DNA from: Pseudooceanicola marinus
GTDB lineage: Bacteria; Pseudomonadota; Alphaproteobacteria; Rhodobacterales; Rhodobacteraceae
Reading direction: 5' to 3'
Length of the DNA stretch: 64,000 bases
Assembly (NCBI RefSeq): GCF_002786295.1
Contig: NZ_PGTC01000010.1
Coordinates: 310,001-374,000 of the forward strand
The stretch's first letter is position 1; each line of letters opens with the position of its first letter. The translations under genes were made by a program, and so were the position numbers. Under the pieces are notes generated by a model. It ran no database searches and was not told the DNA's origin. It was given only the letters and a program-made list of their open reading frames with translations. This document shows, piece after piece, positions 1 to 64,000 of the stretch.

Positions 1-95
1 TAGTTGCCCAGGGTCAGCCCGCCGGAGGGCTGGATCCCGGAAAACACCCGGTCCTGAAATTTCGTGGTCTGGGTCTCGGTCGCGTCGGACATCAT
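1..95 (-). CDS. trpS: Tryptophanyl-tRNA synthetase, N-terminal fragment (cut by window edge)
   Basis: Only the first 31 codons are in the window. After a short leader the protein reads RVFSGIQPSGGLTLGNY, the nucleotide-binding start of class I TrpRS, which charges tRNA-Trp in the cytoplasm. Two ATG codons lie in tandem (95 and 92). AGGAG sits 5 nt before the first, so I start at 95. The gene continues off the left edge. It is divergent from the rhomboid-like gene and follows murJ and the phospholipase D-like gene on the same strand. Confidence 0.9.
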   Translation of the reverse strand, partial: MMSDATETQTTKFQDRVFSGIQPSGGLTLGN

Positions 96-205
96 CCGCA
101 CTCCTGTCAGCGGCGTCTGGAAAAATCGTCTGAGCTGGCTTACCCATGCCCCAATGGGGCGTCAACAGCAGGCAGCCCCGGGCAAGAGCAGCAAAGGACG
201 CCCCC

Positions 206-898
206 ATGTACGACGACCGCCGCCCGGACGACAGCCCGGTCAATCCCGTTTCGCCGGTGATTGTGGTGATCTTCATCGCCATCATCGGGATCGAGGGGAT
301 CTTCTCGCTGGGCAATGTGGGGCTGATCGGCGGGCCGCAGTCCATCGGCTGGCGCCTGGGCGCGCTGCAGGACTACGCCTTCTCGCCGGCCTTCCTGGAC
401 TACATGCTGGCCACGGGGGACGCGGCGCCGCAGCTGCTGATGCGCTTCGTCACCTATCCGTTCATCCACGGGTCGTTCCAGTCGGCGCTGATCGCCGGGG
501 TGATGTTCCTGGCCCTGGGCAAGTTCGTGGGCGAGGCGATGAAACCCCTCGGGCTGGCGATCCTGTTCCTGGCGACCGTCATCGGCGGCGCTCTGGTCTT
601 CGGCCTGGTGGCACCCGACACAGAGCCGCTTTTTGGGGCCTTCCCGGCGGCCTACGGGATGATCGGCGCCTACAGCTACATGCTGGCGATCTATTACCGC
701 GCCGTCGGGCAGAACCAGGTCATGGCCTTCCGCCTGATCGGCATCCTGATGGGGATCCAGCTGCTCTTCGGGCTGTTTTTCGAAACCGGCATGGCCTGGG
801 TGGCCGACATCACGGCCTTTGTCCTGGGCTTCGCCCTTGCGCCGGTGCTGCTACCCGGCGGCTTTGCCCGTCTGCGGGCCAAACTGCGCCACCGCTGA
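206..898 (+). CDS. Rhomboid-fold membrane protein lacking the catalytic dyad (pseudoprotease)
   Basis: A 230-residue protein with about six membrane segments in the rhomboid layout. Active rhomboids carry GxSG in TM4 and AH..GF in TM6. Here TM4 reads GAFPAAYGMIGAY (Phe146-Pro147 where Ser-Gly belongs) and TM6 reads ADITAF (Asp201 where His belongs). The usual His/Asn pair after TM2 also appears to be missing (HGSFQSALIAG). It should therefore not cleave substrates; a chaperone- or decoy-like role is inference. I chose ATG 206, preceded by AAAGGA 7 nt upstream, over an in-frame ATG at 146 without a good ribosome site. Monocistronic, convergent with the phospholipase D-like gene. Confidence 0.75.
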   Translation: MYDDRRPDDSPVNPVSPVIVVIFIAIIGIEGIFSLGNVGLIGGPQSIGWRLGALQDYAFSPAFLDYMLATGDAAPQLLMRFVTYPFIHGSFQSALIAGVMFLALGKFVGEAMKPLGLAILFLATVIGGALVFGLVAPDTEPLFGAFPAAYGMIGAYSYMLAIYYRAVGQNQVMAFRLIGILMGIQLLFGLFFETGMAWVADITAFVLGFALAPVLLPGGFARLRAKLRHR

Positions 899-904
899 GC
901 GGCG

Positions 905-2458
905 TCAGAACATCTCGGGCGGCAGCACGGGCAGGAACCGGGCGAGGCGGCGGTTGCGCCGTTCCGGCCAGGGCAGGATATGGGCGCTGCGCGCCTCCGG
1001 GTCGCGCCCTGCCTCTGCATGGGCCAGCGCGGTCCAGTCGGCGGCGCTGTGGGAATCCATCTCCGCCATGTGATCCTGCAGCCAGCTTTTCATCAGCCGT
1101 TTGCGCAGGGCCCTGATATCGGCGCTGTCGTGGAATTGCAGCGACGCCTCGGTATCCCATCGCATCGACCGCCCGTTGAGGTTGGCAGAGCCCAGGATCG
1201 CCAGCTTGTCATCCACCAGCGTCACCTTGGAATGCAGATAGATCACCCCGGCGCCGTAGAGCGGTTTCGGCGTGTGGCGCGGGGCCGGGCGGGGCTGGGC
1301 CGGGGCGACGACCGCCAGCCGGTCGCCGAAGGCGCGGCGGACGTGGTTCAGGCAGCGCAGTTGCAGGGCCAGTTCGTGCCGGGCGTCGATGCTGGTGTCG
1401 CCGTTGAAGATCACCCGCTCCGGTTCCGTCGGCAGCACCAGGATGCAGTTCAGTCGCGGCGCCCGTTCGGCGGCGCGGGCCAAGGCACGGGCCAGGGGCA
1501 TGTGGCGGAAGAACTGGCTTTCCAGATAGATCAGCTTCTCGGCGCTGTCGAAGGCCGCAAGATGCGCCTCTTCATGTTCGGTGATCGCCGGTTTCGGGCC
1601 AAGGCGCAGCGGTCCGCGACGGGGGTGCGACTGGGTGCGCAACAGGCGCGGGCCCAAGGCGCTCATGTGCTTGTCGGGCAGGGGAGCGGTGCTTTCGACC
1701 GGGCTTGCCTCGGCGGCAAAGCTGGCGGCGCCGGCCTTCTGCGCGCGGCTCCAGCAATCGGCGAAGTGGCGGCGGATGTCGCCGGCCACGGCGCCGCAGA
1801 CCCGCAGCGACACGTCGTGCCAGGTGTCCTCGGCGCGTTGTTCATGGGCTTCGTCGTCCCAGCGGCGTTCGTCCACGTCCAGCCCGCCGATGATCGCCTT
1901 CCGCCCGTCCGCCACCGCCAGTTTCTGGTGCAGCGAGGCCGGGCGCAGGGTGACGTCCCCCGATAGCGCCCGCAGTTGCAGCGGGGTCAGCCGTTCCGGG
2001 TTGCGCCGGCGCAGATCCTCCACCGAGGCCCGCACGCGTCTGCCGAAGATGCGCTTCCACACAGGCGCGGCACTGGCCTGGTGCTGTGCCACCAGAACCT
2101 CGGCGCCGTGGAATTCCGCCGAACCGCCCTGCAGGGGACGGTTCAGCAGCCCGGCGGCGAACCCCGCGCCGGCATCCCAGGCGTCCCGGTGCAGCTCGGG
2201 GGTGAACACCGGGTCGAAATCGGCGATCAGCAGCCGCATCTTCACCCCCCGCGCGGCAACATGCGCCACCAGGTCGGCCCAGGTCTTCAGCTCCAGCGCC
2301 TCGGCCTCTGCGCTGTGCAGGCGGGTGCGCGGATCAAAGATGCGGAACGACATCAGGACCTCGCTCGTTGCCTGCAGGCAAAGCGTTTCCAGCGCGGGAA
2401 ACATTTCGGCTGCGGTGACGAGCGGGATCAGATCCTTCTGATGGCTATCTTTGGGCAT
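905..2458 (-). CDS. Phospholipase D-like protein with two HKD motifs
   Basis: A 517-residue protein with two intact PLD half-sites: HQKLAVADGRKAIIGG (His177) and HSKVTLVDDKLAILGSANLN (His409). Family members cleave or transfer phosphodiester bonds through a phospho-histidine made by the two HKD motifs acting together. No signal peptide or membrane segment is obvious at the N terminus, so a cytosolic or peripheral phospholipase or cardiolipin-synthase-like role is possible; the substrate cannot be read from sequence. It lies 57 nt downstream of murJ on the same strand and could be co-transcribed with glnD-murJ. Confidence 0.85.
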   Translation of the reverse strand: MPKDSHQKDLIPLVTAAEMFPALETLCLQATSEVLMSFRIFDPRTRLHSAEAEALELKTWADLVAHVAARGVKMRLLIADFDPVFTPELHRDAWDAGAGFAAGLLNRPLQGGSAEFHGAEVLVAQHQASAAPVWKRIFGRRVRASVEDLRRRNPERLTPLQLRALSGDVTLRPASLHQKLAVADGRKAIIGGLDVDERRWDDEAHEQRAEDTWHDVSLRVCGAVAGDIRRHFADCWSRAQKAGAASFAAEASPVESTAPLPDKHMSALGPRLLRTQSHPRRGPLRLGPKPAITEHEEAHLAAFDSAEKLIYLESQFFRHMPLARALARAAERAPRLNCILVLPTEPERVIFNGDTSIDARHELALQLRCLNHVRRAFGDRLAVVAPAQPRPAPRHTPKPLYGAGVIYLHSKVTLVDDKLAILGSANLNGRSMRWDTEASLQFHDSADIRALRKRLMKSWLQDHMAEMDSHSAADWTALAHAEAGRDPEARSAHILPWPERRNRRLARFLPVLPPEMF

Positions 2459-2515
2459 GGGCTCCTGGGGGGCTGGCGACGTTCCGGACTCAACGCCGCC
2501 CGAAGCCCGAGGGTT

Positions 2516-4066
2516 TCAGCCTGATTTGCGGCGTTTCACCGCGCCGGTGAAATCCGACAGCCGGAAGGCGCCGATCAGCGGTCCGGCGCCGAAGTAGACG
2601 GCGCAGCCGATGGCGATCAGCAGGGCCAGGGCGGGGTAGCGGATGTAATCCGCCGACAGCCAGGGCGCCAGCAGCAGTTTCGCCGGCCAGAGCGCCGCGC
2701 CCATGATCAGCGAGGCGAGGAAGATGCGGGGCGCGCGGCGGCGGAACCGGTCGTCGAAGCGGGCGACCTCTCCCATGCGGCCGGTTCCGGCGACCAGTGC
2801 CGCCAGCATCACCCAGCCCGCCAGCGTGGTCGCCAGGGCGCAGGCGATCCAGCCGATCACCGGCGCCAGTCCGATGGCCACAGCCGCGTTGGCGACCATC
2901 GCCAGCAGGGCGTAGTTGAAGGGCCGCCGTGTATCCTCGCGCGCGAAGTAGAGCGGTTGCAGAACCTTCTGCAGCACGAAGGCCGGCAGGCCCGCGCCGT
3001 AGACCGCCACGGCCAGGGCGATGGCCGCGCTGTCCTCGGGGCGTGCCGCGCCGCGCTCGAACAGGACCGATACGATGGGCCGCGGGATCACCACCAGCGC
3101 CACGGCGCAGGGCAGGGTCAGGGCCAGCGCCAGCTCGCCCGCGCGGCTCAGCGCGTTGCGCGAGCCTGCGGCATCCTCGGCCTTCAGGCGGCGCGACAGG
3201 TCGGGCAGCAGGACGATGCCGATGGCGATACCCACCACGCCGAGCGGCAGCTGGTAGAGACGGTCGGCGGTGAACAGCCAGCCAACGGCCCGGTCGAAGT
3301 AGGAAGCCACCTGCTGACCCACCAGCAGGTTCACCTGCACCACGCCGCCGGCGAGGGCGGCGGGGATGGCGATGCGAACCAGCCGTTTCAGGTCCGGCGT
3401 CAGCCGGGGCCAGGCGGGCCGCACATGGAAGCCAGCCCGCGCCGCGGCGATCCACAGCAGGGCCAGCTGCGCCACGCCCGCGACCGGGATCGCCCAGACC
3501 AGCGCATAGCCCAGTTCCAGCCCCAGGGGCTCGGCCAGCAGGGCGGTGCCGACAAACAGCACGTTCAGCAGAACCGGCGCGGCGGCCGCAGCGGCAAAGC
3601 GCCCGGCGGCGTTCAGCACCCCCGACAGCAGGGCTGCCAGCGAGATGAACAGGATGTAGGGGAAGGCAATGCGCCCGAAGGCCACCGCCAGCGGATATTG
3701 TTCATCGCCCGCAAATCCCGAGGCGAGCCCGAGGATCAGCCAGGGCATGGCCACCTGCGCCAGCACCGTCAGTGCGATCAGCAGCGTGGCGAGGCCCGCG
3801 AAGGCCTCGTTCATGAACCTCTGCGGGCCGTCGTCGGCCTCCAGCTTCTTCGAGAAGATGGGCACGAAGGCCATGTTGAACGCCCCTTCGGCAAAGAAGC
3901 GGCGGAACATGTTGGGCAGGCGGAAGGCCACGACGAAGGCCTCGTAGACCGGGCCGGTGCCCAGCACGGCCAGGATGATGATGTCGCGGGCCAGGCCCAG
4001 CACGCGGCTGAGCATGGTCCACAGTCCCACGGTGAAGACGCCGGAGACCAGGCGGATGGGATTCAC
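2516..4066 (-). CDS. murJ: Lipid II flippase MurJ (MviN family)
   Basis: A 516-residue polytopic protein of about 14 membrane segments. It opens with the MurJ pattern TMLSRVLGLARDIIIL and a positively charged RLPNMFRRFFAEGAF stretch typical of the family. MurJ flips lipid II across the inner membrane for peptidoglycan synthesis. The start codon is GTG at 4066 and overlaps the glnD stop as GTGA, so the two are translationally coupled. The glnD-murJ-trpS neighbourhood is common in Rhodobacterales. Confidence 0.93.
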   Translation of the reverse strand: MNPIRLVSGVFTVGLWTMLSRVLGLARDIIILAVLGTGPVYEAFVVAFRLPNMFRRFFAEGAFNMAFVPIFSKKLEADDGPQRFMNEAFAGLATLLIALTVLAQVAMPWLILGLASGFAGDEQYPLAVAFGRIAFPYILFISLAALLSGVLNAAGRFAAAAAAPVLLNVLFVGTALLAEPLGLELGYALVWAIPVAGVAQLALLWIAAARAGFHVRPAWPRLTPDLKRLVRIAIPAALAGGVVQVNLLVGQQVASYFDRAVGWLFTADRLYQLPLGVVGIAIGIVLLPDLSRRLKAEDAAGSRNALSRAGELALALTLPCAVALVVIPRPIVSVLFERGAARPEDSAAIALAVAVYGAGLPAFVLQKVLQPLYFAREDTRRPFNYALLAMVANAAVAIGLAPVIGWIACALATTLAGWVMLAALVAGTGRMGEVARFDDRFRRRAPRIFLASLIMGAALWPAKLLLAPWLSADYIRYPALALLIAIGCAVYFGAGPLIGAFRLSDFTGAVKRRKSG

Positions 4067-6825
4067 GCGCGCGCCCTTTCCTGACCGGCGGCGATCGCCT
4101 CACGCAGCTTCGCCTCCAGCGCCTTCTGTTTCGAGGCGGAGAAGAGTTTCAGCCCGAACATGTCCTTCACGTAGAAGGTGTCGACGACCTGCTCGCCGTA
4201 GGTGGCGATCACGGCCGAGGAGATCTGCACGTTGGCCGTCGCCAGCGTCCGCGTCAGGTCATAGAGCAGCCCGACACGGTCGCGGGTGTCGACCTCGATG
4301 ATCGTGTAGATCTCGGACCCCTCGTTGTCGAAGGCGACGGAGGTGGCGACCTTGAAGGCACGCTCGCGTTTCTTGATCCGGTCGCGGTCCACCATCGCCT
4401 CGCGGGCGACCAGTTCGCCGCGCAGGATCTTGTGGATCATCTGGGTCAGCCGCGGCAGGCGCGAGGCCTCGTAGGGGCTGCCCTCGGCATCCTGCACCCA
4501 GAAGGCGGCGGTGGCATAGCCGTCGACCGTCGTGTAGGTTCGCGCGTCCACCACGTTGGCGCCGACCAGGGCCAGCGCGCCGGACAGCCGGGCGAAGATG
4601 CCCGGGTGATCGGCCATGGCGAAAAGCGCGCGGGTCGCGTCCCGGTCCTCGTCCGCATGCAGGTCGATGCGGATCTCGTCCACCGGCAGATCGCGCAGCA
4701 TCTCGGCAAAGGCGGCCTGGGTCGCGGTCTGCAACCCCTGCCAGTAGGGCGGGTAATGGCGCGCCAGCTCGCGGTCGACGTCCTCCTGGCTCCAGCCGTC
4801 CAGCTTCTCCACCAGCATCCGCTGGGCTTCCTGGCCACGGTGGGTGCGGTTGAGTTCTTCCAACCCGGTTTCCAGGGCGCGGCGGGTCTGGTGATAGAGG
4901 GTGCGCAGCAGCTGCGCCTTCCAGTTGTTCCAGGTGCCGGGGCCGACGCCGCGGATGTCGCAGACGGTCAGCACCGTCAGCAGGTCCAGCCGGTCGCGCG
5001 AGCGTACGGCCTTGGCGAAATCGCGCACCGTGCGCGGGTCGGCCAAGTCGCGTTTCTGCGCCATGTCCGACATCAGCAGGTGATAGCGCACCAGCCATTC
5101 CACGGTGTCGCATTCCTCGGGCGTCAACCCGAGGCGTGGGGCGACCTTGCGGGCGATCTTGGCGCCCAGCACCGCGTGATCCTCCTCGCGGCCCTTGCCG
5201 ATGTCATGCAGCAGCAGCGCCACGTAAAGGACGCGGCGGTTCACCCCTTCGGCCAGGATGGTGGAGGCGACAGGCAGTTCCTCCTCCAGATCGCCATGTT
5301 CGATCAGCGCCAGGTGGCGGATACATTGGATGGTGTGTTCGTCCACCGTGTAGTGGTGGTACATGTTGAACTGCATCATCGCGACGATCTGCCCGAACTC
5401 GGGCAGGAAGGTGCCCAGCAGGCCCAGTTCGTTCATCCGGCGCAGGGCGCGTTCAGGGTTGCCGTGCTTCAGGAGGGTCCCGAGGAAGATCTTCGCCGCC
5501 TCCGGGTCCTCGCGCATCTGGTCGTCGATCCTGTCGAGGTTCGCGTGCACCATCCGCATCGCATCGGCATGCAGCAGCATCCCCGTGCGCAGCCCCTCGT
5601 CGAAAAGACGCAGCAGGTTCAGCTTGTCCTGCAGGAAATGCGCCTCGTCCTTCACTGCCAGGCGGCCGTGCACCACCTTGTAGTCCGAGCCGATCTTGGG
5701 CTTGCGGCGGAACACCCGTTCCAGCATCGCGTCGCCCTTGACGTTCTCGGCCTCCAGCTGGGTCAGGAAGATGCGGGTCAACTCGCCGACCGAGTTGGCG
5801 TGGCGGAAGTAGGCCTGCATGAAATGCTCGACCCCGCGGCGCCCGCCCTTGTCCTTGTATCCCATGCGCTCGGCCACCTGGACCTGCATGTCGAAGGTCA
5901 GCTGGTCCTGCGGCCGTCCGGCCAGAAGGTGTAGGTGACAGCGCACCGCCCAGAGGAAATCCTCGGCCTTGTGGAAGGTGGCATATTCGTCGCGGGTGAA
6001 GACGCCCAGGCGGACCAGCTCGGCCACCGACTGCACCCCATGGACGTATTTGCCGATCCAGTAGAGGGATTGCAGATCGCGCAGCCCGCCCTTGCCTTCT
6101 TTCACGTTGGGCTCGACCACGTAGCGCTGGCCGCCCTGTTTCTGGTGGCGGTTGAACCGCTCTTCCAGCTTGGCCTCGATGAAGTCCTTCTCGGTGCCCT
6201 TGAAGAGATCCGACCACAGCTTTTCGTTCAGCTGATCCACCAGCGGCGCGTCGCCCGCCAGGAACCGGGTTTCCATCAGCGAGGTGCGGATGGTGTAGTC
6301 CTCGCCGCCCAGCTTCAGGCATTCGCGGATGGTGCGGCTGGCGTGGCCGACCTTCAGGTGCAGGTCCCACATGACATAGAGCATCGCCTCGATCAGCGCC
6401 TCCAGCGCGGGGGTGATGCGGGACTTGGTCAGGAACAGCAGATCGACGTCGGAGAAGGGGGCCATCTCGCCCCGGCCATAGCCGCCGACGGCGCAGATGG
6501 CGAAATCGCCCAGGGCCTCTCGCTGGTCCTCGGTCAGGCTGGCGCGGCCCTGCTCCAGCACCTCGCGGATGATGCAATCGGTGACGAAGGTATAGGCGCG
6601 GGTGGTCTTGCGGGCGGCGAAGGGATCGGCGGCGAAGGCTTCGGCGATCCGCTCCATCCCTTCGGTCCGGGCGCTGTTCAGTCGGGCGACGACCGCGGCG
6701 CGGGCCCTGGCCGGATCGCCCTCGTCGCGGCGAATGGCCTCCAACTCGCGCCGCAGGGCGGCAGGGTCCAGAATGTCCTCAGCCGGACGAATGAGATCGT
6801 CCGGCAGCGAAAGCGAAATGTCCAT
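4063..6825 (-). CDS. glnD: Bifunctional [protein-PII] uridylyltransferase / uridylyl-removing enzyme
   Basis: A 920-residue GlnD. The nucleotidyltransferase motif GGYGRGEMAPFSDVD lies at 114-128 with metal-binding Asp126 and Asp128. The HD phosphohydrolase motif LLLHDIGKG is at 537-545 (His540, Asp541). Two ACT domains follow near the C terminus (DHPGIFARLSGAL; DRVGLLYDLTRTL) and sense glutamine. The enzyme uridylylates PII at low glutamine and removes the group when glutamine is high, setting nitrogen control. All active-site elements look intact. ATG start at 6825; the stop overlaps murJ by 4 nt. Confidence 0.96.
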   Translation of the reverse strand: MDISLSLPDDLIRPAEDILDPAALRRELEAIRRDEGDPARARAAVVARLNSARTEGMERIAEAFAADPFAARKTTRAYTFVTDCIIREVLEQGRASLTEDQREALGDFAICAVGGYGRGEMAPFSDVDLLFLTKSRITPALEALIEAMLYVMWDLHLKVGHASRTIRECLKLGGEDYTIRTSLMETRFLAGDAPLVDQLNEKLWSDLFKGTEKDFIEAKLEERFNRHQKQGGQRYVVEPNVKEGKGGLRDLQSLYWIGKYVHGVQSVAELVRLGVFTRDEYATFHKAEDFLWAVRCHLHLLAGRPQDQLTFDMQVQVAERMGYKDKGGRRGVEHFMQAYFRHANSVGELTRIFLTQLEAENVKGDAMLERVFRRKPKIGSDYKVVHGRLAVKDEAHFLQDKLNLLRLFDEGLRTGMLLHADAMRMVHANLDRIDDQMREDPEAAKIFLGTLLKHGNPERALRRMNELGLLGTFLPEFGQIVAMMQFNMYHHYTVDEHTIQCIRHLALIEHGDLEEELPVASTILAEGVNRRVLYVALLLHDIGKGREEDHAVLGAKIARKVAPRLGLTPEECDTVEWLVRYHLLMSDMAQKRDLADPRTVRDFAKAVRSRDRLDLLTVLTVCDIRGVGPGTWNNWKAQLLRTLYHQTRRALETGLEELNRTHRGQEAQRMLVEKLDGWSQEDVDRELARHYPPYWQGLQTATQAAFAEMLRDLPVDEIRIDLHADEDRDATRALFAMADHPGIFARLSGALALVGANVVDARTYTTVDGYATAAFWVQDAEGSPYEASRLPRLTQMIHKILRGELVAREAMVDRDRIKKRERAFKVATSVAFDNEGSEIYTIIEVDTRDRVGLLYDLTRTLATANVQISSAVIATYGEQVVDTFYVKDMFGLKLFSASKQKALEAKLREAIAAGQERARA

Positions 6826-6842
6826 GTGGCGTCCGTTCCGGA

Positions 6843-6884
6843 AGCAAAAGGCCCGCCCCCGGCACAGTGGGGCCAGGGGCGGGC
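6843..6884 (-). terminator. Rho-independent terminator after the LpoA-like gene
   Basis: On the minus strand a GC-rich stem (arms 6872-6884 and 6851-6863, GCCCGCCCC type) is followed by CTTTTGC. It lies 23 nt past the stop of the upstream lipoprotein gene and just before glnD. Confidence 0.75.
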
Positions 6885-6906
6885 GGTATGGGGCCCAGGT
6901 GGCGGA

Positions 6907-8160
6907 TCAGAAGCCGCCGCCGGAGAAGCTGCGCGGGGCGGGATCGACCACCACGACCTGGCGGTCCTGGATCGTCGCCACGGCCAGGCCGCGTTCGTTG
7001 GTGCCATCCCGCAGCAGGCGGAAGACGCCGCCGACCCCCTGGAAGCCGGAGCCCTGCGTCAGGCCCGACACCGACAGCGCGTCGGACCGGCCCTGGCGGA
7101 CCAGGGCGCCGATGGCCGCAATGCCGTCGAAGGCCAGACCACCGATCGGATGCGGCGAGGCGCCGTAGGCCGCGGTGTAGCGGGCGTTGAACTGCGCGGT
7201 CAGGCCGGGATCGGGCAGGGCGAACCAGCCGCCCTGGACGCCCGGCAGATCCAGAGTCTGGGGCGGGATGTCCCAACGGGTCAGGCCGATGTACTGCACC
7301 TTGTCCGGGCCCAGGCCGTTTTCCGGCAGCATCTGGGTGAAGAGCGGCAGCGCACCGGCGGTATTCGCGGTCAGGAAGATCGCATCGGCGTTGCCTCCGT
7401 CCCGCCCGGCGGCGTTACGGACCTGCGGCACGGCGTCCAGCACGCCGGTCTGCGAGAACTCGTAAGGCACCGAAGCCACGACCGAAGCGCCGTTGCGCGC
7501 GGCTGCCGCCTGCACGGCGCTGGCGCCGGCACGGCCCTCGGGCGTCTGGCCCGAAACCAGCACGATGCGCGACTTGCCCTTGCTCACCGCGTAGCGGGTC
7601 AGCCGGTCGGCGGTGTTCTGGAACGTCGGGCCGAGGACGAAGACATTGCCGCCCGCGATCTCGGGGTTGTTGGAGAAGGCCAGCACGTTGACCCCGCGCG
7701 ATGCGGCGACGCGCCCGGCGGCATTGGCATTGGCGGCATAGACCGGGCCCAGGATGATCTTGGCGCCGTCGCTGATCGCCTGGCCGGTGACCGAGGCGGT
7801 GACGTCCGCACTGCCCTTGGTGTCGTAGACGCGCAGGTCGATCTGCACGCCGTTCAGCTCCGACGCGGCCATGCGGGCGGCGTTCTCCAAGCTGGCGGCC
7901 AGGATCGCGTCGCCTTGATCGCCAGAACCGCGCGGCACCAGCAGGGCCACGGGCACGGGGCGATCGGTGTTGATGCTGGGGCCGGAATTGCCGCCCATCG
8001 AGACCGGCTGACAGGCCGCGGCAAGGGCGACGGCCGGCAGGGCCAGCACCAGGCTGCGGCGGCCACCGCGCGGAGCGGCCTGTTTCGCCGGGACGGGGGT
8101 GGTGTGGGGCCGGGTCTGTCCGGTCAGTGCCTTGCGGGCGGCGCTCAAAAGAGCGAACAT
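6907..8160 (-). CDS. LpoA-like penicillin-binding-protein activator, putative lipoprotein
   Basis: A 417-residue protein with a cytoplasmic leader, a hydrophobic stretch at 36-49 and the lipobox LAAAC (Cys50). The rest is a type I periplasmic-binding fold like branched-chain amino-acid receptors and the C-terminal domain of LpoA (AAGRVAASRGVNVLAFSN; FVLGPTFQNTADRLTRY). The location is diagnostic: in gammaproteobacteria lpoA (yraM) lies between rsmI (yraL) and yraN. Here it is divergent from rsmI-yraN. The N-terminal TPR part of LpoA is missing. PBP activation is inferred from family and context, not shown. Confidence 0.8.
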   Translation of the reverse strand: MFALLSAARKALTGQTRPHTTPVPAKQAAPRGGRRSLVLALPAVALAAACQPVSMGGNSGPSINTDRPVPVALLVPRGSGDQGDAILAASLENAARMAASELNGVQIDLRVYDTKGSADVTASVTGQAISDGAKIILGPVYAANANAAGRVAASRGVNVLAFSNNPEIAGGNVFVLGPTFQNTADRLTRYAVSKGKSRIVLVSGQTPEGRAGASAVQAAAARNGASVVASVPYEFSQTGVLDAVPQVRNAAGRDGGNADAIFLTANTAGALPLFTQMLPENGLGPDKVQYIGLTRWDIPPQTLDLPGVQGGWFALPDPGLTAQFNARYTAAYGASPHPIGGLAFDGIAAIGALVRQGRSDALSVSGLTQGSGFQGVGGVFRLLRDGTNERGLAVATIQDRQVVVVDPAPRSFSGGGF

Positions 8161-8267
8161 GGGGATCTCCTCGGGTCCAGGCGGCCCCAGACCGCCCCTT
8201 GGGCGCAGATCTGCGGCGGAAAGTCGTTCAGCCGAAATAATAAACCTATCGTTCAGAGGGTCCAGTA

Positions 8268-9125
8268 ATGAATGCCGAAAGCGTGAAACTGGCGGCGGGT
8301 CTCTACCTGGTGGCCGTGCCGATCGGGACCGCGCGGGATATCACCCTGCGGGCGCTGGACATCCTGGCCTCGGCCGATGTGCTGGCCGCCGAAGACACCC
8401 GGTCGCTGCGAAAGCTGATGGACATCCACGGCATCCCGCTGGGCAATCGTCCGCTGGTCGCCTACCACGACCACAGCGGCGAGAAGACCCGGGCGCGACT
8501 GCTCGCGGCGATCGCGGAGGGCAAGGCGGTCGCCTATGCCTCCGAGGCGGGCACGCCGCTGATCGCCGACCCGGGCTATGACCTGGCGCATGTGGCCCGC
8601 GACGAAGGGCTGGCGGTGACCGCGGCGCCTGGCGCCTCGGCGGTGATCACCGCGCTGACGCTGGCGGGGCTGCCGACTGATCGGTTCCTCTTCGCGGGGT
8701 TCCTGCCCTCGGCCCAGGGCGCGCGGCGCAGCACGCTGATGGATCTGCGAGCCACCCGGGCCACGCTGGTCTTCTACGAATCCCCCAATCGCGTGGCGGC
8801 CTCCCTGGCTGATGCCGCCGAAGTGCTGGGTCCCGAGCGGCAGGGGGCGCTGTGTCGCGAACTGACCAAGCGGTTCGAGGAAGTGCGGCGTGGGACGCTG
8901 GCCGAGCTGGCGGCCAGTTGCGCAACCGATCCGCCCCGGGGCGAGATCGTTTTGCTGATGGATCGCGGAGATTCAGAAACTCTTAGCGAGTCGGACCTAG
9001 AAACGACATTGAGCGCGGCATTGAAGGACCTTTCGGTACGCGATGCGGCGGACCAGGTGGCGGCGCAGTTCGATCTGCCGCGGCGCAAGGTCTACCAGAT
9101 GGCGCTGAAGATGGCGAAGGGCTGA
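8268..9125 (+). CDS. rsmI: 16S rRNA (cytidine1402-2'-O)-methyltransferase
   Basis: A 285-residue SAM-dependent methyltransferase of the tetrapyrrole-methylase fold. RsmI signatures are visible: LVAVPIGTARDITLRAL, AAEDTRSLRKL, YHDH, ASEAGTPLIADPGY and GFLP. It methylates the ribose of C1402 in the decoding centre. The C-terminal helical domain is complete. ATG start with AGAGGG upstream. It is divergent from the LpoA-like gene (107-nt shared upstream region) and heads rsmI-yraN. Confidence 0.95.
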   Translation: MNAESVKLAAGLYLVAVPIGTARDITLRALDILASADVLAAEDTRSLRKLMDIHGIPLGNRPLVAYHDHSGEKTRARLLAAIAEGKAVAYASEAGTPLIADPGYDLAHVARDEGLAVTAAPGASAVITALTLAGLPTDRFLFAGFLPSAQGARRSTLMDLRATRATLVFYESPNRVAASLADAAEVLGPERQGALCRELTKRFEEVRRGTLAELAASCATDPPRGEIVLLMDRGDSETLSESDLETTLSAALKDLSVRDAADQVAAQFDLPRRKVYQMALKMAKG

Positions 9126-9156
9126 CAGGGCGGCCCGACAGGTGAAAGGGCTGATC

Positions 9157-9546
9157 ATGGCAGAGGTGCTGGAGTTTCGAAATCCGCGGATCGAGCGGGG
9201 GCATCAGGCCTACCTGCGCGGCCTTTCCGCCGAAGACTGCGCGCTGCGCCACTATCGCGATCGGGGCGCGCGGTTCGAGGCGGCCCGCTGGCGTGGCGCC
9301 GGGGCCGAGATCGACCTGGTGCTGCGCGAAGGGGCGCGACTGGTTTTCGTCGAAGTGAAGGCGGGCAAGACCTTCGATCACGCGGCGCAACGGGTGAACT
9401 GGGCGCAGCTGCACCGCATCATGCGCGCGGCCGAGGTCTACGCCGGCCAGCATGGCGGCGCCTTCGTCGAAATGCGCATCGACGTGGCCCTGGTCGACGG
9501 GCAGGGCGCGGTTCAGATCCTCGAAAATGTGAGCATGGCGGCCTGA
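9157..9546 (+). CDS. yraN: YraN family protein (UPF0102, endonuclease-like fold)
   Basis: A 129-residue protein with the YraN pattern: RGHQAYLRGLSAE at the start, then GAEIDLVLREGARLVFVEVKAG, the D..E.K arrangement of a restriction-endonuclease-like fold. Its biochemical role is not established. I start at ATG 9157 (AAAGGG 7 nt upstream); a GTG at 9142 would add five residues. It follows rsmI by 31 nt, the usual order. Confidence 0.88.
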   Translation: MAEVLEFRNPRIERGHQAYLRGLSAEDCALRHYRDRGARFEAARWRGAGAEIDLVLREGARLVFVEVKAGKTFDHAAQRVNWAQLHRIMRAAEVYAGQHGGAFVEMRIDVALVDGQGAVQILENVSMAA

Positions 9547-9626
9547 CCGGCGGGCACAGCCCCCATTGCGGACCGGGCCGGGATGGGCCATCACCGTTCG
9601 GGTGATATCCAGCGGAGGCCCGAAAG

Positions 9627-10562
9627 ATGAAGATCGCGTTCCAGATGGACCCCGTCGGGGCCGTCGACATTGCTGCCGACAGCACCTTCCGCCTGGCCGA
9701 GGAGGCGCAGGCCCGAGGGCACGAGCTTTTCTACTACACCCCCGAACATCTGTCCTTCCAGGAAGGTCGCGTCATGGCACGCGGCCAGGCGATGACCGTG
9801 CAGCGCGTTCAGGGTAATCATGCGCAGCTTGGGCCGGAAGAGGAGGTCGACCTGTCGACCTTCGACGTGGTCTGGTTGCGCCAGGATCCGCCCTTCGACA
9901 TGTTCTACATCACGACCACGCATCTGTTGCAGCGGATTCATCCGAAAACGCTGGTGGTCAACGATCCCTTCTGGGTGCGCAACTTCCCCGAGAAGCTGCT
10001 AGTGCTCGATTTCCCCGGCCTGACGCCGCCCACCACCATCGCCCGCGACCTGGCCACGATCCGCGCCTTCAAGGAAAAGCACGGCGATATCATTCTGAAG
10101 CCGCTCTACGGCAACGGGGGCGCCGGGGTCTTCCGGCTGACCGCCGACGACCGCAACCTGTCCTCCCTGCATGAGCTGTTTACCGGCTTCTCACGCGAGC
10201 CGCTGATCGTGCAGAAATACCTCCCGGCCGTGTCCAAGGGCGACAAGAGGGTGATCCTGGTCGATGGCGGACCCGTCGGCGCCATCAACCGCGTGCCGGC
10301 CGCCGGCGAGACCCGCTCGAACATGCATGTTGGCGGCCGCCCCGAGAAGGTCGGCCTGACCGAGCGTGACCTGGAAATCTGCGCCGCCATTGGCCCGACC
10401 CTGCGCGAGAAGGGCCAGGTCTTCGTCGGCATTGACGTGATCGGCGATTGGCTGACCGAGATCAACGTGACCTCTCCCACCGGCATCCAGGAGTTGGAGC
10501 GCTTCGACGGCACCAATATCGCCGGCAAGATCTGGGAGGCGATCGAGGCGAAGCGCGCCTGA
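9627..10562 (+). CDS. gshB: Glutathione synthetase
   Basis: A 311-residue ATP-grasp enzyme that joins gamma-glutamylcysteine and glycine. The N terminus [10 protein letters not shown], the central [16 protein letters not shown] loop and the final [15 protein letters not shown] are standard GshB. Start ATG 9627 after GGAGGCCCGAAAG. It sits 80 nt after yraN and may belong to the same transcript. Confidence 0.96.
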
Positions 10563-10570
10563 TCGCAGGG

Positions 10571-10590
10571 GGCGGGCCAGTCGGCCCGCC
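10571..10590 (+). terminator. Hairpin after gshB (terminator-like)
   Basis: GGCGGGCC (10571-10578) pairs with GGCCCGCC (10583-10590) just after the gshB stop. There is no T-run, so it may be a Rho-assisted or processing hairpin. Confidence 0.5.
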
Positions 10591-10687
10591 ACGCGTCCCG
10601 GACCTCTGCCACAGGTCGCCCGCCTTTCCGTCTCGCGACCGGTCCTGGCAGACCGGTGGCCGGCGGATACAGACCGGCGTCAGCGGG

Positions 10688-12196
10688 TCAGCCCGCCATT
10701 CCCGGTACCCGGTAGGCCAGTGCCTCTGCCAGATGGGGACGGCGCACGGCCTCCGCGCCGTCCAGGTCCGCGATGCTGCGGGCCACCCGCAGCACCCGGT
10801 GATAGCCCCGCGCAGACAGGCCGAACCGTTCGGCCGCGCGCATCAACAGCTCGCGCCCTTCGGCATCCGGCGCGGCCACCTCGTCCAGCATCTCACCTGA
10901 CAGATCGGCGTTCAGGGCAATGCCCGTCGCCCCGTCGTATCGCCTGGCCTGGAGACGCCGGGCGGTCAGTACCCGGTCGCGGATCGCGGCCGAACTTTCG
11001 CCGGTCGCCGGCAGATCCAGCTGCCGATAGTCCACCGCCGGCACCTCAAGCCGCAGATCGAACCGGTCCATCAGGGGGCCGGAAATCTTGCCCAGATACT
11101 TCTCCGAACATTTCGGCGCCTTGGAGCAGGCTCGGCCCGCATCGTGCAGGTAGCCGCAGCGACAGGGATTGGCGGCCGCAATCAGCAGGAAGCGGCAGGG
11201 ATAGCGCACATGGGCATTGGCGCGCGACACGGTGACCTCGCCCGTTTCCATCGGCTGTCGCAGGGTGTCGAGGACGGCGGGCGCGAATTCCGGCATCTCG
11301 TCGAGGAACAGCACCCCGTTGTGCGCCAGGCTGATCTCGCCCGGCTGGGCGCCGCGCCCGCCGCCGACGATGGCGGCGGTGGAGGCGGTGTGATGGGGCT
11401 CCATGAAGGGCGGTGAACAGCTGAGCCCGCCGCCGTCCAAGAGCCCGGCCAGCGAATGGATGATCGAGGTTTCCAGCGCCTCGCGCGGGGCGAGGTCCGG
11501 CAGGAGGCCCGGCATCCTTTTGGCCAGCATGGATTTTCCCGCACCGGGCGGGCCGAGAAGCAGGATGTGGTGGCGCCCCGCGGCGGCAATCTCCAGGGCG
11601 CGCTTGGCCTTTTCCTGGCCGCGCACGTCACGCAGGTCGGGCGGCACGAGGCCGCGCGTCACGGTGCCGGCCTCGGCCTGGGGCAGGGGGGCCTGTCCCG
11701 TCAGATGGCGCACCAGGTCGCCCAGGGTGCCGGCGCCGATGACGCGCGTGGCCTCGCTCCAGGCCGCTTCGGCCGCAGAATCGGCGGCGCAGAGCAGGCC
11801 GCGCCCCTCGTCCGCCGCGCAGATGGCCGCGGGAAGGGCGCCGGCCACCGGGATCAGCTTGCCGTCCAGCGACAGCTCCCCAAGGGCCGCGTGTTCCTCC
11901 GCCGCCTCGGGGGGCACGACCTTCAACGCCGCGAGGATCGCCAGCGCAATGGGCAGGTCGTAGTGGCTGCCCGCCTTGGGCATGTCGGCGGGCGATAGGT
12001 TTATGGTGATCCGCTGCGAAGGCAGGGCGATGCGCATTGTGGCCAGGGCAGCGCGGACCCTTTCGCGCGCCTCTGACACCGCCTTGTCCGGCAGGCCGAC
12101 GATGGAAAAGCCGGGCACCCCGGGCGACAGTGCGCATTGCACCTCGACCGGGGCAGCCTCGGCGCCGTGGAAGGCGACGGTATAAGTCCTGAGCAT
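10688..12196 (-). CDS. comM: YifB/ComM family Mg-chelatase-like AAA+ ATPase
   Basis: A 502-residue ATPase with an N-terminal Lon-protease-like fold (PGVPGFSIVGLPDKAVSEA) and a Mg-chelatase domain with Walker A GPPGAGKSMLAK and Walker B LFLDEMPEF. A cysteine motif CRCGYLHDAGRAC follows. ComM is a branch-migration helicase used in natural transformation to extend donor-strand invasion. Two TTAACC half-sites lie 37-71 nt upstream (see the CtrA entry), consistent with the known CtrA dependence of comM in Rhodobacter. Monocistronic. Confidence 0.92.
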   Translation of the reverse strand: MLRTYTVAFHGAEAAPVEVQCALSPGVPGFSIVGLPDKAVSEARERVRAALATMRIALPSQRITINLSPADMPKAGSHYDLPIALAILAALKVVPPEAAEEHAALGELSLDGKLIPVAGALPAAICAADEGRGLLCAADSAAEAAWSEATRVIGAGTLGDLVRHLTGQAPLPQAEAGTVTRGLVPPDLRDVRGQEKAKRALEIAAAGRHHILLLGPPGAGKSMLAKRMPGLLPDLAPREALETSIIHSLAGLLDGGGLSCSPPFMEPHHTASTAAIVGGGRGAQPGEISLAHNGVLFLDEMPEFAPAVLDTLRQPMETGEVTVSRANAHVRYPCRFLLIAAANPCRCGYLHDAGRACSKAPKCSEKYLGKISGPLMDRFDLRLEVPAVDYRQLDLPATGESSAAIRDRVLTARRLQARRYDGATGIALNADLSGEMLDEVAAPDAEGRELLMRAAERFGLSARGYHRVLRVARSIADLDGAEAVRRPHLAEALAYRVPGMAG

Positions 12197-12232
12197 CCTG
12201 CGATCCCCCGCTTTGGCCGGATGGCCGAAACC

Positions 12233-12267
12233 ATGGTTAACGGGGCAGGTCTTAGGACTTGGTTAAC
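12233..12267 (-). promoter_or_regulatory. Putative CtrA half-sites upstream of comM
   Basis: Reading toward comM: GTTAACC at 12267-12261 and GTTAACCAT at 12241-12233, with their TTAACC cores 26 nt apart. TTAACCAT is the CtrA half-site described for Rhodobacteraceae. The proximal site is 37 nt before the comM start. Confidence 0.55.
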
Positions 12268-12291
12268 GCCTTCCGGGCGCGTCCGTGGCCG

Positions 12292-13167
12292 TCAGCCCAG
12301 CAGGGCGGCCACCTCCGGCCAGGCCAGGGCATCGTTGACGGTCTTGTCCCGGCAGGTGGGGTTGCAGAAGCCCAGGATGCGGCCGTCGATCTCCGCCAGG
12401 TCGGTGATGGCGCGACCGGAGAAGGGACAGGTTGCGTTGACGGGCATGCCTGCCTCGATCGCGCGGGCCGGCAAGGGGGCAGGTCCGGGCCAGGGGCCGC
12501 GCGGCAGGTCCGAGGGGTAGGGATCGCGCTCGACCACCTCGGTCAGGGCCAGCGCGCGCCAGCGGCGGAGCGAAGGGTGCGCCAGCATGGCGGTGGTATA
12601 GGCCGCCAGCCGGTCGGAGACGGGCAGGCCGTAGCCCGCGATGCGCAGGGCCACCGGCGCATAGAAGGTATCGGCCAGGGTCCAGTCGCCGAAGATCCAG
12701 GGGCCTTCGGTGCTGCGCTGCGTCTCGGCATGGGCAAAGAGCTCATCCAACCGGGCCAGATCGGCGGCGACCGCGTCACTGACCTCGAAACCCTTGTATT
12801 GCCCCAAAAGTTGCATCGGGCAGGCCCCGCGCAGGGCGGTGAAGCCCGCGTGCATCTCGGCCACCAGCCCGCGTGCGGCGGTACGGGCCGCGGGCGCGGC
12901 GGGCCAGAGCCCGGCGTCGGGATGGGCCTCGGCCAGGTGTTCGGCCATCGCCAGCGTCTCGCCCAGCACATGGCCCTTGGGCGTGCGCATCACCGGCAAC
13001 AGCCGCGCCGGCGCCAGGCCGTTTTCGGCCAGCTGCTGTGCCACGTTGCCGCCGTAGAGGTCGATCATGCGGGTCTTGACCGGCAGGCCGAATGGTTCGA
13101 ACATCAACCAGCCGCGCAGCGACCAGCTGGAATAGGTGCGGGCACCGATGAATAGCTCGTAGGGCAT
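12292..13167 (-). CDS. Glutathione S-transferase family protein with a Cys-containing C-terminal tail
   Basis: A 291-residue protein. An N-terminal thioredoxin-like GST domain (RTYSSWSLRGWLMFEPFGLP, with Ser as likely catalytic residue) is followed by an all-helical GST C domain. An extra segment of about 45 residues ends the protein: CPFSGR, then GFCNPTCRDK (C-x20-C-x3-C). This tail looks like a small metal-binding finger similar to YHS/TRASH modules and recurs, to my recollection, in Rhodobacterales GSTs. Substrate unknown. It is 95 nt upstream of comM on the same strand. Confidence 0.82.
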   Translation of the reverse strand: MPYELFIGARTYSSWSLRGWLMFEPFGLPVKTRMIDLYGGNVAQQLAENGLAPARLLPVMRTPKGHVLGETLAMAEHLAEAHPDAGLWPAAPAARTAARGLVAEMHAGFTALRGACPMQLLGQYKGFEVSDAVAADLARLDELFAHAETQRSTEGPWIFGDWTLADTFYAPVALRIAGYGLPVSDRLAAYTTAMLAHPSLRRWRALALTEVVERDPYPSDLPRGPWPGPAPLPARAIEAGMPVNATCPFSGRAITDLAEIDGRILGFCNPTCRDKTVNDALAWPEVAALLG

Positions 13168-13243
13168 GGGGATCTCCGCTGTTGTGCGGACAGCCTAGTG
13201 TCGAATTCGTATCACAAAAAATGATATTTTGAGCGCAAATCCA

Positions 13244-13831
13244 TCATGGATTGTGATTTATCTTCGCGACCCGCGCGCCCTCTGGCCGACCGCCGGGGCC
13301 GTAGTCGATATGGGTCACCGACAGCGGTTCGACCCGATGGCGCAGCACGTCGCGCGGGGCCTCGCCGCCGTGACGGGCGACCTGGCCCAGGATCACGGCG
13401 AAATGGCAGACCACGATCAGGTCGCCGCCCTCCCGCATCAACGCGTCCAGAGCGACGGAGGCCCGTGCAGCCATGGCGTTCCAGCTTTCGCCGCCGGGCG
13501 GTGCCACCTCGCCGGGGTCGGTCCAGTAGGCGCGGGACAGCTCGGGGTCGCGGGCCTCGATCTCCGGGGCGGTCAGCATTTCCCAGTCGCCGAAATGGAT
13601 CTCCCGCAGGGCGGGGTGGTCGGGCAGGCGCCTGCGGCCCGGCCCGGCCAGGGCATCGGCGGTCGCCCGCGTGCGTGTCAGATCGGAGGAAACCAGCCGA
13701 GCCTCGCGGGGCAGGAACTCGGACAGCGCGGCAATCCGCCGATGGTCGCTGAGGTCGGCGGGCAGGTCGGACCAGCCGACCATGCACTTCGCATGGGTCG
13801 GCCCGTGGCGGACGAGGAGCAGCCGGCTCAT
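13244..13831 (-). CDS. Histidine phosphatase (phosphoglycerate-mutase superfamily), possibly alpha-ribazole phosphatase
   Basis: A 195-residue branch-1 histidine phosphatase. It begins LLLVRHGPTH (catalytic RHG), carries SSDLTRTRATA and FGDWEM, and has the second histidine in VVCHFAVI. ATG 13831 overlaps the cobU stop by 4 nt (ATGA), so it is coupled to cobU. That context makes a CobC-type alpha-ribazole-5'-phosphate phosphatase in cobalamin nucleotide-loop assembly the best guess, but the family is broad. Confidence 0.8.
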   Translation of the reverse strand: MSRLLLVRHGPTHAKCMVGWSDLPADLSDHRRIAALSEFLPREARLVSSDLTRTRATADALAGPGRRRLPDHPALREIHFGDWEMLTAPEIEARDPELSRAYWTDPGEVAPPGGESWNAMAARASVALDALMREGGDLIVVCHFAVILGQVARHGGEAPRDVLRHRVEPLSVTHIDYGPGGRPEGARVAKINHNP

Positions 13832-14343
13832 GGCAGCTGCCCCTTCAGGACGTTGGGCAGACCGGCCACCACTTGCACCACGCAATCGGCCTCGCGGGCC
13901 AGCGCGATGTTCAGCCGCCCCTGCGCCTCGCGGAAGCGGCGGGTCAGCGCGTCGGCAGGCACGATGCCCTGACCCAGCTCGTTGGTGACCGTGACGACCG
14001 GGGCCGGGCAGGTGGCCAGCGCGGCCAGCAGGCCGGCCTGGGCCTTGTCCAGGTCGGCCCCGGAAAAGAGCTGATTGCTCAACCACATGGTCGCGCAATC
14101 GAAGAGGACGGGGACCTGTGCCGCCGCCAGCGCCGGCGCCGGATCCAGCGGCGCCTCGACCACCTGCCAGCCCGCGCCGCGCCGCGCGGCATGGGCCGCG
14201 ATCTTCGCCTCCATCTCCGCATCCTGGGCCTCGGCGCTGGCGAGATAGAGCCGTTCAGGCCCCAGGCCGCAGACCAGCGCTTCGGCAAATTCCGACTTCC
14301 CGGAGGCTGCGCCGCCGATCACAAGGATCCGTCGTGCCGACAT
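13828..14343 (-). CDS. cobU: Adenosylcobinamide kinase / adenosylcobinamide-phosphate guanylyltransferase
   Basis: A 171-residue CobU/CobP. The P-loop is [15 protein letters not shown]. Further family motifs are [23 protein letters not shown] and [11 protein letters not shown]. It phosphorylates adenosylcobinamide and then transfers GMP from GTP in B12 synthesis. ATG start at 14343, divergent from rpoH, coupled to the downstream phosphatase. Confidence 0.93.
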
Positions 14344-14468
14344 TTTTCTGCCTCCGTTTTGGAACCGAAAGGGGGTTCCGCGCGTATAGCTTGCGAAAGA
14401 GCCGAGTCAAAGAGGCGGCCAAAGGGCGCGCACCGCGCACCCCGCCAAACCGACAGAGGGGACTGAAC

Positions 14469-15344
14469 GTGCAGACCGAAACGATGACGATGCCGCTTTC
14501 GCGGGTGGCGATGAAGGCGGAACTTCTGGACGCCGAAACCGAGCTGGAACTGGCCTACGCCTGGCGCGACAAGCGCGACACCGCAGCCCTTCACCGTCTG
14601 GTGACCGCCTACATGCGACTGGCCATTTCGATGGCCTCGAAATACCGCCGCTACGGCGCTCCGATGAACGACCTGATCCAGGAAGCGGGGCTGGGCCTGA
14701 TGAAGGCGGCAGACAAGTTTGACCCCGATCGCGGTGTGCGCTTTTCCACCTATGCGGTCTGGTGGATCAAGGCCTCGATCCAAGACTACGTGATGCGCAA
14801 TTGGTCCATGGTGCGCACGGGCTCCACTTCCTCCCAGAAATCCCTGTTCTTCAACATGCGCCGTGTCCAGGCCCGTCTGGAACGCGAAGCCCTGGCGCGT
14901 GGTGAGGAGATCGACATGCACCAGCTGCGCCAGCTGATCGCGACCGAGGTCGGCGTGCCGCTGCGCGATGTCGAGATGATGGAAGGCCGCCTGTCGGGCT
15001 CCGACTTCTCGCTGAATGCGACCCAAAGTGCCGATGAAGAGGGGCGCGAATGGATCGACACCATCGAGGATGACGGCGCCGGCGCCGAGGATTTGGTCGC
15101 CGAAAGCCATGACCTGTCGGCCCTGCGCCGCTGGCTGGCGGGCGCCATGTCGAAGCTGAACGACCGCGAGCGTCACATCGTCGCCGAGCGCAAGCTGCGC
15201 GACACCCCCCGCACGCTGGAAAGCCTGGGCCAGGAGCTGGGCCTGTCGAAGGAACGCGTGCGCCAGCTGGAGGCCGCAGCCTTCACCAAGATGCGCAAGA
15301 GCCTGGAAGGCGCATCGAGCGAGGCGCAGGCCCTGCTGCACTGA
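14469..15344 (+). CDS. rpoH: Alternative sigma factor of the sigma-32 family, RpoHII-like
   Basis: A 291-residue sigma-70 family protein. Region 2 is clear (YMRLAISMASKYRRYG, DLIQEAGLGLMKAADKFDP, RFSTYAVWWIKASIQDYV) and region 4 carries LNDRERHIVAERKL and LGLSKERVRQLE. The stretch RTGSTSSQKSLFFNMRR is closer to the RpoHII paralogue of Rhodobacterales than to classical RpoH, as far as I recall. RpoHII acts downstream of RpoE in singlet-oxygen stress. I start at GTG 14469, with AGAGGGGA 7 nt upstream; ATG 14484 is the alternative. Terminator follows at 15388. Confidence 0.88.
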   Translation: MQTETMTMPLSRVAMKAELLDAETELELAYAWRDKRDTAALHRLVTAYMRLAISMASKYRRYGAPMNDLIQEAGLGLMKAADKFDPDRGVRFSTYAVWWIKASIQDYVMRNWSMVRTGSTSSQKSLFFNMRRVQARLEREALARGEEIDMHQLRQLIATEVGVPLRDVEMMEGRLSGSDFSLNATQSADEEGREWIDTIEDDGAGAEDLVAESHDLSALRRWLAGAMSKLNDRERHIVAERKLRDTPRTLESLGQELGLSKERVRQLEAAAFTKMRKSLEGASSEAQALLH

Positions 15345-15387
15345 GCCGCGCGGGCCTCACGGGCCAGGACAGAACCGACATTTCAGA

Positions 15388-15422
15388 GGCGGGCGTTTCC
15401 GGGTGGGGCGCCCGCCTTCGCT
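15388..15422 (+). terminator. Terminator after rpoH
   Basis: GGCGGGCG (15388-15395) pairs with CGCCCGCC (15409-15416), followed by TTCGCTT. It lies 44 nt past the rpoH stop. Confidence 0.65.
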
Positions 15423-15492
15423 TGTACCTGCCGGGGTGCCGTTCTACTCTGCCCGGCGACAGCCGCGTGGCGGCGAGAAAGCGGGGGCCACC

Positions 15493-16692
15493 ATGCTGGC
15501 AGGCAAGAGAATCCTTCTGATCGTCGGCGGTGGCATTGCCGCCTTCAAGATCCCCCAGCTGATCCGCCTGCTGCGTGGGCAGGGCGCCGCCGTCACCCCG
15601 GTGATGACCCGCGCGGCGGGAGAGTTCGTCACGCCGCTGACCCTGGCCGCGCTGGCCGGGGAAAAAGTGCATGAGGCGCTGTTCGACCTGACGTCAGAGG
15701 CCGAGATGGGCCATATCGAGCTGTCGCGCTCCGCCGATCTGGTGGCCGTGGCGCCCGCGACGGCCGACCTGATGGCGAAGATGGCGCAGGGGCACGCCGA
15801 TGACCTGGCCTCCACCCTGCTTCTCGCCACCGACACGCCCGTCCTGATCGCGCCCGCGATGAACGTGCGCATGTGGGAACATGCCGCCACGCAACGCAAC
15901 ATCGCCACGCTGAAGAGCGACGGAATCGCCTTCACCGGCCCCGATGAGGGCGACATGGCCTGTGGCGAATACGGCCCCGGTCGCATGTCCGAACCCGAGG
16001 TGATCCTGCAGGCGATCCGCGCCCATTTCACTGCCGGGCCGCTGTCCGGGCGGCGCGTGCTGGTGACCTCCGGCCCGACCCATGAACCCATCGATCCGGT
16101 GCGCTATATCGCCAACCGCTCATCGGGGGCGCAGGGCACGGCGATCGCCCGGGCGCTGGCCGATCTGGGCGCCGATGTCACCTTCGTCACCGGCCCCGCC
16201 GATGTGCCGCCGCCTGCGGGCGTCGAGGTGGTGCGCGTTGAGACGGCGCAGCAGATGCTGGAGGCGGTGGAGGCCGCCGGCCCGGTCGAGGCTGCCGTCT
16301 TCGCCGCCGCCGTGGCCGACTGGCGCGTGGCCTCCGCCTCGACCTCGAAGATCAAGAAGCAGAGCGGTGCGCCGCTGCCGGTGCTGGAGTTTGCGGAAAA
16401 CCCCGACATCCTCGCCACGATCTCGCACAAGACGACGGGCCGGCCCCGGCTGGTCGTCGGATTTGCCGCAGAGACGGATGACGTGGTGGCCCATGCCACG
16501 GCGAAACGGGCGCGCAAGGGCTGTGACTGGATCCTTGCCAACGACGTCAGCCCGGCGACGGGCATCATGGGCGGCACGGAAAACGCGGTGGTGCTGATCT
16601 CGGACGCAGGCGCCGAGGACTGGCCGCGCATGGACAAGACCGCGGTGGCCCAAAGGCTCGCCGCGCGCATCGCCGAGGCGCTGACCGCGTGA
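15493..16692 (+). CDS. coaBC: Bifunctional phosphopantothenoylcysteine decarboxylase / phosphopantothenate-cysteine ligase
   Basis: A 399-residue coenzyme A biosynthesis enzyme. The N-terminal flavin decarboxylase (CoaC) shows [10 protein letters not shown], the PAMNVRMW signature and [16 protein letters not shown] with its catalytic Cys. The C-terminal synthetase (CoaB) shows [22 protein letters not shown] and a KIKKQ lysine loop. ATG 15493 opens the protein in the usual way ([14 protein letters not shown]). The dut gene follows at once. Confidence 0.96.
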
Positions 16693-16721
16693 ACGGCTCT
16701 GAAGACTGGGAAAGAACGACA

Positions 16722-17183
16722 ATGCGGAAACTGGCCATTCGGATCATGTGGGACGAGGGCGCGGACCAGAGCCTGGGCCTGCCGGCCTATGAAAGTGAGG
16801 GCGCGGCGGGGGCCGACCTGCGCGCCAACCTGCCCGACCGGGGCGAGCTGGAGCTGGCGCCGGGGTCGCGCGCGCTGGTGCCCACGGGCCTGCGCCTGGC
16901 GATCCCCGAGGGATTCGAGGTGCAGCTGCGCCCCCGCTCGGGCCTGGCGCTGAAGCACGGCATCACCCTGCCCAACACCCCCGGCACCATCGACAGTGAC
17001 TATCGCGGCCCCCTCGGGGTGATCCTGCTGAACGCCGGGACGGAGCCTTTCATCGTCAGTCATGGCGATCGCATCGCGCAGATGCTGGTGGCGCCGGTGA
17101 TCCAGGCCCATTTTGCCCTGGTCGAAGAGCTGGACGAGACCGCACGCGGCGCGGGTGGCTTCGGCTCCACCGGGCGGGGCTAG
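16722..17183 (+). CDS. dut: dUTP diphosphatase
   Basis: A 153-residue trimeric dUTPase with all five motifs: [35 protein letters not shown] and GGFGSTGRG. It hydrolyses dUTP to dUMP, keeping uracil out of DNA and feeding the ThyX route encoded later in the window. I chose ATG 16722, which gives the usual length. A GTG at 16689 overlaps the coaBC stop (GTGA) and would add 11 residues; either could be used. Confidence 0.93.
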
Positions 17184-17189
17184 GGCCTG

Positions 17190-18251
17190 ATGGGCTGGAT
17201 CCTTTTCCTGGCCCTCGTGCTTTGGCTGGCCGGCGGGCAGTTCGGCGTCTCGCGCCGCGCGCGCGGCGCGGTGGTGCTTGGTGCCTACCTCTGCCTGCTG
17301 GCGCTGTTGTTCGTCCTGCCGGAACCCCACCCGATGCGTATGGCCCTCGGCCCCCGGGCCGCCTGGCTGATGCTGGGCGGTGTGGCGGTGGTGGTGCTGG
17401 CCTACCGGCGCGGCCTTGGCGCGCTGCGCGCCCGCGCCCATGGCAGGGAAGGGGAAGAGACGCCCACCGACCAGCCCGCGCGGCTGTTCTCCGAGGCCGA
17501 GCTGGACCGGTACGCCCGTCACATCGTCCTGCGCGAGTTGGGCGGACCGGGACAGAAGGCGCTGAAGGAGGCGCGGGTGCTGGTGATCGGCGCGGGCGGC
17601 CTCGGCTCGCCTGCGCTTCTCTACCTCGCCGCGGCGGGTGTGGGGCGGATCGGGGTAATCGACGCCGACACCGTCTCCGCCTCCAACCTGCAACGGCAGG
17701 TGATCCACCGTGATGCCGACATCGGCCTGCCCAAGGTGCAATCGGCCCAGGCCGCGCTGCGCGCGCTGAACCCGCATGTCGAGGTGCGCCCCTACCAACG
17801 AGCCTTCGACGACAGCGTCGCGACGGCGCTGATGGCCGACTATGACATCCTGCTGGACGGCAGCGACAACTTCGACACCCGCTACCTGGCGAACCGCGTG
17901 GCGGTGGCGGCCGGAAGGCCGCTGATCTCCGGCGCGCTGGCGCAATGGGAAGGGCAGGTCGCCGTCTTCGACCCCGCCCGCGGCGGGCCCTGTTACCAAT
18001 GCATCTTCCCCGAGGCCCCGGCGCCCGAACTGGCGCCCTCCTGCGCCATGGCCGGCGTCCTGGCGCCGCTGCCCGGCGTCGTCGGCGCCATGATGGCGGC
18101 GGAGACGGTGAAACGCATCACCGGCGCCGGCGCCACGCTCACCGGCGAGATGCTGATCTACGACGCCCTCTGGGGCGAGACCCGAAAAATCGCGCTGAAG
18201 CCCCGGGCCGACTGCCCCTGCTGCGGCGCAACCCGAAAGGACCGACCATGA
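17190..18251 (+). CDS. Membrane-anchored ThiF/MoeB/HesA family adenylyltransferase
   Basis: A 353-residue E1-like protein. Residues 1-75 hold about three membrane segments, absent from E. coli MoeB. The catalytic domain follows: ARHIVLRELGGPGQK, the nucleotide loop VIGAGGLGSPALLYLAAAGVG, and SNLQRQVIH. Zinc is probably held by CYQC and CPCC near the C terminus. MoeB adenylates the C-terminal glycine of MoaD, and ThiF does the same to ThiS; the partner here is not encoded nearby. It starts 6 nt after dut and overlaps the peptidase gene by ATGA. Confidence 0.85.
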   Translation: MGWILFLALVLWLAGGQFGVSRRARGAVVLGAYLCLLALLFVLPEPHPMRMALGPRAAWLMLGGVAVVVLAYRRGLGALRARAHGREGEETPTDQPARLFSEAELDRYARHIVLRELGGPGQKALKEARVLVIGAGGLGSPALLYLAAAGVGRIGVIDADTVSASNLQRQVIHRDADIGLPKVQSAQAALRALNPHVEVRPYQRAFDDSVATALMADYDILLDGSDNFDTRYLANRVAVAAGRPLISGALAQWEGQVAVFDPARGGPCYQCIFPEAPAPELAPSCAMAGVLAPLPGVVGAMMAAETVKRITGAGATLTGEMLIYDALWGETRKIALKPRADCPCCGATRKDRP

Positions 18252-20272
18252 CCAACCCGCTGCTTGCCCCCTGGGACACGCCTTTTGGCCTGCCGCCCTT
18301 CGACAAGATCCGCGACGAGGATTTCGCCCCTGCGCTGGAGGAGGCCCTGGCCGCCCACGAGGTCGAGATCGCTGATATCGCCGACAACCCCGACGCGCCC
18401 AGCTTCGACAACACGATCCTGGCGCTGGAGGCTTCGGGCGAGATGCTGGAGAAGGTTCTGGCGCCCTTCTTCGCCCTGGCCGGCGCCGACAGCACACCTG
18501 CGCGCGAGGCGCTGCAGCGGGAGTTTTCGCCCAAGCTTGCGGCGCATTTCGCCGACATCAACGCCAACCGCGACCTCTTCGCCCGGGTGGCGATGCTGTG
18601 GGAGTCGCGGGACGAACTGGACCTCGACGCCGACCAGGCGCGGTTGCTGTACCTGTCGCATCGCGGCTTCGTCCGGGCGGGTGCCGCGCTGACCGGCGAC
18701 AAGGCCAAGCGGATGAAGGAGATCATGGGGCGGCTGGCGGAGCTGGGCACTGCCTTCACCCAGAACCTGCTGGCAGATGAACGCGACTGGTTCATGGAAC
18801 TGGCCGAGGCTGACCTGGCCCCGCTGCCTGCCTGGCTGGCCTCTGCCGCCCGCGCGGCGGGCGAGGAGCGGGGCAAGGACGGCCCTGTGATTACCCTGTC
18901 GCGGTCGCTGATAACGCCCTTCCTGCAATTCTCCCCCGATCGCGCCCTGCGGCAGAAGGCCTTCAGCGCCTGGACCGCGCGCGGTGCCGGCGGCGGGGCG
19001 ACCGACAACCGCGCCATCGTGACCGAGATCCTGGCCCTGCGCGAGGAACGCGCGCATCTGCTGGGCTACGACAATTTCGCCCGTTTTAAGCTGGAACCGG
19101 AGATGGCCCATGCGCCCGAGCGCGTTCGCGCCCTGCTGAAACAGGTCTGGGACCCGGCCCGCGAGGCGGCCCTGTCGGACCAGGCGGAGATGGAAAAGCT
19201 GCTGGTCGCCGATGGCGAGGCGCTGCCCTTTCAGCCCTGGGACTGGCGCTACTACGGGGAAAAGCGGCGCAAGGTCCTGCATGACATCGACGAGACCGCG
19301 CTGAAGCCCTACCTGCAGCTCGACCGGATGATCGAGGCGGCCTTCGACTGTGCCAACCGCCTCTTCGGGCTGGAGTTCGAGGAGGTCACGCTGCCCGGCT
19401 ACCATCCCGATTGCCGCCACTTCGAGGTGAAGCGGGATGGCGAACACCTGGCGCTGTTCATCGGCGACTACTTCGCCCGCGGCTCCAAACGCTCCGGCGC
19501 CTGGTGTTCCGCGATCCGGTCGCAGGCGAAACTGCCGCGCGTCCAAAGCCCCATCGTGGTCAACGTCTGTAACTTCACCAAGCCCGCGAAGGGAGAGCGC
19601 GCGCTGCTCAGCTACGACGACGCGCGCACGCTTTTCCACGAGTTCGGCCATGCCCTGCACCAGATGCTGTCCGACGTGACCTATGAACGCGTCTCGGGCA
19701 CCAGCGTCAGCCGCGATTTCGTCGAACTGCCCAGCCAGCTCTACGAACACTGGCTGGAGGTGCCGGAGGTGCTGCAACGTTTCGCGACCCATGTCGAGAC
19801 GGGCGAGCCGATGCCGCAGGAGATGCTGGACAAGGTGCTGGGGGCGGCGACCTTCGACATGGGCTTTGCCACCGTCGAATACATCGCCTCGGCCCTTGTG
19901 GACCTGGAGTTCCACGACGGCCCTGCGCCCGCGGATCCGATGCAGAAACAGCAGGAGATCCTCGATGATATCGGCATGCCCCAGGCCATCGTCATGCGCC
20001 ACGCCACGCCGCAATTCGCCCATGTCTTCTCCGGCGACGGCTATTCCTCGGGTTACTACAGCTACATGTGGTCCGAGGTGATGGACGCCGACGCCTTCGA
20101 GGCCTTCGAGGAGGCGGGCGACGCCTTCGATCCGAAGATCGCCCGGTCGCTGGAGGAGAACATCCTGTCGAAGGGCGGTTCGGTCGAGGCGGATGAGCTC
20201 TACACCCGGTTCCGCGGCCGCATGCCCGGGCCCGAGGCTCTGCTGAAGGGGCGTGGCCTGGCCGCCGAGTAA
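18248..20272 (+). CDS. M3 family zinc metallopeptidase (oligopeptidase A / peptidyl-dipeptidase Dcp type)
   Basis: A 674-residue thimet-type peptidase with the zinc motif HEFGHALHQ and, downstream, the family residues around YSSGYYSYMWSEV. It opens NPLLAPWDTPFGLPPFDKI, typical of OpdA/Dcp proteins, which degrade short peptides in the cytoplasm. No signal peptide. Start ATG 18248 is coupled to the preceding MoeB-like gene (4-nt overlap). A 3' repeat element begins directly after the stop. Confidence 0.92.
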   Translation: MTNPLLAPWDTPFGLPPFDKIRDEDFAPALEEALAAHEVEIADIADNPDAPSFDNTILALEASGEMLEKVLAPFFALAGADSTPAREALQREFSPKLAAHFADINANRDLFARVAMLWESRDELDLDADQARLLYLSHRGFVRAGAALTGDKAKRMKEIMGRLAELGTAFTQNLLADERDWFMELAEADLAPLPAWLASAARAAGEERGKDGPVITLSRSLITPFLQFSPDRALRQKAFSAWTARGAGGGATDNRAIVTEILALREERAHLLGYDNFARFKLEPEMAHAPERVRALLKQVWDPAREAALSDQAEMEKLLVADGEALPFQPWDWRYYGEKRRKVLHDIDETALKPYLQLDRMIEAAFDCANRLFGLEFEEVTLPGYHPDCRHFEVKRDGEHLALFIGDYFARGSKRSGAWCSAIRSQAKLPRVQSPIVVNVCNFTKPAKGERALLSYDDARTLFHEFGHALHQMLSDVTYERVSGTSVSRDFVELPSQLYEHWLEVPEVLQRFATHVETGEPMPQEMLDKVLGAATFDMGFATVEYIASALVDLEFHDGPAPADPMQKQQEILDDIGMPQAIVMRHATPQFAHVFSGDGYSSGYYSYMWSEVMDADAFEAFEEAGDAFDPKIARSLEENILSKGGSVEADELYTRFRGRMPGPEALLKGRGLAAE

Positions 20273-20280
20273 GCGCAGGG

Positions 20281-20358
20281 GAGGGGGCTTTGCCCCCTCT
20301 TGAGCCCTGACGGGCCCAATTCACCCCCAAAGTATTTTCAGCTTCAGGATGAGCAGGG
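20281..20358 (+). repeat. 3'-UTR repeat, copy 1
   Basis: Starts 8 nt after the M3 peptidase stop. Order of parts: hairpin GGGGGC-TTT-GCCCCC, a second imperfect hairpin (GAGCCCTGACGGGCCC), then a conserved tail AATTCACCCCCAAAGTATTT followed by TCAGCTTCAGGATGAGCAGG. The same order occurs at 27765 and 36355. Confidence 0.8.
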
Positions 20359-20390
20359 CCGGGGCGCCCGGCCCGCCGCGTCGCAAGAGA

Positions 20391-20414
20391 AAGGCCGCCC
20401 GGCGGGGCGGCCTT
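20391..20414. terminator. Bidirectional terminator between the M3 peptidase and kpsE-like genes
   Basis: AAGGCCGCC (20391-20399) pairs with GGCGGCCTT (20406-20414). It is followed by CTTTCGTTATTT on the plus strand and preceded by A-rich sequence on the other, between two convergent genes. Confidence 0.75.
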
Positions 20415-20420
20415 CTTTCG

Positions 20421-20477
20421 TTATTTGTTGGCCGGAAATATCCCGGGGGGCCGGGGGCTGGCCTCCGGTCCGATGGC
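20421..20477 (-). repeat. 3'-UTR repeat, variant copy 4 (minus strand)
   Basis: Directly after the kpsE-like stop, in the sense of that gene: CGGAGGCCAGCCCCCGGCC, then CCCGGGATATTTCCGGCCAA. The CCGGGATATTT core resembles the CCGGAGTATTT core of the other copies, but the tail differs. Confidence 0.55.
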
Positions 20478-22484
20478 CTAGCTCGAGACCTGTTCGCGCA
20501 GGATGGCCATGGTCAGAGAGATCATCAGGTAGACGCCCGACAGGATCAGGAAGACCAGGATCGTGTTTTCGAAGGCGCGGGGGTAGCTGGGATCTTGGGG
20601 CGCCACAGGGCGGACCGAGGTGGTCAGGTAGCGCACCTGGCGGTTCGCCTCCAGCTCGGTTTGTTTCTCGTTCTGCAGGGCCGATTGCAGGAAGAGGTCC
20701 GCAGTGGCCAGATCGGCCTGGGCCATCTGGATCTGTGCCGTATCAGCCGCCAGCGAGGCGCCGTCGCCGCGCGCCTCGGTCATCCGGGCATTCAGTCGCG
20801 TCAGCAGCTGGTTCAACCGCTCGATGTCGGCCTGCACCCCGTCCACTCGGGCCTGGTTGGGTCGCGCGTTGTCCATCAGCGCGGCCAGTTGCAGCTCCTT
20901 CTCCTGCAACTGGATCTCGTAGGTAGAAATCTGGGTGCGCAGGGTGCCGATCACCGCCTCCGGGTCGACCACGGTGCCTTCCTGCAGGCGCACCAGCGCC
21001 TCCTGGGCCTCGCGGCGTTCTGCCTTGGCGCGTTCCAGGCTTTCCCGGGCCGACTGCATGGCATCGTCACGCTTGCGCAGCGACAGCTCATCGACGCGCT
21101 GTTCGGCGTAGGAGATCAGCTGGCTGGAAAACTCGGCTGCCACCTCAGGGCTTTCGGCCGCGACCTCCATCTTGATGACGCCCTCGGTCGGGTCATAGCC
21201 GATCTGCACGTATTTCTTGTAGACCCGGTAGGCCTCCTCGGTGGTGGGATCCGGGGGCAGACGCTGGATGGGGTCGATCGCGGGGTTGGCGAAATGGCCG
21301 GCGAAATCCAGGTCCTCGTTCAGCCGCACCATGGCGTCCTTCGACTGCAGGTAGCTTTGCACCGCGATGCTGTCCTGGTTGGTCGCGAACTGGGTGCCCG
21401 ACAGCAACCCGCCCAGGGCGCCGGAGGAGGTGGCGTCGGCCTGCAGGATCAGAAACTCGGACTTCGCCGCGTACATGGGCGTGGCCACGCGGTAGTAGTA
21501 GTAGCCCGCCAGCAGGGTGGGCAGGAAGACGAAGAAGGTCAGCCGCGTCAACAGTTGCAGCGTCTTGCGGCGCCGCCTGCGCGAGATGTCGCGCTGGATC
21601 TCCATGATCTCGCGCTGGCGGCGTTCGGACAGGCCGCCCGGTGGCGGCGGGGCCTTGCGCGGTGCGGCTGGCAGCTGCGCCCCCTGGCCGGCGGGGACGG
21701 TCTGCGGCAGCGCCGCGCCGTCATCGCCCGTGGGCGCAAGGGCCTTGCTGCTGTTCTGCGGCAGCACTTCCAGCATGTTGGCGCGTTTGAACGGATCGAT
21801 GCCACGGGCGCGCAGCAGGCGCACCGCGTCGAAATCGGAGGTCGGCGCCAGCCCATGTTTCTGCGCCACACGCCGTGCCATGCGCAGCTGGCGGCCGGTC
21901 AGACCTTCCTTTCGGATCGCGTCCAGATCCTCGTCGGCCGTCATCTCGCCGGGAGCGCTGACCTCGCCATCGCGGGCCGGCGGCTGTTGGTGATGCGGCG
22001 GCATGCCTGCGCCCCGGGGCGGCAGGCTGCGCGGGTGCAGGGGCTGGGCGGCCTGCGTCTCCTGGCCCTGCGTGCTGCGGGTGTCGGACGAGGGCGCCGG
22101 CTGTTGCGCCTGCCGATCTTCGGCGTTGCTCTCGGCCCGTGGCGTGGGGCGCATCGGGGTCACCCGGTCTGCGGCCGTGGTGTCCTGTGCCGCCTCGGGT
22201 CCGGTTTCCGGGCGGGGGGCGGGGCGGCGGGTCGGGTGGGCGTCGTCCTGTCCCTCGGTGCGCAGCCGTTCCAGCGTCTGGGCGCGCCGTTCGGCCAGGC
22301 TTTGCGGTCGGGCGGGACCGGGGTCGGAGGGTGCGGGGGCGGAGGGTGCGGGGCGATTGCCGGTCGCGCGGGGGGCGGCGGACAGGCCGTCGTCGCCCGA
22401 CACCTGTCCGGCGGCGGGGGCGCCGTCGGCCGCGCCGGTGCTGCGCCGGATGCGGAATTTTCTAGCCTTGGGCTTCGTAGTCAT
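20478..22484 (-). CDS. Capsule polysaccharide export inner-membrane protein, KpsE/CtrB/BexC-like
   Basis: A 668-residue polysaccharide co-polymerase. Residues 1 to about 310 are a Pro/Ala/Arg-rich, low-complexity cytoplasmic region. TM1 follows (LTFFVFLPTLLAGYYYYRV), then a periplasmic domain with long coiled coils, and TM2 near the C terminus (TILVFLILSGVYLMISLTM). Family members span the periplasm between the ABC transporter and the outer-membrane exporter. The long N-terminal extension is unusual. It overlaps the ATPase gene by 23 nt; no KpsM permease, KpsD, or capsule glycosyltransferase cluster is adjacent. Confidence 0.82.
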   Translation of the reverse strand: MTTKPKARKFRIRRSTGAADGAPAAGQVSGDDGLSAAPRATGNRPAPSAPAPSDPGPARPQSLAERRAQTLERLRTEGQDDAHPTRRPAPRPETGPEAAQDTTAADRVTPMRPTPRAESNAEDRQAQQPAPSSDTRSTQGQETQAAQPLHPRSLPPRGAGMPPHHQQPPARDGEVSAPGEMTADEDLDAIRKEGLTGRQLRMARRVAQKHGLAPTSDFDAVRLLRARGIDPFKRANMLEVLPQNSSKALAPTGDDGAALPQTVPAGQGAQLPAAPRKAPPPPGGLSERRQREIMEIQRDISRRRRRKTLQLLTRLTFFVFLPTLLAGYYYYRVATPMYAAKSEFLILQADATSSGALGGLLSGTQFATNQDSIAVQSYLQSKDAMVRLNEDLDFAGHFANPAIDPIQRLPPDPTTEEAYRVYKKYVQIGYDPTEGVIKMEVAAESPEVAAEFSSQLISYAEQRVDELSLRKRDDAMQSARESLERAKAERREAQEALVRLQEGTVVDPEAVIGTLRTQISTYEIQLQEKELQLAALMDNARPNQARVDGVQADIERLNQLLTRLNARMTEARGDGASLAADTAQIQMAQADLATADLFLQSALQNEKQTELEANRQVRYLTTSVRPVAPQDPSYPRAFENTILVFLILSGVYLMISLTMAILREQVSS

Positions 22485-23121
22485 AGAGCTGCTTCGCTTC
22501 TTCCAAGGTATCGAACATGTGCAATTTGCCGTCGCGCAGAACGGCGGCCTCGCGGGCGAATTTCTCCAGCGTCTTGGGCTGGTGGGAGACGATGATGACC
22601 GTCGTGGTCTGCAGCCGCTCGCGCAGGATGTCGCCTGCCTTGCGGTTGAATTCCACGTCGGTGGAGTTGGGCATGCCTTCGTCGATCAGGTAGATGTCGA
22701 AATCCAGCGCCAGCAGCAGGGCGAAGCTGAAGCGCGCCCGCATCCCCGAGGAATAGGTGCCGAGCGGCTGATCGAAGTACTCCCCCAGCCCGCAGAGCCA
22801 GCGGCAGAAGGCCTCGACGTAGTCCGGGTCCAGCCCGTAGAGCCGCGCGATGTAGCGCGAGTTTTCCATCGCGGAGTGCTTCTTGATCACGCCGCCCATG
22901 AACCCCAGCGGGAAGGAGATGTTGCACAGGCGCCGGATCTCGCCCTCGTCGGGCTTTTCCAGGCCGGCCATCATGTTGATCAGCGTCGTCTTGCCCGTGC
23001 CGTTCGGCGCCAGGATGCCCAGCGAGCGGCCGAGCTCCACCCGGAAGGAGACCTTTTCCAGGATCACCTTGTGCTGGGAGCCCGTCCAGAAGGACTTGCT
23101 GACGTTGACGAATTCGAGCAT
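22462..23121 (-). CDS. Polysaccharide export ABC transporter ATP-binding protein, KpsT-like
   Basis: A 219-residue ATPase of the capsule-export type. It has Walker A GILAPNGTGKTT, signature TYSSGMRAR and Walker B IYLIDEGMP, with the switch His in VSHQPKT. The pattern FPLGFMGGVIKKHSAMENSRY matches KpsT/CtrD proteins. It must pair with a KpsM-type permease, which is not in this window. It overlaps the kpsE-like gene by 23 nt, so the two are one transcript. Confidence 0.85.
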   Translation of the reverse strand: MLEFVNVSKSFWTGSQHKVILEKVSFRVELGRSLGILAPNGTGKTTLINMMAGLEKPDEGEIRRLCNISFPLGFMGGVIKKHSAMENSRYIARLYGLDPDYVEAFCRWLCGLGEYFDQPLGTYSSGMRARFSFALLLALDFDIYLIDEGMPNSTDVEFNRKAGDILRERLQTTTVIIVSHQPKTLEKFAREAAVLRDGKLHMFDTLEEAKQLYDYEAQG

Positions 23122-23249
23122 GGGCGCTCCGGCGGCTGATACTACCCGATCCTTTGCGGATCTTTGTCTTCGCCCAATCTGGGCGTTTTGGATTTATTAT
23201 GTCTGATCCGTAAACCGGATGCCAAGGGAACCCGGCGAAATTGTGACCC

Positions 23250-23280
23250 GGAAAAGACAATCCGGCAGCGGTGCTGCCGG
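23250..23280 (-). terminator. Terminator after nhaA
   Basis: On the minus strand CCGGCAGC pairs with GCTGCCGG (arms 23273-23280 and 23262-23269, 3-nt loop), followed by ATTGTCTTTT. It lies 57 nt past the nhaA stop. Confidence 0.8.
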
Positions 23281-23336
23281 ATGTCAGGGGCGAAATGCCC
23301 GGTCCCGTGATGTGCCGTGTCGCGCGCCGCGGGCGC

Positions 23337-24602
23337 CTAGACCCGGACCTTCTGCACCCGGCAGAGCATCCCCGCGACGAAGGAGATCCCGGCGGCCGCG
23401 AAGCTGAAGAGCGCGCCCATCTTGGCCGCGTCCTGCACCGGCCCGGCGTCGAAGGCGACGGAGGCGATGAACAGTGACACGGTGAAGCCGATGGCGGCGA
23501 CGCAACCCACGACCAGCAGGTCGATCGTCCGCATGCCCTCCGGCAGGCCCAGGCGCAGCACGTGGGCGCCGATGATGCCCATGATCAGGATGCCCAGGGG
23601 CTTGCCGACCAGCAGGCCCGCCAGCACCAGCCAGGTGGGTTCGGAGATGGCGTTGAATTCCACGCCCGCGTTCATCAGGCCGAAGAAGAACAGCACGATT
23701 TCCACCGGGTGTTTCAGCGCGTGTTCGATCTGGTTCAGCAGGTCGCTCAGGTACTGTTCGGCCTCGCTGAAGATGCCGAAGGCGCGGTCGGCATGGGGGA
23801 TCGTCGGGACGATGGGCAGCAGGCCCAGGGCGGGGTGGATGCCCGCGCGCATGAAGCCGTACCAGCTGATGCAGGCGGCGACGAGGTAGGGCCAGAAGCC
23901 CAGCTTTTCGCGCATCCAGGTGGAGTTCGGGCGCGCCTGGTTGTGCCGGTCCATGCGGCGCGGCAGGGCGTTGCACAGCACGAAGACCGCGACGGCGGCG
24001 GCCAGCGACAGCAGCAGCCATTCGGGGGCCAGTTCACCCGAGGGGTAGAAGATCGCCAGGATGATCAGGCCGGCCGCGTCATCGGCGATGGCCAGCAGCA
24101 GCAGGAAGCGCACCGCCGGGTGCCCCGCGCCGAAGACCAGGCGGCCCACCAGGTAGGAAAACGCGATGTCGGTGGCCGTGGGGATTGCCCAGCCGTTCTT
24201 CACCGCCTCGTAGGTGTCGGAGCCGAAGACCATGGCCAGCCCGAGGTAGACCAGGATCGGCCCCAGCATCCCGCCCGCCGTGGCAAAGAGCGGCGTCGCC
24301 GCTTTCTTGCCGCGCAGCGAGCCGTTCTCCAGGATCACTGCTTCCCAGACTTCCTTTGCCGCGATGGCGAAGAAGAAGGCCATCAGCATGTCGTTCACCA
24401 GGTAGTGCAGCGACAGTTCGCGGTAGGCGACGGTGCCGTCTTCGGCCATGTGGGCCGCCCCGATGGGCGCGTGGTCCCAGATCACCAGGTGGACGAAATG
24501 GTGGTAACTGTCCGCATCCAGGTTGGCCCATCCAAGCGCGATCAAGGCGCCCAGGATCAACAATAGCGAATAGTTCGTGACGAAGTTCCAGACACGATAC
24601 AT
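23337..24602 (-). CDS. nhaA: Na+/H+ antiporter NhaA
   Basis: A 421-residue antiporter with 12 membrane segments. The ion-binding aspartate pair is in LLLLAIADDAAGLIILAIF, and the N terminus holds NDMLMAFFFAIAAKEV and NGWAIPTATDIAFSY. It expels sodium in exchange for protons, fitting a marine or saline organism. I chose ATG 24602 (GAGG 7 nt upstream); the longer frame would need a TTG at 24689 without a ribosome site. Single gene with its own terminator. Confidence 0.95.
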   Translation of the reverse strand: MYRVWNFVTNYSLLLILGALIALGWANLDADSYHHFVHLVIWDHAPIGAAHMAEDGTVAYRELSLHYLVNDMLMAFFFAIAAKEVWEAVILENGSLRGKKAATPLFATAGGMLGPILVYLGLAMVFGSDTYEAVKNGWAIPTATDIAFSYLVGRLVFGAGHPAVRFLLLLAIADDAAGLIILAIFYPSGELAPEWLLLSLAAAVAVFVLCNALPRRMDRHNQARPNSTWMREKLGFWPYLVAACISWYGFMRAGIHPALGLLPIVPTIPHADRAFGIFSEAEQYLSDLLNQIEHALKHPVEIVLFFFGLMNAGVEFNAISEPTWLVLAGLLVGKPLGILIMGIIGAHVLRLGLPEGMRTIDLLVVGCVAAIGFTVSLFIASVAFDAGPVQDAAKMGALFSFAAAGISFVAGMLCRVQKVRV

Positions 24603-24906
24603 GACAGCCCTCACCCATTTCCCGGTAATCTTTGAGCCGGGGTTAAGGCTTTTTCCGGGGGACGGCAACAGGCGCGGGGGCTTCGCCAAGGGGTCTGATC
24701 CTTCCTGCCGCTTGCTTTTCGGGCATTTGCGGGGACGGGGCCGGCGATCTGGCGCTCGGGCTCCCGCTCTCCGGGGATTGCCCTGTCTTGATGCAACCTG
24801 GCATGGCGCGCATCAAGAGGAAGTTAAGGCAGGCCGCCTGCGCGGTGCCGGAGCGCGCGGGAGCGGCGCACGCCCCGCGCCGCGCCGGGCGTGCTGATCG
24901 GCGGGA
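24603..24906. other. 304-nt intergenic region upstream of nhaA
   Basis: Lies between the ArsP-type permease stop and the nhaA start, both on the minus strand. It should hold the nhaA promoter. The half nearest nhaA contains a TTAAGGCTTTTTCC tract; the other half is very GC-rich. I see no gene, repeat or RNA structure in it. Confidence 0.5.
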
Positions 24907-25938
24907 TCAGGCGACCATGTTCCAGGCGAGCCCGGCCAGCACGGCGCCGATCACCGCCAGGCTGAGGTAGGCGGCGAAGATGCGCGGTTTCACCAGCGCC
25001 CAGACCGCGACGGCGGCCGGGACCGAGCTGACGCCGCCCGCGATGACGAAGGACATGGCCGCGCCGGGCGCCATGCCCTGGCTCATCAACCCGTCGACCA
25101 GCGGCACCGCCGCATAGCCGTTGAGATAGGCCGGCGCCCCCACGATGGCGCCCAAGAGGACCGGCATCACGCCCTCGCCGCCCAGCAGGCCCGCGATCCA
25201 TTCCGCAGGCAGGTAGCGCAGCATCCCCGCTTCCAGCACATAGGCCAGGGCCAGCCACTTGCCGAGGAACAGCAGGTTTTCCAGCGCCGTGTCCCGGAAG
25301 GTGTCGCGCCGGGGCGCCTCACGCCAGAAGGCCCAGAGGGGGCGGCCCTGGAAGGGCCTCTTCGGTCCACAGCTGCAGCCCCCCGTGGCGGGGCGTTCCC
25401 TCAGCGGGTCAGCAAAGACGGCGGAACCCTTCAGCATCATCACCACTGCGCCCCCGAACAGGCCGAGCGCCACGGCGGCCACGGTCTTGCCGATGGCGAA
25501 GTCGAGGCCCAGGGTGCCCATGGTGATCGAGAACATCGCCGGGTCCATCAGGGGTGAGGCCAGCCAGAAGGCCATGACCGCCGACAAGGGCGCGCCCATG
25601 GTCAGCAGGGCGGCGATGAAGGGGATCACCTGGCACGAGCAGAAGGGCGACAGGCCCCCAAGCAGGGCCGCCATCAGGATCATGTGCGTTTCGCGCCCCT
25701 CGAAGGCGCGGCCCAGCAGGGTCTCGGCGCCTGAGGCCTTCATGTAGGCCACGGCCAACACGGCAAATAGCAGGAAGGGCAGGGTGCCCAGGAAGGCCTC
25801 CGCCGCCAGGCGCACGGCCTCGGGTAGGTAGGTTGGATCGAAGAGGCCAATGGCCGCCAGGATCAGCGCCAGCGCCACCCAGGCACCATCGAGGTGCGCC
25901 CGCAGGCTGCGGTAGCGGGTCAGGATCATCTCAGTCAT
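24907..25938 (-). CDS. ArsP/YraQ-type permease (DUF318), putative metal or metalloid efflux
   Basis: A 343-residue protein of about eight membrane segments. It has the family motif SPFCSCQVIPF, a second cysteine pair GGCSCGPK in the central loop, and a repeated half (VGAPAYLNGYAAVPL). Relatives export organoarsenicals (ArsP) or Cu/Zn-type cargo (SO_0444 type). I start at ATG 25938, which overlaps the regulator's stop by 8 nt (ATGACTGA). Coupling to an ArsR regulator supports thiol-metal-responsive efflux; the substrate is not certain. Confidence 0.85.
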   Translation of the reverse strand: MTEMILTRYRSLRAHLDGAWVALALILAAIGLFDPTYLPEAVRLAAEAFLGTLPFLLFAVLAVAYMKASGAETLLGRAFEGRETHMILMAALLGGLSPFCSCQVIPFIAALLTMGAPLSAVMAFWLASPLMDPAMFSITMGTLGLDFAIGKTVAAVALGLFGGAVVMMLKGSAVFADPLRERPATGGCSCGPKRPFQGRPLWAFWREAPRRDTFRDTALENLLFLGKWLALAYVLEAGMLRYLPAEWIAGLLGGEGVMPVLLGAIVGAPAYLNGYAAVPLVDGLMSQGMAPGAAMSFVIAGGVSSVPAAVAVWALVKPRIFAAYLSLAVIGAVLAGLAWNMVA

Positions 25939-26275
25939 CGCAGGTTTCTCCGCAGTCGGGGGCTGCATCGGCGCAGCAGTTTTCCAGCAGGAAGGCCGAG
26001 AGGGCCTTCAGGTCGTCATAGGCCACCGCCGCGCACAGGATCGACCGGCCCTGTTTCTCCTGCCGGACCAGACCCGCCTGGGTCAGGATCTTCAGGTGAT
26101 GGGTCAGGGTCGATCCGGTGACACCGGTGCGTTCGCCCAGCTCGCCGATGCGCAGCCCCTCGCTTCCGGCGCGCACCAGCGTGCGCAAAACGGTCAGGCG
26201 TTGTTCGCTGCCCAGGGCGGCGAAGGTGGAGGCGGCGCGGGCGAGGCTCAGGTCCTGGAGGTTTGATTGTTTCAT
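25931..26275 (-). CDS. ArsR-family metalloregulator with Cys-rich C terminus
   Basis: A 114-residue winged-helix repressor (LGSEQRLTVLRTLVRAG; TGSTLTHHLKILTQAGLVRQEKQGRS). The C terminus ENCCADAAPDCGETC carries four cysteines, likely the effector site for a thiophilic metal or metalloid. I start at ATG 26275, because the GTG at 26311 would place the palindromic operator inside the gene. No clear ribosome site precedes either start. It overlaps the ArsP-type permease and is divergent from the UDG-like gene. Confidence 0.85.
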   Translation of the reverse strand: MKQSNLQDLSLARAASTFAALGSEQRLTVLRTLVRAGSEGLRIGELGERTGVTGSTLTHHLKILTQAGLVRQEKQGRSILCAAVAYDDLKALSAFLLENCCADAAPDCGETCDD

Positions 26276-26282
26276 GATTGTC

Positions 26283-26319
26283 GAAATATCTGAGTCGGAC
26301 GGCTTTGTCACGATATTTC
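26283..26319. promoter_or_regulatory. Candidate ArsR operator
   Basis: A perfect inverted repeat, GAAATATC (26283-26290) and GATATTTC (26312-26319), lies just upstream of the ArsR gene in an AT-rich pocket. It is a natural site for autoregulation. Its centre is also about 83 nt upstream of the divergent UDG-like gene. Confidence 0.5.
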
Positions 26320-26383
26320 TAGAAGTGTCGAATTATTTGCCGTCAGATTTGTATTTCCGCCCGTTTTCGCCCAGATAACAGCC

Positions 26384-26968
26384 ATGGACGAGTTGCTGAC
26401 CCAGATCCGCGCCTGCCGCCTCTGCGCCCCCCGCTTTGCCGCCACCAGGACGGCGCATCGGCCCGCGCCGGTGGTCTGGCTGGACCCGCGCGCCCGGATC
26501 CTGGTGGCGGGCCAGGCGCCGGGGATCCAGGCGCATCAGAAACAGCGCCCCTTCGATGACCGCTCGGGCGACCGGCTGCGCGACTGGATGGGGGTGACGC
26601 GGGAGGAGTTCTACGACCTCGCCAACCTGGCCTTTCTGCCCGCCGCCTTCTGCTTTCCGGGCTACGACGCCAAGGGATCGGACCTGCCCCCGCCCGCCAT
26701 CTGCGCGCAGACCTGGCACGATCGCGTGATGGCCGGGCTGCCGGACCTGCGCCTCACCCTGCTGATCGGCGCCTATTCGCAGCGATTCCACCTGGGCACC
26801 CGCACCTCGATGACCGAGACGGTGGCAGGCTGGCGCGACCATCTGCCGGGCGTGATCCCCTTGCCTCATCCCTCCTGGCGCAATACGGCATGGCTGAAGC
26901 GCAACCCGTGGTTCGAGACCGACCTCCTGCCGGTGCTGCGCGCCGACGTGCGAAAGGCCCTGTCATGA
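26384..26968 (+). CDS. Uracil-DNA glycosylase superfamily protein
   Basis: A 194-residue member of the UDG superfamily. It shows CRLC near the start, LVAGQAPGIQAH (the GQDPG-like uracil pocket), FDDRSGDRLRDWMG, then FCFPGYDAKGSDLPPP and a C-terminal HPSWRN motif (HPS). The active-site Asp of classical UDG is not in its usual position, as in several superfamily branches. It may remove uracil or other deaminated bases. The stop overlaps the next gene (ATGA). Confidence 0.8.
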   Translation: MDELLTQIRACRLCAPRFAATRTAHRPAPVVWLDPRARILVAGQAPGIQAHQKQRPFDDRSGDRLRDWMGVTREEFYDLANLAFLPAAFCFPGYDAKGSDLPPPAICAQTWHDRVMAGLPDLRLTLLIGAYSQRFHLGTRTSMTETVAGWRDHLPGVIPLPHPSWRNTAWLKRNPWFETDLLPVLRADVRKALS

Positions 26969-27753
26969 GCGACCCGACCCCTCTCGATCTTGCCCACGCC
27001 GCGATGGAGGCCGCGCCCGCCGAGGATGCGGCCCGCCTGCGCTTCTACGAACGGCTGGCCGACAGCGAGCTGTTCCTGCTGCTCAGCGCAGAGGCCGAGG
27101 GCGAGACCGCCGCGCCCGAGATGTTCCCGGTGGAGGACGTGAACTTCGTCCTGGTTTTCGACCGCGAGGAACGGCTGACCGCCTTCACCGGGCGCCCCTC
27201 GCCCTATGCGGCCATGTCGGGCCGGGTGATCGCCGATCAGCTGGCAGGGCAGGGCGTGGGCCTGGCGGTGAACCTGGAAACCCCCTCGGCCATCCTGATC
27301 CCGCCCGAGGCGGTCAGCTGGCTGGCCGAGACCGTGGCCCATGCCCCCTCGGAGGTCGAAGCCAACATCGAGGCCTTCCACCCGCCCGCCGGCCTGCCCG
27401 AGGCGCTGGTGACGGCGCTGGACACGAAACTGGCCACCGCCCGTGGCTTGGCCGACTGCGCCTTCCTGGCAGGCACCGAGGATGACCAGGGCCGCCGCTC
27501 GCACATGCTGGCCTTCATCGACGCGGTGCCGGGCGCCGAAGGGTCGCTGGCCAAGGCCGCGTCGGAGGCCCTGACCTTCTCAGGCATCGAGGCGGGTGAG
27601 ATGGACGTGGCCTTCTTCCGCGCCTCGGATCTGCATTCGGCAGCCCTGGCGCGCGTCGGCCTGCGCTTCGACCTGCCGAAGCCCGAGGCCCCGCAGGAGA
27701 TCGGGCGCGCCGTGCCCGGATCGGACCCCGACAGCCCGCCGATCCTGCGCTGA
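26965..27753 (+). CDS. SseB family protein
   Basis: A 262-residue acidic, soluble protein with an SseB-type N-terminal domain (RFYERLADSELFLLL; FVLVFDREERLTAFTG) and a second similar half (LATARGLADCAFLAGT). SseB-domain proteins have no settled enzymatic role; some support enhanced serine sensitivity or secretion. Start ATG 26965 overlaps the UDG-like stop, suggesting one operon. The 3' repeat begins 12 nt after its stop. Confidence 0.75.
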   Translation: MSDPTPLDLAHAAMEAAPAEDAARLRFYERLADSELFLLLSAEAEGETAAPEMFPVEDVNFVLVFDREERLTAFTGRPSPYAAMSGRVIADQLAGQGVGLAVNLETPSAILIPPEAVSWLAETVAHAPSEVEANIEAFHPPAGLPEALVTALDTKLATARGLADCAFLAGTEDDQGRRSHMLAFIDAVPGAEGSLAKAASEALTFSGIEAGEMDVAFFRASDLHSAALARVGLRFDLPKPEAPQEIGRAVPGSDPDSPPILR

Positions 27754-27764
27754 GGTCCGCCTGC

Positions 27765-27840
27765 GGGGGGCGCTGCCCCCCTTGCGCCCGTGCCGGGCGC
27801 AATTCCCCCCGGAGTATTTCCAGCTGTCGGATAAGCAGGG
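27765..27840 (+). repeat. 3'-UTR repeat, copy 2
   Basis: Two hairpins (GGGGGGCGCTGCCCCCC; GCGCCCGTGCCGGGCGC) are followed by AATTCCCCCCGGAGTATTT and CAGCTGTCGGATAAGCAGG. It follows the SseB-family stop. Its second half is duplicated in inverted orientation just downstream. Confidence 0.85.
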
Positions 27841-27878
27841 GCGCATTCCTGCGCTTATCCGACAGCCCCAAATACTCC
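27811..27878. repeat. Head-to-head inverted pair of the repeat tail
   Basis: Left arm 27811-27836 (GGAGTATTT then GCTGTCGGATAAGC) pairs with right arm 27853-27878 across a 16-nt loop, with about three mismatches in 26 positions. The right arm ends in CTCCCGCCGGAGGCAT, the start of a second repeat variant. The transcript would form a very stable hairpin between the SseB-family and lolC/E genes. Confidence 0.85.
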
Positions 27879-27987
27879 CGCCGGAGGCATGGCGCGAAAG
27901 CGCCATATCGGGGCGCGGGACTTGACGCCCCGTCCCCGCCGCTCCACCTTCCGCCAGACCCGAACCGGGACCTTTGAGGACAGAGAC

Positions 27988-29274
27988 TTGAGCAGATCCG
28001 CGCCGCCCTTTTCCCGCTACGAATGGATGATCGCCTGGCGCTACATGCGCGCACGCCGTGCCGAAGGGGGCGTGTCGGTGATGACCTGGATCTCTCTCGT
28101 CGGGATTTCGCTGGCCGTCTTCGCCCTGATCGCCACTCTGTCGGTGCGCGCGGGCTTTCGGGCCGAATTCGTCGATACCATCCTGGGCGCCAATGCCCAT
28201 GTCACCGTGCTGAACTCGGCCGAGGCGCAGGCCAATGGCACTGTGTCGCGGGTGATCGCTGATTACGACGCCCGGGCCGAGCGGATTGCAGGGGTCGACG
28301 GCGTGACCCGCGCCGCGCCGCTGATCAAGTCGCAGCTGATGGCCAATGCCAATGGCCGCAATGCCGGCGTCGAGGTTTTCGGCATTCGCGCCGATGACCT
28401 GGCCGCCATTCCCCGCGTCGCCAACCCCGAGGAGTCCCAGGGCGAGCTGGCGCGGTTCGCCGAGGGCATCGCCATCGGGTCCGGCGTGGCGCGCGAACTG
28501 GGCGTCATCGCTGGCGACCAGGTGAAGCTGATCTCGCCCGACGGGGTGAAGACCGCTTTCGGCACCTCGCCACGGGTGAAGACCTACGAGGTCACCTATG
28601 TCTTCACCGCCGGGCGCTACGACATCGACCGCACGCGCCTCTACATGCCTTTCGCCGAGGCGCAGAGCTTCTTTAACCGCGAGGGCGTGGCGGATGAGAT
28701 CGAGGTGATGGTGGAGGATCCCGACAACGTGGAGCGCTACGCGATCCCGATCCTGTCGGCGGCCGGGGACCGGGCATTGATCTGGACTTGGCGCGATGCC
28801 TCGGGTGCCTTCCTGCGGGCGCTGACGGTGGAGGACAACGTGATGTTCATCATCATGGCGATCCTGGTGCTGATCGCCTCGCTCAACATCACCTCGGGCC
28901 TGGTTATGCTGGTGAAGAACAAGGGCCGGGACATCGGCATCCTGCGCACCATGGGCCTGACCGAGGGCGCGGTGCTGCGCGTCTTCTTCATCTGCGGGGC
29001 CTTCACCGGCCTCATCGGCACCGCCGTGGGCGTGGTGCTGGGGGTGCTCTTCTCTCTCTACATCGACCCGATCTTCAGCCTGGTGAACTACTTCTCCGGC
29101 GGCGGGGTCTGGGATCCGTCGATCCGCGGCATCTACGCCATCCCGGCGAAGCTGCAGCTGGCCGATGTGCTCTCCTCCGTTGCCCTGTCGCTGGCGCTGT
29201 CCTTCGGCGTCACGATCTTTCCCGCCCGCCGCGCGGCGCGGCTGAACCCGGTGGAGGCGCTGCGCTATGAGTGA
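27988..29274 (+). CDS. Lipoprotein-releasing ABC transporter permease, LolC/LolE family
   Basis: A 428-residue permease: TM1 ([21 protein letters not shown]), a periplasmic MacB-like domain, and three C-terminal segments including [24 protein letters not shown], the LolC/E coupling region. It extracts outer-membrane lipoproteins from the inner membrane with LolD, which is encoded next. I start at TTG 27988 (GAGGA 7 nt upstream); ATG 28024 would trim 12 residues from the cytoplasmic start. Only one LolC/E protein is present, so a homodimer is likely. Confidence 0.92.
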
Positions 29275-29950
29275 TCCCGTCCTGCAACTCGATGCCCTGG
29301 TGAAGACTTACAACGAGGGCGCGCCGAACGAGATCACCGTGCTGCGCGAGGCCGGGTTGGTGGTGAACCCGGGGGAAGTGGTAGCCATGGTCGCGCCCTC
29401 CGGGTCGGGCAAGTCGACCCTGTTGCATATTGCCGGACTGCTGGACGCCCCCGACCGGGGCCGCGTGGCGATCAACGGCGAGGACGTGACGGGCCTTTCG
29501 GACCGGCGCCGCACCGCGATCCGCCGCGAGGAAGTGGGGTTCGTCTACCAGTTCCACCACCTGCTGCCCGAGTTCACCGCTGCCGAGAATATCGAGCTGC
29601 CGCAGTACGCCGCGGGGCGCACCCGCACCGAGGCCGCCGCCCGTGCCGCCGACCTGCTGGAGCGCGTGGGCCTGTCGGACCGCGCCGATCACCGTCCCGC
29701 CGAGCTTTCGGGCGGCGAACAGCAGCGGGTGGCCTTCTGCCGCGCGCTGGCCAATGCGCCCTCGCTGCTGCTGGCGGATGAGCCGACGGGTAACCTTGAT
29801 CCGGCGACCTCGGACCGGGTGTTCGACATGCTGATGGGCCTTGTGCGCGAAACCGGCATGGCCGCGCTGATCGCCACCCACAACCTGGAGCTCGCGGCGC
29901 GCATGGACCGCATCTTGCGCATGGACGAGGGTGCGCTGGTCGCCGGTTGA
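29267..29950 (+). CDS. lolD: Lipoprotein-releasing system ATP-binding protein LolD
   Basis: A 227-residue ABC ATPase with Walker [12 protein letters not shown]-loop [14 protein letters not shown], signature LSGGEQQRV and Walker [14 protein letters not shown]. The Q-loop sequence is the one typical of LolD. It powers the LolC/E permease encoded just upstream (8-nt overlap). Lipoproteins in this window that would use the route include the LpoA-like, CyoA and Slam-partner proteins. Confidence 0.95.
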
Positions 29951-29988
29951 GGCGCCGGCGCCGGGAGGCGTTCCCGCGCCACGGACAG

Positions 29989-30021
29989 AAAAGGGGCGGC
30001 CCCGACAGGGCCGCCCCTTTT
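29989..30021. terminator. Strong bidirectional terminator after lolD
   Basis: AAAAGGGGCGGCCC (29989-30002) pairs with GGGCCGCCCCTTTT (30008-30021) with a short loop, between convergent lolD and the RcnB-like gene. Confidence 0.92.
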
Positions 30022-30063
30022 TACTTTGCCCGCCCCGCCATTCGGGGCGGCCGCAGTCGCGGA

Positions 30064-30432
30064 TCAGTTCAGCAGGTCGGACACGATGCCGATGGCGGCG
30101 GCCACGGTCGCCGTGTCGCGGGCGATCCGGTAGACCTCGTTGTCGTAGCGCACGTAGCGATAGCCGTCTCCCGGCGCGCGCAGACCGTAGCGATCGTAAT
30201 CGCGGATCACCACGTAGCCGTCCGGAAGCCGGTCGCCCGAGCGGTAGACATGGCGGCGGTCGTCGATGACGACAGTGCGGCCGCCGTGCTGGTTGTTGAA
30301 AAGCTTCTTGGCCTGGCCGGGCGGGATGTTCCCTCCGCCCCAGCCGTTGCCATTTCCGTTGCCCGGGTTGGCATAGGCGGCGCCCGACAGGGCGGTGAGG
30401 GCGGTGAGGGTGGCGAGAACGGTACGTTTCAT
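30064..30432 (-). CDS. Small secreted RcnB-like protein
   Basis: A 122-residue exported protein. The signal peptide MKRTVLATLTALTALSGAAYA is followed by a Gly/Asn-rich linker (NPGNGNGNGWGGGN) and a domain with DRRHVYRSGDRLPDGYVVIRDYDRYGL. That pattern is shared with RcnB-type periplasmic proteins, named for nickel/cobalt homeostasis, though most relatives are uncharacterised. ATG 30432 has AGGAG 6 nt upstream. Single gene facing lolD. Confidence 0.75.
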   Translation of the reverse strand: MKRTVLATLTALTALSGAAYANPGNGNGNGWGGGNIPPGQAKKLFNNQHGGRTVVIDDRRHVYRSGDRLPDGYVVIRDYDRYGLRAPGDGYRYVRYDNEVYRIARDTATVAAAIGIVSDLLN

Positions 30433-30550
30433 GGCTATCTCCTTTCGCGGCAGGTTGCCTGACCAACGCGCGAAGGGAAGGGGAGGTTTCCGACCGGTCA
30501 ACGGATGGGCGGGAAGGTGCCCCTATTCAACGCCGGTAGCGATCCCCCGC

Positions 30551-31393
30551 CTATGTGTTCGTTTCCCGCTCTAGCGCAGCGAGGGGACCTGCCGGCGACA
30601 GGGGGATGCGAACCCTGGGACGCCTTAGCAAACGCCGATTCAGGCTCTTCAATAGTTTGGTTAGCGTGTTGCCTTGCGGGATATAGGTCCGGTTCGGTGA
30701 GCCGATTTGAGAAGTGAAAAGTTCTTTGTCCAACTTAAGCCAAGTTGCGTCCGGAGTTGGAAGCAGCAGGTCTATCTGGTCTCCCTGCACGGCAACTGCT
30801 GGCATGAGTTGTTGCAAGCGCAGACCGGTGGAAGATCCCCCACCGAAAAGCAGGCCGTCAACAGACGTGTCGAATGTCTTGACTTGGTCCAACAGCCGCT
30901 GCGCAGCATCAGGGCGTATCAAGTATGCGGCTGCTCCGAGGGCGCGCCCATGCAGTTGCCGCAACTCGAAATGGCCCTCACTCGCGACAATGGCGGTCGA
31001 CAAAATGACACGGCCTCGACCGTAGGTTTCGAGACGGACGATGTCTGCGCGACTTGTCTGACAGGCAAATTCCAGAGCGCATTGAGTGTCGGCACTGAAG
31101 AAGACATCATCTTCTAAGATCAACGTCCAGCCCTCGGCAGATGCCGCCGATTGCCAGGCGCGGACGTGGCTCAAGAAACATGCCTGTTCAGCTTCGCTGA
31201 GTTGGCAGCTTTTCAGGTCGATGTCGAAGTCCCGTGCGGCTGACTTTAGTTCTGCCGGCGTAATGGCTGCACAGCGGTCCATGCAAAGACCGAGTGCGGA
31301 CAGCTCCGCCTGCATGTGTTTCAAACGTCGCTCCGCCTTGTCCAAATTGATGACCTGGACCGAAAGGTCAGAGAGTTGCGCGAATTGTGCCAT
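30551..31393 (-). CDS. Glycosyltransferase family 25 (LPS-type) protein
   Basis: A 280-residue GT25 protein: VQVINLDKAERRLKHMQAEL, LSEAEQACFLSHVRAWQ and the metal-binding WTLILEDDVFF are the family landmarks. GT25 enzymes add sugars (often galactose) to lipooligosaccharide or related glycans. The gene is visibly less GC-rich than its neighbours and stands alone between an RcnB-like gene and parE, which suggests acquisition. It starts 49 nt past parE's stop on the same strand and may be read through from parE. Confidence 0.85.
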   Translation of the reverse strand: MAQFAQLSDLSVQVINLDKAERRLKHMQAELSALGLCMDRCAAITPAELKSAARDFDIDLKSCQLSEAEQACFLSHVRAWQSAASAEGWTLILEDDVFFSADTQCALEFACQTSRADIVRLETYGRGRVILSTAIVASEGHFELRQLHGRALGAAAYLIRPDAAQRLLDQVKTFDTSVDGLLFGGGSSTGLRLQQLMPAVAVQGDQIDLLLPTPDATWLKLDKELFTSQIGSPNRTYIPQGNTLTKLLKSLNRRLLRRPRVRIPLSPAGPLAALERETNT

Positions 31394-31442
31394 AGCTTTT
31401 TCTCACTGCCGAGGGGACCGGCATCGCGGCCCTCTCGTTTAC

Positions 31443-33401
31443 TCACACATCCAGCTCTTCCACGAAGCGCGCGTTTTCCTGGATGTACTGGAAGCGCAGC
31501 TCGGGTTTCTTGCCCATCAGGCGTTCCACCAGGTCGCCGGTCTCGCCCGGTTCGTCCTCGTCGATGGTCACCCGGATCAGTTTCCGCGAGGCCGGATCCA
31601 TCGTGGTTTCCTTCAGGTCCTTGGCGTCCATCTCACCCAGACCCTTGAAGCGGCTGACGTCGATCTTGCCGCGTCCGCCCAGGCCTTTCTCAAGCCACAT
31701 GTCGCGCTCTTCCTCCGTCTGGGCATAGACGTGGATCGGTCCCTGGGTCAGGCGGAACAGCGGCGGGCAGGCGAGGTAGAGGTGCCCCTGGTCGATCATC
31801 GGGCGCATCTGGCTGAAGAAGAAGGTCATCAGCAGCGCCGCGATATGGGCGCCGTCGACGTCCGCATCGGTCATGATGATGATCTTGTCATAGCGCAGAT
31901 CGTCGATGTTGAACTTGGTCCCCAGACCGACACCGAGGGCCTGGCACATATCCGCGATTTCCTGGTTTGCGCCGATCTTGTTCGACGCAGCCCCCAGCAC
32001 GTTCAGGATCTTGCCGCGCAGCGGCAGGAGGGCCTGGGTGCGCCGGTTGCGTGCCATCTTGGCCGAGCCACCGGCCGAGTCGCCCTCCACCAGGAAGAGC
32101 TCGGTGCCCTCGCGGTTGGTGTTGGAACAATCCGCCAGCTTGCCGGGCAGGCGCAGGCGCTTGGTCGCGGTCTTGCGCTGCGTCTCCTTCTCCTGCCGGC
32201 GGCGCAGGCGTTCTTCGGCGCGCAGCACCAGGAAGTCGAGGATGGCGCCCGCCGACTTGCTGTCGGAGGCCAGCCAGTTGTCGAAGTGGTCGCGTACGGC
32301 GTTTTCCACCAGCTTCTGGGCCTGGGTGGTGGCCAGCCGGTCCTTGGTCTGGCCGACGAATTCGGGCTCGCGGATGAAACAGCTGACCAGGGCGCAGCCG
32401 CCCGTCACTAGGTCGTCGCGGGTGATCTGCGCGGCCTTCTTGTTGTTCACCAGCTCGCCGTAGGCGCGGATGCCCTTCAGGATCGCGGCCCAGAACCCGG
32501 CCTCATGCGTGCCGCCCTCGGGGGTGGGGACGGTGTTGCAGTAGGACTGGATGAACCCGTCGCGCGTGGGCGTCCAGTTGATCGCCCATTCCACGCGGCC
32601 CGGCTCGCCGAAGCGCTCCTGGAAATCGACACGGCCGCCGAAGGGCTGATCGGCATAGGTCGACGAGCCGTCCAGCGTTTCCTTCAGGTAGTCCGACAGG
32701 CCGCCGGGGAAGTGGAAGGTCGCCTCGGTCGGCGTGACCCCGTCGTCGATGGCGGATTTCCAGCGGATCTCGACGCCCGAGAACAGGTAGGCCTTCGAGC
32801 GGATCGACTTGAACAGGCGCGCCGGCTTGAACCTGTGGCTGCCGAAGATCTCGGCGTCGGGGTGGAAGGTGGTGGTGGTGCCGCGCCGGTTGGGCGCGCT
32901 GCCCACTTCCTCCAGGGGGCCAAGGGGGATGCCGCGAGAGAAGCGCTGTTCCACCAGCTTGCGGTCACGCGCCACCTGCACGACCATCGAATCCGACAGG
33001 GCGTTGACCACCGAGGCGCCCACGCCGTGCAGGCCGCCCGAGGTCTCATAGGCCTTGCCGGAGAACTTGCCCCCCGCGTGCAGGGTGCACAGGATCACCT
33101 CCAGCGCCGACTTGCCGGGAAATTTGGGGTGCGGGTCGAAGGGCATGCCGCGGCCGTTGTCGCGGATCATGATGGAGTAGTCCTCCAGCAGCTCCACCTC
33201 GATGCGGTTGGCGTGCCCGGCCACCGCCTCGTCCATGGAGTTGTCGAGAACCTCGGCCACCAGGTGGTGCAGGGCGCGTTCGTCGGTGCCGCCGATGTAC
33301 ATGCCCGGGCGCTTGCGGACGGGCTCCAGCCCTTCCAGCACCTCGATGGACGAGGCATCATAGGTCTGGGGTTCGGCGCCCTGCAAAAGATCGTCTGACA
33401 T
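31443..33401 (-). CDS. parE: DNA topoisomerase IV subunit B
   Basis: A 652-residue type IIA topoisomerase B subunit. GHKL ATPase motifs (EVLDNSMDEAVAG, RDNGRGMP, GGLHGVGASVVNALS), the transducer, and the TOPRIM motifs LFLVEGDSAGGSAK and DADVDGAHI are all present. The length and the C-terminal SRFKGLGEMDAKDLKETTMDP agree with ParE rather than the longer GyrB. With ParC it decatenates daughter chromosomes. Divergent from the hemerythrin gene. Confidence 0.94.
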   Translation of the reverse strand: MSDDLLQGAEPQTYDASSIEVLEGLEPVRKRPGMYIGGTDERALHHLVAEVLDNSMDEAVAGHANRIEVELLEDYSIMIRDNGRGMPFDPHPKFPGKSALEVILCTLHAGGKFSGKAYETSGGLHGVGASVVNALSDSMVVQVARDRKLVEQRFSRGIPLGPLEEVGSAPNRRGTTTTFHPDAEIFGSHRFKPARLFKSIRSKAYLFSGVEIRWKSAIDDGVTPTEATFHFPGGLSDYLKETLDGSSTYADQPFGGRVDFQERFGEPGRVEWAINWTPTRDGFIQSYCNTVPTPEGGTHEAGFWAAILKGIRAYGELVNNKKAAQITRDDLVTGGCALVSCFIREPEFVGQTKDRLATTQAQKLVENAVRDHFDNWLASDSKSAGAILDFLVLRAEERLRRRQEKETQRKTATKRLRLPGKLADCSNTNREGTELFLVEGDSAGGSAKMARNRRTQALLPLRGKILNVLGAASNKIGANQEIADMCQALGVGLGTKFNIDDLRYDKIIIMTDADVDGAHIAALLMTFFFSQMRPMIDQGHLYLACPPLFRLTQGPIHVYAQTEEERDMWLEKGLGGRGKIDVSRFKGLGEMDAKDLKETTMDPASRKLIRVTIDEDEPGETGDLVERLMGKKPELRFQYIQENARFVEELDV

Positions 33402-33574
33402 GAATGGTCCCGGCTGCTCTTTTTGGTGATCTGGGTCGGGTCATTATGGCAGTGCGGGCAGGCCGGGGAAAGGCCCCCTGCGCGGGATGTGCACGGGCGT
33501 GCAAATGCCCCTGCGCAGGTCGCTGATTGCCGCAGCGGCATTCCGGAATAGGTTAGAGGCGAAAGGAGCCGTCG

Positions 33575-34147
33575 ATGACCGATTTGACCCTGAACGAAGC
33601 CGCGCGCCCCCGTGCCCCCCGGATCCCCGGGGCGACCGATGCCCAGCGTCGGCAGGGCGGGCGCCTGGCGCTGATCCATGCGATGTACCTGCAGGACATG
33701 GCGCGCACCCGGACCCTGGTCGGGGAGATCGAGGCGGCTGCCACGCCCGATGAGGCCCGCGACAGTGCCGAGGCCCTGGCCGCCCGGCTGGAAGAGATGC
33801 CGATGCTGCGCAACCTGCGCCTTTTCGGCTCCCTCTGCGGTCAGCACTGCGCCCATGTCATGGCCCACCACGACATCGAGGAGGCGCATATGTTCCCGCA
33901 TCTCGACCGCACCACGGGCGAGGGATTCGCCCCGGTGATGGCGAAGCTGCGCGCGGAGCACGAGGTGATCCACGCCCGGCTGGAGGCGCTTGCCCTGGCC
34001 ACCCAGCAGATGATGCAGGCCCCGGGGGCGGCAGCCTACGCTCCCCTGAAGGAGGCCTTCGACGCGCTTCACGCCGATATGGAATCCCATTTCGGCTACG
34101 AGGAAACGGAACTGCGCGAGGCGCTTGGCGTCTACGGCGGTGTCTGA
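33575..34147 (+). CDS. Hemerythrin HHE domain protein
   Basis: A 190-residue four-helix protein. Likely di-iron ligands are in LALIHAMYLQDM, VMAHHDIEEAHMFPHL, LRAEHEVIHARLE and ALHADMESHFGYEETEL. Such proteins bind O2 or NO or repair iron centres; which applies here is unknown. AAAGGAG lies 7 nt before ATG 33575. The FMN reductase gene follows 24 nt later, so the two probably form a redox-related operon. Confidence 0.85.
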   Translation: MTDLTLNEAARPRAPRIPGATDAQRRQGGRLALIHAMYLQDMARTRTLVGEIEAAATPDEARDSAEALAARLEEMPMLRNLRLFGSLCGQHCAHVMAHHDIEEAHMFPHLDRTTGEGFAPVMAKLRAEHEVIHARLEALALATQQMMQAPGAAAYAPLKEAFDALHADMESHFGYEETELREALGVYGGV

Positions 34148-34171
34148 AATTTCTGACGGAGAGGATTTGTC

Positions 34172-34750
34172 ATGAGCAGCGACAGCAAACTGAAACTGAA
34201 GATCGTCATCGGCTCCACCCGGCCCGGTCGCGTGGGTCCCGATGTGGCCAACTGGGTCGACACCGGCGCCCGCGAGCACGGCGGCTTCGCCGTGGAGCTG
34301 GTGGACCTGGCCGACATCGGCCTGCCCCTGCTGGACGAGCCGAAGCACCCGGCGATGCAGGATTACCAGCATGACCACACCAAGAAATGGTCCGCGGTCA
34401 TCGGCGACGCCGACGCGGTGATCTTCGTCACCCCGGAATACGATTTCTTCGCCCCGGCCACGCTGGTCAACGCCCTGCAGGTGATCGCCAAGGAATGGAA
34501 GTACAAGCCCGTGGGCATCGTCTCCTATGGGGGCATCTCGGGCGGTCTGCGATCCGCGCAGGAGCTGCGCACGCTGATTGCCAACAAGGGTGCCATGCCG
34601 CTGCCCAACGTGGTGCCGATCCCCATGGTCTTCCCGCTGCTGGAAGACGGCACGGTGAAGGCCAACGACCCGATGAAGGAAGGCCTGCAGGGCCTCTTCG
34701 ATGAGCTGCTCAAATGGGGCCAGGCGCTGAAGCCGCTGCATTCGGCCTGA
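34172..34750 (+). CDS. NADPH-dependent FMN reductase family protein
   Basis: A 192-residue flavodoxin-like protein: KIVIGSTRPGRVGPDVANWV (FMN phosphate loop), VIFVTPEYDFFAPATLVNAL (the usual PEYNxxxP region, with DFF here) and GIVSYGGISGGLRS. Relatives reduce FMN, quinones or azo compounds. GGAGAGG precedes ATG 34172. Likely co-transcribed with the hemerythrin gene; a terminator follows at 34852. Confidence 0.88.
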   Translation: MSSDSKLKLKIVIGSTRPGRVGPDVANWVDTGAREHGGFAVELVDLADIGLPLLDEPKHPAMQDYQHDHTKKWSAVIGDADAVIFVTPEYDFFAPATLVNALQVIAKEWKYKPVGIVSYGGISGGLRSAQELRTLIANKGAMPLPNVVPIPMVFPLLEDGTVKANDPMKEGLQGLFDELLKWGQALKPLHSA

Positions 34751-34851
34751 TCGGGGCCCGAGACCCAGCCGGCGCCCGCCGCTCTCCGGCGCGGCGCCGG
34801 GTTTGCCGTCCGCCTTGGCAGCCCTCCGCGGGGGCGGGTGGCATGGACACC

Positions 34852-34878
34852 GGGGCGTCCTTCGGGGCGCCCCTTTCT
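34852..34878 (+). terminator. Terminator after the FMN reductase gene
   Basis: GGGGCG (34852-34857) pairs with CGCCCC (34868-34873) and is followed by TTTCTT, about 100 nt past the stop. Confidence 0.65.
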
Positions 34879-34976
34879 TGTCCCGCCCTGTGCCGCCGCT
34901 GGCGCCGCCTTGCGTGGTCGCGATCTCCGGGACAGGCGGCCTTGCCGTGAGCGTATGGCCGGCCTAAGGGAGAGGG

Positions 34977-36353
34977 ATGAGCACTCCGATGACATATGGC
35001 CGGCACTTGCGGGCGATCCTGATCCTGGGCCTGCCGCTGGCGGGCAGCCAGCTGGCGCAGATGTCGTTGTCGCTGGTCGATGCGGCCATGTTGGGCTGGT
35101 ACGATCCCACCACCCTGGCCGCCGAAACGCTGTCCATGGCCCTGTTCACCGTGCTGTTCCTGGCCGGCAGCGGGTTTGCCGCGGCGCTTGCGCCGCTGGT
35201 GGCCGCCGCCGAGGGCAAGGGCGACACCACCCAGGCGCGGCGCCTGACGCGGATGACGCTCTGGCTGTCGGCGCTGGCCGGCGTGGTCATCCTGCCGATC
35301 CTGCTGTCGGCGGAGGCGATCTTCCTGGCCCTCGGCCAGACGCCCGCCCTGTCGGCCCTGGCGGGCGAGTACCTGGACATCCTGGCCTGGGGCATCTTCC
35401 CCGCCCTGGGCGCGATGGTGCTGAAAAGCTACCTCGCAGCGCTGGAGCGGACAAACGTGGTGCTGGGCGTCATGCTGGTTGCGGTCGTGGTCAACGCCAT
35501 CGCCAACTACGCGCTGATCTTCGGCGCCTGGGGCTTCCCGGAGATGGGCATTCGCGGCGCGGCGCTGTCCTCGCTCCTGATGCATATCTTCACGCTGGTC
35601 TTCCTGGTGATCTACATCCAGCGCACCCTGCCCGAACAATCCCTGTTCCAGCGCCTGTGGAAGGGCGACAGCGAGAGCCTGGGGCAGGTTTTCCGCCTCG
35701 GCTGGCCGATCGGTCTGACCTTGGTGGCCGAGGTTGGCCTGTTCTCCGCCTCCTCGGTGCTGATGGGCTGGCTGGGAGAGCTGCCGCTGGTGGCGCATGG
35801 GATCGCCATCCAGATCACCTCGATGATCTTCATGGTGCACCTCGGTCTCAGCCAAGCGGTGACGATCCGCGCGGGCCGGGCGCAGGGGCAGGGCGACATG
35901 GTGTCCTTCCGCCGCGGGGCCCATATGGCGCTGGTCCTGGCGCTGGCCATCGTCGGGCTGTCGTTGCTGGCCTTCCTGACCATTCCCGACGCGATGATCG
36001 CGGTCTTCCTGTCGCCCGACGATCCCGCGCGGGAGGAGATCCTGGCCGTGGGTCGGGGGCTGCTTTACGCCGCCGCCGTCTTCCAGCTGGCGGATGCCAT
36101 GCAGGTGCTGGCGCTTGGCCTGCTGCGCGGCCTGCAGGACACCCGGCGGCCTATGATCTTTGCCGCCATCAGCTACTGGGTGGTGGGCGTGCCCGCCGCC
36201 TGGGTGCTGGGCTTCCCGTTGGGCTTCGGGGGCGTGGGGATCTGGCTGGGGCTGGCGGCTGGCCTGTCGCTGGCCGCCGTCACCATGATGACGCGGCTGT
36301 GGCGCACGGTGGTGCCACAGGCGGACGCGGAGGTTGCGGCGCGGGCAGCCTAG
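34977..36353 (+). CDS. MATE family efflux transporter
   Basis: A 458-residue, 12-segment exporter of the NorM/DinF type. The two homologous halves begin ILGLPLAGSQLAQMSLSLVDAAMLG and VFRLGWPIGLTLVAEVGLFSASSVLMGWLG. MATE proteins expel cationic drugs or metabolites using Na+ or H+. ATG 34977 follows GGGAGAGGG. A 3' repeat copy starts directly after its stop. Confidence 0.93.
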   Translation: MSTPMTYGRHLRAILILGLPLAGSQLAQMSLSLVDAAMLGWYDPTTLAAETLSMALFTVLFLAGSGFAAALAPLVAAAEGKGDTTQARRLTRMTLWLSALAGVVILPILLSAEAIFLALGQTPALSALAGEYLDILAWGIFPALGAMVLKSYLAALERTNVVLGVMLVAVVVNAIANYALIFGAWGFPEMGIRGAALSSLLMHIFTLVFLVIYIQRTLPEQSLFQRLWKGDSESLGQVFRLGWPIGLTLVAEVGLFSASSVLMGWLGELPLVAHGIAIQITSMIFMVHLGLSQAVTIRAGRAQGQGDMVSFRRGAHMALVLALAIVGLSLLAFLTIPDAMIAVFLSPDDPAREEILAVGRGLLYAAAVFQLADAMQVLALGLLRGLQDTRRPMIFAAISYWVVGVPAAWVLGFPLGFGGVGIWLGLAAGLSLAAVTMMTRLWRTVVPQADAEVAARAA

Positions 36354-36354
36354 G

Positions 36355-36431
36355 GGGAGAGGGGGCGTTGCCCCCCCTTGGGCCCGTGCGGGCCCAATTC
36401 CCCCCAGAGTATTTTCAGCTGTCGGATGAAA
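36355..36431 (+). repeat. 3'-UTR repeat, copy 3
   Basis: Starts 1 nt after the MATE stop. GGGGGCGTTGCCCCC and GGCCCGTGCGGGCC hairpins precede AATTCCCCCCAGAGTATTTT and CAGCTGTCGGAT. It is nearly the same as copy 2. Confidence 0.85.
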
Positions 36432-36463
36432 TGAGGCGGAGACCGGGTGGGGCCGCGCAGGGT

Positions 36464-36877
36464 TCAGTCGCCCTCGCGCTCACGCAGCAGGCGTTCGGCG
36501 CGCTTGCGGACCAGCACCGTGCGCAGGTCGTGCATGGCCAGGAGCAGCGGATCGGTGAGCGCGTCCAGTTCCTCGTCCGTGGCGCGGGTCTGCACCCATT
36601 GCGCGGTGGTGTTCAGGTGATCGACGGAGCGGAAGATGTCGTCCAGCTCGCGCGCCGCCAGAACCTCGCGCCGGGCCTCCATCCACTCGCGGATCGCGGC
36701 CAGGTCCTCGGCGTCCAGCTGCCGGTCGCCATGGGGTTTCACCTCGCCGTTGCGGATGTTGACCACCGCGATCTGGTCCATGGCGATGCGCCGCTGGCGG
36801 TCCTCCGTCGTCACCCGGAAGACGAAGGCGCCGTTGTCGCGGACGCGGAAGTAGTAGGGGGGCAGCTCGGCGGACAT
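36464..36877 (-). CDS. Conserved hypothetical protein
   Basis: A 137-residue soluble protein that I cannot place in a family with a known role. It begins with a short beta-rich part (YYFRVRDNGAFVFRVTTEDRQ) and continues as charged helices (IREWMEARREVLAARELDDI; DLRTVLVRKRAERLLRERE). Four conserved-looking tryptophan or aromatic positions are seen but no catalytic motif. ATG 36877 has AAAGGGAG upstream. It starts 11 nt after the aminotransferase stop, so they are likely one operon. Confidence 0.75.
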   Translation of the reverse strand: MSAELPPYYFRVRDNGAFVFRVTTEDRQRRIAMDQIAVVNIRNGEVKPHGDRQLDAEDLAAIREWMEARREVLAARELDDIFRSVDHLNTTAQWVQTRATDEELDALTDPLLLAMHDLRTVLVRKRAERLLREREGD

Positions 36878-36888
36878 CAGGCTCCCTT

Positions 36889-38587
<1,699 letters not shown>

Positions 38588-38588
<1 letters not shown>

Positions 38589-38884
38589 TGACCGACGCGC
38601 CCATCCCCTCCGCCCCTGTCGAATCCTACCCGCAGGGAGAGCCGCGCGAGACGCGGCTGAAGCGCATGAAGATGCGCTCGATGCGGCGTGGCATCAAGGA
38701 AATGGACATCATCCTGATGCGCTTTGCCGAGACGGAGCTGGACGGGATGAGCGAGGCGGAACTGGACGACTACGACGCGATCCTGACGCAGAACGATCAG
38801 GATCTCTACCAGTGGGTGTCCGGGCAGAAACAGGCCCCCGCCAACCTGGCGCCGATGATCGACCGGATCGCCGGGCACAAGTGA
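38588..38884 (+). CDS. sdhE: Succinate dehydrogenase assembly factor 2 family protein
   Basis: A 98-residue SdhE homologue. The conserved RGxxE motif appears in MRRGIKEMDIILMRFAE, followed by DYDAILTQNDQDLYQWVSG. SdhE promotes covalent attachment of FAD to the SdhA subunit. Start ATG 38588 shares one base with the preceding regulator's stop. A perfect palindromic terminator follows 22 nt later. Confidence 0.9.
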
Positions 38885-38905
38885 GCGCCCGTGCGATGGA
38901 ACGCG

Positions 38906-38931
38906 AAAGGGCGGCCCCGGGGCCGCCCTTT
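38906..38931. terminator. Bidirectional terminator after sdhE
   Basis: Perfect 26-nt palindrome: AAAGGGCGGCCCC joined to GGGGCCGCCCTTT, between convergent sdhE and surf1. Confidence 0.88.
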
Positions 38932-38954
38932 GTCGTTTCCGGTCCTGCGCAGGG

Positions 38955-39722
38955 TCAGCGCCGCCGCAGCTCGCTGCGCAGGACCAGGACGTAGCCACCG
39001 ATCACCAGCAGCATCAGCGCGAACCAGGTCAGCGCATAGCTGAGGTGGGAGTTGCGGAAGCTGACCACGGTGCGACCGCCCCGGGGCCAAGCCTCCGGAT
39101 CAGTGCCCGCCTCGGCATCGACGAAGTAGGGCGCCGCGCGGGGCAGGCCCAGGGCCTCGGTCATCGCGCCGATGTCGCGGCGATACCAGCGGCCTGCCTC
39201 CGGGTCGTTGTCTTGTGAAAAGAGCCAGCCCTCGTCCTCGGAGATGCGCAGCAGGCCGGTGACGGTCACCGGACCTTCGGGGCGCGCGTAGTCGTCGGAC
39301 AGGGCGCGGTCCTCTGGGACCACGCCGCGGTTTACCATGACCACGGTGCCGTCGTCGCGGCGCAGGGGCGTCAGCACCCAGTAGCCGGGGCCGTAGTCCG
39401 ACGGCGTGTAGACCTCCACCGTATCGGCATGGTCGTAGGTGCCCGACAGGGTGACGCGGGTGTATTCGTCGCTCTCGCGGGTGATCCCGGCCCAGGCCTC
39501 GGGCCCGGGGGCGGCGACGGGATCGGCGTGGACGCGGGCGTCGACCCGTTCGATCAGGTCGGTCTTCCACTGCAGGCGCTGGATCTGCCAGGTGCCCAGC
39601 CAGGCGAAGCCCGCGATGCCGATCACGGCCAGCAGGGTGACGATGATCAGGCGGGGCCAGCGCAGGCCCCGGGGCGCCGGATCATGGTCGGGGGCAGGGG
39701 AGGAGGAGGGAGTGGGGGTCAT
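38955..39722 (-). CDS. SURF1 family oxidase assembly protein
   Basis: A 255-residue SURF1 protein: TM1 (LIIVTLLAVIGIAGFAWLGTWQ), a periplasmic domain with VMVNRGVVPEDRALSDDYARPEG, and a C-terminal TM (YALTWFALMLLVIGGYVLVL). SURF1 helps insert heme into terminal oxidases. Here it is the last gene of the cyo operon, so it likely serves the quinol oxidase. A GC hairpin at 39785-39814 separates it from cyoD. Confidence 0.92.
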   Translation of the reverse strand: MTPTPSSSPAPDHDPAPRGLRWPRLIIVTLLAVIGIAGFAWLGTWQIQRLQWKTDLIERVDARVHADPVAAPGPEAWAGITRESDEYTRVTLSGTYDHADTVEVYTPSDYGPGYWVLTPLRRDDGTVVMVNRGVVPEDRALSDDYARPEGPVTVTGLLRISEDEGWLFSQDNDPEAGRWYRRDIGAMTEALGLPRAAPYFVDAEAGTDPEAWPRGGRTVVSFRNSHLSYALTWFALMLLVIGGYVLVLRSELRRR

Positions 39723-39784
39723 GGGGGCCTCGGTCAGCCGGGGTTTCTTGGCACATGGGAAGCAGGGCAGGGCCCTTCAACGGA

Positions 39785-39814
39785 GAGGGGCCGGACGATC
39801 CCGCCCGGCCCCTC
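39785..39814 (-). terminator. Hairpin between cyoD and surf1
   Basis: GAGGGGCCGG (39785-39794) pairs with CCGGCCCCTC (39805-39814). In the operon's direction no T-run follows, so it may reduce rather than stop reading into surf1. Confidence 0.5.
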
Positions 39815-39837
39815 CCCTTGATCTGTCGGCGGCTGGA

Positions 39838-40224
39838 TCAGCCCTGCTGCGATTGCAGCGACATCATCTCGTCCATGTCGGGCATCGGCATCATGTTCTG
39901 GTTCATGTTGTGCATGACCCAGAGCGAGCCCGCCAGCACGATCACCAGGATGATGACCGAGAAGATCGTGGCCACCAGGGTCCAGCCCTGTTCCACGTTC
40001 TTGTTGACGTGCAGGAAATAGACCAGGTGCACGATGATCTGCAGCCCGCCCATGCCCATGATGAGGCCGATCAGGACCTCGCGGGACAGGCCGGTGTCGC
40101 CCATGACCAGCCCGAAGGGCAGGACGGTCAGGATGACGGCCATGGCAAAGCCGGTCATCAGCGAGCCGAAGGTGCCGTGGCCGCCGTGGCCCTCGGCGTG
40201 GTGGGTTCCGTGGTCGTTGCTCAT
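39838..40224 (-). CDS. cyoD: Cytochrome o ubiquinol oxidase subunit IV
   Basis: A 128-residue subunit with three membrane segments (SLMTGFAMAVILTVLPFGLVM; LIGLIMGMGGLQIIVHLVYFLHV; VATIFSVIILVIVLAGSLWVM). The N terminus is His-rich (HGTHHAEGHGGHG) and the C terminus Met-rich (NMMPMPDMDEMM). CyoD helps assemble the oxidase, including its copper-containing core. Start ATG 40224 overlaps the cyoC stop (ATGA). Confidence 0.93.
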   Translation of the reverse strand: MSNDHGTHHAEGHGGHGTFGSLMTGFAMAVILTVLPFGLVMGDTGLSREVLIGLIMGMGGLQIIVHLVYFLHVNKNVEQGWTLVATIFSVIILVIVLAGSLWVMHNMNQNMMPMPDMDEMMSLQSQQG

Positions 40225-40853
40225 CAGATCAACCTCACGAGATAGACGAAGGAGAAGACCCCGATCCACACCAGGTCGAGGAAGTGCCAGAACATCGACA
40301 GGGTCGACAGGCGCCGCATGTTGGCGCCGATCAGCCCGTGCATGCGCAGCTGAACGATCAGCGTGACCAGCCAGATGATGCCGCCGGTGACGTGCAGCCC
40401 GTGGGTGCCGACCAGCGCGAAGAAGGCCGACAGGAAGGCCGAGCGGTCGGGCCCCGCGCCGATGTGGACCAGGTGGCGGAACTCGTAGATCTCCATGCCG
40501 ATGAAGCCCAGGCCGAAGAGGCCCGTGACGATCAGCCAGGTGATCGTGGTGTCCAGCCGGCCCTTGTCGGCGGCCAGCATGGCCATGCCGAAGGTCACAG
40601 AGGAGATCAGCAGCAGCGCCGTTTCGATGGCGACGAAGCCCGGTTCGAACAGGTCCGCAGGGGCCGGGCCGCCCGCGTAGCTGAAGCCGAGGACCGCATA
40701 GGTCGCGAAGAGCGCCCCGAAGATGATACAGTCGCTCATCAGGTAGATCCAGAACCCGATGGGGGTCGGGCTCTCGTGGTGGTGATCCGGGTGGTGATCG
40801 GGGCCGTCAGGGCCCTCGATCTTGCCGGTCACGGGGGTGTCGAGCATGGTCAT
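40224..40853 (-). CDS. cyoC: Cytochrome o ubiquinol oxidase subunit III
   Basis: A 209-residue, five-segment subunit [43 protein letters not shown], and [22 protein letters not shown] at the end. Overlaps cyoB and cyoD by 4 nt on each side, the tight packing of a cyo operon. Confidence 0.95.
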
Positions 40854-42844
40854 GCGGCGGCTCCCTTGCTTTCGGTGGCCGCGATTTCATCCGGCTGGAT
40901 GTAGTAGTCGCGGTTGTAGTTGAAGGTGTGGCCGATGCCGATGGCGAGCATTGCCAGGAAGCTGACGATGGCCAGCCACCAGATGTACCAGACCATGGCG
41001 AAGCCGAAGACGAAGGCGCAGGCCGAGATCAGGACGCCGGTGGCGGTATCCTTCGGCATGTGGATCGGCGCATAGTCCGTCGACCACTTGAAGCCTTCCT
41101 GCTTCATCTTCCAGAACATGTCGCGCCCGGTGACCTGGATCTCCTGCGGGAAGTTGTACTTCTGCGGAGGAGACTGGTTGGCCCATTCCAGGGTGCGCGC
41201 ATTCCACGGGTCACCGCCGCAGGCCAGGGCCTTGCGGTTCTTGATCGACACGTAGAAGCACATGAAGGTGCTCAGGATGCCGAACAGGATGATGACGGCG
41301 CCGATGGCGGCGACGATGAAGTAGGGCTGCCAGCCGGTGTCGGCATAGCTGTTCATCCGGCGGGTGACGCCCATCAGGCCAAGCGCATAGAGCGGCATGA
41401 AGGCGACGTAGAAGCCCACGAACCAGCCCCAGAAGGCCCGCTTGCCCCAGCGGTCGTCCAGCTTGAAGCCGAAGGCCTTGGGCCACCAGTAGGTGACGGC
41501 GGCATAGACCCCGAAGACGACGCCCCCGATGATCACGTTGTGGAAGTGCGCGATCAGGAACAGGGTGTTGTGCAGCTGGAAGTCGACCGGCGGAATGGCC
41601 AGCATCACGCCCGACATGCCCCCGATGGTGAAGGTCACCAGGAAGCCGATGGTCCAGTACATCGGCAGCTCCAGCCGAACCGACCCCCGGTACATGGTGA
41701 ACAGCCAGTTGAAGATCTTCACCCCTGTCGGCACCGCGATGATCATCGTGGTGATCCCGAAGAACGTGTTCACATCCGCCCCGGACCCCATGGTGAAGAA
41801 GTGGTGCAGCCAGACGACGAAGCTGAGGACCATGATGCAGGAGGTCGCCCAGACCATCGTCTTGTAGCCGAAGAGCGGCTTGCCCGAGAAGGTCGCGACG
41901 ATCTCCGAGAACACCCCGAAGATCGGGATGATCAGGATGTAGACCTCCGGGTGGCCCCAGATCCAGATCAGGTTGATGTACATCATCGCATTCCCACCGA
42001 AGTCGTTGGTGAAGAAGCGGAAGTCCATGTAGCGGTCGAGCGTCAGCAGGGCCAGCGTGGCGGTCAGCACGGGGAAGGCCGCGACGATCAGCACGTTGGT
42101 GCAAAGCGCCGTCCAGGTGAAGACCGGCATGTCGAACAGCTTCATCCCCGGCGCGCGCATCTTCAGGATGGTGGCGATCAGGTTGATGCCCGACAGGGTG
42201 GTGCCCACACCGGCGATCTGCAGCGACCACAGGTAGTAGTCCATCCCCGGCCCGGTCGAGTAATTTGCCCCCGACAGCGGCGGGAAGGCCAGCCAGCCGA
42301 CACGGGCAAATTCACCGATGAACAGCGAGATGTTGACCAGCAGCGCACCGGCCACCGTCATCCAGAACGAGAAGTTGTTCAGGAAGGGGAAGGCCACGTC
42401 GCGGGCACCGATCTGCGTCGGCATGACGTAGTTCATGATCCCGGTGACAAAGGGCATGGCCACGAAGAAGATCATGATCACGCCGTGCGCGGTGAAGACC
42501 TGGTCGTAGTGGTGCGGCGGCAGATAGCCTTCCGCGCCGCCGGCGGCCATGGCCTGTTGCGCCCGCATCATGATGGCATCGGCAAAGCCGCGGATCATCA
42601 TGATGAAGCCAAGCACCATGTACATGATGCCGATCTTCTTGTGGTCGATCGAGATCGCCCAGTTCTTCCAGAAGGGCACCCAGAGACGGAATTTCGTCAT
42701 CAGGGCCAGGAAGATCAGACCGCCCAGGGCGATGCCCAGGAAGGTGCCGATCAGGATCGGTTCCTGGTAGGGGATCCAGTCGAGGGTGAAACGGCCCGTA
42801 AGCCAGTTCCAGGTCTCGGCCGGTTGTACGTGTTCGGTAGCCAT
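40850..42844 (-). CDS. cyoB: Cytochrome o ubiquinol oxidase subunit I
   Basis: A 664-residue heme-copper oxidase subunit I of the A family. The D-channel aspartate region, the [12 protein letters not shown] motif (CuB ligand and cross-linked Tyr), and WLHHFFTMG (two CuB histidines) are intact, as is the heme-ligand helix [12 protein letters not shown]. Together with CyoA it oxidises ubiquinol, reduces O2 and pumps protons. 4-nt overlaps join it to cyoA and cyoC. Confidence 0.97.
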
Positions 42845-43917
42845 CAGTGATCGGCCTCCTCATGCGTCGCGCCGTGGTCGGCGGAATGGGATGCCTCGGA
42901 GCCTTCGTCATGGCCGGCTCCGTGGGCGGAGTAGTCGGGGGTCTCGCGCGGGACCAGGTTGCCGAAGCCGTCGATCGACCGGGCGTGGTCGTAGGAATAG
43001 GCCGCGCCATCGGCGATCCCTTCCAGGCCGCCACCGCCCATCATGTCGGTCATCATCATGTGGCTCATGCAGACCTGACCCTCTTCCACGCACATCTCGA
43101 CGATGCGGTCGAACAGCCCTTCCTCGACCTCGCCGTAATAGGCGGGCTCGACGTTCATGCTGGGCTGTTCCAGCTCCAGGTAGCTGTTGGCGGTCAGTGG
43201 CTCTGCGCCGCGGGCCTCTTCGACCCAGGCCTCGAAGCCCGCTTCGTCCATGGCCAGCGTGTCGAAGGTCATGCCGGCGAAACCGGGACCCGAATAATGC
43301 GCCGAGCGGCCCGGGTAGGTGCCTTCCTCATCCGCGATCAGGTGCAGCTTCGTCTCCATCCCGGTCATCGAGTAGACCATGCCGCCCAGGGCGGGGATCG
43401 ACAGCGTGTTCATCACCGTGGAGGAGGTCAGCGAGAAGTTCACCGGACGGCCCGCGGGGATCGCCAGCTCGTTCACGGAGGCCACGCCCAGTTCGGGGTA
43501 GATGAACAGCCACTTCCAGTCGAGCGAGACGGCCTGCACCTCGACCGGCTCACCTGCGTCGAGATGCGACAGGTCACGGTAGGGGTCCAACCGGTGGGTG
43601 TATACGGCGGTGTAGTAGCCAAGCGCGATGATGATCAGAATCGGCACGCCCCAGACGACGACTTCCAGCTTGGTGGAATGCGCCCATTCGGGATCGTAAT
43701 CGCTCTTGTCCTTGCGGTCCGCGCGGTACTTCAGCGGGAAGTAGACCGACATGAACAGGACCGGCAGGATGACGATCAGCATCAGCACGGTGGAGATGAT
43801 CAGGAGGTTGCGCTCCTGGTCGGCGACCCAGCCCGAGGGGGCGAGGACGTGGTACTGGCATCCCGAGAGCGCAAGCGCGCCCCCTGCGGCCAGCAGGAGT
43901 TTGAGTGGTCGGAACAA
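42844..43917 (-). CDS. cyoA: Cytochrome o ubiquinol oxidase subunit II, lipoprotein
   Basis: A 357-residue subunit II. A lipoprotein signal ends ALALSGC, two membrane segments follow ([40 protein letters not shown]), then the periplasmic cupredoxin fold ([20 protein letters not shown]). The CuA ligands of cytochrome c oxidases are absent, which marks a quinol oxidase. The tail is rich in His and Met with [15 protein letters not shown] start at TTG 43917 (GAGG 6 nt upstream), which places the signal peptide correctly; the longer frame would use GTG 44046. Confidence 0.9.
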
Positions 43918-44396
43918 AGTCTTGCCTCTTGTTCTGTCCGTGGGGCCGGAGGGGGAGAGGGGGAGGGCCAGCCGACACGGAGAGCGAGTTTGCGCGCTTG
44001 GGCTACGCCCTGTTGCCGCTGACAACAGCGGGACCGATTGACGCACCTGTGCCGTAGGGTGCTGAAAGTAACGAATAATTGAGAAAAGGGGCCGTTTCCG
44101 CTCGAAGAAAATTGACTTTCAGATGCGAATTTTGAGCATTCGGATGCTGCGTTGCAGCTTCGGGTTGTGCGGCGGTGCGGCGAAATCGGGCCTGCGCGAC
44201 TCACCTTTGGGTCGGTTCCTTCGGGGAAGGCGGCGCATCGGGACAGCATCCGCCCCATGAGGCGCGCAATGGCAGGGTTCGGCCCAACCGCCGACTTTCG
44301 CATGGCGCGTGCAAAGTGACTTTCTCACCGGGCGCGCCTGATGCCTCGCGACCTAGGGAGGCCCGCATGTCGTCCGGGCTGTCTGTTGCGCCCGTG
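43918..44396. other. Long leader/promoter region of cyoABCD
   Basis: 479 nt between the cyoA start and the stop of the DUF1330 gene (both minus strand). It has an AT-richer pocket around 44070-44130, the likely promoter area. The rest is GC-rich with several short stems. I find no convincing gene, FNR-type palindrome or known riboswitch. Confidence 0.5.
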
Positions 44397-44690
44397 TCAG
44401 GGCAGCGCGTCCACCAGGATGGCGTTCAGCTCTGATCCGGTTCGGCGCAGCGCCGCGAGGGTCTGGAAGGCGTCCGAGGCCCAGAAGGTCTCGGCGCTGG
44501 CCCGGTCGGGAAATTGCAGGATGAAGGCGGCATCGGGCAGGGCGCCGACGCCTTCCAGGGACGACGGGTTCCCGCCTCGGACGAGGAAGCGCCCGCCATG
44601 GGCGGCGACCACATCGGGGATCTTGTCGAAATACTCCGCCATCCAGTCCCGGTTGTGGATCTGCATCTGGCCGATCACGAAGGCGCCCAT
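44397..44690 (-). CDS. DUF1330 family protein
   Basis: A 97-residue dimeric alpha/beta-barrel type protein: GAFVIGQMQIHNRDWMAEYF, AHGGRFLVRGG, and FPDRASAETFWASDAFQTL are the family pattern. Function is unknown. ATG 44690 follows GGAGAGGACC; a longer frame to 44756 lacks a ribosome site. Single gene between the cyo leader and the LdtR-like regulator. Confidence 0.85.
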   Translation of the reverse strand: MGAFVIGQMQIHNRDWMAEYFDKIPDVVAAHGGRFLVRGGNPSSLEGVGALPDAAFILQFPDRASAETFWASDAFQTLAALRRTGSELNAILVDALP

Positions 44691-44825
44691 GGTCCTCTCC
44701 TCCTGCTCGAGGCTACTGGGGACAGCATAGGCGGGGGAAACGGTATCCGACAACACGGGCGGAGGGCGTGCCCGAACGGGGGCGTCGCGAGTGTCAGTGA
44801 GGCGAAGGCGTTCGCCGCGGCGGGG

Positions 44826-45326
44826 TCAGTAGATGTAGCGGATCTGGTCGCTCCAGAACCGTTCGACCTTGCGCAGGGAGGTGGTGATCTCGTCCAGGCC
44901 TGAGAAATCCAGTACGCCCCGCCCTTCCAGCCCCTCGGCATGGCGGGCAAACAGGTCCGAGACAACCTGGCGGATGTCGCGGCCCTTCTGGGTTAGGCGC
45001 ACCCGGACCGAGCGGCGGTCGATCTCGCAGCGCTCATGGTGCATGTAGCCCATCTCCACCAGTTTCTTCAGGTTGTAGCTGACGTTGGACCCCTGGTAAT
45101 AGCCGCGGGTCTTCAGCTCTCCGGCCGTCACTTCGTTGTCGCCGATGTTGAACAGCAGCAGGGCCTGGACGGCATTGATCTCCAGCACGCCGACGCGCTC
45201 GAATTCGTCCTTGATGACGTCCAGCAACAGCCGGTGCAGCCGTTCCACCAGCGCCAGCGCGTCGAGATAGCCGTCGTGGAAATCCTGCGGCGCGCTGCGC
45301 GGGCTGATCGCGTTCTGAATGCTCAT
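44826..45326 (-). CDS. MarR-type winged-helix regulator, LdtR-like
   Basis: A 166-residue regulator whose core (LVERLHRLLLDVIKDEFERV; EINAVQALLLFNIGDNEVTA; GYYQGSNVSYNLKKLVEMGY; CEIDRRSVRVRLTQKG) closely resembles LdtR of Rhizobiales, a regulator of L,D-transpeptidase and stress genes. Its targets here are not evident. ATG 45326 has GGAGAC upstream. Two TTAACC half-sites lie in its promoter region. Confidence 0.85.
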   Translation of the reverse strand: MSIQNAISPRSAPQDFHDGYLDALALVERLHRLLLDVIKDEFERVGVLEINAVQALLLFNIGDNEVTAGELKTRGYYQGSNVSYNLKKLVEMGYMHHERCEIDRRSVRVRLTQKGRDIRQVVSDLFARHAEGLEGRGVLDFSGLDEITTSLRKVERFWSDQIRYIY

Positions 45327-45382
45327 CCAAGTCTCCGTCGCAAGTCTGCTCGACGGAAACTGGAGCAAATTCCCGAAAATCC

Positions 45383-45419
45383 GGTTAATTCCAAATGGAT
45401 GCACCGCACCATGGTTAAC
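45383..45419 (-). promoter_or_regulatory. Putative CtrA half-sites upstream of the LdtR-like gene
   Basis: Reading toward the gene: GTTAACCAT at 45419-45411 and TTAACC at 45388-45383, with cores 30 nt apart. The proximal one is 57 nt before the start codon. The first matches the Rhodobacteraceae CtrA half-site TTAACCAT exactly. Confidence 0.5.
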
Positions 45420-45442
45420 GCCCGGCCCGGCGGTCGCGGGGC

Positions 45443-46144
45443 TCAGCGCTGTTGCAGACCGGCGCGCGGGACGGAGGGGGTGCCGGCCACCGGCAGGACC
45501 TGCAATTCGCGCAGCAGCTTGCGCGCCATCGCCTCCTCGAAGTCGGCAAAGCCGAGCGCGGTTTCGGTGAAGGCGTCGGGGCCGCGCAGGACGTAGGCGC
45601 GGAAATAGGCCGAAAGCTCCGCCGCCTGTGCGGCCTGCCCGATGACGAGCCCGTTGACGGTCACCGCGCCCATGGCGACCTGCCCGGGGTGGGGGCCGGT
45701 GTTGTGCCGTCCGTCGCCCGACAGGTCCAGCACCCGGCGCCAGCACGCCCCCTGGCTGTCCAGTTCGGCTGCGCCGAAGGCCAGGGCCGGGCCGATGGCG
45801 GTCGAGGGCTCCATCGGTTGCCGCCGCGCTGCCAACAGGCGGGCGCGGAAGGCCGCCAGGGCCTCGGGCCCGTCGATGGCCGCCCAGGGGGCCAACACGC
45901 GCTGGTCCTGCGGGCCGCTCCATTCATAGACCATCAGGCGCACCGGGGCCTGGGGCAGTGCAAAGAGCGCCTCGCGCACCTCCGGGTGGTCCAGCGCCCG
46001 CGCCAGCCCCTGCAATTGCAGGGCGTATTCCCCATCATCCACCGACCCCGACACGTCGAGGCCAAGCGCCAGCGCCTCGCGGCACTGCTGGGCGCGGGCC
46101 GGGGCCGCCAGCAGCAGCAGGCAGGCCAGGATCAGCCGCAGCAC
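45443..46144 (-). CDS. DUF1194 secreted protein (von Willebrand A-like), copy B
   Basis: A 233-residue exported protein. The signal peptide is RLILACLLLLAAPARAQQ. A MIDAS-like ALGLDVSGSVDDGEY (DxSxS) and VLDLSGDGRHNTG suggest a metal-dependent VWA fold. I start at GTG 46144, which has GGAGG 7 nt upstream and overlaps copy A by 13 nt. It is clearly related to copy A along its whole length (same DxSxS, VYEWSG, DLSGDG, VNGL and ADFEEAM-type blocks). Function unknown. Confidence 0.82.
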   Translation of the reverse strand: MLRLILACLLLLAAPARAQQCREALALGLDVSGSVDDGEYALQLQGLARALDHPEVREALFALPQAPVRLMVYEWSGPQDQRVLAPWAAIDGPEALAAFRARLLAARRQPMEPSTAIGPALAFGAAELDSQGACWRRVLDLSGDGRHNTGPHPGQVAMGAVTVNGLVIGQAAQAAELSAYFRAYVLRGPDAFTETALGFADFEEAMARKLLRELQVLPVAGTPSVPRAGLQQR

Positions 46145-46884
46145 CCGGGCACCTCCGGGCTGGGGCCCTGACCCAGGCGCAGGTCGTTCATTTCGCGAAA
46201 CAGCTTTAGCGTCATCGCGCGGCGGAAATCCTCGTAGCCGCGTGCCACCTCGACAAAGGCGCCCGGGCCGTGGCGCAGCTGGCCGAGGAAATAGGTCACC
46301 ACCTCGCTGTCGGCGCCGCCCTCGGTCACCGCCAGGCCGTTCACGGTGATGCCGGCGAAGGGGAAGTGGCGATAGGCCAGGTCGGGGCCGAAACCGTCGT
46401 TGCTGACGCCGTCCCCGGAGAGGTCGATCACCTGCCGGTCGCAGGCCGGCGCGGCGGCCATCAGGCCCGCCCCGTGGCCCAGGGCATAGCCCATGGCGGT
46501 GGGATAGCCCTGCCAGGCGCGGCGTGCGGCACCGATGCGGGCCACAGCGGCGTCGATGTCCGCATTGTCCGACAGCAGCACCCAGGGCAGGATCTGTGCC
46601 TGCTGGTAGCGGCCGCTCCATTCGTAGACCGACAGGGCCACGGGGCCGGCGCCGTTCAGGATTACGCCACGGATGTCGGGATCGTCCAGTGCCGCAGCCA
46701 GGCCGTCACGCTGCAGCGCATATTCCCGCGCGTCGACCGAGGTCGAGACGTCCAGCGCCAGCGCCAGGGCCAGCCGGCAGGGCTGTTGCGCCAGCACGGG
46801 CGCGGCGAGCCAGGAGAGGGGGAGAGCGAAAAGGCCGGCAAGGGCCAGCCGTTTCAGTCCTGCCGTTCTCCCCCCCTGTCGCAT
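46132..46884 (-). CDS. DUF1194 secreted protein (von Willebrand A-like), copy A
   Basis: A 250-residue exported protein with signal peptide LALAGLFALPLSWLAAPVLA and MIDAS-like ALDVSTSVDAREY, then VYEWSG, VIDLSGDGVSNDGFGPD, GITVNGLAV and GYEDFRRAMTLKLFRE. Start ATG 46884 lies just after the gloA stop (1-nt gap), so gloA and the two DUF1194 genes form one operon. The pair appears to be an old tandem duplication. No partner secretion or adhesin gene is adjacent. Confidence 0.83.
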   Translation of the reverse strand: MRQGGRTAGLKRLALAGLFALPLSWLAAPVLAQQPCRLALALALDVSTSVDAREYALQRDGLAAALDDPDIRGVILNGAGPVALSVYEWSGRYQQAQILPWVLLSDNADIDAAVARIGAARRAWQGYPTAMGYALGHGAGLMAAAPACDRQVIDLSGDGVSNDGFGPDLAYRHFPFAGITVNGLAVTEGGADSEVVTYFLGQLRHGPGAFVEVARGYEDFRRAMTLKLFREMNDLRLGQGPSPEVPGCCG

Positions 46885-46885
46885 C

Positions 46886-47314
46886 TTACCAGTGCCCGGT
46901 GTTTTCCATCGAGGCCCAGGGTTCGGCGGGCTCCAGGCTGTCTCCCTCTTGCAGCAGCTCCACCGAGATGTTGTCGGGGCTGCGCACGAAGGCCATGTGG
47001 CCGTCGCGTGGCGGGCGGTTGATGGTGACACCGGCATCCATCAGCTTCTGGCACATCTCGTAGATATTGCCGACGCTGTAGGCCAGGTGGCCGAAATGAC
47101 GGCTGTCGGAGGGCAGCTCGTCGTCGCCGTCCCAGTTGTAGGTCAGTTCCACCGGGCAGTCTTCCTGACCCTCGGGGGCCATGAAGATCAGGCTGAACCG
47201 CCCCTGCTCGCTGTCCATGCGGCGGGTTTCGCGCAGGCCCAGAAGCTCGAAGAAGGCCATGGTCTTCTCCAGGTCCTTCACCCGGACCATGGTGTGCAGA
47301 TAGCGAACCTTCAT
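46886..47314 (-). CDS. gloA: Lactoylglutathione lyase (glyoxalase I)
   Basis: A 142-residue VOC-superfamily enzyme. Metal ligands are placed as in GloA: His7 (YLHTMVRV), Glu in PVELTYNW, His in HFGHLAYSV and Glu in ISVELLQE. It isomerises the methylglyoxal-glutathione hemithioacetal; glutathione is supplied by GshB. ATG 47314 with AAAGGA 9 nt upstream. First gene of the gloA-DUF1194 operon. Confidence 0.93.
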   Translation of the reverse strand: MKVRYLHTMVRVKDLEKTMAFFELLGLRETRRMDSEQGRFSLIFMAPEGQEDCPVELTYNWDGDDELPSDSRHFGHLAYSVGNIYEMCQKLMDAGVTINRPPRDGHMAFVRSPDNISVELLQEGDSLEPAEPWASMENTGHW

Positions 47315-47454
47315 GTCAGGTCGTCCTTTCGATCTTGTTCTTGTCGCTGCCCGCCCCGGGGCGCGGTGAGAAGGGTTGGGCGAAAGGTAGCAGGCCACGG
47401 GGGTTTGTCGATCCCAAAGCCCGGGGGACGCGAGGGGGGCGGACCCGTGCCGGA

Positions 47455-48960
47455 TCAGAAGGCCGACCGGATGCTTAGCCCCAGCCCGGTGCGGTCGCTT
47501 TCGTTCAGAGAGACATTGGACGAGGTGACCGAGCTTTCCAGCGTCATCACCGGGTTGAAGCCGTAGTAGTCGACATCGCGGAAGACGACCTCCACCCCGG
47601 CCATCAGTTCCTCGTCGCGGCGGCCGTCGAAGGTGTAGGGCGAGGCGTCGAAGTTCCGGGTGCGGGCCTCCAGAGTGAAGGCCGGGTCAGCGCCCAGGGC
47701 CGCCTCCAGCCAGTCCATGTCGGGGGCCAGACGGGCGCCCAGGCGCAGGTCCCGGTAGTCGGCGGTCACGCTGTCGGAGACGGAGCGGGTCGCTACCCCG
47801 TAGAGCGAAAGCTGCCCGCCGGTCCAGGCGTGGTCCCAGCTGAGCGACAGCAGGCCCACGTCGGCCTCTGGCGCGTCATCGCCCCGGCGCGCCTCCAGCG
47901 TGAGGCCGGTGGTCAGCCGGTTGCGCGGGTCGATGCTGCGGCTGAATCGCGCGCCGGCGCGCAGGAAGTGGCCGTAGGGATCGCCGCCGTACCAGTTCTG
48001 GCCGGCCCATCCGGTTAGCACCAGTTCGTTCTTCTTGTCGCCGAACATGATCCGGCGGCTGAGGCCCGCCGACAGGCTGGAAGTGGCGAAGTCCCGGCCC
48101 TCCGCTTCCGGTGCGGCGTCCTGCGCATCATCGGACAGCACGTAGGTGGAATGGCTGACGCGCAGCAGCAGGTCGGTGGCCCGGCGCGGGGTCTCGGCCA
48201 GGCGATAGCGGGTGTCGGCGCCGAAACTAAGCTCGACCCCGCTCAGCGCCTTGGCAGAACCGGAGAGAATGAACTCGAACGGCAGCCCGTCGATGGTGAA
48301 GGTGTCCTCTGCGGAGCCGTTGTTGACGTTGTCGGTGGGGGTGACGGCAAAGCGCAGCTGCGTTGACCAGGGGTTGCGCAGGCGTACGAACTTGAAATCG
48401 CGGATGGCTCGGGCGCGGGTGCGCGCGTCGGGGGCCTCCTCGGTCGCACGGCGCAGCCACAGCTGGGCTCGGGTGCGGTGGCCGGCGCTGGATAGGGCCT
48501 GGGCGCGCACCATCGCGGCCGCATAGCGTTCTTCGGGCGTGGCAGCCACACCCCAGGCGCGGGTGGCGGCGTCGATGGCGGTGTCGTAGCGGCCCAGGGC
48601 GCGTTCGCCCTGCGCCAGCAGCAGCAGGGCGCTCAGGTCCTCCGGGTCCCGCTCCAGCAGCGCCCGCGAAAGCGCGACCGTCATCGGGGCGTCGCCCCTG
48701 GCCATGCGCAGGGCCGCCAGCCTGCGCATCTGCTCTGCGTTGAGTCTGTGCGTGCTGTCCGTGTCCGTCGCCGCTGCCGCTGGGGTGGAGACCTGGGCCA
48801 CCGCTGACGGCCCGGGCAGGGCCGTCACGGCCAGGGCCGCGATCAGGCCGAGGGACAGGCGCAACCCGGACGGGCCCCGGCCTGGCCCCCGGCGCCGAAG
48901 GCGGGACTGGGCTCCGGGGCGCCCCCGGGGCGTCTCTCTGACAGAGCGGTTACCGCGCAT
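47455..48960 (-). CDS. Slam-like surface lipoprotein assembly modifier (TPR + outer-membrane barrel)
   Basis: A 501-residue protein. A signal segment (LSLGLIAALAVTALPGPSAVAQ) follows an Arg-rich leader. Residues about 65-190 are TPR-like helices (ALSRALLERDPEDLSALLLLAQ; YDTAIDAATRAW). From about 205 on it is a beta-barrel (RFAVTPTDNVNNGS) ending in a terminal Phe. Near the end, YYGFNPVMTLESSVTSSNVS matches the C-terminal Slam pattern. Slam proteins move lipoproteins to the cell surface. It starts 7 nt after a TbpB-like lipoprotein gene, the expected partner arrangement. Confidence 0.72.
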   Translation of the reverse strand: MRGNRSVRETPRGRPGAQSRLRRRGPGRGPSGLRLSLGLIAALAVTALPGPSAVAQVSTPAAAATDTDSTHRLNAEQMRRLAALRMARGDAPMTVALSRALLERDPEDLSALLLLAQGERALGRYDTAIDAATRAWGVAATPEERYAAAMVRAQALSSAGHRTRAQLWLRRATEEAPDARTRARAIRDFKFVRLRNPWSTQLRFAVTPTDNVNNGSAEDTFTIDGLPFEFILSGSAKALSGVELSFGADTRYRLAETPRRATDLLLRVSHSTYVLSDDAQDAAPEAEGRDFATSSLSAGLSRRIMFGDKKNELVLTGWAGQNWYGGDPYGHFLRAGARFSRSIDPRNRLTTGLTLEARRGDDAPEADVGLLSLSWDHAWTGGQLSLYGVATRSVSDSVTADYRDLRLGARLAPDMDWLEAALGADPAFTLEARTRNFDASPYTFDGRRDEELMAGVEVVFRDVDYYGFNPVMTLESSVTSSNVSLNESDRTGLGLSIRSAF

Positions 48961-48967
48961 CTCAGCC

Positions 48968-49996
48968 TCACCGGTAGAGGATGAAGCCGCCGGTTTCCTG
49001 GACCTCCACATCCGTGTCGCGCGGGTCGGTCGAGGTCACGACGACGATCCCCACCATTTCCTCCGCGTCCAGGTCGTTGTCGGCGCCATCGGACAGGACC
49101 GCGTAGTAGGTGCCGGTCTCGTAGTCGTCGCCGTCGTTGGGGTCGCGGGAGACCACCCCACCGGTCGCCTCGCCGTTGGCGTCCAGCGCGTTCGGGGCGA
49201 CGACAAGGTCCAGCACCGGCAGAGAGGTGACCGTGCCATCCATCGCCGCGGTGATGTCGTTGGTGATGTCGTTGCCGCTCTCGTCGAAGACGCGGCGGTT
49301 TGTGATCTTGCCGGTGACGGCGCCGGAGCCGTCGAAATCCTCGAAGTCGATGGAGGTGGTCATGTCGCCCTGGGTATATTCGATGCCGCTGCGTCCGTCG
49401 AAGACCCGCACCCCGGCATAGCCGCCGGAGTAGGTGGCCTGGCCGGTGGACGGGGCCGGCAGGGTGACCGATCCGTTCCGCTGGTAGACGAAACCGCCGA
49501 AGCCGTAGCCGGCGTAGTTGCCGCTGCGTACGATGGCGAACTCGGTCTGGCCGCTGTCGGAGACGCCGTAAATGGCCCGATGCAGGAACTGCTCGATCGG
49601 CGCGCCGGTCTCGCTGTCCTGGTAGCTGGGGGCGCCTTCGTAGATGGCATAGCCGCCGAAGGTCGAGGTGGCGCCCTGCGACCGCTGGTAGGTGTTGTCG
49701 CCATCGAAGGCCAGGCCATCGACGATGAAGGTGTCGTCACCGCTGTTGTAGCTGACCGCAGTGACGTAGCCGCCGCCATCTTCGGTCTGACCTTCCCGGC
49801 GGAAGATGGAGGCGTCCGGTTCCGGTGTGCCGGTGCCGGGCGGCAACTCGCGATCGCTGGAGATCGGGCTGCCGTCGTCGCCGCTGTCATCGGGGGGCTC
49901 GCCGACCACCTCGTCGTCGTCGAAGGGGTTCGACGACCCACCACATCCGCTGACGGTCGCGACCGCCAGCAGCAACAGGATCCACATCCGCGCCAT
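48968..49996 (-). CDS. Putative surface lipoprotein with TbpB-like barrel, candidate Slam substrate
   Basis: A 342-residue lipoprotein: [18 protein letters not shown] (Cys18), then an Asp/Glu/Pro-rich linker (about 19-60) and a beta-rich domain. [15 protein letters not shown] followed by [17 protein letters not shown] is the pattern of the C-terminal barrel of transferrin-binding-protein-B-like lipoproteins. The Asp-rich tract after Cys18 fits a surface-exposed lipoprotein. ATG 49996 has AGAGG 7 nt upstream. Promoter lies in the region shared with divergent thyX. Ligand unknown. Confidence 0.68.
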
Positions 49997-50210
49997 ATCA
50001 CTGCCTCTGCTCAAGCTTGTCTGGCCTCTGATGGGCCGCTTTGGGCAGAACGGTTGCCCGGCCGCCGAAAAAAGTCAATTGGCCATGACGCTTACCCTGC
50101 GCTCTTCACGCGACTGCGGCGCAAATGCCCTACCTCATCTAGAGGTTCCGCTCCCCCGCGCCACAAGATACCCTTGGCGCGACACCGATCTAGTGGAAAG
50201 GATTCGCCCC

Positions 50211-51116
50211 ATGACGCTCTCTGCCGACCAGCAGGCCGAAATCGACGCCCTGCGTGCCGAGACCCATCAGACCCTGCGGGCCACCGTGCCGGGGATGGAG
50301 GCGCATCTGTACAAGGCCTACCCGGTGCTGGACCACGGTTTCGTCCGGGTCGTCGACTACATGGGCGACGATTCCGCGATCTGCCAGGCGGCCCGGGTCA
50401 GCTACGGGCGCGGCACCAAGTCGGTGCAGAACGACGAGGGGCTGATCCGCTACCTGATGCGCCACTGGCACTCGACCCCCTTCGAGATGTGCGAGCTGAA
50501 GCTGCACGTGAAGCTGCCGGTCTTCGTCGCCCGCCAGTGGATCCGCCACCGCACCGCCAACGTCAATGAATACTCTGCCCGCTACTCGATCCTAGACCGC
50601 GAATTCTATATCCCCGGGCCCGAACATCTGGCGGCGCAGTCGGTGGTCAACAACCAGGGCCGGGGCGAGGCCCTGACGGGTGAGGAGGCGGCCCGGGTGC
50701 TGGAATACCTCAAGGCGGATTCGGCGCGGGCCTATGACCACTACGAGGAGATGATCTCGGACGAGGGCCAGCAGGGCCTGGCGCGGGAACTGGCGCGGAT
50801 GAACCTGCCGGCGAACATCTACACCCAGTGGTACTGGAAGGTGGACCTGCACAATCTGCTGCACTTCCTGCGCCTGCGCGCCGATTCCCACGCGCAGTAT
50901 GAGATCCGCGTCTATGCCGAGGAGATCTGCAAGCTGGTCGCCGACTGGGTCCCCTTTGCCTACAAGGCCTTCGAGGATTACCGCCTGGGGGCCGTCACCC
51001 TGTCGTCCCAGATGGTCGACTGCCTGCGCCGGATGCTGAAGGGCGAAGAGGTGACGGAAGAGAATTGCGGGATGAGCAAGCGGGAATGGCGGGAGTTTAT
51101 GGCCACCATCGAATGA
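50211..51116 (+). CDS. thyX: Flavin-dependent thymidylate synthase
   Basis: A 301-residue ThyX. The signature is [15 protein letters not shown] (RHRxxxxxExSxRY), with FARQ-type contacts at [10 protein letters not shown]. It makes dTMP from dUMP using FAD and methylenetetrahydrofolate, regenerating tetrahydrofolate directly. ATG 50211 follows GAAAGGA. No thyA is in this window; dUMP can come from the Dut encoded at 16.7 kb. Confidence 0.96.
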
Positions 51117-51171
51117 CTTGACAGGTTGGAATGCCTTGGCGTCTCATTTTTGGGGACGAGGAGGATTTCCA

Positions 51172-52221
51172 ATGAGCAATTTCGAAGGTGCGGTCCAGTC
51201 GCTTGCGAAGCGGGTCGAAGATTATTCCGAAACAATCCAGACTGAAGAAGCGGTTAAGACATCTGTTGTCCTGCCGTTTCTTCAGGCCCTCGGTTATGAT
51301 GTGTTCAACCCGGCTGAGGTCGTACCCGAGTACACTGCGGATGCCGTGGGGAAACGGGGTGAGAAGGTGGATTACGCCATCGTCAAAGGCGATGACGTCA
51401 ACATCCTAGTAGAGTGCAAGGGGCTCAGCACCCAACTCAACAGCAAGCATCTTGCGCAACTCTATCGTTATTTCTCCGTCACCAAGGCGCGGTTCGCCAT
51501 TCTGACGAATGGGCGGGAATACCGTTTCTTTTCTGATCTAGAAGAAGCCAACAAGCTGGATACGCGTCCATTCTTCATCTTTGACCTTCTGGATTATTCC
51601 AATGCATCTCTGGTCGAGCTTTCCAAATTCTCGAAATCCAATTTCGATGTCGAGAACATTCTCGCCCAAGCCGAGCGCCTGAAATACGTCTCGGCGGTTC
51701 GCAAAGTCCTGTCTTCTTGGATGGAGCAGCCCCCAGAAGGGTTGGTCAAGCTCGTCAGTTCCGAAGTCTATGATGGCCGCTCCAATGCTGCGGTCCGGGA
51801 GATGATCTCTACGGCGATTGTCTCGGCTTTCCGGGAGATCGTTCGAGATAACTTGCGTGCGCGTCTCTCGGACGCCTTGGGGGATGGTGCCTCGGAGGCA
51901 GAGGTCGAGGTTGCAGTGGAGGCCGTGAGCGAGATCGAGACCACAGATGAGGAGATTGAGGGCTGGATCATGGTCAAGGCGCTGCTGCGGGGCGAGGTCG
52001 ATGCAGACCGCATCGCGATCCGGGATGCCAAGAGCTACTGCGCGGTCCTTTTGGACAACAACAACCGCAAGCCGCTTGTCAGGCTGCATTTCAATCGGTC
52101 GAAGAAGTATGTGGGGCTGTTTGACGGGGACACGGAAGAGCGTGTTGCCGTTTCGTCGCTCGATGACATGCTCGGGTTTCGCGACCGACTGATTGCAACC
52201 CTGCGAAAATACGCCGCATAA
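51172..52221 (+). CDS. Lone type I restriction HsdR N-terminal-like nuclease protein
   Basis: A 349-residue protein. The first 120 residues match the HsdR N-terminal endonuclease domain: VVLPFLQALGYDVFNPAEVV, then KVDYAIV...ILVECKG (the D...ExK site) and LYRYFSVTKARFAILTNG. The helicase motor of HsdR is absent. The rest has helices and a small C-terminal domain (SYCAVLLDNNNRKPLVRLHF). Base composition is less GC-rich than the neighbours, suggesting transfer. GAGGAGG lies 7 nt before ATG 51172. No methylase or specificity gene is adjacent. Confidence 0.78.
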   Translation: MSNFEGAVQSLAKRVEDYSETIQTEEAVKTSVVLPFLQALGYDVFNPAEVVPEYTADAVGKRGEKVDYAIVKGDDVNILVECKGLSTQLNSKHLAQLYRYFSVTKARFAILTNGREYRFFSDLEEANKLDTRPFFIFDLLDYSNASLVELSKFSKSNFDVENILAQAERLKYVSAVRKVLSSWMEQPPEGLVKLVSSEVYDGRSNAAVREMISTAIVSAFREIVRDNLRARLSDALGDGASEAEVEVAVEAVSEIETTDEEIEGWIMVKALLRGEVDADRIAIRDAKSYCAVLLDNNNRKPLVRLHFNRSKKYVGLFDGDTEERVAVSSLDDMLGFRDRLIATLRKYAA

Positions 52222-52618
52222 TCTGAGCGCAATGGACCGCGCCCTCCCGTGGCGGAGGGAGGCGGGGCCGTCGCGCCAGTGGCGCGGCGTAAGCCCGCCG
52301 AACGCGCGGCCCGGCGTTGCCGCCACGCCCCCCTCAATACCGCCCGATCTCCCCGGCCAGCAGCTGGGTGAAGGCCGTGGGCGGCAGGGCGCCCGGGTTC
52401 GCGAAGGGATCGGAGGCGGCAAAGATCACGGCGATATTGGCCAGGGCGGTCCCCAAGCCCAATCCTCCCTGCGACCCAGGCCCGCTGCCGCTGCGTCAAC
52501 GGGTTGGGCGTCGGCGCGGCGCGTTGTCCAGCACCCGGCGGCGATCGGGCCGAGTGGGCCGCATGTGATCCAGGGGGGCAACCCGGGCGTATCCTTGTCG
52601 AACACCTCGGGAGGTCTC
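52222..52618. other. 397-nt region with a possible gene remnant on the minus strand
   Basis: A hairpin (CCCTCC 52242-52247 with GGAGGG 52254-52259) may end the nuclease gene. On the minus strand a short frame ending at 52334 reads TALANIAVIFAASDPFANPG and closes with LLAGEIGRY. It looks protein-like but is cut off upstream by a stop, and I cannot assign it. The rest shows nothing clear. Confidence 0.4.
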
Positions 52619-53026
52619 ATGCAACTCGTCACCCTCTACCTGATCACCGCGCTGGTCTTTCTCGGCCTCGACGCGCTCATGCTGAAGAACGTCATGCGCC
52701 CGCTTTTCGAAAGCCGGCTCGGTGACCAGATCCTGGAGGACCCGCGGATGGTGGCCGCCGGGCTCTTCTACCTCGCCTATGTGGGCGGGCTGCTCTATTT
52801 CGTCTCCGTCCCTGCGCTGGAGGCGGGCAAGCCGTCGCAGGCCCTGCTGAACGGGGCGCTGATCGGGGCGATGGCCTATGGCACCTATGAGGTGACCAAC
52901 TATGCCGTGCTGCGCGCCTGGTCGCCGGTGATGGTGGCCGTCGATCTCAGCTGGGGCACGGTGCTGACCGGTGTGTCGGCGGCCCTGGGCGTCTGGGCGA
53001 CCCGGGCGATCTTTCCCGCCGCCTGA
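52619..53026 (+). CDS. DUF2177 family membrane protein
   Basis: A 135-residue inner-membrane protein with four segments. It begins QLVTLYLITALVFLGLDALML and contains GLFYLAYVGGLLYFVSVPAL, YGTYEVTNYAVLRAWS and VDLSWGTVLTGVSAALGV, the DUF2177 pattern. Function unknown. GGGAGG lies just before ATG 52619. Monocistronic. Confidence 0.88.
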   Translation: MQLVTLYLITALVFLGLDALMLKNVMRPLFESRLGDQILEDPRMVAAGLFYLAYVGGLLYFVSVPALEAGKPSQALLNGALIGAMAYGTYEVTNYAVLRAWSPVMVAVDLSWGTVLTGVSAALGVWATRAIFPAA

Positions 53027-53099
53027 GCGACGTTTTGGCGATTTGCGGATGGGCGCGGCGCTGTTATCCTCCTGACGATATTTGCATGAGGGACATCCG

Positions 53100-53414
53100 A
53101 TGAAAGCCGTTTTCGCCGCCGCCGCGCTTGCCGTGGCCCCGCTGGCCGTTGCCGCCGAGGGCATGGTCGTCAATGACATCTACACCGGCACCACCGCCGG
53201 CATGAGCTATGGGGCGCTGTCCTATTACGACAGCCCGGCGATCACCGCCTATCCCTCCGGCGCCAACTATTGCCCCGCGGGTCTGCAGCCGGTTCAGCTG
53301 GGCGGTGAAGTGTCCTGCGGCACGCCCAATGCCGCCGGCGACTGGAACCGGCATCCGGTGCGGACCTGGGGCTGGTCCGGCGCGGTCGACTACGGGTCGA
53401 AATCGCCCAACTGA
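53100..53414 (+). CDS. Small secreted protein, unknown
   Basis: A 104-residue protein with signal peptide MKAVFAAAALAVAPLAVAAE, then a Tyr/Gly-rich mature part (YTGTTAGMSYGALSYYDSP) with two cysteines (NYCPAG; VSCGTP) and a final tryptophan cluster (VRTWGWSG). I do not recognise a family. GAGGGA precedes ATG 53100. A terminator follows 27 nt after the stop, so it is a single-gene unit. Confidence 0.72.
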   Translation: MKAVFAAAALAVAPLAVAAEGMVVNDIYTGTTAGMSYGALSYYDSPAITAYPSGANYCPAGLQPVQLGGEVSCGTPNAAGDWNRHPVRTWGWSGAVDYGSKSPN

Positions 53415-53440
53415 GCTGACAGGCAGGCCGAAAGACCGGC

Positions 53441-53466
53441 GGGCGTCCCCCAGGGGCGCCCGTTTC
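53441..53466 (+). terminator. Terminator after the small secreted protein gene
   Basis: GGGCG-T-CCCC (53441-53450) pairs with GGGG-CGCCC (53453-53461), followed by GTTTCG. Confidence 0.75.
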
Positions 53467-53548
53467 GCATTCATGTGATCGGTGCACGGGTATTGGTCCT
53501 GCGCGATCTGTCATCTTTCTGTTACATTGGGACGCAGGAGGAATTGCC

Positions 53549-53860
53549 ATGCGTCCGCTCGCGCCGCTTCTGGTCCTTGCCCTTTTCGCCGGTCCGGCAC
53601 CTGCCGCCAGCCCCTTGGCGGAGGTGGTCTGCGACAGCACCCCGCGCCTGGAGGCGCGGCTGGAGGGCGCGATGAACCAGCGGCGACAGGCCATGGGCCT
53701 GCGCGATCCGGAACAGGTGATGGAGGTCTGGCTGGCGCCCGGCGGCGCCTGGACGCTGGTCGCGGCCTATGCCACGGGGCGGTCTTGCATCCTGGCCATG
53801 GGCGAGGCCTGGCAGGACGGATTGGCCCGCGCGACGGCCGCAGAGCGGGATCCGAGCTGA
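53549..53860 (+). CDS. Small secreted protein, unknown
   Basis: A 103-residue protein with signal peptide LAPLLVLALFAGPAPAASP and two cysteines (VVCDST; RSCILAMG). The mature part (MEVWLAPGGAWTLVAAYATG) resembles small periplasmic hypothetical proteins of Rhodobacterales, but I cannot name a family. GGAGGAATT precedes ATG 53549. Convergent with cspA. Confidence 0.7.
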   Translation: MRPLAPLLVLALFAGPAPAASPLAEVVCDSTPRLEARLEGAMNQRRQAMGLRDPEQVMEVWLAPGGAWTLVAAYATGRSCILAMGEAWQDGLARATAAERDPS

Positions 53861-53919
53861 CCATCAAGGCAAACGTGAACCCCGATCTTGCAAGGCAAAG
53901 GGGATTCACTAGCTGTTTG

Positions 53920-53939
53920 AAAACCCCGGCAGCGCCGGG
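53920..53939 (-). terminator. Terminator after cspA
   Basis: On the minus strand CCCGGC pairs with GCCGGG (53934-53939 and 53925-53930), followed by GGTTTTC. Confidence 0.7.
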
Positions 53940-53958
53940 ACGGGCCGGGGAATGCCGG

Positions 53959-54165
53959 TCAGAGCAGTTTCAGGTCACCCGCCATCTGGCGACCATCGCG
54001 GCCCTCGGTCAGCTCGTAGCCGACCTTCTGGTTGTCGGCCAACCCGGTCAGGCCCGAGCGTTCGACTGCTGAAATATGCACGAAGACATCCTTCCCGCCC
54101 TCTTCGGGTTCGATGAAGCCGTAGCCTTTCGTCGTATTGAACCATTTCACGGTGCCTACAGGCAT
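53959..54165 (-). CDS. cspA: Cold-shock protein, CspA family
   Basis: A 68-residue single-domain protein with RNP1 KGYGFIEPE and RNP2 DVFVHIS. It binds single-stranded RNA/DNA and melts secondary structure. AGGAGA lies 7 nt before ATG 54165. The 190-nt region up to the divergent Spx/ArsC-like gene leaves room for the long leader usual for csp genes. Confidence 0.95.
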   Translation of the reverse strand: MPVGTVKWFNTTKGYGFIEPEEGGKDVFVHISAVERSGLTGLADNQKVGYELTEGRDGRQMAGDLKLL

Positions 54166-54356
54166 GCCGTATCTCCTCTTGCCGTTCCACCCCGACATAC
54201 GGGGGTCTTACATCACGGCATCCAAGGCCCGCTAAAGGGGGCTTTGCCTGCCAAGCGACATGGTCAGGATTGCATTCACTATGTAAAAAGCAAGCAAAAC
54301 CGGGGCTGCATTCGGATTCAGTCCCATTTTTGGCATTTTTGACGAAAGGGACAGCG

Positions 54357-54674
54357 ATGCGCGTTTATGGGCTGAAGACCTGTGACACCTGCCGCAAGGC
54401 AATGAAGGCTCTGGAGGGGGCGGAACTGGTGGATGTGCGTAAGGATCCAGTGCCCGGAGGGCTCTTGGAAAAGGCGCAGGCGCAATTCGGCGAGGCACTG
54501 GTCAATCGCCGCTCGACCACCTGGCGCGGCCTGGATGAGGCCGAGCGCGCCCGTCCGCCGCTGGATCTGCTGGCCGATCATCCCTCGTTGATGAAACGCC
54601 CCCTTATCGAGGACGGCGAGGAGCTCTATCTGGGGTGGACGCCCGAGGTGCAACGCGCCCTCGGCGCGGGTTGA
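54357..54674 (+). CDS. ArsC/Spx family thioredoxin-fold protein
   Basis: A 105-residue protein beginning RVYGLKTCDTCRKAMKAL, with the CxxC of the Spx/YffB-type ArsC branch, then NRRSTTWRGL and LMKRPLIEDGEELYLGW. True arsenate reductases have a single Cys; the CDTC pair points to the YffB/Spx-like group. Redox or reductase role uncertain. GAAAGGG precedes ATG 54357. The next gene starts 15 nt later. Confidence 0.88.
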   Translation: MRVYGLKTCDTCRKAMKALEGAELVDVRKDPVPGGLLEKAQAQFGEALVNRRSTTWRGLDEAERARPPLDLLADHPSLMKRPLIEDGEELYLGWTPEVQRALGAG

Positions 54675-54689
54675 GAAGGAGACGGCGGT

Positions 54690-55058
54690 TTGCGCAACGC
54701 GGCATTGGTACTGGGATTGATCGGCGGGCTGTTTGGCCTGCTCGTGGGCTTTGTCGGCTATGGCTACACCGAGGCGATCGAGGCCTACGGCGAGGTTGAG
54801 GGCCTGTTCGAGCAGGTGACCAATGTGCAGGCGGTGCGCCTGGCGGGCCTGCTGTCGCCGATCCTGGCGATCGCGGGCGCCGGCATGGCGAAGGTCCGCG
54901 CGCTCTGGGGCGGGGTCCTTCTGCTGGCCGGCGCCCTGGGGTTCTACCTGGGCTTCGGGGTGACGGTCTTCACCATCTTCCCGATCGCCTTCATCGGGAT
55001 CGCGGCGCTGCTAGCACTGGCGGCGGGGAAACCGGACGAGCCTCAGGCGCATTTCTGA
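54690..55058 (+). CDS. Small four-segment membrane protein, unknown
   Basis: A 122-residue hydrophobic protein with about four membrane segments (AALVLGLIGGLFGLLVGFVGY; LAGLLSPILAIAGAGMAKV; GGVLLLAGALGFYLGFGV; IFPIAFIGIAALLALAAG). It starts with TTG 54690, preceded by AAGGAGA. No family recognised. Its last 68 nt overlap the end of the convergent doxX-like gene. Confidence 0.7.
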   Translation: MRNAALVLGLIGGLFGLLVGFVGYGYTEAIEAYGEVEGLFEQVTNVQAVRLAGLLSPILAIAGAGMAKVRALWGGVLLLAGALGFYLGFGVTVFTIFPIAFIGIAALLALAAGKPDEPQAHF

Positions 55059-55572
55059 ACAGGATCTGATCGACGGACAGCACGCCCGCGCCCTTCACCA
55101 GCAGCACCAGCAGGGTGAAGGTCCAGAAGGCGCGCTGATCCAGGATCAGCCCATCGGGGTGCCTGTCGAACCATGCGCCCAGGGTCTCGGCATGTTCGAT
55201 CCCGCCGTGGCCGTAGAGGTCCGTCAGGCTTTGCACGGCGATGAAGCCGCTCATGCCGAGGGCGGCGACCCGCGTCAGCAGGCCGATCACGATCATCAGC
55301 GGCAGGACAAATTCGGCAATCGTGCCGGCGGTGACCACGGCCCAGTGCCAGGGCCCCAGGGCGGAGAGGTTGTAGCTCGCGGCCTCCATCGCGCGGGGGA
55401 AGATCTGCGCGTAGGCGCCCAGCGACGGCTGGAAGAGCCCTAGGGGGCCATCCCCCAGCTTGGTCAGGCCCGATGCCCAGAAGTAGGGCAGCAGCACGGC
55501 GGCAAAGGTGAAACGCGCCAGCAGCGGCAGCAGCGGGTCGAGGCGGGTCAGGGGCGCGGTCGGATCGGTCAT
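54991..55572 (-). CDS. bufD: DoxX family membrane protein of the bufferin operon
   Basis: A 193-residue DoxX-type protein with four membrane segments (FTFAAVLLPYFWASGLTKLG; WAVVTAGTIAEFVLPLMIVIGL; RVAALGMSGFIAVQSLTDLYG; AFWTFTLLVLLVKGAGVLSVD). DoxX-like proteins are regular last members of bufferin / gig-type operons; their role there is unknown. It overlaps the DUF2063 gene by ATGA and, at its 3' end, the convergent membrane-protein gene by 68 nt. Confidence 0.85.
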   Translation of the reverse strand: MTDPTAPLTRLDPLLPLLARFTFAAVLLPYFWASGLTKLGDGPLGLFQPSLGAYAQIFPRAMEAASYNLSALGPWHWAVVTAGTIAEFVLPLMIVIGLLTRVAALGMSGFIAVQSLTDLYGHGGIEHAETLGAWFDRHPDGLILDQRAFWTFTLLVLLVKGAGVLSVDQILFRNAPEARPVSPPPVLAAPRSR

Positions 55573-56336
55573 CGGGGCAACTCCATGTCGGTCAGGGCGC
55601 CGCCTTGCAGCAGCAATCCCAGGATGGCGGGCAGGTCGGGGGCGGGGGTCTCGGCGCTGGCGGCGTCGGCCGCCTCCGCCGTGGGGGCGCCGCGCGCCAG
55701 GGCCTGCAGGAAGACGGCGCCGCCCGGCGGCAGCAGGTAGACCTGCGGGTCGAAGGCGGGGCGCGCGATCAGCAGGTCCTCTGCCCGGGCCTGCGGCGGC
55801 GGGCCGTCGTGGTGGGCCAGCTGCCAGATCTGGTAGAGCGGCCAGGGCGAGCGCAGCAGCCGCAGCGCCGGCGCCAGCGTCAGCCGGGCCCCGGCAAGGG
55901 CCTCGGGCGGTAGCTCCGACAGGCGCGCGGGATCCAGCGGTGTCGCGTCGGCGGCGTGGTAGGCGGCGCGCAGGGCCAGATCCAGCCGCGCCACGTCCGG
56001 CAGATACTCCAGGTGCGCCAGCGGGGCGAAGTCATCCAGAAACGCGGGCAGGGCCGCGCCATAGCGGAACATCAGGGGTGAGGACGGCGGATGCGCCCGC
56101 AGGAAGGGCGCGGCGATGGCTCGCAGCGCCTCCTCGCCCAGCAGGGCACGCAGGGTGGGGAAGCCCTCCAGCACGGCGTCGGTCAGGCCGACGGCGACAT
56201 TGTTGCGATAGACGGCAAAGCGCCGCCCGGCGGGCCCGCCGTGGCCATCGCCCAGCCCCTCGGGCACGGCGGCGTCGGGGCGCAGCAGGGCCTCGCGGAA
56301 GGTCGCCTGCGCCACGGGAGAGGCGCCGGAGCTCAT
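55569..56336 (-). CDS. bufC: DUF2063 family partner protein of the MNIO enzyme
   Basis: A 255-residue protein with the DUF2063 N-terminal domain ([55 protein letters not shown]). Such proteins recruit the precursor peptide for the DUF692 enzyme (compare BufC, HvfC, MbnC). The C-terminal half resembles a winged module in relatives. ATG 56336 overlaps the bufB stop by 4 nt, implying the complex is made in fixed ratio. Confidence 0.88.
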
Positions 56337-57184
56337 GCCGGGATCCTTTCCAGTGCGCTGGCGGCCCGAGAGGCCTCGGCGGCCAGCACGGGCCAGTCGG
56401 GCACGTCGGTGTCCCATTCGATCAGCAGCGGGCGCGGCCCGGACCGGGCCAGGACGTGATCCAGCAGGGACCAGACCGGATCGGCCACCTGCCGCCCATG
56501 GCTGTCGATCAGCAGCGGGCGGCCCGCGTCGTCGGCATCCTCGTCATGGCCGCCAAGGTGAATTTCACCCACTTTCTCCAGCGGGAAGGCCTCGACATAG
56601 GCGCGTGGGTCCAGCCCGAGGTTCACGGCCGAGACGAAGACATTGTTCACATCCAGCAGCAGGCCACAGCCCGTCCGCCGGCTGACCTCGGCCAGGAACT
56701 CGGTCTCCGCCATCTCGCTTTCCTTGAAGGCCAGGTAGGACGACGGGTTCTCCAGCAGCATCGGGCGGCCCAGCACCTCCTGCACCTGGTCGATGTGATT
56801 GGACACGCGGGTCAGGGTCGCGGCGGTGTAGGGCAGCGGCAGCAGGTCGTTGAAAAAGGCGCTCTCGTGGGTCGACCAGGCCAGATGTTCGGAGAAGCTC
56901 GCCGGGTGCAGCCAGTCGCAGAGCGCCCGCAGCCGCGCCAGGTGGGCAGGGTCCAGCGGTCCGTCTCCACCGATGGACAGGCCGACGCCGTGGACGGAGA
57001 TGGGGAACCGCTCGGCCAGGTGGCGCAGCATGGCAATCGGTCGGCCCCCGGCGCCCATGTAGTTCTCGGCGTGGATCTCCAGCCAGGCGACGGGGGCGGA
57101 ATCGTCCAGGAGGTCGAGGTAGTGCTGCGGCTTGAAGCCGACGCCGGGCAGGGGCGGCAGAGGGGAGCGTGTCTGGTCCAGCAT
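56333..57184 (-). CDS. bufB: DUF692 multinuclear iron oxidative enzyme (MNIO), bufferin maturase
   Basis: A 283-residue TIM-barrel enzyme. Likely iron ligands are His65 ([11 protein letters not shown]), His100 (FSEHLAWS), Glu145 (LLENPSSY), Asp178 (LLLDVNN), His209 and His213 ([10 protein letters not shown]), His229 (DSHGRQV) and Glu256 (LLIEWD). Relatives oxidise cysteines of a short peptide, for example to thio-oxazoles, to make metal-binding products. The substrate is the DUF2282 peptide encoded 125 nt upstream. Relatives: MbnB, HvfB, BufB. Confidence 0.92.
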
Positions 57185-57274
57185 GGGGCGGGTGTCCTTG
57201 GTCCGGGGGCCGCTTGCGAAAGCGTCGAGGCTCGCGAAAGGGGCCCGAAGTGGCCGAGATGGCGGAAAGGGGGA

Positions 57275-57299
57275 GGCGCGCCCGAACCCCGGGCGCGCC
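57275..57299 (-). promoter_or_regulatory. Strong hairpin between bufA and bufB
   Basis: GGCGCGCCC (57275-57283) pairs perfectly with GGGCGCGCC (57291-57299) with a 7-nt loop. In the operon direction it comes 10 nt after the bufA stop and is followed by TCCCCCTTTCC. It may attenuate or protect, giving more peptide than enzyme. Confidence 0.75.
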
Positions 57300-57309
57300 G
57301 GCAGCCGGA

Positions 57310-57624
57310 TCAGCTGTCCATCGGCAGGTCACGCTCCAGCGGCTCCAGCGAGCCCATGCGCGCGGTGCCGTCGGCCATGGCGGGCAGCTCGATCATGGCG
57401 CATTTGCCGGCGTCGACCAGGGCCCAGGCGTTGCCCTGATAGTCGACCTTCGAGGTGCCGGCGCAGGTGGTGCCGGGGCCGGCCGCGCAGTCGTTTTCGC
57501 CGGCCAGGGACACGCCGAAGCATTTCTCCTGCGCCATCTCGTCGGCACTGGCGGAGGTGGCATGGGCGGCGAGGGCGGTGGCGAAGGCGCCGGCGATGGC
57601 GGCGGACTTGAGGATGGTGGACAT
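57310..57624 (-). CDS. bufA: DUF2282 bufferin precursor peptide
   Basis: A 104-residue small exported peptide: signal sequence ([18 protein letters not shown]), then [19 protein letters not shown] and [14 protein letters not shown], with four cysteines at 35, 46, 54 and 75. This is the DUF2282 pattern (EKCxG...NDC...C.G.SK). Relatives are Cys-modified RiPPs that bind copper or other thiophilic metals in the periplasm. ATG 57624 has GGGAGAG upstream. First gene of the operon; its promoter matches the ECF motif at 57682-57708. Confidence 0.92.
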
Positions 57625-57681
57625 GGGTCTCTCCCTAAGAGGTTTGCGATCAGGCGCCGATCTGGCGTCCGTGCCCTGCCA

Positions 57682-57708
57682 TTCGCGCCCCGCGGCCCTG
57701 TCGTTACA
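57682..57708 (-). promoter_or_regulatory. Predicted ECF promoter for the bufferin operon
   Basis: On the minus strand TGTAACG (57708-57702), a 16-nt spacer and CGAA (57685-57682). The leader to bufA would be about 50 nt. The same motif with the same spacing faces the sigma gene. Confidence 0.78.
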
Positions 57709-57753
57709 CCTGTCACGAACGAGTGATGGGGATCGGCAAAATTTTCGACCCGC

Positions 57754-57780
57754 TGTAACGTTCGCCGATCCGTCTGCGAA
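57754..57780 (+). promoter_or_regulatory. Predicted autoregulatory ECF promoter
   Basis: TGTAACG (57754-57760), a 16-nt spacer and CGAA (57777-57780), only 11 nt before the sigma-factor ATG. It is the same motif as at 57682-57708, on the other strand. Confidence 0.78.
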
Positions 57781-57791
57781 TGGAGAGACGT

Positions 57792-58448
57792 ATGACAGAC
57801 CGGAACCAGCTTTGGGGCGACCTGCTCCGCCGGGGGACCCGTGGCGATGCCGCGGCCTACGGGCGTTTCCTGACGGAGGCCGTGCCGGTTCTGCGCAACA
57901 TCGCCCGTGCCCGCCTGCCCGGCGGCAATGCCGAGGAGCTGGAGGACGTGGTGCAGGAGGTGCTGATGGCCGTCCATGCCAAGCGGCACACATGGCGCGA
58001 AGGCGATCCGGTGACGCCCTGGCTTTATGCCATCGCGCGCTACAAATGCGCCGATGCGGCGCGCCGGCGCCTCGGGCGGGGCGGGCAGGGGGCCGATGTG
58101 CCCATCGACGACCTGGCCGAGATCCTGCCCGACGAGGCGGGCGGAGAGATCACCGCGGCCCGCGACCTGGGTCGCCTGCTGGACCGGATCGAGCCGCGCG
58201 CGGCGGAGATCGTGCGGGGCCTGGGGATCCAGGGTGAAAGCGCGGCGGAGGTCGGTGCGCGTCTCGGCATGACCGAGGGCGCGGTGCGCGTGGCCTATCA
58301 TCGGGCCATGCAGAAGTTGCGGGACATGGCAGAGGATGACATGGCCGCAGGGCACGCGGTCGGGGAAGTGGAGCGCCCCGGCCAGATCAAAGGCGCCGGG
58401 GATGAGCCCGGCCCGACAGGGAGACGAGCAGAGGCAGCAGACGGATAA
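57792..58448 (+). CDS. ECF sigma factor, SigF-like, of the bufferin locus
   Basis: A 218-residue ECF sigma. Region 2 shows [18 protein letters not shown] and [17 protein letters not shown]; region 4 shows [31 protein letters not shown]. The final 30 residues are a low-complexity tail. The adjacent NrsF gene and bufferin operon match the SigF system of Caulobacter, which answers copper, gold and chromate-type stress. ATG 57792 has GGAGAG upstream; an ATG at 57780 is in frame but lies on the promoter's -10 element. The mRNA would be nearly leaderless. Confidence 0.9.
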
Positions 58449-58453
58449 AACGG

Positions 58454-59095
58454 ATGAATACGGACGACCTAATCGCTCAACTGGCGCAGGACCCCGCGCC
58501 GGCGCCCTCGGCCCGTGTCGAGGCGCGGCTCTGGCCCTGGCTGACCGGGGGGCTGGCGCTGACCGCCGCCGCCTTCGCGCTGCTGCTTGGCCCGCGCCCC
58601 GACCTGGCGGCGGCGCTGGCGCAGCCCGTGGTGGCCGCCAAGACGCTGTTGCCGCTGCTTCTGGCGGCCCTGGCCCTGCCGCTAGCGCTGCGGGCGGTGC
58701 GCCCCGGCGCGCGCCCCGGCTGGCTCGCGCGGGCCCTATGGGCGCTGCCGCTGGCGGTCGTGGCGCTGATTGTCCTGGCCTGGCTGGGCACGCCAGCGTC
58801 GGAGCGGATGCGACTGTTCATCGGCCATTCGATCCATGTCTGCCTGCCGGCCATCACCCTGCTGTCGCTTCCGCCGCTGGCTGGGCTGATCGCCGCGCTG
58901 AAACGGGGCGCCCCGGTCCATCCGACGGGCGCCGGGGCGCTGGCCGGGTTGGCCGCGGCTGGCCTGGCGACGGCGCTTTACTCGACCTTCTGCATCGAGG
59001 ACAGCCCGCTGTTCTACGGCGTGTGGTATTCGCTCGGCATCGGCATCGCCACGGGCATAGGCGCGCTGGCGGGGCGGCGGTGGTTGCGCTGGTGA
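58454..59095 (+). CDS. nrsF: NrsF-type membrane anti-sigma factor (DUF1109)
   Basis: A 213-residue protein with six membrane segments and a short cytosolic N terminus (MNTDDLIAQLAQDPAPAPS), the expected sigma-binding part. Two cysteines sit where the family keeps them: Cys130 (HVCLPAITLLSLPPL) and Cys180 (STFCIEDSPLFYGVWYSLG). In the Caulobacter NrsF, two cysteines at nearly the same positions are needed to sense metals. It lies 5 nt after the sigma gene, in the same operon. Confidence 0.92.
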   Translation: MNTDDLIAQLAQDPAPAPSARVEARLWPWLTGGLALTAAAFALLLGPRPDLAAALAQPVVAAKTLLPLLLAALALPLALRAVRPGARPGWLARALWALPLAVVALIVLAWLGTPASERMRLFIGHSIHVCLPAITLLSLPPLAGLIAALKRGAPVHPTGAGALAGLAAAGLATALYSTFCIEDSPLFYGVWYSLGIGIATGIGALAGRRWLRW

Positions 59096-59123
59096 TCGAG
59101 CCGCCGCGGCGTCGCTGAAACGA

Positions 59124-59151
59124 GAAAGGGCGCCCCGTGGGGCGCCCTTTC
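59124..59151. terminator. Bidirectional terminator between nrsF and thrS
   Basis: GAAAGGGCGCCC (59124-59135) pairs with GGGCGCCCTTTC (59140-59151), separating convergent genes. Confidence 0.9.
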
Positions 59152-59154
59152 GTC

Positions 59155-61131
59155 TTACTCGGCGGCCAGCTCGGCCGGTGCATCCTGGCGCAGGTCCGGG
59201 GGCGTGGCTTCGCCCGTCAGCTGGGCGACGATCTCGTCCAGGGTCTGCGTCTTCGTCTGCTTCTCACCCAGGCGGCGGGTCGACACGGTGCGCTCCTCGA
59301 CCTCCTTCATGCCGCAGGCGAGGATATAGGGGACCTTGCCCAGCGAATGCTCGCGGACCTTGTAGTTGATCTTCTCGTTGCGCAGATCCGCCTCGGCGCG
59401 CACGCCGCGGGCCTTCAGCGCCTCGACCACTTCCAGCACGTAGTCGTCCGCATCCGACACGATGGAGGCGACGACCACCTGGCGCGGCGCCAGCCAGAAA
59501 GGCAGCTTGCCGGCATGTTCCTCGATCAGGATGCCGATGAAGCGTTCGAAGGAGCCGACAACCGCGCGGTGCAGCATGATCGGACGATGCTTGGCACCGT
59601 CCTGGCCGACATAATGCGCATCCAGACGCTCCGGCAGGTTCGGGTCCACCTGCAGGGTGCCGCATTGCCAGTCCCGCCCGATTGCGTCGGTCAGCACGAA
59701 TTCCAGCTTCGGCCCGTAGAAGGCGCCTTCGCCCTCGTTGATGGTGAAATCGTAACCGGCCGCCTTGCAGGCATTGCCGAGCGATTCCTCGGCATGGTCC
59801 CAGCTTTCCTCGCTGCCGATCCGCTTTTCAGGCCGGGTCGAGAGCTTCACCGTCCAGTTGTCGAAGCCTAGATCGGCATAGATACCGGCCAGGAACTCGA
59901 TGAACTTCTTGGTTTCGGCTTCTATATCCTTCTCTTCGCAGAAGATATGGGCATCGTCCTGGGTAAAGCCGCGCACCCGCATGATGCCATGCATCGCGCC
60001 GGACGGTTCATAGCGGTTGCAGGAGCCGAATTCGGCCATCCGCAGGGGCAGGTCGCGATAGCTTTTCAGGCCGTGATTGAAGACCTGCACATGGCAGGGG
60101 CAGTTCATCGGCTTCAGCGCGTTGACCGTCTTCTCACGGGCGTGGTCCTCATCGACTTCGACGATGAACATGTTCTCGCGATAGTTTTCCCAATGGCCGG
60201 AGGATTCCCACAGCTTGCGGTTCACCACCTGCGGCGTGTTCACCTCTACATAGCCGTCGCGGCGTTGCTGGCGGCGCATGTAATCCTGCAGCGCGGTGTA
60301 GATCGTCCAGCCGTTCGGATGCCAGAAGACCTGGCCCGGGGCCTCTTCCTGCATGTGGAACAGCTCCATCTCCCGGCCCAGCTTGCGGTGGTCGCGCTTG
60401 GCGGCCTCCTCCAGCATGGTCAGGTGGACCTTCAGCTTTTCCTTGCCGGTGAAGGCGACGCCGTAGATGCGTTGCAGCATCGGGCGCGAGCTGTCGCCAC
60501 GCCAGTAGGCGCCGGCGACCGACATCAGCTTGAAGGCATCGGCGGGCACCTGGCCGGTGTGCTGCAGGTGCGGGCCCCGGCACAGGTCCTGCCAGTCGCC
60601 GTGCCAGTACATGCGCAGCGGCTCATCGCCCGGGATGCTCTCGATCAGCTCGACCTTGTAGGGCTCGCCCCGGTCCTCGTAATACTTGATCGCCACGTCG
60701 CGGTCCCAGACCTCGGTCTTCACCGGATCGCGAAGGTTGATGATCTCCTTCATCTTCTTCTCGATCTCGCCCAGATCCTCGGGGGTGAAGGGCTCTTCGC
60801 GGTCGAAGTCGTAGTACCAGCCGTCCTTGATGACCGGGCCGATGGTGACCTTCACGTCCGGCCACAGCTCCTGCACGGCACGGGCCATGATATGGGCCAG
60901 GTCGTGACGCACCAGTTCGTTGGCCTGCACCTCGTCCTTCATCGTGTGGATGGCGATGGAGGCATCTTCGGTGATCGGCCACTGCAGATCCCAGTGCTGG
61001 CCGTTGACGGTGGCGGAAATGGCCTTCTTGGCCAGCGAGTTGGAAATGCCCGCGGCCACGTCGGCGGCGGTCACGCCTGCGTCGTAGTCACGCGAATTGC
61101 CATCGGGAAAGGTGAGGGAGATCTGGGACAT
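59155..61131 (-). CDS. thrS: Threonyl-tRNA synthetase
   Basis: A 658-residue class II synthetase: TGS domain ([13 protein letters not shown]), editing domain with [22 protein letters not shown] (HxxxH zinc site), catalytic motif 2 ([20 protein letters not shown]) and motif 3 ([18 protein letters not shown]), zinc Cys in MNCPCHV, and the anticodon-binding domain. ATG 61131 has GAGGAGG 7 nt upstream. Divergent from the MFS gene. Confidence 0.97.
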
Positions 61132-61358
61132 GCAAGTCCTCCTCGTCGGTTTGGCGCCCACGGAACGCCCGGTTGCGGGTTATGTACGGGGGCGTTGTGC
61201 CGCGCGGGACGGGCGGGGTCAAGGGCGGTCTGTCGGGCGCGGTCGTTGGAGGGAACGCGGGGCGCGCGGCCCTGAGGGCAGGACCGCCCGTGCCGAAAGT
61301 GAACCAAACCTGCCCGCCCGGCGTTACCTAAGGGCCTAGCAGACGGAAAGGACGAGCC

Positions 61359-62621
61359 ATGGCGGATCCGGCGCAGACCACTCTCTTCGGACAGATCGCA
61401 GGAGGAGAGGAGGCGCCAAAACCGCGAGAGGCCCACAACGGTCTGCGAGAGATCGCCTCGCTGTCGATGACCAAGATCAGCGATGGCCTCATCAATCCGA
61501 AACTGGTCCTCAGCTGGCTGCTGAACGCGCTCGGTGCGCCGGCCTATTTCGTCTCCGCCCTGGTGCCGATCCGCGAGGCGGGCGCGCTGCTGCCGCAGAT
61601 CCTGCTGGCCGGCTGGCTTAGGACCCTCGCGCATCGCAAGTGGATGTGGGCCGCAGGCGCCGCGTTGCAGGGTGTCGCTGCGCTGGCCATCGCCCTGTCG
61701 GGACTCTGGCTGCAGGGCTGGGCCGCCGGGCTGGCTGTCTGCCTGGCGCTGGCGGTGCTGGCCCTGGCCCGCGCGGCCTGTTCGGTCAGCTACAAGGAGG
61801 TGCAGGGCAAGACCATCGCCAAGACCCGGCGCGGCGCGATCACCGGCACCGCCGGATCGGCTGCCTCGCTGGTCGTGGTGGTCTTCGCCGTTCTGCTGAT
61901 GACCGGCCTGTTGCAATCGGAAGGCGCGGTGGTCGCGGCCATCGCCGTGGCGGGCGTCCTGTGGCTGGGCGCGGCCCTGCTGTTCTCCACCCTGCGCGAA
62001 CCGGCCAGCGAGCCCGAGGACGATCCGGGCCGGCCCGAGTTCCTGTCGGTGCTGCGCGGCGACGCGGCGCTGCGCCGTTTCGTCCTGGTGCGCGGGCTGC
62101 TGGTGTCCACCTCGCTGGCGCCACCCTACATCGTGCTGCTGTCGCAGGAGAGCGGTGAGGGCGTGCTGGGGCAGCTCGGTGCGATGCTGCTGGCAAGCTC
62201 GGCGGCATCTTTTCTGTCGTCCTATGTCTGGGGCCGGCTGTCGGATCGGTCGTCGCGGCTGGTGCTGGCGGCCTCGGGCGTGGTCGGGGCGCTGTCGATG
62301 GCGCTGATGCTGGCGCTCTGGGCCGCGGGGATCGCCAATGCGGTCTGGGTGGGGCCGGCGGTGCTTTTCCTGTTGATGATCGCCTACCACGGGGTGCGGC
62401 AGGCGCGGTCGACCTACCTGGTGGACATGGCACCCGAGGACAGCCGGGGCAGCTATGCCGCCGTGGCCAATACGCTGATCGGGTCGATCCTGCTGCTGAC
62501 CGGCCTCTTCGGCGGGGCGCTTTCGGTGATATCCGCCGCCTGGGCGCTGGCCGGGTTCGCGGTGATGGCGGCGGCGGGTGGCGCGCTGGCGCTGACCCTG
62601 CGCGAGGTCGAGGCGGGCTGA
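61359..62621 (+). CDS. MFS transporter
   Basis: A 420-residue, 12-segment permease. After a soluble start of about 45 residues, the segments include LNALGAPAYFVSALVPIREAGALL, KWMWAAGAALQGVAALAIALSG and YVWGRLSDRSSRLVLAASGVVGAL (the MFS loop motif G-x-x-x-D-R). Substrate cannot be told from sequence; the pattern is that of Rhodobacterales MFS proteins of unknown cargo. ATG 61359 after GGAAAGGA. It could share a transcript with the hydrolase gene 66 nt downstream. Confidence 0.85.
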   Translation: MADPAQTTLFGQIAGGEEAPKPREAHNGLREIASLSMTKISDGLINPKLVLSWLLNALGAPAYFVSALVPIREAGALLPQILLAGWLRTLAHRKWMWAAGAALQGVAALAIALSGLWLQGWAAGLAVCLALAVLALARAACSVSYKEVQGKTIAKTRRGAITGTAGSAASLVVVVFAVLLMTGLLQSEGAVVAAIAVAGVLWLGAALLFSTLREPASEPEDDPGRPEFLSVLRGDAALRRFVLVRGLLVSTSLAPPYIVLLSQESGEGVLGQLGAMLLASSAASFLSSYVWGRLSDRSSRLVLAASGVVGALSMALMLALWAAGIANAVWVGPAVLFLLMIAYHGVRQARSTYLVDMAPEDSRGSYAAVANTLIGSILLLTGLFGGALSVISAAWALAGFAVMAAAGGALALTLREVEAG

Positions 62622-62687
62622 GTTGCACCCCGTCACGGCCCATGCCAATCATTGGGCAAACGCCACTTATGGGGACGGGACATCCGC

Positions 62688-63446
62688 ATGACAGACGCCA
62701 CCTATCTCGAAACGCCGCAGGGCCGCCGACTGGCCTATCACAAGACCGATGGGGCAGGCGACGGCCGCCCCGGCGTGGTCTTCCTGGGCGGGTTCAAATC
62801 CGACATGGGCGGCACCAAGGCGATCTTCCTGGAAGAGTGGTGCCGGGCCCGCGGCCTGTCGTTCCTGCGGTTCGACTATTCGGGGCACGGCGAAAGCTCC
62901 GAACCCTTCACCGATGGCTGCATCGGCGACTGGGCCGAGGATGCCGAGGTGGCGATCACCGAGCTGACCTCGGGGCCGCAGATCCTGGTGGGCTCGTCGA
63001 TGGGCGGCTGGATTTCGCTGCTGATGACGAAACGCCTGCATGATCGGGTGGCGGGCCTCGTGACTATCGCCGCCGCGCCGGATTTCACCGAGGACAGCAT
63101 GTGGGCCGGCTTCACCCAGGCGCAGCGCCTGGCGCTGGACATGGTGCAGCACGTCGAGCTGCCGTCGGAATACGGCGAGCCCTACGTGATCACCAAGCGG
63201 CTGATCGAGGACGGGCGCGATCACCTGGTCCTGCGGGACCCGGTGCCGCTGCCTTTCCCGGTGCGGTTCCTGCACGGCACGGCGGATGCGGATGTGGAAC
63301 TGTCCGTCGCCCTGCGGCTGATGGAAAAATCGGTCGGCGAGGACATTCACCTGAAGCTGGTGAAGGGCGCCGACCACCGCTTCTCCACCCCCGAATGCCT
63401 GGACCTGATCGGCACGGGCATCGAGGAAGTGCTGGCACGGCTCTGA
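62688..63446 (+). CDS. Alpha/beta hydrolase
   Basis: A 252-residue serine hydrolase. The nucleophile elbow is VGSSMGG (Ser in GSSMG), the acid is probably Asp in HGTADADVE, and the catalytic His is in KGADHRFS. RFDYSGHGES is a further family motif. It resembles the palmitoyl-thioesterase ABHD10-like group, but the substrate is not established. ATG 62688 follows GGGGACGGGA. Confidence 0.85.
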   Translation: MTDATYLETPQGRRLAYHKTDGAGDGRPGVVFLGGFKSDMGGTKAIFLEEWCRARGLSFLRFDYSGHGESSEPFTDGCIGDWAEDAEVAITELTSGPQILVGSSMGGWISLLMTKRLHDRVAGLVTIAAAPDFTEDSMWAGFTQAQRLALDMVQHVELPSEYGEPYVITKRLIEDGRDHLVLRDPVPLPFPVRFLHGTADADVELSVALRLMEKSVGEDIHLKLVKGADHRFSTPECLDLIGTGIEEVLARL

Positions 63447-63497
63447 AAACCGCGACGGGGCAGGGCGGTGGCGCGGGGCGCGCCGCCCTGGCCCCGC

Positions 63498-64000
63498 TCA
63501 GCGGCGGCCCGCGCGGGCCGGGATCAGTTGCTGGACCATGCCCACGAACAGCAGGTAGGCGCTGACCACGATCAGGGCCACCTCGGCCCAGTCGGGCAGG
63601 TTGAAGTTGGTCAGCGTCGCGAACAGGGCCAGCGCCACCCAAATCCCCGCCAGTGGCAGGGACAGCCCGCGCCAGCGCTCGGTGCGCACCGGGTGGATGA
63701 ATTTCAGCGGCAGGAACATCGTGGGCGTCAGCGCCAGGATCACGCCGACCATCACGGTCCAGTGCGGCTCCACCGCGAAGAAAACCAGCACCACCATGTT
63801 CCAGCAGCCCGGGAATCCCCAGAAGCTGTTGTCCTCGGTCTTCATCCGGGTGTCGGCGAAGTAGACCGAGCTGGCGAAGGCGATCAGCAGGACCCCGAAC
63901 CAGCCGGTCCAGCCCGGCAACAGGCCCGATTGGTAGAGGGCGAAGGCCGGGATGAAGACATAGGTCAGGTAGTCGATGATCAGATCCAGCAGCACGCCGT
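63498..64000 (-). CDS. pcs: Phosphatidylcholine synthase, C-terminal part (cut by window edge)
   Basis: The last 167 residues of a multi-pass protein: GVLLDLIIDYLTYVFIPAFALY, RMKTEDNSFWGFPGCWNMVV and MFLPLKFIHPVRTERWRGLSL are strongly Pcs-like. Pcs condenses CDP-diacylglycerol with choline in one step. The CDP-alcohol phosphotransferase motif lies mostly off the right edge. The frame is open to the last base, so the GTG at 63995 is an internal codon. Confidence 0.88.
   Translation of the reverse strand, partial: GVLLDLIIDYLTYVFIPAFALYQSGLLPGWTGWFGVLLIAFASSVYFADTRMKTEDNSFWGFPGCWNMVVLVFFAVEPHWTVMVGVILALTPTMFLPLKFIHPVRTERWRGLSLPLAGIWVALALFATLTNFNLPDWAEVALIVVSAYLLFVGMVQQLIPARAGRR

Follow-up and report, generated by a model that had tools for sequence, protein, structure and literature searches.

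A Buf1-type bufferin operon with a divergent sigma-F/NrsF pair and a conserved palindrome, a candidate operator, in Pseudooceanicola marinus

Gene content of the locus

The analysed window is the whole stretch of 64,000 nucleotides, and the genes studied here occupy positions 54991-59095. The operon on the minus strand starts with bufA (57310-57624), which encodes a DUF2282 (Buf1) precursor of 104 aa (PF10048, 79.9 bits, cut-off 22.4; translation checked). It is followed by bufB (56333-57184) for an MNIO (DUF692) maturase (PF05114, 350.6 bits, cut-off 25), bufC (55569-56345) for a DUF2063 partner protein of PME-type 1 (PF09836, 81.8 bits, cut-off 27.2), and a gene for a DoxX-family membrane protein (54991-55572; PF07681, 31.9 bits, cut-off 23.6), which closes the operon. 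On the plus strand, sigF (57792-58448) encodes an ECF sigma factor (PF04542, 43.1 bits, cut-off 24; PF04545, 33.9 bits; scored on the longer form, frame checked), and nrsF (58454-59095) encodes an anti-sigma factor (PF06532, which is the DUF1109 of the Caulobacter paper; 187.8 bits, cut-off 26.8). The earlier note had described four minus-strand genes and two divergent ones; all were found at their place and strand, and all six predicted proteins exceeded the Pfam cut-offs in the profile search, including the assigned families DUF2282, DUF692, DUF2063, DUF1109/NrsF and DoxX.

The ORF list puts the start of sigF at 57780, but that ATG overlaps the predicted -10 element, which makes 57792 the more likely start. 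NrsF has exactly two cysteines, Cys130 and Cys180, which bears out the claim that both conserved cysteines are present; each was retained in 39 of the 40 distinct matches covering both positions. The protein remained below the cut-off of NF042994 (89.9 vs 300 bits, NCBIfam).

The translation of bufA shows, by eye, four cysteines and a hydrophobic, signal-peptide-like N-terminus at about residues 1-27. The frames of bufB and bufC overlap by 13 bases and those of bufC and doxX by 4 bases, as would be seen in a coupled operon, and a doxX match followed the partner gene in 79 of 80 named relatives. These results confirmed a complete and intact Buf1-type bufferin operon with a sigma-F/NrsF pair. 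A second bufferin locus was ruled out by the whole-genome search, in which DUF2282 and MNIO were each single copy. Sequence relatives of bufB with solved structures include 3bww, 8hci and MbnB entries; the same kind of search gave no solved-structure relative for bufC.

Comparison with known systems

Bufferins are widespread, and thousands of Buf1 and Buf2 members have been collected, with sigma factor and NrsF genes reported in Buf1 clusters (PMC12452194). According to PMC3511200, the Caulobacter genes CC3252-CC3257 (nrsF, sigF, Buf1, MNIO, DUF2063 and DoxX) belong to the same six families as those found here, so the proposed kinship with the Caulobacter bufferins was upheld. The NrsF cysteines differ in position by one residue (131/181 in Caulobacter, 130/180 here). 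The gig cluster of Cupriavidus, which is induced by Au, Ag and Cu, is described as the same cluster in PMC8224329, a likeness that we take from that description. The core gene set is already known, and the novelty of the core is low.

A link to HvfABC of Haemophilus, the oxazolin system, had also been suggested. The MNIO enzyme and the DUF2063-type partner are indeed shared, but the HvfABC precursor has EGKCG repeats (PMC12452194, PMC13097082), whereas EGKCG is absent from the bufA translation. In NCBIfam, the MNIO protein cleared the BufB model NF050167 (379.2 bits, cut-off 310) and fell below that of HvfB (234.6 vs 360 bits), the partner protein fell below the HvfC equivalog cut-off (39.2 vs 142 bits), and the DoxX protein was a weak match below the HvfX cut-off (22.3 vs 80 bits); bufA matched no NCBIfam model. 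HvfABC membership was rejected on the failed equivalog cut-offs and the missing EGKCG, and by its predicted proteins the operon is a member of the BufB/DUF2282 branch, not of the HvfABC (EGKCG, oxazolin) branch. Methanobactin serves in copper scavenging, and MbnB of the methanobactin system MbnABC shares the MNIO enzyme superfamily with bufB. The MbnABC precursor differs in having no Sec signal peptide, and its partner protein is a different one (PMC12452194).

Promoter sites and a conserved palindrome

Two divergent sigma-F-type promoters were predicted by sequence match between bufA and sigF. The site of bufA (TGTAACG-N16-CGAA) lies at 57682-57708 on the minus strand, and the site of sigF-nrsF, with the same pattern, at 57754-57780 on the plus strand. 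Both read TGTAACG-N16-CGAATGG and fit the published sigma-F site, with one base different, GTAACG here against GTAACC in the Caulobacter pattern GTAACC-N16-CGAA as given in PMC3511200. A strict pattern search of the genome found no third site with the 16-base spacer, whereas sigma-F of Caulobacter also governs a second bufferin operon and msrPQ.

Between the two promoters, 4 bp upstream of the -35 element of bufA, lies the palindrome TCAC-N6-GTGA (57713-57726), a candidate operator by its conservation and position. It was present in all 18 same-genus genomes having bufA and NrsF. Of the 17 genomes with a strict site, 15 have it 18 nt and 2 have it 29 nt from the bufA-side site, measured start to start. 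The palindrome string TCACTNGTTCGTGA had one exact occurrence in the genome and one with a single mismatch, and the window held two matches to TCAC-N6-GTGA against 0.62 expected, with at least two in 14 of 100 shuffles. The palindrome is notable only for its conservation and position, not for its count. Outside the genus it is less general: it was found at 6 of the 12 genus-level loci with an adjacent sigF or nrsF and, among seven loci from other families (L003-L005, L010, L022, L023 and L029), in L005 only. The unit had been called compact and intact, which holds for its genes and frames, but its full self-containment is doubtful, as the conserved palindrome between the promoters suggests.

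The tandem element in relatives

In most relatives the operon occupies the same locus beside thrS but without sigF-nrsF, and in these sigF-less relatives a tandem of the TCAC-N6-GTGA palindrome takes the place of the sigma-F site. The tandem was found in 70 of 71 sigF-less close relatives by a matrix trained on the same loci that it scores. The scores ranged from 19.6 to 48.9, and the highest in 1420 shuffles was 7.3; these shuffles preserved single-base composition only, as did those for the genus survey and the hairpin described below. The tandem was also found in two same-genus genomes without NrsF, and in none of the seven other-family loci named above.

We then counted plain patterns over 84 genera. 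With strict patterns, the tandem was seen in 44 genera and the sigma-F site in 10; no genus had both, and 30 had neither. The tandem occurred at 0 of 12 loci with an adjacent sigF or nrsF match vs 44 of 72 without (Fisher p 5e-5), the strict sigma-F site at 8 of 12 vs 2 of 72 (p 5e-7), and the two elements were mutually exclusive (p 3e-4), all in tests that treat the genera as independent although they are not. The strict sigma-F site was missing at 4 of the 12 loci with the adjacent match. NrsF was present in 10 of 10 genomes with the sigma-F site; in the two that lacked an adjacent sigF, it lay 2.9 kb from bufA in G071 and 1.7 kb from it in G122. The tree labels L003 as having no pair, yet NrsF lies about 1 kb from bufA there, which affects the count of changes. 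A chance origin of the sites was rejected on the rates per region in 8400 mononucleotide shuffles (0.0000 for the tandem, 0.0039 for the palindrome and 0.0033 for the sigma-F site).

A strict search for the tandem across 120 genomes of the family gave 26 places, spread over 25 genomes, against a match in 1 of 120 for the reversed control, and a bufA match stood beside the element at 21 of the 26. We tried to name the regulator through the other targets, with no result; the five remaining loci (L118, L127, L129, L142 and L143) share no common neighbour gene. Among the matches listed in a literature search that included the regulator UzcR, no title concerned such a DNA element. With two mismatches allowed, the tandem search matched in 97 of 120 genomes; among the matches listed, one string recurs with two mismatches in four genomes.

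Proposed control and function

We believe it very probable that the locus is a Buf1 bufferin system with a sigma-F/NrsF switch, a copper-binding BufA and a putative regulator at the palindrome. By analogy with its homologues, periplasmic metal or thiol stress would act on the cysteine pair of NrsF, the anti-sigma factor would let go of sigma-F, and sigma-F would transcribe its own operon together with bufA-bufB-bufC-doxX. BufB and BufC would convert the two middle cysteines of BufA to thiooxazoles, and BufA would be exported via Sec, form a disulphide between the outer cysteines and capture excess copper. The exact cysteine modification is only assumed, because there is little conservation around the cysteines across DUF2282 (PMC13097082). 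For fontiphorin, the same paper reports a loss of 4 Da for each modified Cys and absorbance near 302 nm. A putative second DNA-binding protein on TCAC-N6-GTGA may tune the bufA promoter, as its conservation suggests, and in relatives without sigma-F the same putative protein, bound to the doubled site, would probably act at an ordinary promoter to drive the operon.

The exported cysteine-rich peptide probably mops up excess copper; its copper binding and cysteine chemistry, as well as the induction, are all inferred from homologues. We consider it unlikely that the system acts mainly against oxidants such as hypochlorite and peroxide, or against a metal other than copper. In Brucella, resistance to hypochlorite is under the control of an NrsF-family anti-sigma system, by the account in PMC8315932, and the gene set of Caulobacter is induced by chromate and cadmium (PMC3511200), where sigma-F, as described in PMC3511200 and PMC8224329, responds to both and also controls MsrPQ; in one relative (L142) an msrA-like gene has a tandem match 57 nt upstream. 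However, bufferins are reported in PMC12452194 to bind copper, and PMC8224329 describes copper induction in Caulobacter and a sigF mutant that is copper-sensitive with unchanged sensitivity to chromate and cadmium. The missing further N16 site in our genome also speaks against this reading.

For the control of the operon, the conserved palindrome and tandem suggest a second, largely bufferin-specific putative regulator. We lean towards the view that the Roseobacter group controls its bufferin operons through a largely bufferin-dedicated TCAC-N6-GTGA factor, which would act on the doubled site alone or co-regulate the sigma-F promoter from a single site, the two layouts having been swapped at the thrS locus, even within one genus. 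It is rather improbable that the palindrome and tandem instead belong to a different promoter that another ECF sigma factor reads in sigF-less relatives, or act as RNA structure. The tandem does replace the sigma-F site in a similar position and never occurs together with it in the 84 genera, but it consists of two copies of one palindrome, not a -35 plus a -10 element, and 17 of the 18 same-genus genomes keep a single palindrome beside a sigma-F-type site. Moreover, L012 and L015 show an 11-bp step that affects just the bufA side of the palindrome, with the sigF-side distance kept at 27 bp, as expected of a protein on one helix face. That the operon is a relic yielding an unmodified exported peptide is very improbable: one genome of the same genus (G016, L151) yields no match for bufA, and its matches for sigF and MNIO are shortened, but here all frames are intact, the overlaps are retained, and the promoter sites and both NrsF cysteines are conserved.

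In the papers cited here, bufferin control is described through sigma-F and NrsF. For 72 of the 84 genus-level operons there is no adjacent sigF or nrsF match, so their switch may be a different one. A short DNA element common to both layouts gives a direct handle on the putative regulator, and same-genus strains with and without sigF-nrsF offer a natural comparison for the gain or loss of a sigma factor at an existing promoter. What is new here is the divergent site pair, the genus-conserved palindrome, and the tandem that replaces the sigma-F site in relatives.

Tail of bufA and intergenic hairpin

BufA ends in an RDLP-like tail of 11 residues (57322-57354, minus strand; from the translation), which was found in 76 of 84 proteins of the family but in just 3 of 30 proteins belonging to other families of the class, the class-level loci L154-L179 being used for the tail only and left out of the DNA-element counts. 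That this tail docks the partner protein is no more than an idea. A stem search also found a perfect 10-bp hairpin between bufA and bufB (57275-57299, minus strand), a possible expression-ratio element; 38 of 75 relatives have a perfect stem of at least 8 bp between these genes, compared with 0.9% of mononucleotide shuffles.

Gene set and relation to known systems

The source genome is 4.5 Mb in 30 contigs. As the earlier note had claimed, a bufferin-type operon on the minus strand, comprising the DUF2282 (Buf1) precursor gene bufA (57310–57624), the DUF692 MNIO gene bufB (56333–57184), the DUF2063 partner gene bufC (55569–56345) and doxX (54991–55572), is divergent from the plus-strand ECF sigma gene sigF (57792 or 57780 to 58448) and the anti-sigma gene nrsF (58454–59095). 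The family HMM check, run with Pfam, placed all six proteins over the cut-off, and positions and strands were as claimed. The MNIO protein was over the BufB and under the HvfB equivalog cut-off, and its nearest named rows in the MNIO tree were Pseudooceanicola antarcticus and Oceanicola sp. S124. Genome-wide, the DUF2282 gene and the MNIO gene were each found once. Both conserved cysteines claimed for NrsF were also borne out, Cys130 and Cys180 each being kept in 39 of the 40 distinct matches spanning both. Because the first ATG of sigF (57780) overlaps the predicted -10 element, 57792 is probably the true start, with a very short leader. A convergent gene (54690–55058) shares 68 bases with the 3' end of doxX; its DUF4064 match is below the cut-off (20.8 bits vs 32.1), and it was matched in 68 of 80 named loci of relatives.

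Kohler et al. (2012) described the same families in Caulobacter, namely sigF-CC3252 and CC3254-CC3257 under the control of GTAACC-N16-CGAA, where NrsF is a negative regulator whose Cys131 and Cys181 are required for low basal expression (PMC3511200). The Caulobacter sigma-F regulon is reported to be copper-induced, and inactivation of sigF to impair growth strongly with copper (PMC8224329). A further paper calls the family Buf1 and describes clusters of it with sigma and NrsF genes (PMC12452194). Because of these publications the gene set is already known, and the window holds a correctly read case of a known system. What goes beyond the ordinary is the regulatory region, where two promoters form what seems to be a private regulon and a conserved candidate regulator site is present both with and without the sigma factor.

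Sigma-F sites in the genome

The strict pattern TGTAACG-N15..17-CGAA occurred at seven places in the organism's own genome. Two have a 16-base spacer and are the divergent window sites, both continuing into TGG. In the remaining five, of which four are one repeated sequence, the spacer is 17 bases long; these are near chance level because a control pattern gave three matches in the same search. Further sigma-F targets reported for Caulobacter are a second bufferin operon and msrPQ (PMC8224329), whereas the regulon here appears to consist of two transcripts, as far as the strict pattern shows.

A conserved candidate operator upstream of bufA

The MNIO protein was used to collect the 80 named loci. 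The nrsF-sigF pair lay between thrS and bufA in 8 and was absent there in 72, of which 67 had thrS, bufA, MNIO, partner and doxX in order, four had no thrS match within the stretch examined, and one (L095) had no doxX match. By this synteny the operon keeps to a single conserved position, with the sigma pair as an optional addition.

The region upstream of bufA was readable in 71 of the 72 sigF-less loci, and 70 of these matched a 36-bp matrix with the core nACG-N4-CGTGA-N2-CACG-N4-CGTGA, that is, two nAC-N6-GTGA copies 15 bp apart; the chosen bufA start follows 39 to 123 nt after the end of the match. Scores of this tandem were 19.6 to 48.9, against a maximum of 7.3 over 1420 shuffles, for a matrix trained on these loci; below-zero scores were obtained for the window and for the eight loci with sigF. 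In one relative's locus (L142), a signal-peptide-like msrA gene (1585 onward; PF01625, 162.5 bits) is preceded at a distance of 57 nt by a tandem-type match (1501–1527) carrying additional CGTCACAAGCGCG-like repeats; this isolated example gives a hint of periplasmic oxidation.

The sigF-bearing loci retained one copy, TCAC-N6-GTGA, beside the sigma site on the bufA side; the window's palindrome (57713–57726) is 4 bp from it. Among 22 same-genus genomes, the source genome included, 18 had bufA and NrsF, all 18 had the palindrome, and 17 of them had the strict bufA-side site. The palindrome started 18 nt upstream of that site in 15 of the 17 and 29 nt upstream in two (L012, L015), a difference of 11 bp or about one helical turn; the gap to the sigF-side site was 27 bp in L012, L015, L013 and the window. 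Two same-genus genomes, G011 (99% complete) and G013 (77% complete), had bufA without NrsF over the cut-off, and carried the tandem and no sigma site. G021 (66% complete) had neither bufA nor NrsF. G016 had NrsF and no bufA match; its locus (L151, about 4685–5760) shows shortened sigF and MNIO matches overlapping by about 20 bases, as would be expected from a deletion or a misassembly.

Distribution across the family

In 120 family genomes, one per genus, DUF2282 was found in 85 and NrsF in 18. When 84 bufA regions were scored by plain patterns, genera used for the tandem matrix included, the 12 that had a neighbouring sigF or nrsF match contained the tandem, the palindrome and the strict sigma site in 0, 6 and 8 cases, respectively, and the 72 without one contained the tandem in 44 and the sigma site in 2. 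By these patterns, tandem and sigma site were found together in none of the 84 regions, and neither was found in 30. The tandem is therefore common, not universal. All 10 genomes with the sigma site had NrsF, the non-adjacent copies being separated from bufA by 2.9 kb in G071 and by 1.7 kb in G122.

The MNIO tree placed 13 sigF-bearing Pseudooceanicola-group rows in one group of 15 (support 97/79), with two sigF-less, tandem-bearing rows nested inside (subgroup with G011, 99/91; pair with G013, 85/80) and three further sigF-bearing rows outside. From this placement, the layout probably changed more than once.

Proposed control

Sensing of metal or thiol would probably fall to sigma-F and NrsF, and the sigF promoter would provide feedback; for Caulobacter sigF-nrsF, no strong auto-regulation under dichromate was reported (PMC3511200). 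The palindrome is most likely bound by a dimeric protein acting on RNA polymerase at bufA. Because the doubled site occurs where sigma-F is absent, this suggests that the candidate regulator is able to act alone.

BufA tail and intergenic hairpin

A GSLEPLxRDLP-like C-terminal tail of BufA (57322–57354, beyond the Pfam domain) was present in 76 of 84 sequences of this bacterial family vs 3 of 30 from other families of the class, and is perhaps recognised by the partner protein. A strong hairpin (57275–57299) lies between bufA and the MNIO gene and may raise the precursor-to-enzyme ratio; of 75 relatives, 38 had perfect stems of at least 8 bp in this gap, compared with 0.9% of mononucleotide shuffles.
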